A stretch of DNA of 64,000 bases from Nitrospirae bacterium JdFR-85. Lineage in GTDB: Bacteria; Nitrospirota; Thermodesulfovibrionia; Thermodesulfovibrionales; JdFR-85. The notes below the pieces were generated by a model. That model made no database searches, had not been told where the DNA came from, and worked only from the letters and a program-made list of their open reading frames with translations. How positions within the stretch are numbered: position 1 is the first letter of the stretch; each line of letters begins with the position of its first letter. The position numbers and the translations under genes were made by a program. Below are positions 1-64,000 of this stretch, in pieces. The stretch spans positions 1-64,000 of the forward strand of contig MTOU01000009.1 in assembly GCA_002011745.1 (NCBI GenBank). Direction: 5' to 3'.

Positions 1-2524
1 CTGCACTTATGTTGTTGCCCTGGCTGTAACTACCACCGGCATGAAGACAGCTTCCTGAGCCACTGAAGTCAGAGCAACTGAAGTCGTTGTTGAAGACATT
101 TACCGGATTGTTAGAGTAGCCTACATAGGCATACAGGTCATCACCATCATTGGCACTGTTTGCCCAGAAGATGTTGTTGTAGATGTTAGCACCGTCTCCA
201 TTAAGGTCAAGAAGGAGATAGACACCACCGCCATAGTAACCGCTGTTTGTGTAGAAGGTGTTGTTCGTGATGGTGGCGGTAATATACACAGGGTCAACAT
301 GGATACCGCCTCCTCGCCCTCCATAATTGGCAGAGTTGTTTTCAAAGATGTTGTTTATTATCTCAATACTACCACTCCCTTGAACATCCACTCCTCCACC
401 ATTATAAGAACTGTTCTCTTTAAAAATGTTGTTCATTATCCTGACTGTTCCAGACACCCAGCCCAGCTCAATTCCACCTCCACCGTGCTCAGAAACATTG
501 TTACTAAAGATATTGTTATCAATCACTGCAATGTCGTCATTATTATACAACCAGACACGAAGTGCTCCACCAAAACTCCAATCATTAAGGTCAGCAATGT
601 TGTTGGAAAAGGTGTTACCACTAATTGTGGCAGTAGTATGTTCAGGGTCAACTGAAGCACCACCTCCCTGAGCATATGCATCCTGTGTAGAGAAGGTAGA
701 ATTGTTCAGGAAGGTATTATCTTCCACATTGAGTGCACCACCCGAAGAATACACATGCATACCTCCGCCTATGTTGGCAGAGTTGCCATCAAAGGTGTTA
801 CCACGGATATCTATGCTACCTCCAAACCCTGCAACATACAATCCTCCTCCCAGGGTCTTGACCTCACCATTTTTAGCAAGATTATTAAGGAACTGACAAT
901 TCTCAATCAGTATGTTAGCATGACCTGCCCTCAGATAGAGACCGCCTCCCCATCCAGCATTATTTCCATTCTGGAAAACGAGCCCTCTAACCCTTATCTC
1001 TCTGGTATCACCCCCATCTTCGTCTATATCATTGTTAATGAGCATTATCTGGGTACTATTGTTTCCGTCAAGCACAGGTGGATTGGAAGGATTAACAGGC
1101 TCAATAATGAGGGAACCATCACCATCCACCACTTCATAGGTGAGGGGGGATGTAAGGGAGTATGTACCACTGTTGACGAAGATTATGGAGTCCGCCCCAT
1201 CTGCTTCAGCACTGGAAAGGGCTGTTTGAAAGGCACAGGGTGTGGCTTCTGTGCATCCAAAACCAGAACCATCAGGAGAAACATAATACCTGTATACCCG
1301 GGCCTCGTCAGCCCCCATGTCCACCAGTGCCACACCGTCGTCATCACCGTCCACCATCCTGGGGTCACCCTCAAAGTCCTCTGATGGTAGCTCCGGGGCA
1401 TGGTTGTTCCCTGTATCTATGCAGGGTGAGCCCAGACTGAGGTGAAAGTCACTGCTTGCAGGGTCGGCAAACAGAGGGTCTGCACTGATGTTGTTACCCT
1501 CTATATAATGCGTGATATCATCTATCACAAGACAGCTACTGGAGCCATCAAAGTCACTGCAACTGAAGTCGTTGTTAAAGACCCTTATCTGGGGGGATGA
1601 GAATACATCATAATACAAATCGCTGGCTGTGGAAGCACTGTTTGCCCAGAAGATGTTGTTGTAAATATCTACCCTGTCTTCATAGGTGGCAGCCATTATA
1701 TACACTCCACCACCAGTAGGGGCATCGTTATTGTAGAAGGTGTTGTTTGTAATGGTGATGGCAACATGACCAAACCGTAAATATACACCGCCTCCACTCC
1801 AGGCTGCAGTGTTGTTTTCAAAGATGTTATTTACGATTTTTAGAAAACCCGGTAACTGCTGTGCAATGGCATAAACTCCGCCTCCCTGTTTTGATGAGGT
1901 ATTGCCCCTGAAGATATTTCCCCGGATTTCTATTCCGCCTCCAGCTACTGCAAAAGCATAAAGACCTCCTCCATATTGGCTACTATTATTGTTGATGAAC
2001 TGGCAGTGCTCAACCAGTATGTCTGCTGCAGTTGTTTGAATCATAACTCCATTCTTACCCCTCTGAAACACCAATCTTCTTAGAGTTATTCCCTGTCCGC
2101 CGTCTCCAATACTGTCTTTATCATTGTTAATGTACATTATCTGGACATTATCTCCTCCATCAAGCACTGGTGGATTTGAAGGGTCCTTTGCCTCAATCGT
2201 AAGGGTGCCGTCTCCGCCCGATACCTGGTAGGTGAGGGTTGAGGTGATGTTGTAGGTACCGCTTCCCACGTAGATGATTGAGTCCTCTCCGTCTGTTGCT
2301 GCCTTGTCAAGGGCGGTCTGAAAACTGCAAGGGGTTACGGGATTGCAATCACCCGTGCCTCCAGGCTTGACAAAGTATGTCATAGGACCCGCCTGCCCCA
2401 AAACAGCCCCAGAAGAAGCCCCTGCTTCAAGGGATACAGATGTCTCAATCTCGGCAAAAGAGGAAGAAAGTAAAAAGAATAGCAGAAATACAAAAAGACC
2501 TATCAACCAGAATATCCTTCTCAT
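1..2524 (-). CDS. Large secreted parallel beta-helix surface protein, partial (runs off left edge)
   Basis: Continuous minus frame from ATG at 2524 (MRRIFWLIGLFVFLLFFLLSSSFAE signal peptide, RBS aggaggt) to base 2. Frame checked at about 1510, 1288 and 4. Repeated N-N-I-F-x-N-N-x-A/S-x-x-x-G-G-G-V/I-Y motifs. Absent from the ORF track because the stop lies outside the window. Confidence 0.85.
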   Translation of the reverse strand, partial: MRRIFWLIGLFVFLLFFLLSSSFAEIETSVSLEAGASSGAVLGQAGPMTYFVKPGGTGDCNPVTPCSFQTALDKAATDGEDSIIYVGSGTYNITSTLTYQVSGGDGTLTIEAKDPSNPPVLDGGDNVQIMYINNDKDSIGDGGQGITLRRLVFQRGKNGVMIQTTAADILVEHCQFINNNSSQYGGGLYAFAVAGGGIEIRGNIFRGNTSSKQGGGVYAIAQQLPGFLKIVNNIFENNTAAWSGGGVYLRFGHVAITITNNTFYNNDAPTGGGVYIMAATYEDRVDIYNNIFWANSASTASDLYYDVFSSPQIRVFNNDFSCSDFDGSSSCLVIDDITHYIEGNNISADPLFADPASSDFHLSLGSPCIDTGNNHAPELPSEDFEGDPRMVDGDDDGVALVDMGADEARVYRYYVSPDGSGFGCTEATPCAFQTALSSAEADGADSIIFVNSGTYSLTSPLTYEVVDGDGSLIIEPVNPSNPPVLDGNNSTQIMLINNDIDEDGGDTREIRVRGLVFQNGNNAGWGGGLYLRAGHANILIENCQFLNNLAKNGEVKTLGGGLYVAGFGGSIDIRGNTFDGNSANIGGGMHVYSSGGALNVEDNTFLNNSTFSTQDAYAQGGGASVDPEHTTATISGNTFSNNIADLNDWSFGGALRVWLYNNDDIAVIDNNIFSNNVSEHGGGGIELGWVSGTVRIMNNIFKENSSYNGGGVDVQGSGSIEIINNIFENNSANYGGRGGGIHVDPVYITATITNNTFYTNSGYYGGGVYLLLDLNGDGANIYNNIFWANSANDGDDLYAYVGYSNNPVNVFNNDFSCSDFSGSGSCLHAGGSYSQGNNISA

Positions 2525-2743
2525 CCTGACCTCCTAACTCAGATTGTTTTGCTAAGTTAAAAAGTCAAGACATTTTGGTAACATGGATTGTTATGTTTAT
2601 AATGGTTTATAACCTTCTAATCAAAAATCCTGCCAGAGGGAAAATTGTTTAAAAACAAAGGGGTTAGTTTTCTGAGGAAGAGGAAGACTGTACCAGCATG
2701 GTACAGTGTGTACCTAAAAGGGACAGACAATCTGAGATTTGGA

Positions 2744-3775
2744 TTAAATCACCTTAGGACTTTTGTACTCTGCTCTTAGCTGTCCACAGGCTGCAAGGAT
2801 ATCGCTGCCTCTGCTCTTTCTGATCAGGGCAGTAAGCCCTCCTCTCAGAAGGACGTTCTGAAACCGTAGGGTCTCTTCGTCATCGGGCTTCTCGAATTCT
2901 GCTCTCTGATAAGGATTAAAAGGAATGAGGTTCACTTTCGAGGGAATACCTCTCAGGAGTTTTACAAGCCTCTCTGCATCCTCAGTAGTATCGTTAACTC
3001 CCTTCAGAAGTACATACTCAAAGGTGATCCTTTTTCTTGGCTCAAGGGGAAACTCTCTGCATGCCTTGAGCAGCTCTGAGATAGGATATTTTTTATTTAT
3101 AGGCATAATCTGGTCTCTTATCTTGTCCGTAGTAGCATTAAGTGATATAGCAAGATTAACCAGTGGTGCAACCTGAGGCAGTCTTCTTATACCAGGCACT
3201 ATACCAGCAGTTGAGAGGGTTATCCGTCTTCTTGAGAACCTCATATACTCGGTAATTCTCCTTATTGCCTCTGCCACCTCATCAAGATTTAAAAGGGGCT
3301 CTCCCATACCCATAAGAACAAGGTTTGTTATCTTTCTCGGTCCAATTATCCTCTGGACAGAGATAAACTGGTCCACGATCTCGTGAGCCTTCAGGTTTCT
3401 TCGAAACCCTATCTTTCCTGTAAGGCAGAATCTGCAACCCAGAGGACATCCCACCTGGGAAGATATACATAGTGTAAGCCTTTGTTCGTCGGGAATGAGA
3501 ACACTCTCTATCCTCTCACCATCTTCAAGCTGAAAGAGAAACTTCTCTGTACCGTCTGTTGAGTAGGCCCTTCTACATAAAAGCAGATTGCTTATGTATG
3601 CCTCTTTGCTGAGGTCCTCTCTTAACTGGCGAGACAGCTCTGTGATATCCCTTATATCTTCTACCTTTTTTTCGTAAATCCAGTGTAGAAGTTGTTTGGC
3701 TCTAAATCGGGGCAGTCCTCTGCTTTCTATAAAATTCACAAGTTCTTCGCTGCTCAGGCTCTTGAGGTCAACCAT
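2744..3775 (-). CDS. rlmN: 23S rRNA (adenine2503-C2)-methyltransferase, radical SAM
   Basis: CRFCLTG radical SAM motif; GMGEPLLN; typical RlmN N and C termini. Confidence 0.95.
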   Translation of the reverse strand: MVDLKSLSSEELVNFIESRGLPRFRAKQLLHWIYEKKVEDIRDITELSRQLREDLSKEAYISNLLLCRRAYSTDGTEKFLFQLEDGERIESVLIPDEQRLTLCISSQVGCPLGCRFCLTGKIGFRRNLKAHEIVDQFISVQRIIGPRKITNLVLMGMGEPLLNLDEVAEAIRRITEYMRFSRRRITLSTAGIVPGIRRLPQVAPLVNLAISLNATTDKIRDQIMPINKKYPISELLKACREFPLEPRKRITFEYVLLKGVNDTTEDAERLVKLLRGIPSKVNLIPFNPYQRAEFEKPDDEETLRFQNVLLRGGLTALIRKSRGSDILAACGQLRAEYKSPKVI

Positions 3776-3787
3776 AGGAGATGCAGT

Positions 3788-6216
<2,429 letters not shown>

Positions 6217-6445
6217 AACTCACCTCCCTGTATAGAAATCCCTACAAATCTGAGGCCTCTATTATTCTTGCCTTTATCCCCAGTCAGAGCTTTTGGTAAA
6301 GACATTGTAAATTTCTATGATAACATAACTAAATCAGATAAACCTACTCTCGTTTATACCCAAAGCTCATGATTAATTTGATTCAGGCAAGGGACAGCGA
6401 GAGCCTATGGCTGAGGTAAAAATCTAAGAATAGTGCGCTGGCTCT

Positions 6446-7264
6446 TTAAATCTTTTCCCAGTATGGGCATTTTTTTGTAGCTTCTTCTTTACCAGTTTCA
6501 CAAATTGTCCACAGTTCGGGTTTTATCTTTTTCTCTCTCATGTGTTTATGGACATACCTGCAAAATGTGGGTCTCACACCTTTAAGAATATCTTCAATTA
6601 TACTTTTTATCTCTCTATCCACAGGATAGGATTCTCCAAACACGGTTTTGTGAATGCGATCCAGATCCAGGTATAAGGAACTCAAAGTTACACTAACACG
6701 GGTTACATATTGGTCATAATAGAGACTTCTTTCGTAGTCCTGTATGACATAGAGCATCTGTTTTCTTTTACGCATAGACCTAACAATCCCAAGGTTAACA
6801 ATATATCCTGCTGCTCCTAAAGCCAGAGTTAATGCCCACAACATAACACCTGATATTCCAAATGCTTCAGCCAAAGTAACTCCACCAGCACCACCTATTG
6901 TTATAGCTGGAAGAGACCTTATAAAATGGTCAAACTTCTTTCCAAATTCAAGATTCTCCCGTACTGAATCCAAATAGGCCTCTCTCAATTTCTCATTCTC
7001 TTTAAAGTTGAGTTCTCGGCCCTTGTGAATTATATCTAAGGTGCGTAAAGTAGCATACATGGCAGCTACAGCACTACTCACATACTCTCTTTCTCTTTCG
7101 TCTTTATCTGCCCGTTCCTGTATGCTTTTTAATATTGCTTCGGTTAATGTGGCTGTTATTTTGGATTCTTCATTATCTGAGAACTTACCTGTAAGCGCCC
7201 ACACCATTCTGATAGCAGTTACAGGCGGTAACAAAGTGCTCATATTAGCATTGATCTGAGACAA
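6446..7264 (-). CDS. Uncharacterised protein with a central transmembrane hairpin and C-terminal Cys/His cluster
   Basis: 272 aa; hydrophobic stretch GISGVMLWALTLALGAAGYIVNLGI; C-terminal FCRYVHKHMR...CETGKEEATKKCPYW. Confidence 0.7.
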   Translation of the reverse strand: MSQINANMSTLLPPVTAIRMVWALTGKFSDNEESKITATLTEAILKSIQERADKDEREREYVSSAVAAMYATLRTLDIIHKGRELNFKENEKLREAYLDSVRENLEFGKKFDHFIRSLPAITIGGAGGVTLAEAFGISGVMLWALTLALGAAGYIVNLGIVRSMRKRKQMLYVIQDYERSLYYDQYVTRVSVTLSSLYLDLDRIHKTVFGESYPVDREIKSIIEDILKGVRPTFCRYVHKHMREKKIKPELWTICETGKEEATKKCPYWEKI

Positions 7265-7417
7265 CTTACCTCTACTCTCTTTAATAAACTTTTGAGGAAA
7301 TAAAGTTGAAAACCTTTAGAATCAACCCCAAACTCCCTCCTCTGAAAAGTTACTATAACTTACAACAAAGCATAGAAACCAACTCACTTAAAATATTAAA
7401 CAAGCTAATTAGAATTG

Positions 7418-8956
7418 TCAAGTACTCAGCATTCCCCTGTCCAGAGTTCTGTATTGTACTGCTTCAGAGACATGGTGAGCCTCGATATGTTCTGACTCCT
7501 CAAGATCTGCTATTGTGCGAGATACCTTAAGTATCCTTGAGTATGCCCTTGCACTAAGACCGAGATTCTGCATTGCTGACTCAAGCAGCCTCTTCGCCTC
7601 CTTTGTTAGTACACAATATTTTTTTATATGTCTTGTCTTCATCTGACCGTTACAGTAAATACTGTCCTTTTGGAATCTCTCAATCTGTATCCGTCTCGCC
7701 CTCTCAACCCTCTGCCTTATCTTCTCAGAGGACTCTCCTGAGCACTCTGAAGATAGTTCTCTGTAGTTGACTGCAGGCACCTCAATATGGATATCAATAC
7801 GGTCGAGAAGGGGGCCTGATACCCTTCTTCTGTACCGGTGGATCTGTCCAGGAGTACAGGTACACTGATGACGTTCATCACCTATGTAGCCGCATGGACA
7901 GGGATTCATAGCAGCAACAAGCATAAAGGAGGCAGGAAAGGTAACAGATGCTGTGGCTCTTGATACAGTGACTTCACCATTTTCCATTGGCTGTCTCAAT
8001 ACCTCTAATACATGTCTTTTAAACTCTGGCAACTCATCCAGAAAGAGCACTCCATTATGGGCAAGAGAGACTTCTCCTGGTTTTGGATACTGTCCTCCCC
8101 CAATCAGTGCCACATCCGAAATGGTATGGTGAGGAGCCCTAAAGGGTCTTGTGGCAAGTAGTGCCTGCCCTGCCTGAAGAGTGCCTGCAACACTATGTAT
8201 TCTCGTTGTCTCCAGAGCCTCTTCAAAGGTCATTCCAGGCAGTATTGTTGGTAACCTCCTCGCAAGCATGGTCTTTCCTGCACCGGGAGGGCCTATCATC
8301 AGTATATTATGGCCACCTGATGCAGCAACCTCCATCGCCCTTTTGGCATGTTCCTGTCCCTTTATCTCAGAAAAGTCTTCATCATATAATGATGCTCTCT
8401 TAAGTACAGCATCTATATCTATACAAAAAGGCTGAACCTCCTTCTCACCTCTTAGAAATGCTACTACATCAAGAAGATGCTCCATTCCATATACAGACAC
8501 CTCCTGTACAACTGCAGCCTCAGAGGCATTGTCTTTCGGCAACAAGAGCCCCCTGATCGAGAGTCTCTTTGCAGCAATAGCCATTGAAAGGGCCCCTTTA
8601 ACTGGTTTTAGTCTTCCATCAAGAGACAGTTCACCTGTGATAATAAATTTTTTCATAACATCAGAAGGAACAACACCCTCTGAAGCAAGAATCCCAAGAG
8701 CAATCGGTAGATCAAAGGATGAACCTTCCTTCTTCAGATCAGCAGGAGCAAGATTTACTGTTATCTGTTTGAGTGGAAAAACATACCCGGAGTTCTTAAG
8801 TGCTGCTTTTACCCTGTCTCTACTTTCTTTCACAGCTGTATCAGGTAATCCAACCATGGAGAAATGGGGAAGTCCTCTGGAGGTTATATCAACCTCCACT
8901 TCAACAGGATGTGCATCAATACCAATGAGGGTTGTGCTGAAGACCTTTGAAAGCAT
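7418..8956 (-). CDS. comM: YifB/ComM family Mg-chelatase-like AAA ATPase
   Basis: [49 protein letters not shown]. Confidence 0.95.
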
Positions 8957-9079
8957 CTCTCCCTCCTGGTCTTCATATGTTCAGATTAGCACGGTAAAGT
9001 ATACAAAAATCAGAACAATTTATAAAATCCCTTATTTCATGGTAATCTATATATACCTAAAAATTCTGGAAGGGAGGGT

Positions 9080-10051
9080 ATGATGTACCATATTCCTAAG
9101 AAATCCATAGGATTGATACTCCTTTTAATCTTTCTCTTCGTCTTTGCATGTGAAAAGAAACCTTCAGAGGAGACCAAGAAACAGGCTGCAGAGACAGAGG
9201 AGAAGACCGAAGAAAGAGAGAATCTAACAGAATCTGCTGAAATAGAGACCACATCAATAAAGATCAAGATTACACCTGAAGTAATATATAAAGGGATGAG
9301 AATAACTGCGCAGTTAGTCCAAACAAAGGGTGAAGTAGTTTATGAATGGTATGTAAATGGTAATCTCGCAAAAAGCGGGAAAGAACCCTTCTTTGATACC
9401 CATTCCCTATCAAAAGGAGATATAGTTATTGTGAGGGCAATCACTCCGAAAGGTGAATATGAGTCAGAGCCTGTGGTAGTAGAAAATGCACCACCTGTCA
9501 TAAAGGCTGCATCCTTAATAACAGAGTCCTCTGAGAAGGGAGATATCCTTTCTGTTAAAGTAGATGTAGAAGACCCTGATGGTGATGAGGTTTCACTGGA
9601 GTATGAATGGGCTGTAAATGGCAAGAGCATTGATAATTACTCAGATACTCTCAGAATGGAACTCAAAAGGGGAGACAAGGTGACTGTAACAATTACCCCC
9701 TCAGATGGTGAAGACATAGGGAGTTCTGTCAAAAGAACCATTACTATTGTTAATGCTCCACCTATAGTACAACAGGAGGTTCAACTCAATATCATAAATG
9801 ATACTCTCACAGGACAGATTACTGCCTCTGATCCAGATGGTGACAGCCTCACATTTGTTGTCCAGAAAGGGCCTGAAGGGCTGAAGGTCGACAAAGATGG
9901 TAGGATCTATTGGAAACTCTCTGAAAACACAGAAGGTGTTTTCCCTGTAGAAGTAAAGGTGAGTGATGGGCATGGGGGAGAGACACTATTCAGGTTTAAT
10001 ATAACCATCACCACAGAAACAACGCAACAGCCTCCAAAAAGTAACCTATGA
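9080..10051 (+). CDS. Putative lipoprotein with Ig/cadherin-like repeats
   Basis: Lipobox LFVFAC; DPDGDEVSLEYEW and DPDGDSLTFVV repeats. Confidence 0.75.
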   Translation: MMYHIPKKSIGLILLLIFLFVFACEKKPSEETKKQAAETEEKTEERENLTESAEIETTSIKIKITPEVIYKGMRITAQLVQTKGEVVYEWYVNGNLAKSGKEPFFDTHSLSKGDIVIVRAITPKGEYESEPVVVENAPPVIKAASLITESSEKGDILSVKVDVEDPDGDEVSLEYEWAVNGKSIDNYSDTLRMELKRGDKVTVTITPSDGEDIGSSVKRTITIVNAPPIVQQEVQLNIINDTLTGQITASDPDGDSLTFVVQKGPEGLKVDKDGRIYWKLSENTEGVFPVEVKVSDGHGGETLFRFNITITTETTQQPPKSNL

Positions 10052-10086
10052 AAACTCTAAAATAGATTGATTATAATATTTAAAAT

Positions 10087-10177
10087 GGAGGGGTGGCCGA
10101 GTGGTTGAAGGCGGCGGTCTTGAAAACCGCTGTGGGTTTTACGCCCACCGTGGGTTCGAATCCCACCCCCTCCGCCA
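10087..10177 (+). tRNA. tRNA-Ser(TGA), CCA encoded
   Basis: GGAGGGG/CCCCTCC acceptor stem, anticodon loop CTTGAAA, long variable arm, GGTTCGAATCC T loop, G discriminator plus CCA. Confidence 0.95.
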
Positions 10178-10202
10178 TCCAAATAAATACAGAGGAGGTT
10201 CT

Positions 10203-10628
10203 ATGATTCAGAGGATAAAGGACAGAAAAGGCTTTACTCTCATTGAACTCCTTGTGGTGATGGTGATTCTGGGAATGCTTGCTGCCCTCGTAGGTCCAAA
10301 GTTATTTCCAAAACTCGGCAAAGGAAAACAATCTACTGCAAAGGCACAGATTGCCCTGCTGGAAGAAGCCCTTGATCAGTTCAGACTTGATGTAGGCAGA
10401 TATCCTACAACATCTGAGGGATTACGGGCACTTATTGAGGACCCTGGAGTCAAAGGCTGGGACGGCCCTTATCTGAAGAAGAAGATCATACCAAAGGACC
10501 CCTGGGGCAATGAATACCAGTACCGGTCTCCCGGCTCACACGGTGAATATGACCTGTTCTCTTATGGTAGGGATGGAGCGCCAGGGGGTGAAGGTGAAGA
10601 CAAAGACATTACCAGCTGGGGAGAATAG
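10203..10628 (+). CDS. gspG: Type II secretion major pseudopilin GspG
   Basis: KGFTLIELLVVMVILGMLAALVGPKLF; ATG at 10203 with upstream gaggagg. The ORF-track start at 10101 lies inside the tRNA. Confidence 0.93.
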   Translation: MIQRIKDRKGFTLIELLVVMVILGMLAALVGPKLFPKLGKGKQSTAKAQIALLEEALDQFRLDVGRYPTTSEGLRALIEDPGVKGWDGPYLKKKIIPKDPWGNEYQYRSPGSHGEYDLFSYGRDGAPGGEGEDKDITSWGE

Positions 10629-11040
10629 GGGGTTCACCCTTTTAGAACTGCTAATTGTTCTGCTTATAATATCAATAGCTGGAGCTCTTACTCTGTTGTC
10701 TATTGACATTGCCCACAAAAAGACAATCCTGAGGGATGCAGCAAGAAAGACTTTCCTGTATCTTAGACATGCCAGAGAAGTTTCTATTACCAATAGAACT
10801 CCTGTGGTCTTTGAAATAGATAAAGAAGGCAAAGGATATGTATTAAAGAAAAAAACAGGCACTCTGATCAGAACATACATACTACCTCAGGGGCTCTGGA
10901 TAGAGGGTGAGGATATTGAATTTAGACCTTTTGGAGATAGCACAGGAGGAAGGATTCTCCTTAAAGACAGAGATGAAAGGATTTATGAGATCAGGGTTGA
11001 CTCCATCACAGGTAAGGTCAGCCTCCAAAAGATACAATAG
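10573..11040 (+). CDS. gspH: Type II secretion minor pseudopilin GspH-like
   Basis: NRGFTLLELLIVLLIISIAGA prepilin motif; position in G-H-I-J order; overlaps gspG. Confidence 0.75.
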   Translation: MERQGVKVKTKTLPAGENRGFTLLELLIVLLIISIAGALTLLSIDIAHKKTILRDAARKTFLYLRHAREVSITNRTPVVFEIDKEGKGYVLKKKTGTLIRTYILPQGLWIEGEDIEFRPFGDSTGGRILLKDRDERIYEIRVDSITGKVSLQKIQ

Positions 11041-11395
11041 AGGTTTTAGCCTCCTTGAAGTTATTGTTGCCTTAGCAATACTTGGGATCGCTGTCGTCAC
11101 TATATTTCAGTTTTTCTCTACTGGGCTAAGAGGGGTCAGAAAGGCGGAGGAATATACTCAGGCACTGATAATTGCAGAAAGCCTTATTGAAGAGGCATAC
11201 AGCACCGAAGACCCTGAAGATGCAGAAACAGAATTCGAATTCGAAGGTTTTACTGCTACTCGAGATATTGAAAGAATACTCCACGATGAAAAAAACAGAT
11301 ACAGCGTTTACCAAATAACTGTAAGGGTAACCTGGGGGGATTCAGGTTCTCTTACCATAAAAACCACGAGGACTATAGATGCAACAGAAAAATAA
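10985..11395 (+). CDS. gspI: Type II secretion minor pseudopilin GspI-like
   Basis: NRGFSLLEVIVALAILGIAVVTIFQ. Confidence 0.8.
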   Translation: MRSGLTPSQVRSASKRYNRGFSLLEVIVALAILGIAVVTIFQFFSTGLRGVRKAEEYTQALIIAESLIEEAYSTEDPEDAETEFEFEGFTATRDIERILHDEKNRYSVYQITVRVTWGDSGSLTIKTTRTIDATEK

Positions 11396-12011
11396 CAGAG
11401 GTTTTACCCTTTTGGAACTCTTGATTGCCCTCTCAACAACAGCACTGCTTCTGCTGATCATTGCTTCAGCAATGATGATGGGATATAGGTCTGAGGAGAA
11501 AGCAACAGAAAGGACAGAGCTATCACAGATGGAGAGGATACTGGCAGAAAGACTGAAATGGCTACTAAAGGGAATCTATCCCTACACAAGGGTAACCCAT
11601 ACAGGACCAAGACTCTACTTTGCTGGCAGTTCTGACTCTATCAGTTTTGTAACAACAAGCACATTAAGAGACAGTGACAGTCTCCTTGAGCAGTCAGGGA
11701 TGAAATGGGTCAGGCTTTATCTGGATTCAGATGAACTAAAGGCAACGGAGAACTTCTTCTTCCTCAAGGATGTAGAAGAAAGAGGCGGTATCTCTGAGCG
11801 AACACTATTTAAAGGTATAACTGAGATTGAATTTCAATATCTGGACACCACTGAGTCTGAGAAAGGTACCTGGTATGATTCTTGGTCTTCTGAGGAAAAG
11901 GATTATCTTCCCTCTGCTATTAAGGTTAAGATTAAGATAGAGTACAGGGAAGAAGAAGTGCAGCTACCACCTATCATTGTGAAAGTCATGCCCAGAAGGA
12001 AAGCTATTTAA
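11379..12011 (+). CDS. gspJ: Type II secretion minor pseudopilin GspJ-like
   Basis: NRGFTLLELLIALSTTALLLLIIASAMM; GspJ-like length and context. Confidence 0.8.
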   Translation: MQQKNNRGFTLLELLIALSTTALLLLIIASAMMMGYRSEEKATERTELSQMERILAERLKWLLKGIYPYTRVTHTGPRLYFAGSSDSISFVTTSTLRDSDSLLEQSGMKWVRLYLDSDELKATENFFFLKDVEERGGISERTLFKGITEIEFQYLDTTESEKGTWYDSWSSEEKDYLPSAIKVKIKIEYREEEVQLPPIIVKVMPRRKAI

Positions 12012-13905
12012 CCCTTGTGCCCACAGGTATATCCTTTTCTGGAGATATGACCACAATATTTTCTCCATCACCTGCTGCAAGTAGCATCCCTTGAGAGTCA
12101 ACTCCCATAAGTTTTGCTGGCTTGAGATTAGTCACCACAACAACACTCTTGCCTACCAATTCTTCTGGAGTGTATGCTGTTCCAATACCTGCCACAATCT
12201 GTCTCTTCTCACCCACATCTACCACAAGCCTGATAAGCTTTTTTGAGCCTTTAATCCTCTCTGCATCAATCACCTTCGCAACCTTCAGTTCAACCCTTGC
12301 AAACTCCTCTATACCTATAAGTTTCTGGGATGTTTCGAGTGTCTTTTCTTTATCCTGTATAGGCGGGTCTTGTTTCTTCTCTGTCTGTGTAATTCTTGGG
12401 AACAGAGGTTCAGGCTTTGTCAGTTTTATCCCATGCCTCAAATGGCCCCATTTTGCAAGCTCATCTAATCTACCCTCCAGGACTCTGTATCCAAGAGCAG
12501 AGTATATCTTCTCACCCGTCTCAGGCATAAAGGGAAATATATAAAGACCTATAAACCTAAGCCCTTCAAGACAAGTATAAAGCACTGTTGAGAGCCTTCC
12601 CCTCGATTGAGGCTCCTTTGCGAGCCTCCATGGCTGATTTGTATCAATGTATTTATTCAGATAATCAATAAGTCTCCAGATCTCATCAAGTGCCTTCTGG
12701 AAGGCCAGCTTTGAGAGGTGTTCTTTGAGCTTGCCAAGGATCTGCTCTGCAAGTGCTTTTGCCTCCTCCTCAGTTTCTGCTGGTTCTGGCACCACTGCAT
12801 CCATATACCTGTGTAGCATGCTCATGGTACGGTTCAGCAGATTACCAAGGTCATTGGCGAGATCACTGTTTATCCTGCCAATAATGGCCTTCTCAGAGAA
12901 GTCACCATCAAGCCCAAAGGGGACCTCTCTAAAAAGGAAATATCTAAAGGCATCAACACCATATCTGTTTATAACATCCTCTGGGTCAACCACATTGCCA
13001 AGAGATTTAGACATCTTCCTGCCTTCAACTGTCCACCATCCATGGGCAAAGATATTTCCAGGCAGAGGCATCTCAAGTGCCATAAGCATTGTTGACCAGT
13101 AGACTGCATGAGTGGTAAGGATATCCTTTCCTACTATATGGTGCTCTGCAGGCCACCATTGGAGTGTCTCTTTCTCAGGGGCAAGATACTTGGTAGCTGA
13201 ATAATAGTTCACCAGTGCATCAAACCATACATAGGTAACATAATCTTCATCAAAAGGCAGCGGTATGCCCCATGAGAGCCTCTTCTTAGGTCGTGATATA
13301 CATAGGTCACCAAGGGGTCTTGACCTCAGAAATCCGAGAACCTCGTTCCTCCTTGTCTCTGGCAGTATATAGTCTGGGTGCTCCTCAATATGTTTTATAA
13401 GTTTATCCTGATACTTTGACATGAGGAAGAAGTAGTTTTCTTCTTCTATCTGTTCTACAGGTCTACCACATTCTGGACATCTGCCCTCAACCAGTTCCTT
13501 CTCCGTCCAGAACCTCTCATCAGGTGTACAGTACCAACCCTGATAGGGTCTCTTCACTATCTCGCCCTTGTCATAGAGCCTCTGAAGAATCTCCTGCACC
13601 ACCCTTTTATGTTCTGTATCAGTGGTTCTGATAAAGGCATCATTTGATATGTTCAACTTCTGCCAGAGTGCTTTAAAATTCAATACCATCTTGTCTGCAT
13701 GCTCTTTTGGTGAAAGACCTCTTTCTTCTGCTGCCTTCTGCACCTTCTGACCATGTTCATCTGTGCCAGTAAGAAAAAACACCTTTCTGCCAAGGAGTCT
13801 GTTAAATCTGGCAACAATATCAGCAGCCACAGTTGTATAGGCATGGCCTATGTGTGGTACATCATTCACATAGTAGATAGGAGTGGTTACATAAAACTTT
13901 TCCAT
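12004..13905 (-). CDS. metG: Methionyl-tRNA synthetase with C-terminal tRNA-binding domain
   Basis: FYVTTPIYYVNDVPHIGHAYT; KMSKSLGN; C-terminal Trbp111-like domain. Confidence 0.97.
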   Translation of the reverse strand: MEKFYVTTPIYYVNDVPHIGHAYTTVAADIVARFNRLLGRKVFFLTGTDEHGQKVQKAAEERGLSPKEHADKMVLNFKALWQKLNISNDAFIRTTDTEHKRVVQEILQRLYDKGEIVKRPYQGWYCTPDERFWTEKELVEGRCPECGRPVEQIEEENYFFLMSKYQDKLIKHIEEHPDYILPETRRNEVLGFLRSRPLGDLCISRPKKRLSWGIPLPFDEDYVTYVWFDALVNYYSATKYLAPEKETLQWWPAEHHIVGKDILTTHAVYWSTMLMALEMPLPGNIFAHGWWTVEGRKMSKSLGNVVDPEDVINRYGVDAFRYFLFREVPFGLDGDFSEKAIIGRINSDLANDLGNLLNRTMSMLHRYMDAVVPEPAETEEEAKALAEQILGKLKEHLSKLAFQKALDEIWRLIDYLNKYIDTNQPWRLAKEPQSRGRLSTVLYTCLEGLRFIGLYIFPFMPETGEKIYSALGYRVLEGRLDELAKWGHLRHGIKLTKPEPLFPRITQTEKKQDPPIQDKEKTLETSQKLIGIEEFARVELKVAKVIDAERIKGSKKLIRLVVDVGEKRQIVAGIGTAYTPEELVGKSVVVVTNLKPAKLMGVDSQGMLLAAGDGENIVVISPEKDIPVGTRVK

Positions 13906-13913
13906 AGCCTCTT

Positions 13914-14942
13914 TTATCTCCTCCTTTTATGTTTTTTCCTCTTCCTTCTCCTTCTACGTTCAGCCCTGCTCTTTTTAAATACCTTTTTCTCATGCTTTGG
14001 TCTCATCTCTCTCTTTTCAGAAGACAGAGCCTTCTGCTCTGCTTCCTGCTCTTTTACCACAGGGGGAACAGACGGAGATTGAGACTCAACAGGAACAGTA
14101 TACTCCTCTGTAGTAACAGTTTCCTCTTTCTCAACCCTATCTATCTCAACCGCCTCTTCTTCCTCATGGGTATTACTGTCCACTGCCTCCTCAACAGAGG
14201 CCCTTACAATAGAGGAGACGGTCTCAGAGGGACACTCCTCACACAGTATGGTCTCCTCTGTCTCAACGGGGATTTCATCCTCACCCTCTATGGTCCCTTC
14301 ATACTCATAACTTAGACAGCACATGAGTCTGCCACAGAGACCTGTTAGCTTTGTGGTATTCAATACAAGTTCCTGCTCCTTTGCCATTCTTACTGATATG
14401 GGGACAAAGTTATCAAGAAAGCAATTGCAACATAGAACCCTTCCACATACCCCCACTCCACCCAGCATCTTTGCTTCATCTCGGACACCTATCTGCCTCA
14501 TTTCTATCCTTGTCCTGAATTTTGCTGCAAGGTCTTTTACAAGCTCTCTGAAATCAATTCTGCCTTCTGCAGTAAAATAAAAAATTATCCTTCTTATGTC
14601 AAGGGTAACCTCAGTAGCCACCAGCTTCATGGGCATCCCTCTGGCCTCGATCCTCTCAAGGCAGAAATTGAATGCCTCCTCCTCCAGTCTTCTATTCTTC
14701 TCCATCGCCTGAAGGTCTTCTTCCGTTGCTTTTCTAAGCACCTTTTTAAGCTCTCTCCCCTCCTCAACCTCATCTGTATCCACTTCCTTTATCACAGTAC
14801 CCACAGTAAGGCCAAACATACTTTCTACAACCACCTTATCACCTATGGATAGAGAGGGATCATCTGTCTCATAGAGAAACAGTTTGCCAGAGGGTCTGTA
14901 TCTAACAGCCACAATCTTTGTCTTCTTCTCCTCTACCTTCAT
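13914..14942 (-). CDS. ricT: PSP1-domain protein, RicT/YaaT family, with acidic linker and polybasic tail
   Basis: CGRVLCCNCFLDNFVPISVRMAKEQ; GLCGRLMCCLSYEYE. Confidence 0.9.
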   Translation of the reverse strand: MKVEEKKTKIVAVRYRPSGKLFLYETDDPSLSIGDKVVVESMFGLTVGTVIKEVDTDEVEEGRELKKVLRKATEEDLQAMEKNRRLEEEAFNFCLERIEARGMPMKLVATEVTLDIRRIIFYFTAEGRIDFRELVKDLAAKFRTRIEMRQIGVRDEAKMLGGVGVCGRVLCCNCFLDNFVPISVRMAKEQELVLNTTKLTGLCGRLMCCLSYEYEGTIEGEDEIPVETEETILCEECPSETVSSIVRASVEEAVDSNTHEEEEAVEIDRVEKEETVTTEEYTVPVESQSPSVPPVVKEQEAEQKALSSEKREMRPKHEKKVFKKSRAERRRRRKRKKHKRRR

Positions 14943-15907
14943 CTCAACATCACCCTTAGATGGGTATTTACAAAATTCTGCACTATTGAGGTATTTAAAT
15001 TAAAAACAGACATATCCCTCAACATACAGACCTTATTATATAGGTCTATTATATCTTCGATCCTGGGCCTCTTTTTGAGACTTCTCAAAAGGGACTTTAT
15101 TTCAGGATTAACAAGAAGTCTCCTGTCTTCTGAAACTGTGAACACCAGAAGGTCTCTTAGAAAGACACTGAAGAGGTTTAACCACCTCAGCATCTGCTGT
15201 CTGTCTGACCATCTGTCCAGCAATTCAACCTCTTCTAATCTTGAGACTATCCTCTTCAGATCTTCCCTTAGGGAGTCTTCCATCTCTATTATTATGCCAG
15301 GTCTTCCCATGGCAAGTCTTGCTGTCTCCACTGTATTCCTTTTCTGTTCAGGAGAAAGCATCCTGTTTATCACCTCTTTGGTCTCTTTTTCAGAAAGAAG
15401 TGAGAATCTGATATGGAAACACCGGGAGACAACAGTGGCTGGTAGCCTGTCAGGATACATTGTTATGAGTATTACCAAAGAGTGTGGAGGTGGTTCTTCA
15501 AGTGTCTTGAGAAATGCATTTGCTGCTGCCTGATTCATACATTCTGCATCATTTATAACAACAGCCTTTAAAGTACCTTCAAGTGGGGCCATTGTAAGGT
15601 ACTCCTGTATCTCCCTTATTCTGTCGATCCGGATTATACCCTTCTCTGGTTCCACTGTCAGGAGGTCAGGATGGATCATCCTTGTGATCTTCCTGCAGTT
15701 AGAACAACTATCACATGCATCCACCATATCAGTCTCTATGGGACTTTTACAGTTAAGGAGTTTTACAAATTCTCTTGCAACCAGTCTTTTTCCAATACCA
15801 CTCTCACCACTGAATATATAAGAAGTGGAGACTCTTCGTCTTTTGTATGATCCTGCCAGTATCTGCTTCTGTCTCTGGTGTCCTATTACCTGATTAAACA
15901 GTCCCAT
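14939..15907 (-). CDS. holB: DNA polymerase III delta-prime subunit
   Basis: [38 protein letters not shown]. The ORF-track start at 15934 overlaps gyrA. Confidence 0.88.
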
Positions 15908-18314
15908 TTGATTCCCTTTCCACAATCCTTCCAAGACTTACTACTCTGTCTTCATGATCAATATCCATCAGTTTTACCCCCTGTGTATTTCTACCCATCA
16001 CAGGTATATTGGATGCCTCTATCCGGATCACCTTCCCAAGCATTGTAATAAGCACTATTTCATCCTCATCCTTCACCTGTAGTATACCCACTGCATTGCC
16101 TGTCTTCTCATTCACCTTTATAGATATAACACCTTTACCACCTCTGCCATGCACAGGATAATCTTTAACAGAAGTCCTCTTACCAAAACCCCTCTCTGTA
16201 ACAGTCAGTATTGTAGCTTTCTCCTGTACCACATCAGCAGATACCACTATATCACCCTCTCTCAAGTTTATACCCCTTACACCTCTTGCAGTCCTTCCCA
16301 TGGGTCTCACATCCTCTTCTCTGAACCTTATCACAAGACCATTACGAGTGCCTATCAAGAGATCATCTGTCCCCTTTGTCTTTCTTACCGCAATCAACTC
16401 ATCACCGCTGTCAAGAGAGAGGGCTATTATTCCCTTGCCTCTGGGATTGCTGAATTCATAAAGGGGAGTCTTCTTTACTACACCTTTTCTTGTGAACATT
16501 ACGAGATAACCCTCAGTAAAGTCCTTCACAGGGATTGCTGTAGTTACTCGTTCATTGTCCTGCAGTTGGAGGAGATTCACGATTGCCTTCCCCCTGGATG
16601 CCCTACCTGCCTCAGGAATCTGATATACCTTGAGCCAGTAGAGTTTCCCTCTGTTTGTAAAAAAGAGGATATAATCGTGGGTAGAGCCTATGAATAGATT
16701 CTCTACATAGTCTTCTGTCTTTGTCTCCATTCCAATAAGCCCCTTCCCGCCTCTTCTCTGGCTCCTGTATTCACTAAGGGGATTTCTTTTTATATAACCT
16801 GCATGAGAGAATGTGATAACCATATCCTCTTCAGTAATAAGATCCTCAATGGTTATCTCTTTCACCTCTGCAACTATCTCGGTTAGTCTCTCGTCACCAT
16901 AACGATTCTTTATCTCAATCAGTTCATCCCTTATTATCTGATTCACCAGGACCTCACTTCCGAGAATAGCCTTTAGCCTTTGTATCTCCTTCAAGGTCTC
17001 CTCATACTCCTTTATGATCTTTTCTCTCTCAAGTCCAGTCAGCCTCTGGAGTTTCATATCAAGTATAGCCTGTGCCTGTATCTCTGAAAGGGGATAACGA
17101 TTCACAAGGGATACCCTTGCCTCTTCTGGTGTCTTTGATGCCCTGATCAGGTTTATTATCTCATCAAGATACTCAAGGGCTACCTTCAAGCCCTCAAGTA
17201 TATGGGCACGCTCCTCTGCCTTCTTTAGTTCAAACCTCGTTCTCCTGAGAATAACTTCTCTACGGTGTTGGAGGAAGTGATTAAGCATCCTTCTGAGGCT
17301 CATTATCCTCGGTTGTCCACCTACAAGGGCGAGCATTATAATTCCATATGTGGTCTCCATCTGGGTATTCTTATAGAGATTATTGAGAATCACCTGTGGC
17401 ATCTCTCCCTTTTTCAGTTCAATCACTATCCTGATACCATCGCGGTCTGACTCATCCCTTATCTCTGAAATCCCTTCCAGCTTCTTCTCCTTTATCAAGG
17501 ATGCGATCTTCTCAATCAATCTCGCCTTGTTTGTCTGAAAGGGTATCTCGGTGATAATGATCTGTTCAGGCCCCTTATGGGGTTTTTCTATCCTTGCCCG
17601 TGCCCTGATCTTTATTGTGCCTCGGCCATGGGTGTATGCCTCTACAATACCTTCAACTCCATGGATAATCCCACCCGTGGGAAAATCTGGCCCTTTTATC
17701 TTTGTCATAAGCTCCTGAACAGTGGCATCAGGTCTATCAAGAAGCATAAGTAGTGCATCAATAATCTCAGTGAGATTATGGGGAGGTATATTTGTAGCCA
17801 TTCCTACAGCTATACCCGAGGAGCCATTTATAAGCAGATTTGGAATCCTCGTGGGTAACACCACAGGTTCAGTGGTTGTTTCATCAAAATTAGGAATAAA
17901 GTCTACTGTATCTTTGTCTATATCTCTAAGCAACTCCTCTGCGATCTTGGCAAGTCTCGCCTCTGTATAACGATAGGCAGCAGGAGGGTCACCATCTATG
18001 GAGCCAAAATTCCCCTGTCCATCGATCAAAGGATAACGCATATTAAAATCTTGGGCAAGTCTCACAAGGGCATCATACACTGCAGTGTCACCATGGGGAT
18101 GGTACTTCTTCAACACCTCACCAACCACACCCGCACACTTTGAGTATTTTCTGCCAGGCAGAAGCCCCTCCCTGAACATGGCGTAGAGTATACGCCTCTG
18201 TACGGGTTTAAGCCCGTCTCTCACATCAGGAAGTGCCCTGCCGATGATCACACTCATGGCATAATCAAGATAGCTATGTTTCATCTCCTCTTCTATACTC
18301 ACTGGAAGACGCAT
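15894..18314 (-). CDS. gyrA: DNA gyrase subunit A
   Basis: [31 protein letters not shown]; beta-pinwheel CTD. Confidence 0.97.
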
Positions 18315-18406
18315 AAGACCTCCTCAGTCTGCTGATACCTATCTGGATTTTAAAGATTAATTATACTTTACCTGGGTGTATTGAGGCAATCATAAGCCCA
18401 AGAATA

Positions 18407-19222
18407 TCAAGACCACGATTGTATATACTCAACACAGTGGTTATAACCTGTGGGGTTGCCTACATCAAAGACCCTACCAGGCAGTCTACATCCTAAAAGC
18501 CTCTTCTGCTGTAGCATAAGCATCCTAACAGGCACATCAGTAAGCTCCCCCTCTCTGACCATTTCCCTCGCCCGCCTGATATAATCAAAAATATCCCTTT
18601 CCACAATGCTGAATCCACAGGTCCTTAGTTCCTTAGGGAATCTCAATCTGAAGTGTCCTTCACCCTTAGGAAGCACACTCTTTATTTCATAGAGCTCATC
18701 TCTAAGGGGCTTAATGTCCACTCTTCCTGCATTACCCACTGCATAGGATACCTCCTTTGTCACTTCCATCAGACCTATCACATCTGTACCAGTCTTGGAG
18801 TATGCCTCAACAAGTGTCTTCAGCGCCTCCTGCCGAGGCAGATGTAGATTATCAGGATAGACAACCCCGAAGGCATCGCCTGATACCACATCCTCAGCAA
18901 GAGCTATTGCATCAGCCTCACCAAGAGGTTCACTCTGGTACAAGAATGAAACCTTAAGCTGCTGAATCGTCTCCTCTTCAGAGGGGTCTTCAAGAAATCT
19001 CCTTCTTACAGAGGGGTCCTCTATATAGGCCCTCAGTATCTCTTTCCTTTTGCTGATTATGAGAGCAACTTTATGGATACCCGCTCTCAGGGCCTCCTTT
19101 AATGAATAATGGATGACAGGCCATCTGCCCACAGGAAGCATCTCCTTCGGAAGAGATGGATTTACATGTCTCATCCTCTTCCCAAGACCTGCAGCAGGTA
19201 TAATCACCCATTCAATCGTCAT
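18407..19222 (-). CDS. galU: UTP-glucose-1-phosphate uridylyltransferase-like nucleotidyltransferase
   Basis: VIIPAAGLGKRMRHVNPSLPKEMLPVGRWPVI. Confidence 0.8.
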   Translation of the reverse strand: MTIEWVIIPAAGLGKRMRHVNPSLPKEMLPVGRWPVIHYSLKEALRAGIHKVALIISKRKEILRAYIEDPSVRRRFLEDPSEEETIQQLKVSFLYQSEPLGEADAIALAEDVVSGDAFGVVYPDNLHLPRQEALKTLVEAYSKTGTDVIGLMEVTKEVSYAVGNAGRVDIKPLRDELYEIKSVLPKGEGHFRLRFPKELRTCGFSIVERDIFDYIRRAREMVREGELTDVPVRMLMLQQKRLLGCRLPGRVFDVGNPTGYNHCVEYIQSWS

Positions 19223-19242
19223 TCTCAGAGACTCAGAAACCT

Positions 19243-20772
19243 TTAAACCTTCGCCTCAGTTACCCGGAGAACCTCTTCAAGGGTGGTTAAACCCGCTGCT
19301 ACTTTCTGGATACCTGTCTCAAGCAGGGTCTTCATACCCTGTCTTACTGCCACCTCTTTTATTTCCTGTGAGGAGACATCCTTTTTGATCAGTTTTCTTA
19401 TGTTACTGTCCAGATACAGGAGCTCAAATATCCCTGTCCTGCCATAGTAACCTGTATACTGACACCTCTGACACCCTCTACCCCTGAAGAGCCTCTCCAC
19501 ATTGATCTGCATCGCACTAAAATAAGAGAGTTCATTCTCATTGGGTGTGTATTCATATCTACATTCAGCACATATCAGCCTTACAAGCCTCTGGGCAATA
19601 ACGCAGAGTAGTGAAGAAGAAAGCAGAAAGGGCTCCACTCCCATGTCCACAAGTCTTGTAACGGCCGAGGAGGCGTCATTTGTATGGAGCGTGCTCAAAA
19701 CAAGATGTCCTGTGAGGGATGCCTGCACAGCTATCTCTGCTGTCTCAATATCCCTGATCTCACCCACCATAATAACATCAGGGTCCTGTCTTAGGATAGA
19801 CCTCAATCCCGTAGCAAAGGTAAGCCCTATTTTGGGGTTTACCTGTATCTGGCCTATACCCCTTAACTGATACTCCACAGGGTCCTCTACAGTTATTATG
19901 TTCTTCTCCGTGGTATGTATCCTGTTCAGTGCTGCATAGAGTGTGGTGGTCTTTCCACTGCCTGTAGGCCCTGTGACGAGTATTATACCGCTCTGATTGT
20001 TGAGCAGCCTCTCAAAGAGGCTCTGCTCTGCCGGTTCCATCCCCAACTCTGTAAGACCTATTACTCCATGTCTACGATCGAGAAGCCTCAGCACAACCCT
20101 TTCACCATGTACAGTGGGAATAACAGAGACCCTCACATCAATATCTCTTCCACCAATAAGAAGACGAATTCTTCCATCCTGTGGGAGTCTCTTCTCTGCT
20201 ATATCAAGCCCTGCCATGATCTTCACCCTGCTCACAAGGGCGTCTTGTATTAGCTTAGGAGGCTTCAATACACTCCTCAGTACCCCATCGATCCTCATCC
20301 TCACATCAAGCTCATTCTCGTAGGGTTCTATATGGATATCCGATGCCCTCTCCTTCACAGCCTGTTGTAGAAGTGCATTCAGGAGTCTGATAATCGGGGC
20401 ATCACTTGTTAACTCAAGTATATCCTTTGGAGACTCGAATTCTGTAGCAACCGCACTCAGGTCTTCCCCTGAGATGGTCTGCATCACCTCCTCTGCAGAA
20501 CCTATCTGCCCGTAGAGTCTGTTTATCTCCTCAAGGAGAGTCTTCTCGTCTACCTCAATCGGATAAGGCAGGGCAGCCTTCTGGATTGCCAGGTCCCTTA
20601 AGGCAAAAATCCCATTGATGCCGGACACAAGACCGAAGAGCTTCCCGTCAATTACTCTAAGGGGCAGTACTAAATTCTTCTTTGAAAAAGAGATAGGGAC
20701 TTCCTTCAGAAGAGAGAGGTCAGGTTCTATGTTACTGTACTCTGAATGGGTAGTTTGGTTCTGCATACTCAA
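19243..20772 (-). CDS. gspE: Type II secretion ATPase GspE
   Basis: GPTGSGKTTTLYAAL; GEIRDIETAEIAVQASLTGHLVLSTLHTNDA; C-x2-C...C-x2-C zinc motif. Confidence 0.95.
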   Translation of the reverse strand: MSMQNQTTHSEYSNIEPDLSLLKEVPISFSKKNLVLPLRVIDGKLFGLVSGINGIFALRDLAIQKAALPYPIEVDEKTLLEEINRLYGQIGSAEEVMQTISGEDLSAVATEFESPKDILELTSDAPIIRLLNALLQQAVKERASDIHIEPYENELDVRMRIDGVLRSVLKPPKLIQDALVSRVKIMAGLDIAEKRLPQDGRIRLLIGGRDIDVRVSVIPTVHGERVVLRLLDRRHGVIGLTELGMEPAEQSLFERLLNNQSGIILVTGPTGSGKTTTLYAALNRIHTTEKNIITVEDPVEYQLRGIGQIQVNPKIGLTFATGLRSILRQDPDVIMVGEIRDIETAEIAVQASLTGHLVLSTLHTNDASSAVTRLVDMGVEPFLLSSSLLCVIAQRLVRLICAECRYEYTPNENELSYFSAMQINVERLFRGRGCQRCQYTGYYGRTGIFELLYLDSNIRKLIKKDVSSQEIKEVAVRQGMKTLLETGIQKVAAGLTTLEEVLRVTEAKV

Positions 20773-22897
20773 CCTCTGGTAGGGAGTTTAAATGCTCAAT
20801 CACAGATGCAGGATCTCTATCTTCTTCTGCCTCAATCAGATATATATCAATACCCTTCAGATGTTTCACTATCCTTGCTCCGCCTGCTTTTATAATCTCC
20901 TCTGCCCTATTTTTGTCTATGTCTGGCTTAAATCTTAGAAGAATCTGCCTCTGGTAGTTGGTACTATGCTGGGATACAAAATCCCTCCTCTTTTTTTCTG
21001 TGAGTTCCCGGAGAGATTCTGCATCCCTCACAATATGAGGGGTAAGAAATACCAAAAGATTGGTCTTCTTTTTTGAGATACTCTTTGTCCTGAAGGCAAG
21101 CCCAAGAATCGGGATATCACCAAGCAGAGGAACCTTATTAACAATCTCTTCTTCCTTCTCCTGCATTAGTCCCCCTATCACCACCGTCTGGTTGTCCTTT
21201 ACCACAACAGAGGTGCTGGTTGAACGCTTTGTTGTAGTAGGCCCCACACTTATCAGTATCTCGGTATTGGGTTCCTGCTTCACAGCGGATATCTCCTGAT
21301 AGATATCAAGCCTAACATAATCGCCTTCTGTAATCTGTGGTTTTATCCGCAGGGTTATCCCCACATCTTTACGTTCAATTGTGGTGAATACTGAGACCGT
21401 CCTTGTGGGGTCTGACTCCCTCTTTGTGATAAAAGGCACATTCTCACCAACCACTATCTCTGCCTCTTCGTTGTCTGAGGTGAGTATCTGGGGAGTGGAA
21501 AGGATATTTACTGCTCCCCTGAACTCTTCAAGACTGAAAAGGGCGGCAAATCCTGGTACAGTAAGGTTTGTAGTGGTTACTGTACCATCACTGTTTATCC
21601 TTGTTACGGGTATATCCATAAAGTTTCCGAGCCCTCCTGCAGACAACCCAGTAAGTCCATAGATTATCGACTGTATTGCATTCGGGTCAAGAATACCTAC
21701 TCCACCAATCACAACAGGTTCTCCCTCTCTCCTTCCGATCATCCTCCACCTGGCGCCTATCTCCTTCAGTTTATCTATGGATGCCTCAATTATCATCGCT
21801 TCTACATAGACCTGCCTTCTTCTTCTGTCAAGCTTCTTTATCACCTCTACAAGGTTCCTGTAATCAGAGGGAGATGCGACTATGATAAGGGAGTTTGTTG
21901 CCTTGTCAGGTGTGATAATTATATCGCCTGTAATCTCGAGAGATTTCTTACGAGCAGACTTTTTAGCGGTCTCTTTTGACCTTATGCCTTTTACGATTCC
22001 ATTCAGTACCTCTGCAATCTCTTCTGCATCAGCATTCTCAAGAAAATAGACATTTATCCTCCCCTGGTCCTCTGGAGAGGGTATATCAAGCATGGAAATG
22101 AGCTTTTTCATTGACTCCCTCAGATTTGCAGGACCAAAGAGGACTACTGCATTGAGCCTTCTGTCTGCTACTGCCTTAAACATGCTTCCCTGTATAGGCG
22201 TCTTAAATCTGGTCACTGGAGAGCCAAATCCCTCATTTAGGATCTTCGCCACCTCCTCTGCAGGTGCATGTTTCAGGAAAACAATCTCTGGCATCTGTAC
22301 TGTAGATGGTGTATCGATGGTTTCTATAATCTCAAGGAGCTTCTTTATGTTACTTGCAGAGTCTATTAGAAGCAGTAGATTACCTGAAGAAAACTCCGAG
22401 ATATGCCCATCCTTTGAGACCACGGGTCTAAGGAATTTGACAGCATCCTTGGACGAAATATTGTTAAGTTTTACAAGCCTCACAATATAGGTATCATTAA
22501 CTGGCAGAGGAGCTGTGGCGATCTCAAGCCCTTTCTGTCTTGCCTCGGTTGCTGGCATAATCTTGTAGACATTCACTCCAGAAGGCACCACTGTATATCC
22601 CTTAAGTTCAAGCACAGAAGTAAAGAGCCTAAAGGCATCCTCTATCTTTAAAGGCGATGGAGCAATAATCGTCACCTTACCCTTGAATTTCTCATCAAAA
22701 AGGAAGTTTTTACCTGTAACCTCACTTATAAATTTTGCAAGCACTGGCAGCTCCACATCAACAAAATTGAGGGATACTTTCTGCTCCTTTAGAGAGCTAC
22801 CATCCTGTGAAGGAACCTGCTCTAAAGCCACTCCCTTCACAGGCAGCACTAACAGGATAAACAGAAGTATAAGACTCGGTAACATCCTCATAATCAT
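20732..22897 (-). CDS. gspD: Type II secretion secretin GspD with extra C-terminal I9/subtilase-propeptide-like domain
   Basis: Secretin domains to FLTPHIVRDAESLRELTEKKR, followed by QILLRFKPDIDKNRAEEIIKAGGARIVKHLKGIDIYLIEAEEDRDPASVIEHLNSLPEVEYAEPNYPFRVQ. Confidence 0.92.
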   Translation of the reverse strand: MIMRMLPSLILLFILLVLPVKGVALEQVPSQDGSSLKEQKVSLNFVDVELPVLAKFISEVTGKNFLFDEKFKGKVTIIAPSPLKIEDAFRLFTSVLELKGYTVVPSGVNVYKIMPATEARQKGLEIATAPLPVNDTYIVRLVKLNNISSKDAVKFLRPVVSKDGHISEFSSGNLLLLIDSASNIKKLLEIIETIDTPSTVQMPEIVFLKHAPAEEVAKILNEGFGSPVTRFKTPIQGSMFKAVADRRLNAVVLFGPANLRESMKKLISMLDIPSPEDQGRINVYFLENADAEEIAEVLNGIVKGIRSKETAKKSARKKSLEITGDIIITPDKATNSLIIVASPSDYRNLVEVIKKLDRRRRQVYVEAMIIEASIDKLKEIGARWRMIGRREGEPVVIGGVGILDPNAIQSIIYGLTGLSAGGLGNFMDIPVTRINSDGTVTTTNLTVPGFAALFSLEEFRGAVNILSTPQILTSDNEEAEIVVGENVPFITKRESDPTRTVSVFTTIERKDVGITLRIKPQITEGDYVRLDIYQEISAVKQEPNTEILISVGPTTTKRSTSTSVVVKDNQTVVIGGLMQEKEEEIVNKVPLLGDIPILGLAFRTKSISKKKTNLLVFLTPHIVRDAESLRELTEKKRRDFVSQHSTNYQRQILLRFKPDIDKNRAEEIIKAGGARIVKHLKGIDIYLIEAEEDRDPASVIEHLNSLPEVEYAEPNYPFRVQ

Positions 22898-23760
22898 CGT
22901 ATTATATACCTCAACCTCTTTTCTTTTCCATTCCTTAGAATATAGAGCTCTATTTCATCAGCCCCCCTGAGCTGTGTGAAGGCCCTTAATGCTGTCTCAG
23001 GATCAGTTATATCAAACTCGTTGATCCGTAGAAGGATATCATTGTTCCTGAGGCCGAGTTTGTAGTATATCCCGTCTCTCTTAACCTCTTTCAATACAAA
23101 TCCGTACTGTTTACCATCTCTGAATACAGGCTGAAGCCTCGCATCAGTCATAAGCTGCTGGGGATGCTCTATAGCCTCCTCTACTTTAAACCTATCCACC
23201 ACATACTCGCCACTGGCGGTCCTTTTAATAAAACTGTCTATCCTACGAGGACTCCTAAGCAGCCTTGGGCTCCTCTTTACTATATCTTTCCTTTTCTTAA
23301 TAGCTTCTTCTATATCAATGAGCTTAAGCCTTTTGGAGGTAGTACCTACAATAAGAGCACTCTCACTGTCCACCCTTACAAGCCTGCCTACTGAAGGCAC
23401 TTCCTGACCAGTATGATATATATTTTGTCTACCTGTGCTATCCATCAGGACCGCATAACCATGACCTCTACCATCATGGACTGTACCGACAAGCACAAGG
23501 TCTCCAACCGTATACGCCTCCTCTGAACTTCTACTATAATTCAACTCTCTGATACCAAAGGGATTCTTTTTCAGAATGATGTCATAATGCTTAAGGGAAT
23601 ATCCTTTATCTACCTCTTTCTGATCAGACCTCCCCTGGGTAGAGATATCCAGTACTGTCTCTTTGGAAGGAGTTAAAAAACTACGGACTGTTAGAGGGAT
23701 AAAAATAATGATACTTAATATTATCAGAAGGTTTATAATTTTAACAGCTCTGCCCATCAC
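22894..23760 (-). CDS. gspC: Type II secretion GspC-like protein with PDZ domain
   Basis: N-terminal TM; KNPFG; C-terminal PDZ GLRNNDILLRINEFDITDPETALRAF; adjacent to gspD. Confidence 0.85.
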   Translation of the reverse strand: MMGRAVKIINLLIILSIIIFIPLTVRSFLTPSKETVLDISTQGRSDQKEVDKGYSLKHYDIILKKNPFGIRELNYSRSSEEAYTVGDLVLVGTVHDGRGHGYAVLMDSTGRQNIYHTGQEVPSVGRLVRVDSESALIVGTTSKRLKLIDIEEAIKKRKDIVKRSPRLLRSPRRIDSFIKRTASGEYVVDRFKVEEAIEHPQQLMTDARLQPVFRDGKQYGFVLKEVKRDGIYYKLGLRNNDILLRINEFDITDPETALRAFTQLRGADEIELYILRNGKEKRLRYIIR

Positions 23761-23825
23761 AATGGATATAATACCATTATAAATGATTTTTTAGAAATAA
23801 TTTCTACCTGTAGGGAAGTGTTTGT

Positions 23826-24830
23826 CTAAGAAGAGACACTATTCTGGAGACTCTGGATCCTCTCCATAACCATCTCAGGGGATACCTCTCTCATACAGGT
23901 GATATGCTTACAGGACCTTCTAAAACAGGGAGCACAGGATATCTTAGCTCTTAATACATTATGTAGTTGACCATAGGGGCCTGTAAGGTTCTCATCTGTG
24001 GGACCGAATATTGCAAAAACAGGCACACCATATGCTGCTGCCAGATGCATTGGTCCAGAGTCATTTGTAACAACAAAAGACGCCCCTTTTATAAGTTGCA
24101 TCAGTTGCTTCAGGGTTGTTCTGCCTGTAAGGTCTATACAGTCAGCCCTTGAGTATGCCTTCACCTCTTCTGATATAGATACATCTTCTTTGCTTCCTAC
24201 CAAAAGGGCCTTTAACTCAGGAATGCTCTTAGAAAGGAGATAGATTGTCTCTCCAAAATACTCAGGTAGCCATCTTTTGCTCTGCCATCTTGCCCCTGGC
24301 ACCACAATATAGTAAGGCCCATTTACGGAAATACTCCCTTTTGTGGGTGGCATGGGGAAGTGAATCTCATCTGGATCTATTCCAATAAGTCTAAGTAACT
24401 TTAAATATCTCTCTACTGCATGTATATCTTTACCACCAGGGAGTTTCTTGTTGTAAAATATAGAGCTTTTCTCACGAGCATCACTAAAACCAACCCTCAG
24501 ATGGGCACCAGAAAGGAAAGTGATGAGACCACTCCTGAACAGACCCTGTAGATCAATCACTATATCATACCTCTCTTCTCTTAATCTTCTGCTGAGTAAA
24601 AAGATATCTCTCGGGAATCTCCATGCTCCTACAAGACTCCTCCACTGCTGCTTTTTGATTATCCATAGATGGCGAATCATGGGATGACCATCGAGTAAGC
24701 CCTCAAAACCAGAGGCCACAACCCAGTCTACTGTATACTCTCCCGCCTTCTTTATTGCATTCAGTGTAGCAAGACTATGAATGATGTCCCCAAGAGAGCT
24801 TGGTTTTACAATCAGAATCTTTTTAGACAT
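23826..24830 (-). CDS. Glycosyltransferase family 9 / lipopolysaccharide heptosyltransferase
   Basis: ILIVKPSSLGDIIHSLATLNAIKK; TNDSGPMHLAAAYGVPVFAIFGPT. Confidence 0.9.
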   Translation of the reverse strand: MSKKILIVKPSSLGDIIHSLATLNAIKKAGEYTVDWVVASGFEGLLDGHPMIRHLWIIKKQQWRSLVGAWRFPRDIFLLSRRLREERYDIVIDLQGLFRSGLITFLSGAHLRVGFSDAREKSSIFYNKKLPGGKDIHAVERYLKLLRLIGIDPDEIHFPMPPTKGSISVNGPYYIVVPGARWQSKRWLPEYFGETIYLLSKSIPELKALLVGSKEDVSISEEVKAYSRADCIDLTGRTTLKQLMQLIKGASFVVTNDSGPMHLAAAYGVPVFAIFGPTDENLTGPYGQLHNVLRAKISCAPCFRRSCKHITCMREVSPEMVMERIQSLQNSVSS

Positions 24831-25635
24831 TCATGATTCCTGAGTCAGTTAGATTCCTATACATATCAAGCCATCTCTCTCTCTGTATCTGTCTCCACTT
24901 CTCATCTGTCCTTTTCTGTAAAAGCCCTGAATTAAGGATCCTCTCCACTATCACTTCAAATGCCTGGGGTTGTTTTAAGAAGAATGGATGTACCTCATTG
25001 ATGATCTTATTCTGAAGGGCCTCTGATAGAGACTCTCCTACCACTGATTTTATATCCGCATGGACAATCTTCCTTAACAAAGCCTTAAATTCTTCTATGT
25101 CAACTTCATCCTCTTCCTTACTCTTCAATGCCCATTTCTTAACAAGTTCCTTGTATTTCCATCCCTCAACTCTGTCGCTTATCTTATTAAAAACTACGGA
25201 ACATAGGGCAAGAAATTTCTCCTTGGAAGAAACCTCTTGCAATTCTGTTAGCTCTTCCTCTATACGCTGAAGCTCCTCATCAGTAAACTCAATCCCCAGA
25301 TAATTTTTAAGGTCAGGAAGTATACATTTATGAAGGATTTGCAATAGCTCATCATCCTTTCCTTTCTTAATAATGTTTTTAATCTTTTCATCATAACTCC
25401 CTTCAAGAAGAGACTTCTTTACTTTCTTATGAAGTGCCTCCAAGATGAGGTTAAAATTCTCTTTTTTTATTCCCTTCTCCAAAATCTTGGAATAATTGAT
25501 TACTCTTCTTTCGATCACCAGTCCCTTATAAAAAAGAGTACAGACCATTACAGCCTTCTCTTCACCCATATCCTCGGTTTGGATGTGAAAGAGACATCCT
25601 TTGTATTTCACATTCTCATTTAAACCAAGAACCAT
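24823..25635 (-). CDS. Uncharacterised helical protein
   Basis: 270 aa; N-terminal NENVKYKGCLFHIQTEDMGEEKAVMVCTLFYKG; overlaps downstream gene. Confidence 0.7.
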   Translation of the reverse strand: MVLGLNENVKYKGCLFHIQTEDMGEEKAVMVCTLFYKGLVIERRVINYSKILEKGIKKENFNLILEALHKKVKKSLLEGSYDEKIKNIIKKGKDDELLQILHKCILPDLKNYLGIEFTDEELQRIEEELTELQEVSSKEKFLALCSVVFNKISDRVEGWKYKELVKKWALKSKEEDEVDIEEFKALLRKIVHADIKSVVGESLSEALQNKIINEVHPFFLKQPQAFEVIVERILNSGLLQKRTDEKWRQIQRERWLDMYRNLTDSGIMNV

Positions 25636-25768
25636 CTTTATATTTTAACAGAATTATCCTGAGTTGTCTCTCCTAAACAACAAAAACTAATTTCATCTAT
25701 TATCTCTTTAAAATCAATCTATTAAAATACAACTCTAAACCAATTAAATAATTTTTTCTCATAACACC

Positions 25769-25797
25769 TTGATTTTAAAAACATTCTTTGGTATAAT
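25769..25797 (+). promoter_or_regulatory. Sigma70-type promoter TTGATT-N17-TATAAT
   Basis: Hexamers at 25769-25774 and 25792-25797, immediately upstream of ATG 25804. Confidence 0.6.
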
Positions 25798-25803
25798 TTT
25801 AAC

Positions 25804-26028
25804 ATGTTAGAGAGCAAGACCTTTCAGATGGCTATTGAGACTGTAAGAAAGGGTCTGAAACAGGAGGGAGGGGATCTTGAGGTAGTGGATTTTAAAGATG
25901 GGATACTTTATGTAAGACTCACAGGCCGGTGCAAGGGATGTTTGATGGCTGGTCTTACAATGAAGAACTGGATTGAAAAAACACTTAAAGAGGCTGTAGC
26001 TGAGATAAAAGAGGTTAGAGAAGTATGA
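25804..26028 (+). CDS. NifU C-terminal-domain-like Fe-S protein
   Basis: GRCKGCLMAGLTMKNWIEKTLKEAVAEIKEV (CxxC). Confidence 0.85.
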   Translation: MLESKTFQMAIETVRKGLKQEGGDLEVVDFKDGILYVRLTGRCKGCLMAGLTMKNWIEKTLKEAVAEIKEVREV

Positions 26029-27155
26029 ATAGAAAACTACTCCTTAAACTATCCATCTTACTATTCTGCCTCTTTTTACTCCCAGCAGGGGGTTCTGCCA
26101 CAGAAATCAAGGATATAAGATTCAGTCATACCAAACAAAAGACAAGAATAGTTATTGAACTGAACAGTCTGCCTACATATAAAGTGGGCACTCTTCATAA
26201 TCCTGCAAGGATATATTTTGACCTTAAAAAAACCTCCTCTGCCTTAGGTATCAATAAGGTTGATATTTTCAAGGGACCTGTAAAAAAGGTACGTATAGGG
26301 AGATTTAATAATGATACTTTAAGAGTGGTTATTGACCTTGAAAGATTATATAAATATAAAACTTTTAATCTTCAATCCCCTCCCAGAATAGTTGTTGATT
26401 TTCTACACGAGAAGAATCCTTTTATCAAACCACGCAAAGTTGTGGTGATTGATCCAGGGCATGGTGGTGACGACCCTGGAGCTATTGGACCGAGCGGTCT
26501 TAAAGAAAAGGATGTAACACTGGATATTGCAAAAAGGCTTAAGAAAATCCTGGAGGAGAGGTATAATCTTGTTGTATTTCTCACCCGAGAGACTGACAGA
26601 TATATCTCCTTAAAGGAGAGAACAGCCTTTGCAAACAGAAAAGGAGCTGATGTATTTATCTCAATCCATATAAATGCCAGCAGAAAGAGGAATACCCGAG
26701 GGATTGAGACATATCTTCTGAACTGGACAAATGATGAAGAAGCACTCAGGGTTGCAGCCCGTGAGAATGCCATCTCCATAGAGAAGATGAAAAAGAGCCA
26801 GACAGAACTTGGCATGATTCTCGCTTCTTTAGAGAGAGAAAGCAAAAGGGATGAATCCCTTCGTCTTGCTCATTATATTCACCAGAGCCTTATGAGGGAG
26901 GTAACCCGATCTTACAGGGGTATAAAAGACCTCGGTGTCAAACAGGCACTCTTTTATGTACTTGTAGGAGCAGAAATGCCTTCGGTGCTTGTAGAGGTAG
27001 GGTTTATAAGCAATCCAAAAGACGAGAGACTTCTTAGGAAAAGGGCATTCCGTCAGAAGACGGCAACTTCTATTGCAAGGGGCATATTCCGATATATCAT
27101 GAGCCTACCTGATACACCAAAACTTGCAATGTTAAAAGAAAATCTGCCAGAATAA
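26025..27155 (+). CDS. N-acetylmuramoyl-L-alanine amidase with AMIN domain
   Basis: VVIDPGHGGDDPGAIGPSGLKEKDVTLDIA; N-terminal AMIN-like region. Confidence 0.93.
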   Translation: MNRKLLLKLSILLFCLFLLPAGGSATEIKDIRFSHTKQKTRIVIELNSLPTYKVGTLHNPARIYFDLKKTSSALGINKVDIFKGPVKKVRIGRFNNDTLRVVIDLERLYKYKTFNLQSPPRIVVDFLHEKNPFIKPRKVVVIDPGHGGDDPGAIGPSGLKEKDVTLDIAKRLKKILEERYNLVVFLTRETDRYISLKERTAFANRKGADVFISIHINASRKRNTRGIETYLLNWTNDEEALRVAARENAISIEKMKKSQTELGMILASLERESKRDESLRLAHYIHQSLMREVTRSYRGIKDLGVKQALFYVLVGAEMPSVLVEVGFISNPKDERLLRKRAFRQKTATSIARGIFRYIMSLPDTPKLAMLKENLPE

Positions 27156-27179
27156 GCAAGGGGATATTTTCTATAACTG

Positions 27180-27815
27180 ATGCCATACTATAGAGTGTAT
27201 ATAAAACTGTTTTTGTACACAGGTCTTGTAATTATAATATTTACCAATAGTAGTGTATCCTTGGCCTGTGGATTTATTTTACTATCCCTACTAATCATAT
27301 TTCTCTTCCCTGACAGAAGGATGAGAAAGGGGGCTATTCCAACCCTGTTACTTGCTGGGGCAACCTTTTTTGGAAATCTCTTCTTTCATCCTGGAAAGGT
27401 GATACTAGATATGGGAGTGGTATCAATTACTGATCGCTCCCTTCATAATGCACTGCTGAGAACATCTCGTGTTATAGCACTCATTGTAGGAGCAAAGTAC
27501 CTGTTTTTAACCTCCTCTGTGGAGGAGTTGATTTCCGCCCTCAGGAGAATATTCTTACCCCTGAGGAAACTCGGTATTCCTGTCGATAGATTCTTTGATA
27601 CTACCCTTTTAACATTGAAGAAATTGCCAGAGATTAAAGAAAGGCTCAGTGATAACTACTCAATAAAAGGTTCTGCTTCAGGAGCATCCAGAATAAAGGG
27701 GGCAACATCTGTTTTGTATTCGGTGCTTCTGGAGGAGCTTAAACAAGATAATCCTTACAATTCTCAAAATCGCAGAAAGGCATCTTCTGAAAACAAAGAC
27801 AGGAGAGTCAATTGA
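27180..27815 (+). CDS. EcfT/CbiQ-like membrane protein
   Basis: Polytopic; TSSVEELISALRRIFLPLRKLGIP resembles the ECF T-component coupling region. Confidence 0.6.
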   Translation: MPYYRVYIKLFLYTGLVIIIFTNSSVSLACGFILLSLLIIFLFPDRRMRKGAIPTLLLAGATFFGNLFFHPGKVILDMGVVSITDRSLHNALLRTSRVIALIVGAKYLFLTSSVEELISALRRIFLPLRKLGIPVDRFFDTTLLTLKKLPEIKERLSDNYSIKGSASGASRIKGATSVLYSVLLEELKQDNPYNSQNRRKASSENKDRRVN

Positions 27816-28870
27816 ATCCAGGTAGGTTTTATCTATTTACACTAATAGTAATCACAGGCATACTTGCATATCTATCTTATCTAATAATAAAACCCTTTCT
27901 GACACCTCTTGCATGGGCAGTTGTTATGACAGTGGTCTTTTATCCTGTTTATATCTATATATCTCGCTTTATTAGATGGAAATCCTTTGCCTCTGCTATT
28001 ACATTACTCATAACCATAATACTCATAATAGGCCCTTTTTCATATCTATTAATAAACCTTGCTGCTGAACTAAGGGACTTCCTCCATTACCTTAACACAA
28101 CAGGACTTCCAAGGATTGATGAACTCACAAAGTCTGAGAAGGTGATATGGCTTCAGGAAAGAATAAAGGATACATTCAATATTAAAGACCTGGATATCTC
28201 GTCATTAGTATCAAATACTCTATCTAAAATAGGCAAGGCTGTTTTAAGCAATGTAACCACAGGAGTTGCAAATATTGCTTCTGTAGTCATAAATTTCGTA
28301 CTGATGCTCTTTGCCATGTTTTTTATGCTTAAAGATGGCCCTGGATTTATTGCAAAGGTTAAGGATTACCTGCCCTTCTCTGAAAACCAGAAGGACAGAC
28401 TCACCTCCCAGATGAAAGACATGGTTATCTCTACAATCTATGGAGGAGTAGTGGTAGCCCTGATACAGGGTGTGCTTGGAGGTGTAACCTTTCTGTTGTT
28501 GGGATTGCAGTCTCCAGTGCTACTTGGTACAGCGATCGCCTTAATGTCCTTTATACCTGCCTTTGGAGCATTCTCTGTCTGGGGACCTGTGTTGGTATAT
28601 CTTATTATCAAAAAGTTCTATCTAAAGGCACTTATACTTTTCTTGGTAGGAACATTTATAATAAGTATGGTAGACAATTTCCTCAAACCCATAATTATCA
28701 GTGGGCGTACTCGGATGCCCACCCTTTTCATCTTCTTTAGTGTTATAGGAGGAATAAGGTTATTTGGACTGATTGGTCTTGTCCTCGGTCCTCTTGTAAT
28801 CGCAATGTTTATTTCGGTTGTTGAGATATTCAGAAATCTTGAAGGAGGTGGTAAAGATGTTGAGTCGTGA
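27812..28870 (+). CDS. AI-2E family transporter (PerM/UPF0118)
   Basis: Eight TM pattern; FIPAFGAFSVWGPVLVYLI; GLIGLVLGPLVIAMFI. Confidence 0.9.
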   Translation: MNPGRFYLFTLIVITGILAYLSYLIIKPFLTPLAWAVVMTVVFYPVYIYISRFIRWKSFASAITLLITIILIIGPFSYLLINLAAELRDFLHYLNTTGLPRIDELTKSEKVIWLQERIKDTFNIKDLDISSLVSNTLSKIGKAVLSNVTTGVANIASVVINFVLMLFAMFFMLKDGPGFIAKVKDYLPFSENQKDRLTSQMKDMVISTIYGGVVVALIQGVLGGVTFLLLGLQSPVLLGTAIALMSFIPAFGAFSVWGPVLVYLIIKKFYLKALILFLVGTFIISMVDNFLKPIIISGRTRMPTLFIFFSVIGGIRLFGLIGLVLGPLVIAMFISVVEIFRNLEGGGKDVES

Positions 28871-29984
28871 AGAGTTGAAAGAACTTACTGATATCAGTGA
28901 AAATGGAAATTTTTATGTAACCCTTTATCTGAATGTAAATCCTACTACTAATCAGAGAGGAGAGTATGTCACCCATTTAAAGAATCTTGTTAAAGAGACA
29001 GAGAAACAGACTGATAAGAATATTCTCAAAAAAGTCAAAAAGGATTTCGAAAAGATAGAGTCATTTATAAATACTAACAAAAGGGAATTTAAGAAGGGAC
29101 TTGTAATTATTTCCTCTCAAGAGGTATCATTCTGGAGGACATACCATCTATCCATACCTGTTAAGAACCTTCTGGTGGTGGATAAAACTCCTTTTATAAA
29201 CCCTCTTTTGGATATTATTGATAACTATCCAAGATATCTTATCCTGTTGATAGAAAAGGAGTTTGCAAGACTCTTCATTGTTCAACTCTCCGAGATTACA
29301 GAGTATGTAAGGATCCACACACCTGATGTGCCTGGTAAACATAAAAAAGGTGGGTGGTTTGCACTTGCAGAGACACATTATCAACGTCATATTGATTATC
29401 ATGTAGAAATACATCTCAAAGAGGTAGAAAAGACCCTTGAGGAATGTATCAATAAGGAAAAAATAGACATTATTTTTATAGGCGGACATGAGGAAGTAAG
29501 AAAAAAGTTCATAAACCTTCTTCCTCAGCAAATAAAAGAAAAAATACATGGCGAATTTAATGCCCAACTGGAGATAACACCGGATGAGGTGCTCAAAAAG
29601 GTATCTCCTCTGCTGGAGGATTACGAAAGACAGAAAGAGAGGAAAATACTGGACACACTTATAACCAAAGTGCTGAAAGGAGATGCGGCTGTTATGGGTC
29701 TCGAGGATACGCTGAATGCAGTTATGGAGGGAAGGGTTCATACCCTTATATTTGATAGAGAATACCGTTCAAAGGGTTACAGATGTGAGGCATGTGGATT
29801 TATCACAGTCCAAGAGGTACAGAAATGTCCCTACTGCTCATCAATCCAGATACAGGTGGTAGAATATCTTGTAGACTTTATTGCACAGAAGGCTGTAGAG
29901 CAAGGAGCCAAGATCGAGGTTATTGCTTATGAGAATGGTTTAATGAGAGAAAAGGGAGGTATTGGAGCAATACTAAGATATTAA
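28857..29984 (+). CDS. Bacterial eRF1/Pelota-like (baeRF family) protein with GGW motif and zinc ribbon
   Basis: GKHKKGGWFALAETHYQRHIDYHVEIHLKEVEKTLEECI; CEACGF...CPYCSS; GAKIEVIAYENGLMREKGGIGAILRY. Start at 28857 follows ggaggtggtaaag. Confidence 0.8.
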   Translation: MLSREELKELTDISENGNFYVTLYLNVNPTTNQRGEYVTHLKNLVKETEKQTDKNILKKVKKDFEKIESFINTNKREFKKGLVIISSQEVSFWRTYHLSIPVKNLLVVDKTPFINPLLDIIDNYPRYLILLIEKEFARLFIVQLSEITEYVRIHTPDVPGKHKKGGWFALAETHYQRHIDYHVEIHLKEVEKTLEECINKEKIDIIFIGGHEEVRKKFINLLPQQIKEKIHGEFNAQLEITPDEVLKKVSPLLEDYERQKERKILDTLITKVLKGDAAVMGLEDTLNAVMEGRVHTLIFDREYRSKGYRCEACGFITVQEVQKCPYCSSIQIQVVEYLVDFIAQKAVEQGAKIEVIAYENGLMREKGGIGAILRY

Positions 29985-30035
29985 TTAGCTTTAACTATTG
30001 GTGCTTAAGAATAAATAGTTCAAAGGAGGTAAAGG

Positions 30036-30392
30036 ATGAAAAAATTATCCTTTCTAATCTCAACAGTTGTTCTAATCATCATTGGTATCGCCTTTGCTGG
30101 AGGTGATATAGAAAAGGGGAAAAAGCTCTTTAGTGATCCCTCTCTTGGTACAAATGGCAAAAGTTGCGAAAGTTGTCATCCCAAAGGAAGAGGTATTAAT
30201 GGTCAAAAGAGTACTTTTACTATTATGGGCAAAAAACAGAAAACTCTCGAAGAGGCTATTAATTTCTGTATTGAGATGGCATTGAAAGGAAAACCTCTAC
30301 CAAAAGATTCTGAAAAAATGCAGAATCTTGCCACCTATCTAAGAACTCTTGATGTTGGTAGAAAAGTCAGAAAAAGAATTGAGGGGTGTTAA
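30036..30392 (+). CDS. Small monoheme cytochrome c, exported
   Basis: Signal peptide MKKLSFLISTVVLIIIGIAFA; CESCH. Confidence 0.88.
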   Translation: MKKLSFLISTVVLIIIGIAFAGGDIEKGKKLFSDPSLGTNGKSCESCHPKGRGINGQKSTFTIMGKKQKTLEEAINFCIEMALKGKPLPKDSEKMQNLATYLRTLDVGRKVRKRIEGC

Positions 30393-30395
30393 TAA

Positions 30396-30440
30396 ATCTA
30401 ATCAGAGGGGTCTTTATGTTAAAGACCCCTCTGATTAGAT
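30396..30440 (+). terminator. Perfect 21-bp hairpin with 3-nt loop after cytochrome c gene
   Basis: ATCTAATCAGAGGGGTCTTTA-TGT-TAAAGACCCCTCTGATTAGAT followed by ctctcttctt. Confidence 0.8.
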
Positions 30441-30547
30441 CTCTCTTCTTAATCCCTGTTTATCATATAAAATAAAAATACTGGATTTTATAGAAGCTAT
30501 TATTGTAGATTTATATGTAAGCAGAAAGAAAAAGCTCTTTTAAGGCA

Positions 30548-32182
30548 ATGATGAAAGAAAGCAAAATAGATACTCTCGCCTTTGTTAAAGATCTTCTTGC
30601 CAAGAAGCTTCGTAACTCTCTGAGCCTTAAATTGATCGTAGCAATCGGAACCTTAATCCTTGTAGCAAGTGGCATATTCTGGTTTGTCATTATTGTTAGG
30701 GGAGAGAAACAGATTCTTAATTCTTCTATAATACACGCCTCCGAATACAACAGTATCATCGAAAACAGCGTAAAAACAAACATGTCAATGGGACAGGTGG
30801 AAATCATTCAGAAGATGTTGGAAGAGATCGGCACAACAGGCGCATTTAAAGAAGTAAGAATCTATAGTCATCCTGAAGGTATTATCAAATTCTCTTCTGA
30901 CAAGGCTGTTATATCAGAAAAACTTGATATTAAATCGCCCTCCTGTGCTGTATGTCACAAGGATACGGAGATGAAGAATGTTAGCTGGTCAATTATTAAA
31001 AGAAAAGAAGGTAGAATATTGAGGCTCTCAAAGACACTTCTATATGAACCTACCTGTAGTGTAAACTGTCACTATCATACTCCATCCAAAAAGATAATAG
31101 GTATTCTTGAGACTGACTATTCCATAGTCAATCTTGACAAGACACTAAGGGAACAGAAGCTTGCTACTATCACATTTGGTATTATTCTCACTGTGGTAAG
31201 CTCTATAGTCCTTTGTATCATCCTGTGGAAGATAATTATAAAACCTCTTATGCTTCTTGCTGAGGGAATGGAAAGAGTATCAAAGGGTGACCTCGACCAC
31301 AAGGTGGAGATAAATACAAGGGATGAGATGGGTATGCTTGCCAAGACATTTAATTCCATGACAACCGAATTAAAGACAGCAAGACAGAGGCTTGAGAACT
31401 GGGCAAAGGAGCTTGAAGAAGAGGTGGCAAAGAAGACCGAAGAAATAAGAAAGGGGCAGGAGCAAATGATCCATACTGAGAAACTCGCATCTCTTGGTAG
31501 AATGGCTGCAGGTGTAGCTCATGAACTGAACAGCCCCTTAACAGGAATTGTAACCTTTGCCCATCTTATGCTCAAAAGAATACCTCCTGAAGATAAATTG
31601 AACAGGGAAGACCTTGAGGTTATTATTGAGCAGGCAGAAAGGTGTTCAAAAATAATAAAAGGACTGCTTGGTTTTTCAAGGGCACTTCCCACACAGAAGG
31701 CGAAGGTTAACATAAATGCGACAATAAGCCATGTGCTGGATATGATTAAGAACCAGGCAAAGTTTCATAATATAAAACTCATCACAGATCTTGCACCTGA
31801 CTTGCCCGAGATAGATGGAGACGCCTCACAACTTGAACAGGTCTACATGAATCTTCTAATAAATGCAGCAGATGCTATGAATGACAGAGGACAGATAAAG
31901 ATTGCTACACGCAGGGTGCAGGAAGATGGCAAGGAATTCATTGAGATAGAATTTACAGACACAGGTCCTGGAATACCCGAAGAACATCTTAACAAGATCT
32001 TCGAACCATTCTTTACAACAAAACCTGTTGGAAAAGGTACAGGTCTTGGACTTTCAGTAAGTCATGGAATTATAAGAAAGCATGGTGGTTACATGACTGT
32101 AAAGAGCAAAGTAGGTGAAGGAACAAGCTTCTTCATCAGACTCCCGATACCTGAAAAAGAAAAGAAGGAACAAAAAGATTAG
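30548..32182 (+). CDS. Membrane sensor histidine kinase with periplasmic c-type heme motifs (CAVCH and CSVNCH), HAMP, HisKA, HATPase
   Basis: CAVCHKD; TCSVNCHYHTP; HAMP region; AGVAHELNSPLTGI; HATPase N/G boxes. Confidence 0.92.
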   Translation: MMKESKIDTLAFVKDLLAKKLRNSLSLKLIVAIGTLILVASGIFWFVIIVRGEKQILNSSIIHASEYNSIIENSVKTNMSMGQVEIIQKMLEEIGTTGAFKEVRIYSHPEGIIKFSSDKAVISEKLDIKSPSCAVCHKDTEMKNVSWSIIKRKEGRILRLSKTLLYEPTCSVNCHYHTPSKKIIGILETDYSIVNLDKTLREQKLATITFGIILTVVSSIVLCIILWKIIIKPLMLLAEGMERVSKGDLDHKVEINTRDEMGMLAKTFNSMTTELKTARQRLENWAKELEEEVAKKTEEIRKGQEQMIHTEKLASLGRMAAGVAHELNSPLTGIVTFAHLMLKRIPPEDKLNREDLEVIIEQAERCSKIIKGLLGFSRALPTQKAKVNINATISHVLDMIKNQAKFHNIKLITDLAPDLPEIDGDASQLEQVYMNLLINAADAMNDRGQIKIATRRVQEDGKEFIEIEFTDTGPGIPEEHLNKIFEPFFTTKPVGKGTGLGLSVSHGIIRKHGGYMTVKSKVGEGTSFFIRLPIPEKEKKEQKD

Positions 32183-32201
32183 AGTGAATACCAAGGGGAT
32201 C

Positions 32202-33590
32202 ATGTCCCTTAACAATGCAAATATTTTAATTGTGGACGATGAAAAGGTTGTAAGAGACAGCTGTAAAAGAATACTTCATGGAAAGGGATACTTCATCTCA
32301 GAGGCAGACAATGCTGAGGAGGCCCTAAGAATGATTGAGAGCTATTCTTATGACCTTGTTTTAACAGATATAAGACTTCCTGGCATGGATGGGATAGAGC
32401 TATTACAGAAGATAAAGGAGACTCATCCTACTACAGAGGTGATAGTAATCACAGGTTATGGATCAGTGGATACTGCTGTGAAGGCAATGAAACTGGGTGC
32501 TTATGACTACATTGAAAAACCTTTCAGACCTGATGAGCTTGTAACTCTTGTTGAAAGAGCGCTGGAACGGAAGAGCCTACGAGAAGAGAATATCCGATTG
32601 AGAGAAGAGGTTACACACCATTACATCAAAAATATTGTGGGCAAATCCAGGGCAATAGAACATGTATTCAGGCTTATACACTCTGTTGCTCCTACCTCAA
32701 GCACTGTATTGATAATTGGTGAGAGTGGTACAGGCAAGGAACTTGTTGCCAAGGCAATCCATTACAACAGTCCCAGGAGAGATAATCCTTTTGTGGTGGT
32801 TGACTGTGGAACCCTACCAAAAGACCTTATAGAGGCAGAACTCTTTGGATATCGTAAAGGGGCCTTTACAGGAGCTACTTCGGACAAAAGGGGTCTTATT
32901 GAAGAGGCTGATGGTGGAACAATCTTCCTTGACGAGATTGGTGAGTTACCCTTGTCTGTGCAGTCAAAACTCCTACGAGTGCTACAGGAGAAAGAGTTTC
33001 GTCCTATTGGTGACAAAAGACCCAAAAAGGTGGATGTCCGTTTCATCGCAGCAACCAATCGCGATCTGGAGCAGCTTGTCAGAGATGGTGTATTCAGAGA
33101 GGACCTTTACTACAGACTGAATATATTCCCCATAAAGGTACCACCTTTGAGACAGAGAAAGGAGGATATACCGATTTTATCCTACCATTTTCTGAGGAAA
33201 CATTCAGAGGAGCTTGGCAAAGATGTAAAAAGCATCACTGCCGAGGCGATGAAATTGTTACTTGAGTATAATTGGCCAGGCAATGTAAGAGAGCTTGAGA
33301 ATACCATACAGAGGGCGATACTCCTTACTACAGACGAAAAGATAAAGCCCGAAGACCTGACCTTTCTCACTGTAACCTTAGGACATAATATACCCCAGAA
33401 TATACAGCAGTTAAAAGAGACAAAGAGACGTTTGAGGAGGGCGTCTGTTGAAGAGGTGGAAAGGCTTTTTGTACTTGATGCCCTGAGAAGGGCAGACTGG
33501 AATGTATCAAGGGCAGCAAAGGATGTGGGGATGCAGAGGCCAAATTTTCATGCATTAATGAAAAAACATGGAATTAAAAGACCAGAATGA
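32202..33590 (+). CDS. NtrC-family sigma54-dependent response regulator
   Basis: REC (VDDE...LTDIRLPGMDG); GESGTGKELVAKAIH; GAFTGA; C-terminal Fis-like HTH. Start at 32202 preferred over the track start at 32115. Confidence 0.95.
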   Translation: MSLNNANILIVDDEKVVRDSCKRILHGKGYFISEADNAEEALRMIESYSYDLVLTDIRLPGMDGIELLQKIKETHPTTEVIVITGYGSVDTAVKAMKLGAYDYIEKPFRPDELVTLVERALERKSLREENIRLREEVTHHYIKNIVGKSRAIEHVFRLIHSVAPTSSTVLIIGESGTGKELVAKAIHYNSPRRDNPFVVVDCGTLPKDLIEAELFGYRKGAFTGATSDKRGLIEEADGGTIFLDEIGELPLSVQSKLLRVLQEKEFRPIGDKRPKKVDVRFIAATNRDLEQLVRDGVFREDLYYRLNIFPIKVPPLRQRKEDIPILSYHFLRKHSEELGKDVKSITAEAMKLLLEYNWPGNVRELENTIQRAILLTTDEKIKPEDLTFLTVTLGHNIPQNIQQLKETKRRLRRASVEEVERLFVLDALRRADWNVSRAAKDVGMQRPNFHALMKKHGIKRPE

Positions 33591-33934
33591 CTGTTGGAGA
33601 AATTAAAGAGGCACTTAATGCTACAGTGGTGCATATGTCAGTTCCTGAGCACAGTGAGATACTATGTGCCTGTGCCACTGATCTAATGAGTGAGGTGCTT
33701 TATTACACAAGAAACAACTCTGTCCTTATTACAGGACTCACAAAACAACAGGCGATCAGAACAGCACATATAGCAGACATAAGAGTTGTGGTCTTCACCC
33801 GTGGCAAAGAACCTGATGCCCAGACACTGGAACTCTCAAAAGAAAAAGGGATTACACTTCTTATAACTCCTTACTCTATGTTTACTGCCTGTGGTATCCT
33901 CTATGAGAAAGGACTAAGGTGTTGTCCTGAATGA
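33587..33934 (+). CDS. DRTGG-domain protein (first copy)
   Basis: MTVGEIKEALNATVVH...LITGLTKQQAIRTAHIADIRVVVFTRGKEP; paralogous to 34370-34720. Confidence 0.75.
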   Translation: MTVGEIKEALNATVVHMSVPEHSEILCACATDLMSEVLYYTRNNSVLITGLTKQQAIRTAHIADIRVVVFTRGKEPDAQTLELSKEKGITLLITPYSMFTACGILYEKGLRCCPE

Positions 33935-34401
33935 AGGAGGATTTAAGCAAGACAATAGAAGGGAGTTTTCATATTGTAGGTGGAGATTTTATCCGTGCAG
34001 GTGAGGCATCCACAGCACTAAAAAAACAACTCATTGATCTTGGTATTGAAGAGGAGACCATCAGGAAGGTCTCGATTGCTACTTTTGAAGCAGAAATGAA
34101 TATAATTATTTATGCTACTGCTGGAATAATAAGATATACCATAACTCCTGAAGAGATCACTATAATAGCAGAAGACATGGGACCAGGTATTGAGGATATC
34201 GAACTTGCGATGCAGGAGGGATACTCTACCGCACCTGACTGGGTAAGAGAAATGGGTTGGGGAGCAGGAATGGGACTGCCCAATATGAAGAAAAACTCTG
34301 ATATATTCAGGATAGAATCAGTTGTAGGAGAGGGGACAACAGTGGAAATGGTTATCAGGAGGAAAAAAGATGACCATAGCAGAAATAGCAGAGAGGCTTA
34401 A
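33931..34401 (+). CDS. RsbW/SpoIIAB-like ATP-binding protein
   Basis: FEAEMNIIIYA; EDMGPGIEDIELAMQEGYST; GWGAGMGLPNMKK. Confidence 0.85.
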   Translation: MKEDLSKTIEGSFHIVGGDFIRAGEASTALKKQLIDLGIEEETIRKVSIATFEAEMNIIIYATAGIIRYTITPEEITIIAEDMGPGIEDIELAMQEGYSTAPDWVREMGWGAGMGLPNMKKNSDIFRIESVVGEGTTVEMVIRRKKDDHSRNSREA

Positions 34402-34720
34402 TCTAACACCTGTAACCGGGGAGGAGTATCTCCATAGAGAGGTCTCAGATGGATATGTGAGTGATCTTCTGAGCGATGTGATGGCAAATGCAAAAAAGGA
34501 CTGTATATGGATTACACTACAAACACATGAGAATACAGTTGCAGTGGCGGTATTAAAAGAGATCGCAGCTGTGGTTATTGTAAATGGGAGAAAGCCTTCA
34601 GATGTAACAATTGAGAAGGCTACTGAACAGAAAGTGCCTATTCTTCTTACCAGCAGAACAGCATTTGAGATAGCAGGAATGCTCTATCAATTGCTTCATG
34701 CTGAAGAGATTCAGAGCTGA
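34370..34720 (+). CDS. DRTGG-domain protein (second copy)
   Basis: MTIAEIAERLNLTPVTGEEYLHREVSDGYVSDLLSDVMANAKKDCIWITLQTHENTVAVAVLKEIAAVVIVNGRKP. Confidence 0.75.
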   Translation: MTIAEIAERLNLTPVTGEEYLHREVSDGYVSDLLSDVMANAKKDCIWITLQTHENTVAVAVLKEIAAVVIVNGRKPSDVTIEKATEQKVPILLTSRTAFEIAGMLYQLLHAEEIQS

Positions 34721-35432
34721 TTTACATATACATACCTGTCTGTCTCCCTGTGCTTCTCTTGACATGACGCCTAAGAGAATAATCCAACAGGCGAAACAGA
34801 AGGGGCTTGACATTATTGCCATATCTGACCATAACAGTGCTGAAAACATACCAGCAGCACTTTCTGTTTCAGAAGAAATCACTGTTCTGCCTGCAATGGA
34901 GATAACCACCTCTGAGGAGGCACATATAATTGCACTCATGCCAGAGGTCAACTCTATAAATGAACTACAGAGAATCGTCTACTCCAGTCTGCCAGAGATA
35001 GAGCAGACAAAGAGATTTTATTCAGAACAGGTCATAGTTGATGAGAACGATTTTGTCAAAGGCTTTAACAGAAGACTACTTATAAATGCCACTGAGTTCA
35101 GCACAAAAGAACTTATAGAAATAATACATGAACTTGGAGGACTCGCAGTGGCCTGTCATATTGACAGAGAGGTTTTCAGTATCCTTACACAACTGGGATT
35201 TATTCCACCAGAATTGAAGTTTGACGCCCTTGAAATATCTTTCAGAACATCTCCTCAGGATGCACTTATGGAGTATCAACAATACAGACATTATCCTTGG
35301 ATACGCTCTTCAGATGCACATACCCTTAATGATATCGGAAAGGTATATACAGAGTTTGTGATAAAAGAGCCTACATTCGAAGAGATAAAACTTGCCTTCA
35401 AAGGACAAGGCACAAGGCAGATAAAAATCTGA
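34698..35432 (+). CDS. PHP-domain metal-dependent phosphoesterase
   Basis: RADLHIHTCLSPCASLDMTPKRII; SDHNSAEN; SSDAHTLNDIG. Confidence 0.92.
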   Translation: MLKRFRADLHIHTCLSPCASLDMTPKRIIQQAKQKGLDIIAISDHNSAENIPAALSVSEEITVLPAMEITTSEEAHIIALMPEVNSINELQRIVYSSLPEIEQTKRFYSEQVIVDENDFVKGFNRRLLINATEFSTKELIEIIHELGGLAVACHIDREVFSILTQLGFIPPELKFDALEISFRTSPQDALMEYQQYRHYPWIRSSDAHTLNDIGKVYTEFVIKEPTFEEIKLAFKGQGTRQIKI

Positions 35433-36347
35433 ATGGAAGACCTTTCATTACATATACTAGATATAGCCCTGAACAGTATAGAGGCAGGTGCCACAGAGGT
35501 CTCAATCAGAATAGAGGAAGACAGGGAAAAGAATCTCCTAAGCATTACAATCAGAGACAATGGCAGAGGCATGGATAAGGATACATTAAAGAGACTACTC
35601 GACCCTTTTTTCACCACTAAGGGAAAAAAAACTGGCTTAGGAATACCCCTTCTTGCACAGGCTGCAAGAGAGACAGAAGGTGATATCACTGTTGAGTCTT
35701 CTCCAGAAAATGGTACTGTAGTTAAGGCCACCTTTGCCCTTAACCATATTGACAGAAAACCTTTGGGTGACTTAGTATCTACTCTGATGAGCCTAATAGG
35801 AGGCAACCCTGAGGTGGATATAACCTTTGAATACAGAAAAGACAAAAACAGTTACAACTTCTCCACAAAGAACATAAGAAAGGAGTTGAATGGGATTCCT
35901 CTGAATCTTCCAGAGGTGTGGCATCTTATAAGAGAAGAATTAAGGGAGGGGTTAAAAAAGATTAAAAGAAAGGAGGCAAAGATGAAAAAAAAGGTTTTAG
36001 TGATTGATGACGAGGCGATAGTCAGGGTGAGTTGCCAGAGAGTGCTTGAACCTGAGGGATATGAGGTAAAGGTTACATCAAGGGGGGACGAGGCATTGAG
36101 ACTGATGGAAGAAGAGAAATACGATATTGTCCTTACTGACCTCAAGATGCCTGATATGGATGGCCTGGAGGTATTAAAGGAGATAAAAAGACGATGGCCT
36201 GATATACAGGTGATAATCATTACAGGATATGGTACAATCAGTACTGCTGTACAGGCTATTAAACTAGGGGCCTATGACTATATTGAGAAGCCCTTTACCC
36301 CTGAAGACATACTGAATGTAGTAAAAAGGGCGATGGAGGACAGATGA
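35433..36347 (+). CDS. HATPase domain fused in frame to a response-regulator receiver domain
   Basis: NSIEAGAT...RDNGRGM...LLDPFFTTKGKKTGLGIPLL, then KKVLVIDDEAIVRVSCQRVLEPEGYEV...LTDLKMPDMDG. Confidence 0.88.
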   Translation: MEDLSLHILDIALNSIEAGATEVSIRIEEDREKNLLSITIRDNGRGMDKDTLKRLLDPFFTTKGKKTGLGIPLLAQAARETEGDITVESSPENGTVVKATFALNHIDRKPLGDLVSTLMSLIGGNPEVDITFEYRKDKNSYNFSTKNIRKELNGIPLNLPEVWHLIREELREGLKKIKRKEAKMKKKVLVIDDEAIVRVSCQRVLEPEGYEVKVTSRGDEALRLMEEEKYDIVLTDLKMPDMDGLEVLKEIKRRWPDIQVIIITGYGTISTAVQAIKLGAYDYIEKPFTPEDILNVVKRAMEDR

Positions 36348-36988
36348 AGCGAGTAATAACCATTGATGGTCCATGCGGTGCAGGGAAAAGTACAGTTGCA
36401 CGGCTTGTAGCTGAAAAACTGGGGTTTAATTATCTGGACACAGGTGCCCTCTACAGGGCTGTTGCCCTTTATCTGAAAAGAAAGGGATTGAGTGATAGTA
36501 GCCCGGACGAAGAACTTTCTAATGCTTTAAGAGGACTTGAGATATCCTTCCGCAATGGAGCAGTCTTCATCAACAGAGAAGATGTCTCAACCCTTATAAG
36601 GACCCCTGAGGTTGGACACTATGCCTCAGTGTTCTCTGCAAGAAGACCTGTGAGGGATTTTCTCCTCATCCCGCAGAGGATATTTGCAGAGGAATATGAC
36701 ACAGTTGCAGAAGGCCGGGACATGGGTACAGTGGTCTTTCCACAGGCATGGCGGAAGTTCTTTCTTGATGCCTCGGTAAAGGAAAGGGCTAAAAGGAGAT
36801 ATGAGCAGTTAATACAGATGGGTAAAGACATTACTCTGGAGGAGGCTTTCAGGGATATACAGGACAGAGATAAAAGGGACTCACAAAGGGCCATTGCTCC
36901 TCTGAGAAAACCAGAGGATGCTGTGTATATTGATACAACAAACCTTAGTATAGAGGAGACCGTTCAACGGATTATCGATGCCCTCTAA
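36344..36988 (+). CDS. cmk: Cytidylate kinase
   Basis: ITIDGPCGAGKSTVARLVAEKLGFNYLDTGALYRAV. Confidence 0.95.
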   Translation: MKRVITIDGPCGAGKSTVARLVAEKLGFNYLDTGALYRAVALYLKRKGLSDSSPDEELSNALRGLEISFRNGAVFINREDVSTLIRTPEVGHYASVFSARRPVRDFLLIPQRIFAEEYDTVAEGRDMGTVVFPQAWRKFFLDASVKERAKRRYEQLIQMGKDITLEEAFRDIQDRDKRDSQRAIAPLRKPEDAVYIDTTNLSIEETVQRIIDAL

Positions 36989-37215
36989 GTTTTTATAAAG
37001 ATTCAGGCTCAGGTTTCAAATTTTGAATTTCTGATATTTGTCATACTTAATACTGTTTAACTCTTCATCCCTGTGGGCAAACAGAGGCAAGGTCATCGAA
37101 TCCAAAAGGTGTTTGAAGAGACTTTTAAGCGTAGCCATCAGCTGGTAAGAATGGAGAAAACAGGAAGTGTAGCAAATCAGTCCAGAAAATATTTCGAAGA
37201 AGAGATAGGTTCTTA

Positions 37216-37242
37216 TAGAGGCGAGCCAAAGGCTCGCCTCTA
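37216..37242. terminator. 12-bp perfect hairpin between convergent cmk and minus-strand ORF
   Basis: TAGAGGCGAGCC-AAA-GGCTCGCCTCTA. Confidence 0.6.
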
Positions 37243-37255
37243 ATCTCCAAAAAAT

Positions 37256-37627
37256 TTAACACCTCCTTTTTTCCATGAATTCCTTTCTTCTGAGAATCTC
37301 CCTCATACCTGTGAGTTCCTCTTTTAAGAACCTCTGTATCAATTTCGCAGCCCTATTGAACACTATTGGTTCAGGAGTAGGGTCTTTCAGTGCCTCAATC
37401 ACACTCAGTACTTCAAAGAGCCACTCAGATTCTTCTTTTAATCCTTTGATACCTTCCTCTAAGGGCCTGGTCGGCATAGGCAACTCTCTCAGCGTCTGAA
37501 GAATCCTCCACAGCTTTACTTCCATCATCACTTGGAGAATACTACTAAGTCTACCCAAACAGAACTGTCTTTCCATCAGATCCTCTGCCGAGGCCGCACA
37601 TCCTAATAGTGTTGAAAGAGCAGCCAT
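37256..37627 (-). CDS. Uncharacterised helical protein
   Basis: 123 aa ORF with RBS aaggaggg and a clear upstream promoter. Confidence 0.65.
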   Translation of the reverse strand: MAALSTLLGCAASAEDLMERQFCLGRLSSILQVMMEVKLWRILQTLRELPMPTRPLEEGIKGLKEESEWLFEVLSVIEALKDPTPEPIVFNRAAKLIQRFLKEELTGMREILRRKEFMEKRRC

Positions 37628-37658
37628 ACAATCCCTCCTTCTAAAAATATTTTTAAAT

Positions 37659-37693
37659 ATTATACAGATAGTCGGTAACAGATTGGTTACAAA
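37659..37693 (-). promoter_or_regulatory. Promoter with regulator box TTTGTAACCAATCTGTTACCG-N8-TATAAT (site A)
   Basis: 21-nt identity and identical spacing to the site at 44842-44876. Confidence 0.7.
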
Positions 37694-37767
37694 TTATATG
37701 CTTGACAACTTTTTGCTCTCTTCCCCATATTCGATGTATAATAGGTGCCTCATTGAAGAAGGAGATC

Positions 37768-40700
37768 TTATCCTTCTCTAACATCCCTATATAGGTCTTT
37801 TGTTTTCTCAGAGGGCTCTACCCCCAGTATTCCTTTCAGGGTATTGAAGCATCTCTGATATGTAAGCACTGCATCGGCCTTTCTGTCCATCTTCATGTAA
37901 AGGAGCATTAATCTCTGGTATAGTTCCTCCTGCGTGGGTGTCATCTCAATCCCCCTCTGGTATAAGTGTAAAGCATCCTCTAAGGAACCTTCTTTCTCAT
38001 AATGCTCTCCTATTCTCAACACACACTTAACGAATATATCCCTAAGCCTCTCTCTCATCTGATAGGTCCATGGGGTCATGGTACTGTCGGGTAGAAATTC
38101 TCCCCTGTAAAGTTCAAGTGCTCTCCGCATCAGCTCAGTGGCTTCTGATTGTTGTCTTCTGTGCCAGAGTCTTTCTGCTTTGTAGAACATCTCCTGAAAG
38201 GTGATGGCATCAATCCAGACAAGTCTATGGTCTATACTAAGTGTACCGTCCTGATAGGAAATACATCTGTCACTGCCAAGGAGTTTTCGCAACCTGTGAA
38301 GGGTGGTTAACACTGCTCTGTGAGCATTTTCAAGTTCCTTCTCTCCCCAAAGCATCTCTACTATCCACTCCTCTCTAACACTCTGTCCTCCTGCAGCGAC
38401 AAGAAGTCTCAACATATCAAGAGGTCTCCTCTGGGATTTCCTTGAAACAGGTATAGGAACTCCCTCCCTATAGATTTTAAAGTCTCCAAGGGTATAAACC
38501 TTTATCTGCCAGGGCCAGTCCACTGTGTCAAACACAGGTATATCAAACATAAATCTCCTCTGTCTTATAAGCTCCTTCAGATAGTCTGTCTCAATCCCGT
38601 ATTGAAATGCCTTTACAGCAAGGGAGGTCTTATCAATGGGTACCCAAGTGGAGAAATTCAAAAGCCTCCGCTGCCTACCAAGGACAAGAGCATTCTTGAG
38701 CAATGCAAACCCCTTCTTCTCTTTATTCTGTTGAAAGGCGAGCTTTGCCTTCAGTAGAAGAAACATAAACTTCAGTACTGAAGAGTTCAGATGGCGATTG
38801 AGTCTCAACCCTTTGCTTATATGTCTGTCCGCCTTTTTTATCTCTCCTTTTTCAGCAGCCGTTACCGCCATCACATACTCAGCCTGAATTCTACAGTGGT
38901 AAAGTCCCATCCTCTCTGCAATCCTGTGGGCATTTGTGGCATGAATAGAAGCTCCATAAATGTTGCCCCTCTGTAACAAGAGCCATGTATAAGAGTAGTG
39001 ATAGTAGAAGAGGTCAAAGGGTCTTAGTCTTGAGAAGTTCTCCTCAAACAACTTGAGTTCACTCTCTGCATCTTCAATTCTCCCCAGTATAAGCAATGCA
39101 CAGATGAGATGGAATCTCAACAAAAAGTCCCAGAGTTTAATACCATGATACTCTGTAAACTGGAGTGTCTCCCTTACTACTTCTATGCACCTCTGAGGCT
39201 CTCCTGCACTCCAGAGATACCATGCCTGTATCATGTTAAATAGTATTCTGGGCAGTGGTGGAGCTTCAGAGGTGTTTATTATCTTTGTGAAAAAACTCAA
39301 TGCTTCTGCAGCCTTAAAAAATTCACCCTTCCAGAGATAGACAGACAAGAGCGCCACAGCAGCATATATCCTGTCTTTTGTCTGTTCAGCTCTATGGAGA
39401 ATCCTTTCTGTCTCTTGCTGCCATCTCTGGAAATCCTTGTAATGAGGATATCTGTGGATAAGGGCCATCAACATCCTTGGTGCAATCATGTTAGAGAGCC
39501 TTTCGGGGATACTGGAATACACACTCTGGAGCTCCTCAAACCTCTGAATCCACCTATCTATGATCTCTCCACTTGATGGATTGTTAAGGATACACTCTAT
39601 TGCTCCTGCTAGACATCTATACATACCTTTTATATCTTCACGTGCTTTGTATAAACTGAAGGCTCTCTCAAAACTATCAAGCACCTGATGTGGCACCTGG
39701 GGAGGACTACAGTATGCCAGATAGTACATAATATCTGGGTCTGTCTCCACAATCTCCGATGGCAGGGCCTGAATCCATTCACTGAGTATCTTATGTCTGC
39801 CCTGTTCTATGAATCTCTCTGCATGTCTTAGAAGAAGTCTTCTAAGAGAATCATTATCAGAACACAGGTGATACAGCCTGGCCGCCTCCTCCAGTTCTCC
39901 AGCCTCCTCCAGTACCTTGCCGCTTAAAGATTTTATTTTTAGAGAATGTGCTTGTGGATAGTCTCTTTCCAGTTTATTCCTCAAAAACGCTCTGAAAAGG
40001 GGATGGGTCTGGTAGATTATGGGTTCACCCCTCTGGCGGGTTATAAATACACTGTTTCTGTATAGAAATTCTAATATGTCTTCCGCATCTTCTATATCTG
40101 ATACATTCTTTGCCATCTCTGCGGTGAACCTGCTGAGATAAACCGTGCTGAGTAATAACTGCTGTACAGGAAAAGCCATTTTGTTAAAGACTTCGGCAGC
40201 AAAGAACTCAAAGACTCCTTCATGGTTCTTTATATTAGTATCATCGGTGTTAGTAAGGTTATTTATATCTTCACAGAGCAGAACCACCCCTGCAGCCCAG
40301 CCTTCTGTCATCTGATAAATACGATCAAAGAGTTCAGGGGAAGTTTGTTCTCTACGAAGTTTTATCACTTCTTTTGTCTCTTCATAATTAAGCCTCAGGT
40401 GTTCATACCCAATAACCCTTATCCTTCCTGAAAGAACAAGGTGGGTAAATCCCTGTGGAGGTGGGTTACGGCTCAGAAGAATAAGTTTTATCTCTGCAGG
40501 AAGGCATTTACACATCAACAGCAGTACCTGGTAGAAGGCCGCACTCTCATCCACCTCATGACAGGAATCAAAGACTATTACTGAGTGTGGCGTCAGATAT
40601 TCAAAGGCTTTTTCAAAGAACCTCTGGGTGAAGGTATTTATATCAAGAAGATACTCTCTTGTCAGAAGGGGCAGATTAACCTCCTCCGAGACCAGCGATC

Positions 40701-40968
40701 TAAGGGCCATCCGGAAATAATAAAATAGATTTGCTATATCTTCATCTGAGTGATCCACATTGTACCATAGCACTGGCAACGGATGTTCTTGGAGCCAACT
40801 CAACACAAGGGAGGTCTTCCCTGCCCCTGCAGGAGCATAGACCCAAATTACCTGGATCGATGAATTATCAATGAGTGAGAAGAGCCTCCTTCGCGGATAT
40901 AACTTTATCCCCTCCGGCCTTCTTACTTTCGAAGAAACAAAGTTCATATCCACCTTATTATGGAGCAT
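37768..40968 (-). CDS. MalT-like STAND ATPase regulator with C-terminal OmpR-type wHTH plus BTAD (SARP-like)
   Basis: P-loop APAGAGKTSLVLSWL; VLWYNVDHSDEDIANLFYYFRMAL; C-terminal KVYTLGDFKIYREGVPIP...LLVAAGGQSVREEWIVEMLWGEKELENAHRAVLTTLHRLRKLLG plus BTAD. Confidence 0.85.
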   Translation of the reverse strand: MLHNKVDMNFVSSKVRRPEGIKLYPRRRLFSLIDNSSIQVIWVYAPAGAGKTSLVLSWLQEHPLPVLWYNVDHSDEDIANLFYYFRMALRSLVSEEVNLPLLTREYLLDINTFTQRFFEKAFEYLTPHSVIVFDSCHEVDESAAFYQVLLLMCKCLPAEIKLILLSRNPPPQGFTHLVLSGRIRVIGYEHLRLNYEETKEVIKLRREQTSPELFDRIYQMTEGWAAGVVLLCEDINNLTNTDDTNIKNHEGVFEFFAAEVFNKMAFPVQQLLLSTVYLSRFTAEMAKNVSDIEDAEDILEFLYRNSVFITRQRGEPIIYQTHPLFRAFLRNKLERDYPQAHSLKIKSLSGKVLEEAGELEEAARLYHLCSDNDSLRRLLLRHAERFIEQGRHKILSEWIQALPSEIVETDPDIMYYLAYCSPPQVPHQVLDSFERAFSLYKAREDIKGMYRCLAGAIECILNNPSSGEIIDRWIQRFEELQSVYSSIPERLSNMIAPRMLMALIHRYPHYKDFQRWQQETERILHRAEQTKDRIYAAVALLSVYLWKGEFFKAAEALSFFTKIINTSEAPPLPRILFNMIQAWYLWSAGEPQRCIEVVRETLQFTEYHGIKLWDFLLRFHLICALLILGRIEDAESELKLFEENFSRLRPFDLFYYHYSYTWLLLQRGNIYGASIHATNAHRIAERMGLYHCRIQAEYVMAVTAAEKGEIKKADRHISKGLRLNRHLNSSVLKFMFLLLKAKLAFQQNKEKKGFALLKNALVLGRQRRLLNFSTWVPIDKTSLAVKAFQYGIETDYLKELIRQRRFMFDIPVFDTVDWPWQIKVYTLGDFKIYREGVPIPVSRKSQRRPLDMLRLLVAAGGQSVREEWIVEMLWGEKELENAHRAVLTTLHRLRKLLGSDRCISYQDGTLSIDHRLVWIDAITFQEMFYKAERLWHRRQQSEATELMRRALELYRGEFLPDSTMTPWTYQMRERLRDIFVKCVLRIGEHYEKEGSLEDALHLYQRGIEMTPTQEELYQRLMLLYMKMDRKADAVLTYQRCFNTLKGILGVEPSEKTKDLYRDVREG

Positions 40969-41145
40969 AGAAACCTTAAGACCCTACTATATATACTTTA
41001 TTTGATTATTTTAAATCAAATGGTAAGTGTCCTCTTTTAACCATCTATACAAATCAGACGCCTGTTGAGGAAAATGTCTATATCTGCTACCTTTGAATGG
41101 TATCCTCATCACAGTCTCGTTAAGGTAGTTTAAATGACAATAGTT

Positions 41146-43470
41146 TTAATCTTTTTCTTCTCTGCACACAACCTCTCCAACATTGACTATCAGATCTTCA
41201 GACTCCGGAACCTTGAGACTCGTTCTACATTCTCTGTCTCCTTTAAAGAGCCTTATGGGATACTCCCCTGAGAGTATATCTTCTATGTAAAAGAACCCGT
41301 CTTTGCCTGTGACGCTCTGGATGGTTTTATCATTAATTGTTAGCTCAAGCCCAACGAATTCTGCTGGGGTCTTCCTGTCCTCTTGTATCCAATACAGATA
41401 CCCCTCCACAGCTCTCAGTCTCTTTACAGAAAATTCCACAACCCCTCCACTCCGGTAATAGGGAGCCACAGTCCTGACACCCTCTGTAAGGCTGTAGCCC
41501 AAGGGCAACTCCTCTGCAGACACCGAAATGGTATTCTCACTATAGGCAGTCAATTCAGACAGAAACAGGGTACCATCTCTGGAGGTCTCTCCCATGTACT
41601 GGCCGTTCAGTCTTACCTTTATATCCTGAATACCTGTGCTTACCAGGGCAAACCCTTCATGGATTGGCCTGCCCAGATGGAGTTCTCCGTTAATCATAAC
41701 AACAGAGCCAGAAAGGTTTATCTCTATTGTGCCTGTTGAATCTGATTTCCAATACTCTCCTGAGAGGTTGAAGTTTCTACCGTGATGTTCCAGTCTTGTA
41801 TTACCCTTCAGGGATGTCTCAGAATTGAACTCTCCTTCAACCTGGACCCTGTAGCCTGTTCCTGGGCCTCTGGGAGGATTTTTGTGGAAGGAGGCTACAG
41901 CAGTAGTACCATCTTCTTCACCTTTGACCCTCACTGAAGAGATATGTCCATTGCCCAAGGGCACCAGAAGTCCAAACTCTACCAAGTCATTCTCCTGTCC
42001 TGACTCCCATCTCCTGCTTCCCCGAATGTAAAGAGAGCCTCCACGGAACAGGTGTCTCTGATACTGCAGAGAAAGCCTTCTTGTATCCGTCTGATGGCGA
42101 TAATTCGTCTCTGCGTAGGTGGCTGAAAGATAGCCCGCCTTTCCGAGGCTAAACCCCAGCCTGACAGCCCATTCAAGGGCAGGTATTCTGAGAGAGTCAG
42201 TGCTGGAGAGGTTGGCGTACCACTTGGAGAATCCTCTCAGGCTGAGTCCCAGTTTTACAGGTCTTGAAATGAGGTTAATCGCCATAGAACCTCCAAAACC
42301 TGTCCGGTGCTCCCTCATACTTATGGAGCCTTCCAGGTTTACTTCTGCAGTGTTTAAGGCCAAGATAACGGAAGTTACCCCCAGGTTGAAGGTCTCGGAG
42401 TCTGCCTCTGCCCTTATCCCTGCAGTACACCACTCTGTGAGCCCCCGTCTATAAAAACCGAGTCCTGAAAGCCTGCTGTAGTGGAAGCTCTTTTCGCCCA
42501 GGTCTTCCCTTCTGAATCCCAGAGAGAGGCTGTACTCTGAAAGACCCGGCCTGAGAAGACGCGAGGGTATGTAAAAGGGTCTTTTTATTATCCTCTCCCT
42601 TCCGTAGGCGTCTCTTATAATAAGCCTGATCTCTCCTGCCCCAGGTGTGACAGGCAGGTCTGAGAGATAGAACTCTCCGGGGGGTAAGTCAAGTTTTTCT
42701 ACAAGGCTGTCATTTACGTAGATTTCCACTGTAGAGGGGCTGTCAAGTACTCCTTCCACCCCGAGCCCGGGATACCGCAGGAGATAGGGTTTCAGGAGAA
42801 AAGTCTTTTCTATTTTTATACCACCAAAGGTGCCTGCGCTACCGAGCCCTCCAGAGGTAGCCTGAAAGTCTCCGATTACAAGTCTGTGAAGGGTATCCAC
42901 TCTGTCAATGGTAACACTGGTGAGCATCCTTACAAGTCTGTCCTCTGTTGAAGAGTGGACATAAGAAAAATTAGAGTAAAAAAGAGGTTCTCCAGCCCTC
43001 AGAACGGTTTCAAAAGCCCCCCTCAAACTGCCTTTGCTGAACCGGTCATCAGCGTGCCAGGAGATAGAGTAATTCGTATAAAAGGCATTGGTCTTGAGGT
43101 ACTCAGCCTTGAATGGTCGCTCCCGGTGAAGACTCATCCTGGTGGGCACCAGCAGATGTGGATCTGCCTCTATGTAGAGAGTCACTTCCTCTGGGTCTAT
43201 TCTAAAACTGAGTCCTTTTATTGAGCGAAGGGAGACTTCCTCTGCAAAGATAGACTCGCTTTCTGTAAGTCTCAGCCCTATCTGGCTTAGGTCCGCCTTT
43301 CTTAGAAGGATATCTCCATCAGCAGTAAGGGTGAGTATAAAGTCCCCCCTCGGCTGGCCGTTGAGGATGACCCTAAGGATTACTTTTTCTGAGGAAAGGG
43401 CCCATGGAAGGTTGAGGCACAGGGTTAAAAAGGAGACACCCCATAGAAGACATACCAATCTTCTGATCAT
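41146..43470 (-). CDS. Fimbrial outer-membrane usher
   Basis: ATSGGLGSAGTFGGIKIEKTF; RPFYIPSRLLRPGLSEYSLSLGF; middle-domain and C-terminal usher features. Confidence 0.88.
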   Translation of the reverse strand: MIRRLVCLLWGVSFLTLCLNLPWALSSEKVILRVILNGQPRGDFILTLTADGDILLRKADLSQIGLRLTESESIFAEEVSLRSIKGLSFRIDPEEVTLYIEADPHLLVPTRMSLHRERPFKAEYLKTNAFYTNYSISWHADDRFSKGSLRGAFETVLRAGEPLFYSNFSYVHSSTEDRLVRMLTSVTIDRVDTLHRLVIGDFQATSGGLGSAGTFGGIKIEKTFLLKPYLLRYPGLGVEGVLDSPSTVEIYVNDSLVEKLDLPPGEFYLSDLPVTPGAGEIRLIIRDAYGRERIIKRPFYIPSRLLRPGLSEYSLSLGFRREDLGEKSFHYSRLSGLGFYRRGLTEWCTAGIRAEADSETFNLGVTSVILALNTAEVNLEGSISMREHRTGFGGSMAINLISRPVKLGLSLRGFSKWYANLSSTDSLRIPALEWAVRLGFSLGKAGYLSATYAETNYRHQTDTRRLSLQYQRHLFRGGSLYIRGSRRWESGQENDLVEFGLLVPLGNGHISSVRVKGEEDGTTAVASFHKNPPRGPGTGYRVQVEGEFNSETSLKGNTRLEHHGRNFNLSGEYWKSDSTGTIEINLSGSVVMINGELHLGRPIHEGFALVSTGIQDIKVRLNGQYMGETSRDGTLFLSELTAYSENTISVSAEELPLGYSLTEGVRTVAPYYRSGGVVEFSVKRLRAVEGYLYWIQEDRKTPAEFVGLELTINDKTIQSVTGKDGFFYIEDILSGEYPIRLFKGDRECRTSLKVPESEDLIVNVGEVVCREEKD

Positions 43471-44207
43471 CTTTCCTGTAAGGGCTTCCAGGTGTAAGGG
43501 TCAAGGTCAATCTGTTTTTCGGAGTCCCTGGTTTGGAGAATGAGGATCAGCCTGTTGAGACCAGAGGGTTGTGTTTTGGGCGCCTCCACTTTAAATACAC
43601 CTGTACGACCTGCAAGCACATACCAGCCCGTGGCCTCAATATTGAATAGTGCGGTACCTTCACTGTCAAGACCCCTGAGGATAAGTTTCTTAAGCATTAG
43701 ATGAACATTGCCGGTGTTTTCCACATAAACTATAAAATCTCCTTTCCTTTTTTCTGTCTTTATTATTCTGAAGGAGACTCTTCTTTTCTCAGGCATCACG
43801 AAGACAGGGATCCCAATCCTTACTGCAATCTTGAACGCCCTGTCAGTCCCTTCTGAAACAGGTAGTTCCCTTACAAAGACTCTGTAGGTCTTCTCCACTT
43901 CTGGCCACCTACCGCTGTAGCCTACCCTGACAAGCCTTTCACTGCCAGGACTTATCTGAAGGATCCGTGGATAAAAAATGAGACCTTTTGACTCAGTGTA
44001 AACATCCTTCCCGTTCTCAGACTGCCCCCAGGAGAACCCTTCTATCTGAAGGTACATTGTCACCTCGGTCCTGTTAATGAGTCTCAATTCCGCTGTCCTG
44101 TTTTCTGCTTTAAGAAAGACCCTTAAAGGATAGACCATAAGGGAACCGCTGCTACAGATCGAAGCAGTAAAAAGGATTATTAAACTGCCCCAGAGAAGTC
44201 TCTTCAT
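43467..44207 (-). CDS. Periplasmic pilus chaperone (PapD-like)
   Basis: Signal peptide; PLRVFLKAENRTAELRLINRTEVTMYLQIEGFSW; PRILQISPGSERLVRVGY. Confidence 0.87.
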   Translation of the reverse strand: MKRLLWGSLIILFTASICSSGSLMVYPLRVFLKAENRTAELRLINRTEVTMYLQIEGFSWGQSENGKDVYTESKGLIFYPRILQISPGSERLVRVGYSGRWPEVEKTYRVFVRELPVSEGTDRAFKIAVRIGIPVFVMPEKRRVSFRIIKTEKRKGDFIVYVENTGNVHLMLKKLILRGLDSEGTALFNIEATGWYVLAGRTGVFKVEAPKTQPSGLNRLILILQTRDSEKQIDLDPYTWKPLQER

Positions 44208-44220
44208 CTCTTTATTTTAT

Positions 44221-44243
44221 GAGGCAGGCATGATGCCTGCCTC
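44221..44243 (-). other. Intercistronic hairpin between pilin and chaperone genes
   Basis: GAGGCAGGCA-TGA-TGCCTGCCTC, no U-tract. Confidence 0.6.
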
Positions 44244-44254
44244 AAAGGGTTGCT

Positions 44255-44791
44255 TTAATAGACTACAGTGATGGTAACAGTGTCATCTAAATCCACCACT
44301 TCTGTCAGGTCCAGCGCCTGCTGTGCTTGTCCATATACAGTGTATGTCTGATCAGCGCCTGTGCCTGTGAATGGCCCTGCGCAGGAATAGGTACCATAAG
44401 TTGGCGATGAGGTGCAGGAATCACCCCAGACAGTGGTTCTGGCAGCATCGGTGTATAACTCATACAAAACCTGGTAACTTACTATATTATATTGGTCTAA
44501 GCCTGTCATACATCTGCTATTACTACAATTATACAGATTAAGACCTCCATCAATTCCTATCTGGTAAGGGGTTCCATTAGGTGCATTAACCGTAATAGTA
44601 GCCTCTGCGTTGGTGGGCCCTGTAAGGCTGAGGGTACCAAAGTTTAAGTCCGTTGCACTGACGGTTGCTGCCTGAGAAGCTGGATTCACAGCAAGAACAT
44701 TCATTGTCGTACTCACCTCGGCTGCCCACAGCCCGCCTGCCATCAGCAGGGCTATTATCATAACAATCATTACCAGATAGCCCTTCCTCAT
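44255..44791 (-). CDS. SCPU (spore coat protein U)-domain pilin
   Basis: Signal peptide; ATDLNFGTLSLTGPTNAEATITVNAPNGTPYQIGIDGGLN; TVYGQ; C-terminal DTVTITVVY. Confidence 0.85.
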   Translation of the reverse strand: MRKGYLVMIVMIIALLMAGGLWAAEVSTTMNVLAVNPASQAATVSATDLNFGTLSLTGPTNAEATITVNAPNGTPYQIGIDGGLNLYNCSNSRCMTGLDQYNIVSYQVLYELYTDAARTTVWGDSCTSSPTYGTYSCAGPFTGTGADQTYTVYGQAQQALDLTEVVDLDDTVTITVVY

Positions 44792-44841
44792 AACAAGTAC
44801 CTCCTTTTAATGAAACTCTCTGTGCCTATGGCACGGGATAT

Positions 44842-44876
44842 ATTATACTGACGACCGGTAACAGATTGGTTACAAA
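44842..44876 (-). promoter_or_regulatory. Promoter with regulator box TTTGTAACCAATCTGTTACCG-N8-TATAAT (site B) upstream of pilus operon
   Basis: Exact copy of the site A box at the same spacing to TATAAT. Confidence 0.75.
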
Positions 44877-44975
44877 ATAGCATATATCTTTCTTGCATTC
44901 CGAAATGAAAGAGCTTTTATAGATATATACCCCAAAAAACATAAAATTTCTGTTATCATAAAAAAATCTACTGTT

Positions 44976-47108
44976 ATGGGATTCTGGTCTGACATAAAGA
45001 GGGATTTTGAGGCCGTATTTGAGCGTGACCCTGCTGCAAGGAGTAAGCTTGAGGTGATACTCACATATCCAGGATTCCATGCCATCTTCTTTCACCGTAT
45101 AAGCCATGCACTATGGAAGATGAAGATTCCGGTAATACCAAGGCTTCTGTCACATATAGTCAGAATCTTTACAGGTATAGAGATACATCCTGCAGCAAGA
45201 ATAGGCCCTGGATTCTTTATTGACCATGGTATGGGTGTAGTGATCGGAGAGACTACCGAGATTGGTGAAAACTGTCTCCTTTATCAAGGTGTAACCTTGG
45301 GTGGTACAGGCAAGGAGAGGGGTAAACGTCATCCCACCCTTGGAGACAACGTGGTTGTTGGTGCAGGGGCAAAGATACTGGGTGCAATAAGGATCGGGAA
45401 TAATGTTAAAATAGGTGCTAATGCAGTAGTGCTTAAGTCTGTGCCTGACCACTCAATAGTGGTCGGGGTGCCTGGTAGGGTTATAAAGAAGAAGATCCTA
45501 AGGATGACGGACAGAGGCATTGAAGAGGCACTTGACCACATACATATGCCTGACCCGATTGAGGAGAAATTTAAACAAATAGAGTTTCACTTAGGACAGT
45601 TGGAGAAAAAACTTGAAAGACTGGAGGGTAAGGGAGGCAGGATGAGGATATACAATACTCTGACAGGTAAAAAGGATGAATTCACCCCAATTGAACAGGG
45701 TAAAGTAAGGATCTATGTATGTGGTGTCACAGTATATGATTACTGCCATGTGGGGCATGCAAGGAGTGCAATCGTCTTTGATGTTATAAGGAGATACTTC
45801 AAGCACAAGGGCTTTGAGGTAAAATACATAAGAAACTTCACAGACATTGATGATAAGATCATTAAACGTGCCAATGAAGAGGGAATCCCATGGCATGAGG
45901 TGGCAAAGAAATACACAGAGGAGTATTATCAGGATATGGATGCCCTTGGGGTTGAAAGGGCAGATGTAGAGCCAAGGGCAACAGAGTATATAAATGAGAT
46001 GATAGAAATGATCCAGGGTCTTATTGACAAGGGCTATGCCTATGTGGTGGACGGTAATGTCTACTTTGAGGTGGAGAAATTCGGTGAATATGGGAAACTC
46101 TCTAAGAGGTCAAAGGATGAGATGCTTGCAGGTGCAAGAGTTGAGGTGGATGAGAGAAAAAAGAACCCACTTGATTTCGCCCTCTGGAAGGCATCTAAGG
46201 AAGGGGAGCCTTCATGGCCTTCTCCATGGGGAGAAGGTAGACCCGGATGGCATATAGAGTGCTCTGTGATGAGTATGAGGCTTTTGGGAGAGACTTTTGA
46301 TATCCATGGAGGAGGTGCTGACCTCATATTCCCCCATCATGAGAATGAGATAGCCCAGTCAGAGGCATTTACAGGGAAGCCCTTTGTGAGGTACTGGATC
46401 CATAATGGATTCATTACTGTATCAAAGGAGAAGATGTCCAAATCCCTCGGTAACTTCTTCACCATAAGGGAGGTACTGAAGAGATTTGATCCAGAGGTGC
46501 TTAGGGTCTTTCTGCTTTCTACCCACTACAGAAGCCCAATCGAGTTCTCCTATGAGCAACTACTTGATGCAGAAGCATCGGTTGATAGATTCTATACCAC
46601 TGTAATGAGAGTGGAGCAGTATCTTAAATTAATAAAAGAAGATGGCAGAGACACAGATGAAGAACCCTTAGCTGAGGCACTTGAAAAATTTCCTGAAAGG
46701 TTTGAAGAGGCGATGGATGATGACTTCAATACAGCCCTTGCATTGGGGCATATATTTGAACTCATCAAGGAACTCAACAGGTATCTGGACAGAAGACCCC
46801 AGGGCATAAAGGCAAAAGAGACCATTGAGAAGGCCCTCAGCCTCATCAAAAAGTACTCAGCAGTACTGAATATCTTCCAGAGAACACCCTCAGAATGGCA
46901 GATATCACTTTTGAGGACAAAAGGGATTAAACTCACCCCAGAGGAGATTGAAGAGAAGATCAAAGAAAGACAGCAGGCAAGGGCCAGAAAGGACTGGCAG
47001 ACTGCGGACTCCATAAGAGAGGCCCTTTATGAACAGGGTATTGTGCTTGAGGATACCCGTCATGGAACGGTCTGGAGGGTAAAGGTAGGAGAAGAGATAC
47101 CTGTCTGA
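44976..47108 (+). CDS. cysE-cysS: Serine O-acetyltransferase fused in frame to cysteinyl-tRNA synthetase
   Basis: N-terminal CysE hexapeptide domain (DIHPAARIGPG-like, IDHGMGVVIGETTEIGENCLLYQGVTLGGTG), then MRIYNTLTGKKDEFTPIEQGKVRIYVCGVTVYDYCHVGHARS and KMSKSLGN. Confidence 0.93.
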   Translation: MGFWSDIKRDFEAVFERDPAARSKLEVILTYPGFHAIFFHRISHALWKMKIPVIPRLLSHIVRIFTGIEIHPAARIGPGFFIDHGMGVVIGETTEIGENCLLYQGVTLGGTGKERGKRHPTLGDNVVVGAGAKILGAIRIGNNVKIGANAVVLKSVPDHSIVVGVPGRVIKKKILRMTDRGIEEALDHIHMPDPIEEKFKQIEFHLGQLEKKLERLEGKGGRMRIYNTLTGKKDEFTPIEQGKVRIYVCGVTVYDYCHVGHARSAIVFDVIRRYFKHKGFEVKYIRNFTDIDDKIIKRANEEGIPWHEVAKKYTEEYYQDMDALGVERADVEPRATEYINEMIEMIQGLIDKGYAYVVDGNVYFEVEKFGEYGKLSKRSKDEMLAGARVEVDERKKNPLDFALWKASKEGEPSWPSPWGEGRPGWHIECSVMSMRLLGETFDIHGGGADLIFPHHENEIAQSEAFTGKPFVRYWIHNGFITVSKEKMSKSLGNFFTIREVLKRFDPEVLRVFLLSTHYRSPIEFSYEQLLDAEASVDRFYTTVMRVEQYLKLIKEDGRDTDEEPLAEALEKFPERFEEAMDDDFNTALALGHIFELIKELNRYLDRRPQGIKAKETIEKALSLIKKYSAVLNIFQRTPSEWQISLLRTKGIKLTPEEIEEKIKERQQARARKDWQTADSIREALYEQGIVLEDTRHGTVWRVKVGEEIPV

Positions 47109-47109
47109 G

Positions 47110-47844
47110 ATGTCAGAGAGACAGTTCATTTATGGAATTAATCCAGTAAAAGAAGCCCTAAGAGGTAACAGATCTATTTATGAAGTCTTCATATACAAAG
47201 GTAGAAATCCAAATACTGTAAAGTCCATAATAGAATTATGTAAACACAGGGGTGTAAAGGTCTCATTTGTAGAAAGATCCTTCTTCTCATCCTTCCCAAA
47301 GGCACATCAGGGTATCGCTGCCCTCACAGAGTCGCCTCCTTCTCTGAGTATAGAGGACCTCTTTGAAATCTCTCATCAGAAGGGTGAGCCTGCCTTTTAC
47401 CTTGTGGTTGACTCTGTACAGGACCCAAGGAACCTTGGGGCCATTCTCAGGACAGCAGAGGTGGCAGGAGTACACGGAGTGGTCCTGCCTAAAAAACGCA
47501 TAGCAAGGGGTGAGACAGTGGAGAAGGCATCTGCCGGAGCTATGCAACATCTGCCCATAGTAAATGTTCCAAATATCAAACATGCCCTATTAAAATTCAG
47601 AGAAAGAGGTATAACAGTCTATGCTGCAGAGGCGGATGGACAGATACTATACTGGGAGGCTGATATGACAGGGCCTCTCACAATACTGATCGGCTCAGAA
47701 GGGGAAGGGATAAAAAAGACAGTAAAGAGGTATGCTGATTCAGTAATCACCATACCTGTAAGAGGAAAAATAAACTCCCTGAATGTATCTGTTGCCACAG
47801 GTATAATCATCTATGAGGTGCTGAGACAGAGAAAGAAGATATAA
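47110..47844 (+). CDS. rlmB: 23S rRNA (guanosine-2'-O)-methyltransferase RlmB / TrmH family
   Basis: YGINPVKEALRG; DPRNLGAILRTAEVAGVHGVVLPK; LNVSVATGI. Confidence 0.93.
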   Translation: MSERQFIYGINPVKEALRGNRSIYEVFIYKGRNPNTVKSIIELCKHRGVKVSFVERSFFSSFPKAHQGIAALTESPPSLSIEDLFEISHQKGEPAFYLVVDSVQDPRNLGAILRTAEVAGVHGVVLPKKRIARGETVEKASAGAMQHLPIVNVPNIKHALLKFRERGITVYAAEADGQILYWEADMTGPLTILIGSEGEGIKKTVKRYADSVITIPVRGKINSLNVSVATGIIIYEVLRQRKKI

Positions 47845-47845
47845 A

Positions 47846-48592
47846 CTACATGAGGGCTGATTTTAACTCTTCATAGATAACCTGCCCTATCTTAAGACCT
47901 GTCTCAATAATCTCTGGACCGTATACCCTGCCTGTAGGGGTTCTGAAGGTTTCTTTGACCCTCTCAATATAGTCTATCCCCTTCTGATAGTTTCCGAGAA
48001 ACTCCGCAGGGTCTATATTTCCATACTCCAGCATCTGCCATATTGTTGTGGTGAAATTATCAGGTCCCCATCTGAACTTGTCTGCATCATAAAGGGCATC
48101 ACTTATGAGCTGTTCAAAGGAACTGTTTAAAGGAGTGGTCTTCTTGAATGCCTCATGGTTTCTTATTGCAATAACAATAGCCCTTTTTAGTCTTTCCTCT
48201 ATACCAAAACAGTCAAGTATTTTTGAGGCCTCTTGACTGCCTTGGACTGCATGGTCTTCACTGCCCCTTTTGATATCATGCAGCAGTCCTGCAATATGCA
48301 CTGCAAAGACCGCCTCTTCTATCTCTCCCTCAGGCAATGAATACCTCTCTGCATCTATCATAACCAGTGCTCCTGCCTCAATTGCAACTGCCTTTGAGTG
48401 TGCAAAACCATGTCCCATCCCTTCCTGTTCAAGCCTTAGATGATTTATACATTCCCTTAGAAGGGAGTTTTTAGTAAGAAACTCAGAAGACAACTCAATC
48501 TCTCTTCTGAACTGTATATAAAACCTTGGAGGTTTTCTGGTCTTCTCAAGCTCTATCGCCTTCTGTCTCAGTCTTCTATAAAGGGGGTTCAT
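47846..48592 (-). CDS. HD-domain phosphohydrolase-like protein
   Basis: GHGFAHSKAVAIEA; AGLLHDIKRG; DALYDADKFRWGPDN. Confidence 0.85.
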   Translation of the reverse strand: MNPLYRRLRQKAIELEKTRKPPRFYIQFRREIELSSEFLTKNSLLRECINHLRLEQEGMGHGFAHSKAVAIEAGALVMIDAERYSLPEGEIEEAVFAVHIAGLLHDIKRGSEDHAVQGSQEASKILDCFGIEERLKRAIVIAIRNHEAFKKTTPLNSSFEQLISDALYDADKFRWGPDNFTTTIWQMLEYGNIDPAEFLGNYQKGIDYIERVKETFRTPTGRVYGPEIIETGLKIGQVIYEELKSALM

Positions 48593-48627
48593 CTGTTTCT
48601 CCAGATAGCCTTTTCTAATGATAGAAA

Positions 48628-48662
48628 AAAGGGGGATAAGTTGGCAATACTCATCCCCCTTT
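48628..48662 (-). terminator. Intrinsic terminator of the nuo-like operon
   Basis: On minus strand: AAAGGGGGAT...ATCCCCCTTT followed by TTTTCT. Confidence 0.75.
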
Positions 48663-48703
48663 CTAAAAGGAAAGATTTTACTTAAAAGATTCTTTTGTCT
48701 AAA

Positions 48704-51172
48704 CTATGAAGTTGGTCCTGATCCGTTGTCTCTCCGTGGCTCGATCTTAACAGGAGTTGGATGTGCCCTGCCTTCTGGAGAATATGAGACAAGGGCATTT
48801 ACTCTTGCATGAGCAAAGTGTACAGGAACAAAGAGCATCCCTGTGGGCACCTCTTCAGAGACCCTCGCCTTGATGAATACTGATCCCTTTGCAGAGGTGA
48901 TCTTTATAAAAGAACCGTCTTCTACAGAAAACTTCTCTGCATCTTCAGGAGATATCTGCACAAAAGCATCTGAAAGCACGTGGCTTAGACTCTTTGACAT
49001 CACTGAGAGTGCGCCTGAGTGCTGCATAATGTTTCCTGTAACCATCAGTATGGGGTACTCCTCTGTAGGCATCTCCGGTAGGTCCCATTTAACAGGAGAG
49101 AATCTCCACCGGTGCTCACCTCTGTCCTCATCTATTCTGCTGATCTCATCTTGTAACTGATATAACTCTACTGTACCAAGTGCTGAGCCCATCACTCTTG
49201 CAATATTCCGGATGATCTGCCAGTCAGGTATTGCCTCACCTTGAGGTGAAACCACCTTTCTGAATGGCTGAGGTAGCCCCTGTGAGTTGATAAAAGTACC
49301 ATCCTTTTCTGCCCATGCTGCTGCTGGTAGAACTACATGAGCCAATTTTGCAGTCTCTGACATACGGATGTCCTGCACCACAAGAAGCTCCAGTGCTTTC
49401 AAGGTCTCCTCAATCCGCTGGGCATCCGGCATTGTCACAAGGGGGTCCTCACCCATTATATATAATGCCTTAAGAGAGCCAGGATTATAAAGCATTTCAT
49501 AAAGATCCTTGCCATCTTTCAGAGGTCTCATACCCACAAACCATGCCCCGAGGGTGTTTGAATAATCAGCAGGCATCTGAAGTGCATCAGGCCCTTCACC
49601 AAGAAGCATCAGGAGATTGGCTGCAGTCTTTACTGTCTCCACACCTTTCTGGTTTTCTGCAGCCCCTACTGTCAGGGCTATCAGCCTTGTCTCAGCCTTG
49701 GTGAAGACCTCACAGGCCTCTAAGAACTCTTCTTTCTGAAGTCCTGTGATCTCTGAAACCCTCTCAGGGGTATACTCTTTTACTGATTCTTCAAGGGTTT
49801 CTAACCCTTCTGCCCTTAAATCTCCTTTAAGGTGAAAACCTTCTTTCAGGACATAATTTATCATCCCGTTCAAGAAGGCCACGGCTGTTGCAGGCCTTGG
49901 CCTCAGCCACTTTGTGGAGCGTCTTGCAAGCTTTGTCATTCGTGGATCTATTACCATCAGATAGGAACCCTCATTTTTTGCCTCGATAAATTTGAGTCCA
50001 AATATGGGATGTGTTGAGGTGATATCTGACTCCAGCACCATCAGTACTTCTTTGCCAAGGGGTGAGTTGAGTTTTACTGGACTGAATTTGATACCATAGG
50101 TCTCCTCAAGTCCCTTTACTGTCCAGTAATAGCCCAATCTCGCAGATGTATCCAGATTATCACTGCCTATCACCTCTCTCATAAACCTTTGGAGCATGTA
50201 ATTATCCTCAAGAGAGGCCCTTGTGGAGCCTATTGCACCAATACTCACTCCTCCTGATGCACTTTTTATACTCTTCAGTTTTTCTGCAATATAGTAGATC
50301 GCCTCCTCCCATGTCACCTCTTTCAACTCACCATCTTTTCTCAGAAGGGGGCTCTTAAGCCTCGCCTCTGAATATATGAAATCAAAACCGAATCTGCCCT
50401 TACCACAGAGGTCTCCTTCACTCACGCCTTTACCATCCACTCCCCTTACCCTGAGGATCCTGCCTTCTCTTAGGTCAAGAGTAAGGGTACAGCCCACACT
50501 ACAGTAAGGACATATACTGTCATAACTCTCAAGGAACCATGCCCTTGCCCTATACTTAAAAGGCTTTGCCCCTAAGGCACCCACGGGACAGGCATCTATA
50601 CACTGTCCACAGAACTCACAATCCAAAGTCTCTTCAAAGGCAGGACTGATCTTTGTCTTAAATCCTCTGCCAATAAAGTTTATTGCTCCTACACCCTGAT
50701 GTTCCCAGCAGACCCTTACACATCTGCCACAGAGGATACATCTGTTGGGATTTCTTTCTATAAGGGGACTCGTTGCCTCTGGCTCGTGTTTCCTCTCTGC
50801 ATAGAACCTACTCTGGGATGGACCATATTTATATGCAAGGTCCTGAAGCTCACACTCACCTGCCTTATCACACACAGGACAGTCCAGGGGATGGTGTACC
50901 AACAGCAGTTCAAGCACTGTCTTACGCGCCTTCTGAAGCACTGGCGTGTTGGTATGGATCACCATTCCCTCCTCAGCAGGCGTTGAGCAGGCTGCCATCA
51001 GTTTCCTCTGACCTTCCACCTCCACAAGACAGAGCCTGCATCCTCCATATGGCTTAAGCCTTCTGTCCCAACATAGATGAGGAATATATATATTGTTGGC
51101 CTTTGCTACCTCAAGAATGGTCTGGCCCTTTTCTGCCTGGACCTTTTTACCATCAATAGTTAGTTCCATCAT
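48704..51172 (-). CDS. nuoG: NuoG-like iron-sulfur/molybdopterin-oxidoreductase-fold subunit
   Basis: N-terminal 2Fe-2S (HLCWDRRLKPYGGCRLCLVEVEG); HHPLDCPVCDKAGECELQ; CILCGRCVRVCWEHQG; CEFCGQCIDACPVGAL; Mo-fold C terminus. Confidence 0.9.
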   Translation of the reverse strand: MMELTIDGKKVQAEKGQTILEVAKANNIYIPHLCWDRRLKPYGGCRLCLVEVEGQRKLMAACSTPAEEGMVIHTNTPVLQKARKTVLELLLVHHPLDCPVCDKAGECELQDLAYKYGPSQSRFYAERKHEPEATSPLIERNPNRCILCGRCVRVCWEHQGVGAINFIGRGFKTKISPAFEETLDCEFCGQCIDACPVGALGAKPFKYRARAWFLESYDSICPYCSVGCTLTLDLREGRILRVRGVDGKGVSEGDLCGKGRFGFDFIYSEARLKSPLLRKDGELKEVTWEEAIYYIAEKLKSIKSASGGVSIGAIGSTRASLEDNYMLQRFMREVIGSDNLDTSARLGYYWTVKGLEETYGIKFSPVKLNSPLGKEVLMVLESDITSTHPIFGLKFIEAKNEGSYLMVIDPRMTKLARRSTKWLRPRPATAVAFLNGMINYVLKEGFHLKGDLRAEGLETLEESVKEYTPERVSEITGLQKEEFLEACEVFTKAETRLIALTVGAAENQKGVETVKTAANLLMLLGEGPDALQMPADYSNTLGAWFVGMRPLKDGKDLYEMLYNPGSLKALYIMGEDPLVTMPDAQRIEETLKALELLVVQDIRMSETAKLAHVVLPAAAWAEKDGTFINSQGLPQPFRKVVSPQGEAIPDWQIIRNIARVMGSALGTVELYQLQDEISRIDEDRGEHRWRFSPVKWDLPEMPTEEYPILMVTGNIMQHSGALSVMSKSLSHVLSDAFVQISPEDAEKFSVEDGSFIKITSAKGSVFIKARVSEEVPTGMLFVPVHFAHARVNALVSYSPEGRAHPTPVKIEPRRDNGSGPTS

Positions 51173-51208
51173 ATCCCTATTCCTCCTTAAGATAACTTTA
51201 TATAAAAT

Positions 51209-53044
51209 TTATGCTTCCACTTCTTCCATCTCTTCTTTAAACATATCCCTTGGGCCAACCTTTACAGCACCAAATTTACATTTCTCATAACAGGTTCTGC
51301 ACTTGATACAGAGGGACTGGTCAATACTGTGTGGTTTTTTCTTCTCACCAGTAATCGCATCCTGTGGACATGCCTTGGCACACACTCCACAACCCTTACA
51401 CTTCTCAGCATCAATATAGAAGGTGCTCAGTTCTCTGCAGACTCCTGCCTTACACCACCCCTCATATATATGGGACTCATACTCGTCTCTGAAATACCTT
51501 ATTGTGGTAAGCACAGGGTTTGGAGCTGTCTGCCCAAGTCCACAGAGTGATGTCTTTATGATATCCTGAGCAAGGTCTTCAAGCAGTTCAATATCTCCTT
51601 CCCTGCCCCTACCCTCTGTTATATCTATCAATTTATCAAGCATAACTCTTGTTCCGATCCTGCAGGGTGGACACTTTCCACATGACTCCTCTGTAGTGAA
51701 TTCAAGAAAGAACCTCGCCACATTCACCATACAATTGGAGTCATCCATCACAACCATACCACCAGAACCAACGATCGCTCCTGTCTTAACAATATCCTCA
51801 TAGGTGACAGGGGTATCCAACAGAGACTCAGGTATACACCCACCTGAAGGACCACCAAGCTGTACAGCCTTGAACTTCCTTCCCTTCTTGATACCACCAC
51901 CTATGTCATAAATGATCGTCCTTAAAGGAATACCCATCGGAACCTCTATAAGACCCACATTATTAACAGCACCTGTAAGTGCAAAGACCTTTGTCCCTGT
52001 CGACTTCTCTGTACCAAGGCTTCTGAACCACTCTGCACCATTCAGTATGATCTGTGGAATGTTTGCATAGGTCTCTACATTGTTGAGCACAGTGGGTTTA
52101 CCCCAGAGTCCCTTAACAACAGGGAATGGAGGTCTCGGTATGGGCATACCCCTTTTGCCCTCAATAGACCGCATCAGTGCGGTCTCCTCACCACATACAA
52201 AGGCACCTGCACCCTGGTATATCTCTATATCAAGGCTGAAGCCGGAATTAAGGATATTCTCTCCGAGAAGCCCGTATTCCTTTGCCTGATCAATCGCCTT
52301 CTGGAGTCTTCTCACTGCCAATGGATACTCTGCCCTCACATAGATATATCCCTTGTTCGCTCCGATAGCCTTTGCACCTATTATCATCCCCTCCAGTACT
52401 ACATGGGGGTCTGCCTCCATGATACTCCTGTCCATGAAGGCACCTGGGTCTCCCTCGTCACCATTACAGAGTATGTATTTCTGGTCAGCCTGGACCCTTG
52501 CGCAGAGTTCCCACTTCAGCCCTGTTGGGAAGCCTGCTCCACCACGACCCCTGAGTCCTGATTCCTTTACTTCTTTGATGATCTCCTCTGGTGTCATCTC
52601 CAGAAGGGCCTTTGCTGCAGCCATATACCCGTCTCTTGCAATATAGTCCTCTATATTCTCAGGGTCAATAAGCCCTTTGTTTCTCAAGGCCCTAAGCACC
52701 TGGTATTTGAAGAAAGGTATATCATTCATTGTAGGCACAGCAGCCCTCTTCTCAGGCTCTTTATACATGAACTTCTGCACAGGTCTTCCCTTAATAAAGT
52801 GTTCCTCCACAAGATAGGGAATATCATCAGGTGTAAGCTTTTCATAGAATATCTCATCAGGATGGACTATCAGAATTGGTCCCTGTGCACAGAATCCATT
52901 ACATCCTGTCAGGGTAAGGGATATCTCATTTTGAAGGCCTCTCTTCTTTATTTCATCAGCAAGGGCATCCTTTATCTTGAGACTACCACTTGCTATACAT
53001 CCTGTGCCTCCACAAAGCATTAAATTAACCCTGTATCTCTCCAT
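51209..53044 (-). CDS. nuoF: NuoF/HydB-like NAD(P)H-binding flavoprotein subunit with Trx-like N terminus and C-terminal 2x4Fe-4S
   Basis: GRGGAGFPTGLKW; CNGDEGDPGAFMDRSIME; ESCGKCPPCRIG; C-terminal CKGCGVCAKACP and CIKCRTCYEKC. Confidence 0.95.
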   Translation of the reverse strand: MERYRVNLMLCGGTGCIASGSLKIKDALADEIKKRGLQNEISLTLTGCNGFCAQGPILIVHPDEIFYEKLTPDDIPYLVEEHFIKGRPVQKFMYKEPEKRAAVPTMNDIPFFKYQVLRALRNKGLIDPENIEDYIARDGYMAAAKALLEMTPEEIIKEVKESGLRGRGGAGFPTGLKWELCARVQADQKYILCNGDEGDPGAFMDRSIMEADPHVVLEGMIIGAKAIGANKGYIYVRAEYPLAVRRLQKAIDQAKEYGLLGENILNSGFSLDIEIYQGAGAFVCGEETALMRSIEGKRGMPIPRPPFPVVKGLWGKPTVLNNVETYANIPQIILNGAEWFRSLGTEKSTGTKVFALTGAVNNVGLIEVPMGIPLRTIIYDIGGGIKKGRKFKAVQLGGPSGGCIPESLLDTPVTYEDIVKTGAIVGSGGMVVMDDSNCMVNVARFFLEFTTEESCGKCPPCRIGTRVMLDKLIDITEGRGREGDIELLEDLAQDIIKTSLCGLGQTAPNPVLTTIRYFRDEYESHIYEGWCKAGVCRELSTFYIDAEKCKGCGVCAKACPQDAITGEKKKPHSIDQSLCIKCRTCYEKCKFGAVKVGPRDMFKEEMEEVEA

Positions 53045-53106
53045 CCCTACCTCCTTGTCTGTTTTGAAACATCATGATTGAAGGCATTACTCTGCCTCCA
53101 TCTTTA

Positions 53107-53490
53107 TTAATAAGAGGTCTCACATCCCTGGACAAAGGCGAGTTCCTCAACCACATTTCCACCAATTATATGCTCTTTTGTAATCTTTCTCGCCTTCTCT
53201 TCATTCAGGTCACAGTACTTAACAGGAGGTGAGTTCAACATCTCTACAGTTATCATCGGCTCTCTGCTACAGAGTCCTGCACAGCCTGAGGTGGTGACCA
53301 CTACATCCGTAGTACCTGCCTTTTGAAGCTCATCCATTATCACATTCATGATCTCTCTCGCGCCTGCTGCAAGCCCGCAGGTACCCATATGTACCGTTAC
53401 CTTCACCCTATATGCACCCTCTCTCAGGGCAGTCTTTGCCTTATGTTGTTCTTTTATTCTCTTTAGATCCTCAATAGTTAATCGTGGCAT
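53107..53490 (-). CDS. Thioredoxin-like [2Fe-2S] ferredoxin (HndB-like)
   Basis: VTVHMGTCGLAAGAREIMNVIMDELQ; TTSGCAGLCSREPMITVE. Confidence 0.85.
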   Translation of the reverse strand: MPRLTIEDLKRIKEQHKAKTALREGAYRVKVTVHMGTCGLAAGAREIMNVIMDELQKAGTTDVVVTTSGCAGLCSREPMITVEMLNSPPVKYCDLNEEKARKITKEHIIGGNVVEELAFVQGCETSY

Positions 53491-53519
53491 TGTTTCCTCC
53501 TTAAAGGTTTAATCTCAAA

Positions 53520-54383
53520 CTAATTATATTGCTTTATAATATCACCCACCTTAACGGGGTCTACTGCGCCATGAGTGTCATGATTCACCATTACCACAGG
53601 AGCCAGTCCACAAGCACCAAGACATCTTACTGTCTCAAGGGAATACTTTCTATCCTCTGTTATTCCTCCTTCCTCTATGCCGAGTATTTCTTTCAGTTTG
53701 CCAAGTATCTCATTTGCTCTCTTCACATAGCATGCAGTTCCCAGACAAACCCTTATATTGTGTTTGCCTTTGGGTTTCATGGTAAAGAAAGAGTAGAAGG
53801 AGACGACAGCATGGACCTCGCTGACAGGCAGATTCAGCTCTTTTGCAATAATTCTCTGTACAGTTGGAGGCAGATACCCGAGTATCTCTTGTACCTGCTG
53901 AAGTACAGGTATAAGAGCACCTGGTTTTCCTTTATTCTGGCCTATTGCACTCATTATTTCTCCAATTTTTGCCTCCACATCCTTCACTTCCACGGGTTTC
54001 TCTTCTATCTTTTTGGCCTTAACTGTATTCATCGCCTTCTCTGTAATATCGAGGAGAAGCTCTGGAGAAAAGGGTTTTGGAAGATAATCAATAATTCCTA
54101 ACTGCAGGGCATCCCTTATACTCTCCTGAGAGGGATACCCAGTGATTACTATTATCCCTGCGTGAGGACTGTTTTTTCTCAACCACCTTATAAGTTCCAT
54201 ACCATCAATGCCTGGCATCTTCAGGTCAGTTATTACAAGATCAAACCCACCGTTCTGAAGGATATTTATTGCCTCTTCACCACTTGTTGCACCCTTCACA
54301 TTATAGCCTGCTGGTGAGAGTATCCTCTCACAACTCTTTATCACAACCTCTTCATCATCTACAATAAGAATGTTTCCTTCCAT
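53520..54383 (-). CDS. Receiver domain fused to NuoE-type [2Fe-2S] subunit
   Basis: ILIVDDEEVVIKSCERIL...VITDLKMPGIDG, linker, then VLQQVQEILGYLPPTVQRIIAKELNLPVSEVHAVVSFYSFF...CLGTACYVK...CLGACGLAPV. Confidence 0.93.
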   Translation of the reverse strand: MEGNILIVDDEEVVIKSCERILSPAGYNVKGATSGEEAINILQNGGFDLVITDLKMPGIDGMELIRWLRKNSPHAGIIVITGYPSQESIRDALQLGIIDYLPKPFSPELLLDITEKAMNTVKAKKIEEKPVEVKDVEAKIGEIMSAIGQNKGKPGALIPVLQQVQEILGYLPPTVQRIIAKELNLPVSEVHAVVSFYSFFTMKPKGKHNIRVCLGTACYVKRANEILGKLKEILGIEEGGITEDRKYSLETVRCLGACGLAPVVMVNHDTHGAVDPVKVGDIIKQYN

Positions 54384-54423
54384 AGAAGCCTCCCTTTATT
54401 TAGATTTTTAAAATCTAAAAAAT

Positions 54424-55185
54424 CTAAATTTCCAATGGCACTACCCTTGCCAACCATATGAGCCAGCCCTCCGAGAGATTGTCTTTCAGGACAGAAGATA
54501 TAATATCATTCGCCCTTGTGTTTATCTCCTTAATCTCTGAAGTCATAGGCGATGGAATATCTATAATCTTACCAGAACCTGTGAGCAGTCTGGCAAAAGG
54601 TTCACCAGCCTTTATCTTTGTCACTTTTAGAAAGTCTACATATATCATCTCACCTGCAGCCATCTCATATCTCAGATCGTAGCCTATCTCCCAGAGACCT
54701 GTCTTCGTTGGTCTTGCCCAGACACCCTCCTTATAGAATATAACAGGATTTTCAGTATCCCTGAGAGGCACAATATACTCCCTGAACTCGTTTATGTATG
54801 CCTGTCTCAGTATCCAGCCCCTTCGGTCAAATATCTTCTTTGCTACATTGATCATGAACTCTGGAGTAAAAGGCTTCTCAATATACTCAAAGGCGCCTAA
54901 TCTGATTGACTCTTTTGCGTCCTCTAAGGTAGGGTATCCTGTGATAACCACTACATCCGTGTTGGGTTGAATTATCCTTGCTTCCCTCACAACCTCAATT
55001 CCATGCATATCAGGCAACCTGATATCTGTTATTAGCAGGTCATATTCTTCTTTTTCGATCTTCTTAAGGGCCTCCTCTCCCCTTGCCACAGTGGTGATGT
55101 TGTAGCCCTCAGCACCAAGAATTCTCTTACAGCTAAGGGTTACAACCGGATCATCATCCAGGACTATGATCTTACCTTTCTTCAT
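54424..55185 (-). CDS. Receiver domain fused to GcvH-like (lipoyl-domain-like) C terminus
   Basis: KIIVLDDDPVVTLSCKRIL...LITDIRLPDMHG; then ARPTKTGLWEIGYDLRYEMAAGEMIYVDFLKVTKIKAGEPFARLLTGSGKIIDIPSPMTSEIKEIN...SEGWLIWLARV. ATG 55185 follows aaaggaggtaggatt. Confidence 0.82.
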   Translation of the reverse strand: MKKGKIIVLDDDPVVTLSCKRILGAEGYNITTVARGEEALKKIEKEEYDLLITDIRLPDMHGIEVVREARIIQPNTDVVVITGYPTLEDAKESIRLGAFEYIEKPFTPEFMINVAKKIFDRRGWILRQAYINEFREYIVPLRDTENPVIFYKEGVWARPTKTGLWEIGYDLRYEMAAGEMIYVDFLKVTKIKAGEPFARLLTGSGKIIDIPSPMTSEIKEINTRANDIISSVLKDNLSEGWLIWLARVVPLEI

Positions 55186-55213
55186 AATCCTACCTCCTTT
55201 CATTATACCTCAA

Positions 55214-55230
55214 ATGCAACCTTTATGCCA
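55214..55230 (-). promoter_or_regulatory. Sigma54 (-24/-12) promoter TGGCAT-AAAGG-TTGCAT
   Basis: GG (55229-55228)-N10-GC (55217-55216) on minus strand; predicted +1 near 55204, RBS and ATG 55185 follow. Confidence 0.7.
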
Positions 55231-55270
55231 TAGTAGAAATACTTTAATTTTCAGGGAATAAATAAAACAA

Positions 55271-55289
55271 TGTATAAAAAAATTATACA
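55271..55289. promoter_or_regulatory. Dyad TGTATAA-AAAAA-TTATACA (candidate UAS 1)
   Basis: Perfect 7-bp arms, 5-nt spacer, centred about -76 from predicted sigma54 TSS. Confidence 0.6.
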
Positions 55290-55341
55290 TATATAAAAAT
55301 TTCAGATGAAATAATAACAGAATCTTTAGGCTAATCATAAG

Positions 55342-55360
55342 TGTATATTTTTTATATACA
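55342..55360. promoter_or_regulatory. Dyad TGTATAT-TTTTT-ATATACA (candidate UAS 2)
   Basis: Perfect 7-bp arms, 5-nt spacer, 71 bp from the other dyad, centred about -147. Confidence 0.6.
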
Positions 55361-55470
55361 GCTTATACTATCGTTTTAACCAAATTTATCAGAAAGAATT
55401 AGAGGCTATATCTATTTGACATTCCTATCTTAATTATCAAATAATTCTATATTAATGCTTTCTACTAAGT

Positions 55471-55575
55471 GAGGGGTAAGGGGCCGGTGCCCCGGCTGGT
55501 CTGCAAAACCAGCAGTGGAGCAAGATGTCTCGTGGAGACTGCTCCTGTGGGTTCGACTCCCACTACCCCTCTCCA
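55471..55575 (+). tRNA. tRNA-Sec-like cysteine tRNA (anticodon GCA, 8/5 branch, giant variable arm, U discriminator, CCA encoded)
   Basis: Acceptor GAGGGGTA/TACCCCTC (8 bp); D arm GGGGC-CGGT-GCCCC; anticodon arm CTGGT-CTGCAAA-ACCAG; variable arm GGAGCA...TGCTCC plus GTCTC-GTG-GAGAC; T arm GTGGG-TTCGACT-CCCAC; then T, CCA. Confidence 0.85.
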
Positions 55576-55637
55576 TATAATATATAGGCAGGTCATAAGA
55601 GGTTGGTCATAAAGATGGACAACAGAGGAGAGAGACT

Positions 55638-56014
55638 TCAATCTTCAGACTCATGCACAAGGTTTCCTGTTTCATCTATACTTAATATATCAAGGTCATC
55701 ATCTCCGTCTATATTCCCCTTGGCAGTAGCCTTAAAACCAGCAGAGGGATTGGACTGGTCTATGGTTATAGAAATAGTATAATACTTAAGCTCCTCATCA
55801 AAGCCTAAGGCATCAAGGTCATCAGTATAATCACCACCATGCTCAGAAGAGTATATCATCTCCAGTTTATATATTGTATTCAATGCAGACTCTGCCTCCA
55901 CCCTTTTGGCCTTCTTCAGAAAACTAAAGTATGTAGGAATCGCAATAATGGCAAGGATGGATATCATTGCCATAACAGTGATCAACTCTACCAGTGAAAA
56001 CCCCTTTTCTCTTA
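55638..56014 (-). CDS. Type IV pilin-like protein (REKGFSLVELITVMAMISILAIIAIPTYFSFLKKAK); start codon unclear
   Basis: In-frame prepilin motif extends upstream of the track's TTG start; no ATG/GTG/TTG between the motif and the upstream in-frame TAA; left boundary drawn at an ATA codon. Confidence 0.7.
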
Positions 56015-56017
56015 TCC

Positions 56018-56656
56018 TTACCCCATCTGTCTCTTATCCTCCTTCTGAATTGAAAGAGTAAACTTAGAGAGCATAATAGTAATACTTTCTTGATGTCTCT
56101 TCAGGTTCTGGAGGTCCTGGACAAGGGTCTCATATCCTTTTGTTTCTGGATTAGCCATAATTTTTTCTATTAATCTACCCATCTCTGAAGACTCTGTTTT
56201 GATCTGACCCAATGTTGTGTCCACATCTTCTATTACCTTGCTTAAAAGATCTGCAATCGGTTTAAGATCATCATTCTTGCGGAGCCTAATTCTTTTTGTA
56301 AGATCGCCCTCTGCAATCTCTCTGGAAGTCTTCTCAATCCTGTATATAGGGCCTGCCAAACGATGGGTTATATAGATAATTACCACTCCTGTAAGAATCA
56401 TTCCCACAAACAGAGCAGGCCATAGTCGTTCTGCTATTGCCAGAAACTGTCTTGCTGCTCCCACCTTCTCCTCTAATGGCACATCTGTGACAAGCTTCAG
56501 TGCTGGGGGACCAAAGAGAAAAATGATTATAAAGAAGGTATAGAGCAGAAGTATAATGGCGGAAATAAAGGCATACTGACATTGTATAGGATGGACATAA
56601 TACCTCTTTCTCCACCTCTTTTTACGCTCTGTCTCTAATCTTTCTTTCATAATCAC
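56018..56656 (-). CDS. Two-TM HAMP-domain protein
   Basis: THRLAGPIYRIEKTSREIAEGDLTKRIRLRKNDDLKPIADLLSKVIE. Confidence 0.8.
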   Translation of the reverse strand: MIMKERLETERKKRWRKRYYVHPIQCQYAFISAIILLLYTFFIIIFLFGPPALKLVTDVPLEEKVGAARQFLAIAERLWPALFVGMILTGVVIIYITHRLAGPIYRIEKTSREIAEGDLTKRIRLRKNDDLKPIADLLSKVIEDVDTTLGQIKTESSEMGRLIEKIMANPETKGYETLVQDLQNLKRHQESITIMLSKFTLSIQKEDKRQMG

Positions 56657-56836
56657 ACCTCGATTTGTATTATTAAAGTATTTTTTCTATTTAACCCCCC
56701 ATAGTGAATTACAAGATCTGGGCTACCAAAAATATAATACATCTTTGCCTTTTTATTGTCAATGTTTCATCTTAATTTTTCAGTAAGTAAGAATAAAAGA
56801 ACATTTGGAAACCTGCCTTTAGTTATAATAAAAATT

Positions 56837-57886
56837 ATGAATAGAAAAAAAACGAAACAGATATTCATAGGTCCTGTGCCGGTAGGTGGTGGTGCACCTG
56901 TTGTGGTTCAGTCCATGACAAAGACAGACACCAGGGATGTCGCCTCCACTGTAAGACAGATAAAAAGGCTCCAGAAAGAGGGATGCGAGGTTGTCCGTGT
57001 TGCAGTACCTGATGAGGCTGCAGCAGAGGCCCTGAGCAGGATTGTCCAGAAAGTCACTATACCCATAATCGCAGATATACACTTTGATTGGAGACTGGCA
57101 ATAGCCTCCCTGAAGGCAGGTGTGCATGGTCTCAGGATTAACCCGGGCAATATAGGAGCCCCTTGGAAGGTGAAAGAGGTGGTTGCCGCTGCCAAGGACA
57201 GAGGCATACCCATAAGAGTAGGAGTAAACTCAGGCTCCCTTCCTAAGGATATATTAAAAAAGTACGGGGCTCCTTCTGCAGAAGCCCTTGTTGAGGCAGC
57301 CACAAGACAGATCGAACTTCTCGAAGAACTGGACTTCACCCTAATAAAGGTATCCTTGAAAGGGACATCTGTTCCTCTCACTGTTGAAGCATATAGGTGT
57401 TTTTCAGAGAGATATGATTATCCCCTCCATATTGGCATTACAGAGGCAGGGCCTCCGCCTGCAGGTGTAGTAAGAAGCGCTGTAGGATTAGGGATTCTAC
57501 TTTCAGAGGGAATAGGAGATACAATCAGGGTCTCTCTAACCGCCCCACCATGGCAGGAGGTGGAGGTCGCATATCACATACTCTCATGTCTTGGTATAAG
57601 GCACAAGGGAGTGGATATTCTATCCTGTCCCACCTGTGGAAGATGCAGAGTTGATATACAGAGGATAGTAAAGAAGGTACAGAAGGGGCTTGTGGATGTA
57701 GATAAACCTTACAAAGTGGCTGTAATGGGATGTGTTGTAAATGGTCCTGGAGAGGCAAGGGAGGCAGACTTTGGTGTTGCTGGAGGCAGGGGAGAAGGAC
57801 TGCTCTTTAAGAAGGGCAAAGTTGTTAAACGTGTGTCTGAGGAACAATTGGTTGATGCCCTTATAGAGTTGGTAAAGGAGGCGTGA
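56837..57886 (+). CDS. ispG: 4-hydroxy-3-methylbut-2-en-1-yl diphosphate synthase
   Basis: VVQSMTKTDTRDVASTVRQI; LSCPTCGRC; MGCVVNGPGEA. Start at ATG 56837 preferred. Confidence 0.96.
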   Translation: MNRKKTKQIFIGPVPVGGGAPVVVQSMTKTDTRDVASTVRQIKRLQKEGCEVVRVAVPDEAAAEALSRIVQKVTIPIIADIHFDWRLAIASLKAGVHGLRINPGNIGAPWKVKEVVAAAKDRGIPIRVGVNSGSLPKDILKKYGAPSAEALVEAATRQIELLEELDFTLIKVSLKGTSVPLTVEAYRCFSERYDYPLHIGITEAGPPPAGVVRSAVGLGILLSEGIGDTIRVSLTAPPWQEVEVAYHILSCLGIRHKGVDILSCPTCGRCRVDIQRIVKKVQKGLVDVDKPYKVAVMGCVVNGPGEAREADFGVAGGRGEGLLFKKGKVVKRVSEEQLVDALIELVKEA

Positions 57887-58755
57887 TGGAGATAATAAGA
57901 AACATAAAGGTGATGCAGGAAACCGCAAATGCATATATCCGTGAGGCAAAGACAATAGGCTTTGTGCCAACCATGGGTGCACTGCATGAGGGACACCTGA
58001 GTCTTGTGGAAAGATGCAGACAGGAGAACGATATTGTGGTAGTGAGCATATTTGTTAATCCCACACAGTTTGGGCCATCTGAGGACTATAAAGAATATCC
58101 AAGGGACCTTGAAGGAGACATAGAGAAACTGAGAGAGATGGAAGTGGATATCGTTTTCTGCCCTACAGCAGAGGAGATGTATCCTGAAGGATACTGTACC
58201 TATGTGAATGTTGAAGGTGTGTCTGAGAAACTATGTGGCGCCTTCAGACCAGGACACTTCAGGGGAGTTGCCACAGTAGTAACAAAGCTATTCAACATAG
58301 TTAAACCAACTCGTGCGTATTTTGGACAGAAGGATTATCAGCAGAGTATTATTATAAAAAGGATGGTTGAAGATCTGAACTTTGATATAGATATAATTGT
58401 GTGTCCTACTGTAAGGGAAAAGGATGGCTTAGCAATGAGTTCAAGAAACCAGTATCTGAATGAGGCAGAAAGACAGGCAGCCACGGTGCTTTATAGGGCC
58501 ATGCAAGCAGCCAGAGAGGTGATCCTTTCAGGAAAGGGCTTCGGAGAGGCAAAAGAGCATATGCAAAGGGTACTCCGTTCAGAGCCGCTGGTCAGAGAAG
58601 TACAGTATGCCTCTGTTTATGACCCCTTTAGTCTTGAGGACATCACCACCCTGGATGCCTCTGGATATAAAGGCAGGAAGGTACTTCTTGCAATAGCTCT
58701 TATTATAGGTAAGGCAAGACTTATTGATAATATGCTTGTGGAGGTGACTCAGTAG
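57886..58755 (+). CDS. panC: Pantothenate synthetase
   Basis: GFVPTMGALHEGHLSL; NPTQFGPSEDYKEYPR; YFGQKDYQQ. Confidence 0.96.
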   Translation: MEIIRNIKVMQETANAYIREAKTIGFVPTMGALHEGHLSLVERCRQENDIVVVSIFVNPTQFGPSEDYKEYPRDLEGDIEKLREMEVDIVFCPTAEEMYPEGYCTYVNVEGVSEKLCGAFRPGHFRGVATVVTKLFNIVKPTRAYFGQKDYQQSIIIKRMVEDLNFDIDIIVCPTVREKDGLAMSSRNQYLNEAERQAATVLYRAMQAAREVILSGKGFGEAKEHMQRVLRSEPLVREVQYASVYDPFSLEDITTLDASGYKGRKVLLAIALIIGKARLIDNMLVEVTQ

Positions 58756-59093
58756 TGTCAAAGCCCATATATATTCAGATAATAGACAGCCCCTTTCGGG
58801 ACTTTATTTGCAGCGACTTCTACTATGATGAAGGTGTTACCAATCAAGCAATTGCAGAACATCTCCAGTATTCGTTAGATTACCATTATCCCAATATGGT
58901 CCATGTGGAGTACATAGACCTGTTTTTGGAAGAGGAAGAGAAGTTTTCTGATATAAGAGACATGTTTAATTTCGGCATAATAACCCCTCCTTTAATACTC
59001 ATCAATGGTAAGGCCATGTTTCATGGGGGAATATCCTACAGAATAATCATGGAAGAGATTGACAGGATGCTCAGTTCAGGCCTTTCACACTGA
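58755..59093 (+). CDS. Thioredoxin-fold protein resembling YuzD, lacking CxxC
   Basis: IQIIDSPF...TNQAIAEHLQYSLDYHYP...VEYIDLF...ITPPLILINGKAMFHG. Confidence 0.55.
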   Translation: MSKPIYIQIIDSPFRDFICSDFYYDEGVTNQAIAEHLQYSLDYHYPNMVHVEYIDLFLEEEEKFSDIRDMFNFGIITPPLILINGKAMFHGGISYRIIMEEIDRMLSSGLSH

Positions 59094-59200
59094 TCCCCTT
59101 GTGTTTAATTAACCTCTTCTATTCAAAACAAATCTTACTTTTGAGGTTTTTGCAGTAGTTGATGTATCATGATATATTAATAGATTAACGGAGGCCCTTG

Positions 59201-60166
59201 ATGTCGGAGTTGACAGATATTGCCAAAGAGGTACTGAAGACAGAAGCAGAGGCTATTGAAGGGCTTATTCAGAAGCTTGACAGTGCCTTTGACAGGGCAG
59301 TGGACCTCATCTACCATAGTCAAGGCAGAACCGTGGTCACAGGGATGGGCAAATCAGGGATTATTGGTAAGAAGATAGCCGCTACCCTGTCTTCTACTGG
59401 TACCCCTGCTGTATTTCTGCATCCTGCCGAGGCAGGGCATGGTGACCTCGGAATGGTCACAAGTGACGATGTGGTTCTGGCTATATCAAACAGTGGTGAG
59501 ACTGAAGAGGTGATAAGACTCATACCTTATATTAAGAGATTCAATGTCAAACTTGTATCCTTTACAAAACCCAATTCCACTCTTGCGAGGTCCTCTGATG
59601 TGTTCCTTGATGTCTCAGTAAAAAGAGAGGCCTGTCCAATGGGCATAGTTCCTACAGCATCCACTACAGCCGCCCTTGCCATGGGAGATGCCCTTGCTGT
59701 GGCTCTACTGATAAAGAGAGGATTAAAGGAAGAGGACTTCGCCCTGTTTCATCCCAATGGTTCTTTAGGGAAGAAATTATTGATAAAGGTTTCAGACCTG
59801 ATGCATACAGGCAACAGCATACCCATTGTACAGGTTGACACCCTAATGACAGACGCTACAATAGAGATGTCCTCCAAGAGGTTGGGAATGACCGTGGTAT
59901 GTGATGATGAAGGAATTATAAGAGGGATAATAACAGATGGTGACCTGAGAAGAGGGCTTCAACGATGGGGCCCAAAGTTCTTCCATATGAGAGCAGGAGA
60001 TGTGATGACACATAATCCAAAAACTATACAGGCGGATGCCCTTGCTGCAAAGGCCCTTGCAATGATGCAGGCCCATGCTATAACCTCCCTTATTGTGCCG
60101 GATGAGAACAACCGTCCTCAAGGGGTTATCCATATACATGACATCCTGAAGAGTGGTGTTGTGTAG
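59201..60166 (+). CDS. kdsD: Arabinose-5-phosphate isomerase (KpsF/GutQ family) with CBS domains
   Basis: GMGKSGIIGKKIAATLSSTGTPAVFLHPAEAGHGDLGM; two CBS regions. Confidence 0.93.
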   Translation: MSELTDIAKEVLKTEAEAIEGLIQKLDSAFDRAVDLIYHSQGRTVVTGMGKSGIIGKKIAATLSSTGTPAVFLHPAEAGHGDLGMVTSDDVVLAISNSGETEEVIRLIPYIKRFNVKLVSFTKPNSTLARSSDVFLDVSVKREACPMGIVPTASTTAALAMGDALAVALLIKRGLKEEDFALFHPNGSLGKKLLIKVSDLMHTGNSIPIVQVDTLMTDATIEMSSKRLGMTVVCDDEGIIRGIITDGDLRRGLQRWGPKFFHMRAGDVMTHNPKTIQADALAAKALAMMQAHAITSLIVPDENNRPQGVIHIHDILKSGVV

Positions 60167-60168
60167 AG

Positions 60169-60699
60169 TTGTCCAGAGCCAGAAGGATAAACTACGATAT
60201 GATCCAGAAGGCGATGGAGGATATAAGGAGGGACGAAAATGACTACTTCCTTGACCTCTATACACTCCAGGTGGTAATACTGCCTGTGGATAGGATCCAG
60301 CAGGCCCTCTCAATCCTTTATCATTCTGTAGGAGATGATTATGAGCGGGGTGTGGAGCTGGACAGTGAGGTGAATCTGGATGCGGAACTTCCTGATGAGT
60401 ATGAAGAGGTGGTTGAGATGGCGATAAAGGTACTTACAGATACCCAGAGATACGTTAGAATACCTGAAAGGTCCTCTTCTGAAGCTTTTAAGGTTATGAG
60501 GAGTTTTACATCTACAGTCAGAGATCCTTCTCTAAGAGAAAAACTTTTAAAGGCACTCAATGGTGCAGGGGCCTTCAGGAGATTCAAGGATGTACTGCTT
60601 GAGGACAAGAAAGAGAGAAAAAAGTGGCATGGATACAATGCAAAGGCAATGAAGAGAGTGATTGACCAATGGCTTAAAGAAGTTCTTAACGATTCCTGA
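60169..60699 (+). CDS. UPF0158-like protein (TTG start)
   Basis: RRINYDMIQKAMEDIRRDENDYFLDLYT...RRFKDVLLEDKKERKKWHGY. Confidence 0.65.
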   Translation: MSRARRINYDMIQKAMEDIRRDENDYFLDLYTLQVVILPVDRIQQALSILYHSVGDDYERGVELDSEVNLDAELPDEYEEVVEMAIKVLTDTQRYVRIPERSSSEAFKVMRSFTSTVRDPSLREKLLKALNGAGAFRRFKDVLLEDKKERKKWHGYNAKAMKRVIDQWLKEVLNDS

Positions 60700-61666
60700 A
60701 CCTCCTTATTGCCCTCAGATGTTCAGATATGGTTGTGGAGAAATAGTGTCTTCCATTGTTCATTGAGACAAAAAACATATAGGGCACATCTGCTGGATAA
60801 AGGGCTGCCATGATTGAATTTATTCCTGCAGAGGCAATCGGTGTTGGAGGAAGTCCTTTGATGATATAGGTATTGTATGGAGTAGGTCTTTTAAGGTCCT
60901 CTTTTGTAATCCCTTCAGAGAGGTCCTTTATCCCATAAATGGCTGTAGGGTCTGACTCTAAGGGTATGCCTTTTCTGAGTCTATTATGAAATACTGCAGA
61001 AATAAGAGGGCGTTCATCATCCACCTTGGCCTCTTTCTCAATCAATGATGCAAGTGTGAGCACCTCCTTTTCTGTCATCCCCAACTCCCTCATCCTCTCA
61101 ATCATCTCTGGTGTGAAACGACTCCTCAGGTTTCTCACCATTGTGGCTATGATCTCTTCTGGCTCAATACCAAGAGGGAAACGGTAGGTATCTGGATATA
61201 GATATCCTTCCACAGAGGAGGAATCAATCTTGAGTCTGTCAAGCAATGCTTTATTTCTTGCTGCCCTTAGGAAGCTCTCTCTATCACAGAGACCGGCCTC
61301 CTGGACCCTGGAGGCCACCTGCCAGATATTAAAACCTTCGGGTATTGTGACCTCCTTCATCATAACATCCCCTTCAATGAGCTTTCTTAGTACATTGTAT
61401 GGAGTTATACTGCCTTTGAATTCATAAAAACCGTGTTTTATCCTTTTGTCAGCCCCTGTAAGGCTTGCAATAAAGGTAACGAGTCTGGCATCATGAATTA
61501 ACCCGGTATTTGAGAGGTCTCTGATTACCTCCTTAAAAGGGGTACCCTTTTTCACCTCTACCACTACCGGGTTTTCGAGCTTCAGAGGAACAAAAAACAG
61601 CCCCAGGTAGGAAACAAATGCAACAAGACTAAAGAATGTAAAAGCCAGAAGTTGTTTTTTTATCAC
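60686..61666 (-). CDS. mltG: Endolytic transglycosylase MltG
   Basis: LEGYLYPDTYRF-like motif; LASLIEKEAKVDDERPLISAVFHNRL; LESDPTAIYG. Confidence 0.94.
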   Translation of the reverse strand: MIKKQLLAFTFFSLVAFVSYLGLFFVPLKLENPVVVEVKKGTPFKEVIRDLSNTGLIHDARLVTFIASLTGADKRIKHGFYEFKGSITPYNVLRKLIEGDVMMKEVTIPEGFNIWQVASRVQEAGLCDRESFLRAARNKALLDRLKIDSSSVEGYLYPDTYRFPLGIEPEEIIATMVRNLRSRFTPEMIERMRELGMTEKEVLTLASLIEKEAKVDDERPLISAVFHNRLRKGIPLESDPTAIYGIKDLSEGITKEDLKRPTPYNTYIIKGLPPTPIASAGINSIMAALYPADVPYMFFVSMNNGRHYFSTTISEHLRAIRRFRNR

Positions 61667-61773
61667 CCAAAACCTCCTGATTATATCTACGCTTTTGTGG
61701 CAGATATTTTATCATAAAGGTATCTGATTATTTCTGTAACATATGCTATAATCTCTCCGTTAATACAAAAGAT

Positions 61774-62454
61774 TTGGTGTATAAAATGGAGAGAATAATT
61801 GAGCCTGAATTGATGGACTCCTATGAACAGGCAGAAGCATATGCAAACGCAGACTTTAGTGAGCCAAACTCAAGATTCATGGATCTCTTCAGAGAACACT
61901 TCAAAGGAGCAGAGATAAAAGGATATATTCTTGACCTCGGATGTGGGCCTGCGGATATCTCAATCCGTTTTGCAAAGCTCTATCCTGAATGCATTGTACA
62001 TGCTGTTGATGGTTCAGAGGCTATGTTACATTTTGCAGAAGAGGCCCTCCGTAGAGAGCCTCCAGAGATCTCAAATAGGATTAAGCTACATCTGGCAGTT
62101 ATTCCATCTCAACCTCTGCCTCTTGATAGATATGATGTAATAATAAGCAACAGTCTTCTTCACCACCTCCATAACCCCATGGTGATGTGGGATACAGTTA
62201 AAAGATATGCCAAAAAAGGGGCTCCTCTTATGATTATGGATCTGGTGAGACCAGACACAGAAGCAGAAGCAAGAAAGATTGTAGAAACATATGCCTCTGC
62301 AGAGCCTGAAATCCTTAAGAGGGACTTCTTCAATTCCCTCTGTGCTGCATTCCAGATACAGGAGGTAAAGGCACAGTTACAAGAGGCTGGCTTAGATCAC
62401 CTTTCTGTCTACCAGGTCTCTGACAGGCATCTATTGGTGCACGGTTTTGTATAA
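61774..62454 (+). CDS. Class I SAM-dependent methyltransferase
   Basis: ILDLGCGPADISIRFAKLYPECIVHAVDGSEAML. Confidence 0.88.
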   Translation: MVYKMERIIEPELMDSYEQAEAYANADFSEPNSRFMDLFREHFKGAEIKGYILDLGCGPADISIRFAKLYPECIVHAVDGSEAMLHFAEEALRREPPEISNRIKLHLAVIPSQPLPLDRYDVIISNSLLHHLHNPMVMWDTVKRYAKKGAPLMIMDLVRPDTEAEARKIVETYASAEPEILKRDFFNSLCAAFQIQEVKAQLQEAGLDHLSVYQVSDRHLLVHGFV

Positions 62455-62458
62455 TCTT

Positions 62459-62842
62459 TCACCCTTTTGTGTTGTTCTTCTTTTTACTCCTGTAATCCTC
62501 AATAGCCTTTCTCAGAGCATCTGCTCCCAGATTGGAGCAGTGCATCTTCTGAGGAGGAAGCCCTCCCAAGGCCTCAGCAACCTTCTCTTTTGATATCTGC
62601 ATCGCCTCATCCAAGGTCTTGCCCTTCACCATCTCTGTGATCATGCTACTTACTGCAATGGCGGCTCCGCAACCAAAGGTCTGAAACTTCGCATCTACAA
62701 TCTTGTTGTCCTTCACCTTGATATACAGTTTCATCACATCACCACATACTGGGTTGCCTTCCACACCCACACCATCTGCATCAGGCATTTCACCAACATT
62801 CCTCGGATTCATGAAATGGTCCATCACTTCTTTGGAGTACAT
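62459..62842 (-). CDS. iscU: IscU/NifU N-terminal-type Fe-S scaffold
   Basis: MYSKEVMDHFMNPRNVGEM; NPVCGD; TFGCGAAIA; HCSNLG. Confidence 0.92.
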   Translation of the reverse strand: MYSKEVMDHFMNPRNVGEMPDADGVGVEGNPVCGDVMKLYIKVKDNKIVDAKFQTFGCGAAIAVSSMITEMVKGKTLDEAMQISKEKVAEALGGLPPQKMHCSNLGADALRKAIEDYRSKKKNNTKG

Positions 62843-64000
62843 GTTCCATCCTCCTCAATACCTTCCCACCCCTTTGCATAGGGTGAAAGTTCTCGTAGTC
62901 TCTGAATTATCTGAGGAAACTCCTCAAGTGTATATTCAACCTGCTCCATTGTATTCTCAATCCCGAAACTAAAGACTATAGAGCCATGAGCTATATGAGA
63001 AGGGATACCCATGGACAGCAGTACAGGTGATGCCTTCAGCGCCTTTGAGGTACAGGCAGAACCACTTGCAGCATATATACCCTTTGAGGCAAGCATCAGC
63101 AACATCCCTTCTCCCTCGATATACTCCACACAGAAACTGGCATGCCCTGGTAGCCTCTGCTCTGGATGGCCTGTGTAGTGTATTGCCTCAACCTTGCTCA
63201 TCAGTCCTTCCACAAGCCTGTCCCTTAGCTTTTTAACATGCTCCATCTTCTTCGGCAACTCCTGCTTGGCTATCTCTGCTGCCTTCCCCATCCCAACAAT
63301 AGCAGGTACATTCTCTGTCCCTGCCCTTCTGCCGCCTTCCTGGATTCCTCCAAATATAAGAGGTATTATCCTCTGCCCCTGCTTTATATACAAAGCGCCT
63401 GCCCCTTTTGGTCCATAGAACTGGTGAGCCGACATACTCAAAAGATCAACTCCCAGATCTTCCACATCCACAGGAATATTCCCCACTGTAGCTACTGCAT
63501 CGGTGTGGAAAGTTATACCTTTTTCCTTAGCTATTGCTGCTATCTCTTTGATAGGTTCAATAGTGCCCACTTCAGGACTTGCATGGATAACAGAGATAAG
63601 GATGGTCTCATCAGTTATCGCCTTCTTTATATCATCAGGGTCTATAAAGCCCTGTTTGTCAGGGTTTAGATATGTGACTACAAAACCTAACTTCTCAAGG
63701 AACCTTGCAGGGTTTAAGACAGAATGGTGCTCCATTCTTGTAACAATAATATGCTTTCCATCATATTGCTTCGCCATTGCGATACCCCGCAGGGCAAAGT
63801 TATTGGCCTCAGCACCACTTGAGGTGAAAACAATCTCGGAGGGCTTTGCATTGATAAGGTCTGCCACCTGCTGTCTTGCATTCTCAATAGCCTCCCGTGC
63901 TCTGAGTCCAAGGGGATAGATACTTAGAGGATTACCAAACTCCTCCTTCAGATAGGGCATCATCGCTTCAAGCACCTCGTCCCTCAAGGGATTTGTTGCC
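62824..64000 (-). CDS. NifS/IscS-family cysteine desulfurase-like protein, partial (N terminus beyond right edge)
   Basis: EVLEAMMPYLKEEFGNPLS; MEHHSVLNP; SGSACTS; frame open to the right edge (ATNPLRDEV). Confidence 0.88.
   Translation of the reverse strand, partial: ATNPLRDEVLEAMMPYLKEEFGNPLSIYPLGLRAREAIENARQQVADLINAKPSEIVFTSSGAEANNFALRGIAMAKQYDGKHIIVTRMEHHSVLNPARFLEKLGFVVTYLNPDKQGFIDPDDIKKAITDETILISVIHASPEVGTIEPIKEIAAIAKEKGITFHTDAVATVGNIPVDVEDLGVDLLSMSAHQFYGPKGAGALYIKQGQRIIPLIFGGIQEGGRRAGTENVPAIVGMGKAAEIAKQELPKKMEHVKKLRDRLVEGLMSKVEAIHYTGHPEQRLPGHASFCVEYIEGEGMLLMLASKGIYAASGSACTSKALKASPVLLSMGIPSHIAHGSIVFSFGIENTMEQVEYTLEEFPQIIQRLRELSPYAKGWEGIEEDGTCTPKK

Follow-up and report, generated by a model that had tools for sequence, protein, structure and literature searches.

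A cysteine tRNA gene with a tRNA-Sec-like fold

The window, by which we mean the whole 64,000-nucleotide stretch analysed, carries on its forward strand a complete tRNA-Cys(GCA) gene of the selC*/tRNAReC type with an encoded CCA end (55471..55575). The unconstrained minimum free energy (MFE) fold of this segment is a cloverleaf composed of an 8-bp acceptor stem (5' strand at 55471..55478, partner at 55564-55571), a D arm with a 5-bp stem and 4-nt loop (55480..55493) set off from the acceptor stem by a single nucleotide (55479), a 6-bp anticodon stem presenting the anticodon GCA (55503..55505), a long variable arm of two stacked helices, GGAGCA/TGCTCC and GTCTC/GAGAC (55517..55545), and a T arm, GTGGG-TTCGACT-CCCAC, with a 5-bp stem (55547..55563). 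The discriminator, at 55572, is U73, a cysteine identity element; tRNA-Sec has G73. At -55.2 kcal/mol, the fold has a z-score of -4.24 relative to dinucleotide shuffles, none of 200 being as stable. The initial annotation had described a tRNA-Sec-shaped fold with GCA, U73 and CCA, and both the MFE fold and the Rfam tRNA-Sec model (score 55.6 bits, gathering score 47, E = 1.2e-10) bear it out; the branch is 8/5, not the standard 7/5. Covariance model R1 scores the gene at 96.4 bits. The pattern CTGCAAA...GGTTCRANTCC-N11-TCCA has a single match in the window (chance expectation 0). ARAGORN calls no tRNA at 55471-55575, and this common gene finder thus overlooks the gene.

The tRNA shares GCA and U73 with canonical tRNA-Cys, but has an 8/5 branch and a long variable arm in place of the 7/5 branch and short variable loop. 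With bacterial tRNA-Sec (selC; Rfam RF01852) it shares the 8/5 branch, compact D arm and long variable arm, but differs in having GCA rather than UCA and U73 rather than G73. This combination is that of the selC* tRNA-Cys class (Mukai et al. 2017, Nucleic Acids Res 45:2776), which PMC7609411 characterizes by a tRNA-Sec-like fold, U73 and a GCA (or UCA) anticodon, with four phyla named as holders, Nitrospirae included. The class of cysteine tRNAs with Sec-tRNA-like folds that the initial annotation had mentioned is a published one. The review gives a bulged T-stem nucleotide, A51a, as typical of selC* and dispensable for charging (PMC7609411), whereas the T stem of the window tRNA is a plain 5 bp. 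The window tRNA is a member of the described selC*/tRNAReC class, of a bulge-less subtype.

A promoter-like site, TTGACA-18-AATAAT (55416..55445, forward strand), lies 25 nt upstream and matches at 11/12 positions. A TTGACA with a loose -10 had been read as a sign of transcription; the site is real, but three of that quality occur in the region against 2.3 expected by chance, and one such site is by itself weak evidence. Across 89 homologous loci the sites are enriched, with 37 at 9/12 or better against ~12 in shuffles, and 13 at 10/12 or better against ~2.

Conservation and covariation

A DNA search of 150 relatives that imposed neither anticodon nor discriminator found matches in 60 genomes. 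All 30 loci fetched from the order have GCA, U73, CCA, a T arm of the form GTGGG-TTCRAYT-CCCAC and acceptor pairing of at least 7/8. A covariance model identified 66 copies in 62 of the 150 genomes, the boundary being narrow (at least 62 bits for the Cys-type tRNA, at most 61.5 bits for true tRNA-Sec). Four genomes (G083, G098, G102 and G044) hold two copies each. A pattern scan of genome contigs yielded at least 80 loci; 75 properly folded loci are among the matches listed, and five of 80 contig matches (L104, L106, L129, L130 and L142) were discarded as non-folding. By record titles, the folded loci among the matches listed belong to Nitrospirota, Firmicutes, Actinobacteriota and Chloroflexota. 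Spread by viruses was considered and set aside: three pattern matches in viral contigs had no fold evident by eye, and phage records gave 27-nt T-arm matches only.

Among 88 distinct homologues, compensatory stem changes, including those in the acceptor stem, far exceed those in column shuffles. Acceptor pairs 1-6 are kept in 87-88 of the 88, pair 7 in 83 and pair 8 in 78; T-stem pairs are kept in all 88, and the four counted D pairs in 87/87. Conservation of the anticodon stem extends over 5 bp; a sixth pair occurs in 25/88, approximately as by chance. No variation is seen in the anticodon loop or the CCA end. The missing ARAGORN call might suit a decaying pseudogene, but the stems, whose decay the initial annotation had named as a warning sign, are all intact and covary across phyla. 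Because 88 distinct relatives show compensatory changes and all 30 order homologues keep GCA, U73 and CCA, a pseudogene is hardly credible.

The T stem is plain in 67 of 89 parsed homologues and carries one bulged nucleotide in the other 22, mostly from Firmicutes; the bulge marks a subgroup, not the whole class. Within the order, the T stem of the Cys-type tRNA is identical to that of tRNA-Sec, whereas in Firmicutes and Actinobacteriota it differs from that of the same genome's own tRNA-Sec. A shared T-stem contact as a general sign of SelB binding was therefore abandoned, since it holds in the order and fails outside it, where such a contact is not evident.

Two further features separate the Cys-type tRNA from tRNA-Sec. 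First, U73 is invariant, whereas every tRNA-Sec read has G73. Second, the length of the variable region differs between members, from 21 to 55 nt, whereas the 19 tRNA-Sec genes that were read in the order all share one length. Both differences make a hybrid SerRS/CysRS substrate, as the initial annotation had suggested, unlikely. They bear equally on the idea that this is an anticodon variant of tRNA-Sec that is serylated and then converted by SelA, so that Sec enters at UGC/UGU codons. The tRNA-Sec-like fold would fit such a variant, but U73 occurs throughout, the variable-arm length is not kept and a tRNA-Sec with UCA coexists in the same genomes; Sec insertion at Cys codons was rejected as very improbable.

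Cysteine and selenocysteine machinery of the host

The host genome (2.33 Mb, 47 contigs, 100% complete) contains a canonical tRNA-Cys(GCA) away from the window tRNA, together with a true tRNA-Sec (UCA, G73), SelA and one SelB above the cut-off, located at C2:88789; all the genes that the initial annotation had advised looking for are thus present. Such coexistence with a genuine tRNA-Sec and Sec machinery is as in the selC*/tRNAReC class. No second SelB above the cut-off and no second full CysRS were found in this genome; for selC*, a second SelB is the one link to selenium genes that PMC7609411 names. The single full CysRS found is a CysE-CysS fusion in the window (44976..47108, forward strand), in which a serine acetyltransferase (TIGR01172, 250 bits at residues 7-168) is joined to a full-length cysteinyl-tRNA synthetase (TIGR00435, 603 bits at 223-701). 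Because it is the only one, this fusion is likely the charging enzyme of the window tRNA.

Three host genes, selD, fdhA and an FdnG-like gene, have an in-frame TGA at an expected or plausible Sec site. In selD (contig C13, 6948-7868; L216) the context is RAAG-U-AAKLG, and a hairpin of -22.5 kcal/mol directly follows the UGA; in fdhA it is ARY-U-HSATVAG. Of the 150 relatives, nearly all that gave a full match have the in-frame TGA at the expected Sec site of selD, so UGA-containing selD, being nearly universal in the order, is useless for separating tRNA carriers from non-carriers. The true tRNA-Sec (20847-20944, L198) adjoins a TGA-free formate dehydrogenase alpha gene (contig C18, 18758-20761), while the TGA-containing fdhA is on a different contig from the tRNA-Sec. 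Within the window, an FdhA/NuoG-like protein (48704-51172, reverse strand) seems by eye to have neither Sec nor Cys at the FdhA catalytic Sec position.

Three carriers (G046, G083 and G098) lack SelA and were considered as Cys-only UGA decoders. G046 retains both a tRNA-Sec gene and a UGA-containing selD, so the absence of SelA in such carriers is more likely an assembly gap than a sign of Cys-only decoding.

Genomic context and ties to selenium genes

The window tRNA lies on the opposite strand to a receiver/Fe-S operon, 267 nt from the operon's first gene, and the initial annotation had thought a dedicated role in decoding Cys-rich or redox proteins possible. Comparison with 109 other loci does not sustain this: the flanking genes of the window do not recur beside the tRNA, the exceptions being two matches to the receiver/NuoE-like protein, both distant (32-40% identity), and selenium genes recur instead. 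The redox link was therefore dropped.

The ties to selenium genes are of several kinds. Outside Nitrospirota, 38 of 39 carrier genomes encode SelA, compared with one of 14 control genomes, a contrast that is due partly to descent, kinship having been ignored. A tRNA-Sec with UCA and G73 occurs in 27 of 28 other carriers. In the order, YedF is found in 51 of 62 carriers as opposed to 31 of 88 non-carriers (Fisher p = 8e-9, a value that ignores kinship and overstates independence), and 32 of the 66 tRNA copies have yedF within 5 kb; for 13 of them the distance is at most 1 kb, with yedF always downstream and on the same strand. Among the 75 folded contig loci listed, recurring neighbours are YedF, LysR_Se (12 members, E of at most 1e-70), YedE (7) and SelB, the last directly downstream of the tRNA in two loci. 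These neighbours figure as selenium-metabolism candidates in Lin et al. 2015 (PMC5322559), who report a selenium trait of any kind in fewer than 40% of sequenced organisms.

Other neighbours were also seen. One Nitrospirota metagenome-assembled genome has two such tRNAs, each followed directly by selB (L081 2597-4168 and L083 2261-4138); the SelB of L081 ends ~110 residues short and lacks the C-terminal portion expected to bind SECIS, of which no trace turned up further downstream. In seven loci (L082, L101, L126, L144 and L150 among them) the immediate neighbour of the tRNA is a gene for a transglutaminase-like protein of ~334 aa; the one such protein tested had no match in NCBIfam. In a few unrelated genomes (L081, L085, L087 and L131), the tRNA has genes for a double-cubane-cluster reductase and an activase as neighbours.

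The ties to SelA, yedF, LysR_Se and YedE support a selenium-related role over general Cys decoding. They bear on whether this could be a second, oddly shaped but ordinary Cys tRNA, charged by CysRS, delivered by EF-Tu and decoding UGC/UGU in general. GCA and U73 suit such decoding without mismatch, and the promoter-like sites suggest transcription. However, a canonical tRNA-Cys(GCA) is already present in the genome, and an ordinary Cys tRNA gives no reason for the SelA tie or for the clusters with yedF and LysR_Se. The 13-bp acceptor/T branch of tRNA-Sec is, moreover, unfavourable to EF-Tu. On balance, we regard an ordinary Cys tRNA as rather unlikely.

The close same-strand linkage to yedF also raises a non-decoding or mixed selenium-sulfur role, in which Cys-tRNA, or the RNA itself, would be a substrate, sensor or sponge for SelB, SelA or YedF; the TusA-like and DsrE-like domains of YedF suggest chalcogen transfer (PMC5322559). 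The lack of variation in the anticodon loop and CCA end is what decoding would predict, and we consider such a role improbable.

A proposed role at UGA codons

It is probable that the window tRNA is a tRNAReC/selC*-type device that is charged by CysRS, carried by SelB and used to place Cys at SECIS-marked UGA codons when Sec-tRNA is scarce. This proposal follows from the match of its features to the selC* class and from work of Vargas-Rodriguez and colleagues, in which 'tRNAReC' reportedly received its cysteine from CysRS, bound to SelB and could recode UGA as Cys, the recoding activity being said to have been shown for Desulfotomaculum nigrificans. The title of the recoding paper (Vargas-Rodriguez et al. 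2018, RNA Biol 15:471) appears in the reference-list portions of PMC8762117 and PMC8124441. Like the window tRNA, tRNAReC is a tRNA-Sec-like tRNA-Cys with GCA that accompanies tRNA-Sec in its genome, and Desulfotomaculum relatives occur in the same homologue set; the D. nigrificans tRNA is nevertheless a different sequence from a different phylum.

By analogy with D. nigrificans, CysRS would charge the tRNA-Sec-shaped tRNA with cysteine by way of GCA and U73, and SelB, not mainly EF-Tu, would take the Cys-tRNA to the ribosome. Cys would then be inserted at the SECIS-marked UGA (Sec) codons of selenoprotein genes, presumably when low selenium makes Sec-tRNA scarce. Several observations count against the proposal: GCA and UGA have a third-position mismatch, the tRNA is not beside selenium genes in the host genome, where yedF is on another contig (C2:130833), and the majority of SelA-positive genomes in the order are without it. 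Because so many SelA-positive relatives do without it, the Cys-type tRNA is dispensable.

The UGA codon in selD itself suggests a further step, a selenium-independent start of Sec synthesis. A Cys-tRNA carried by SelB might allow a Cys form of the UGA-encoded SelD (and FdhA) to be made without Sec, upon which Sec synthesis could restart, possibly under LysR_Se control. We offer this tentatively, as a possibility that is doubtful at present.

Beyond the account in PMC7609411, this analysis adds carriers throughout a Nitrospirota order, carriers in Actinobacteriota and Chloroflexota, and a strong tie to SelA, yedF, LysR_Se and YedE. It also poses a testable question for bacteria that hold both tRNAs, namely whether the same UGA codons may be read as Cys or as Sec according to selenium supply, and whether UGA-encoded SelD would be rescued.
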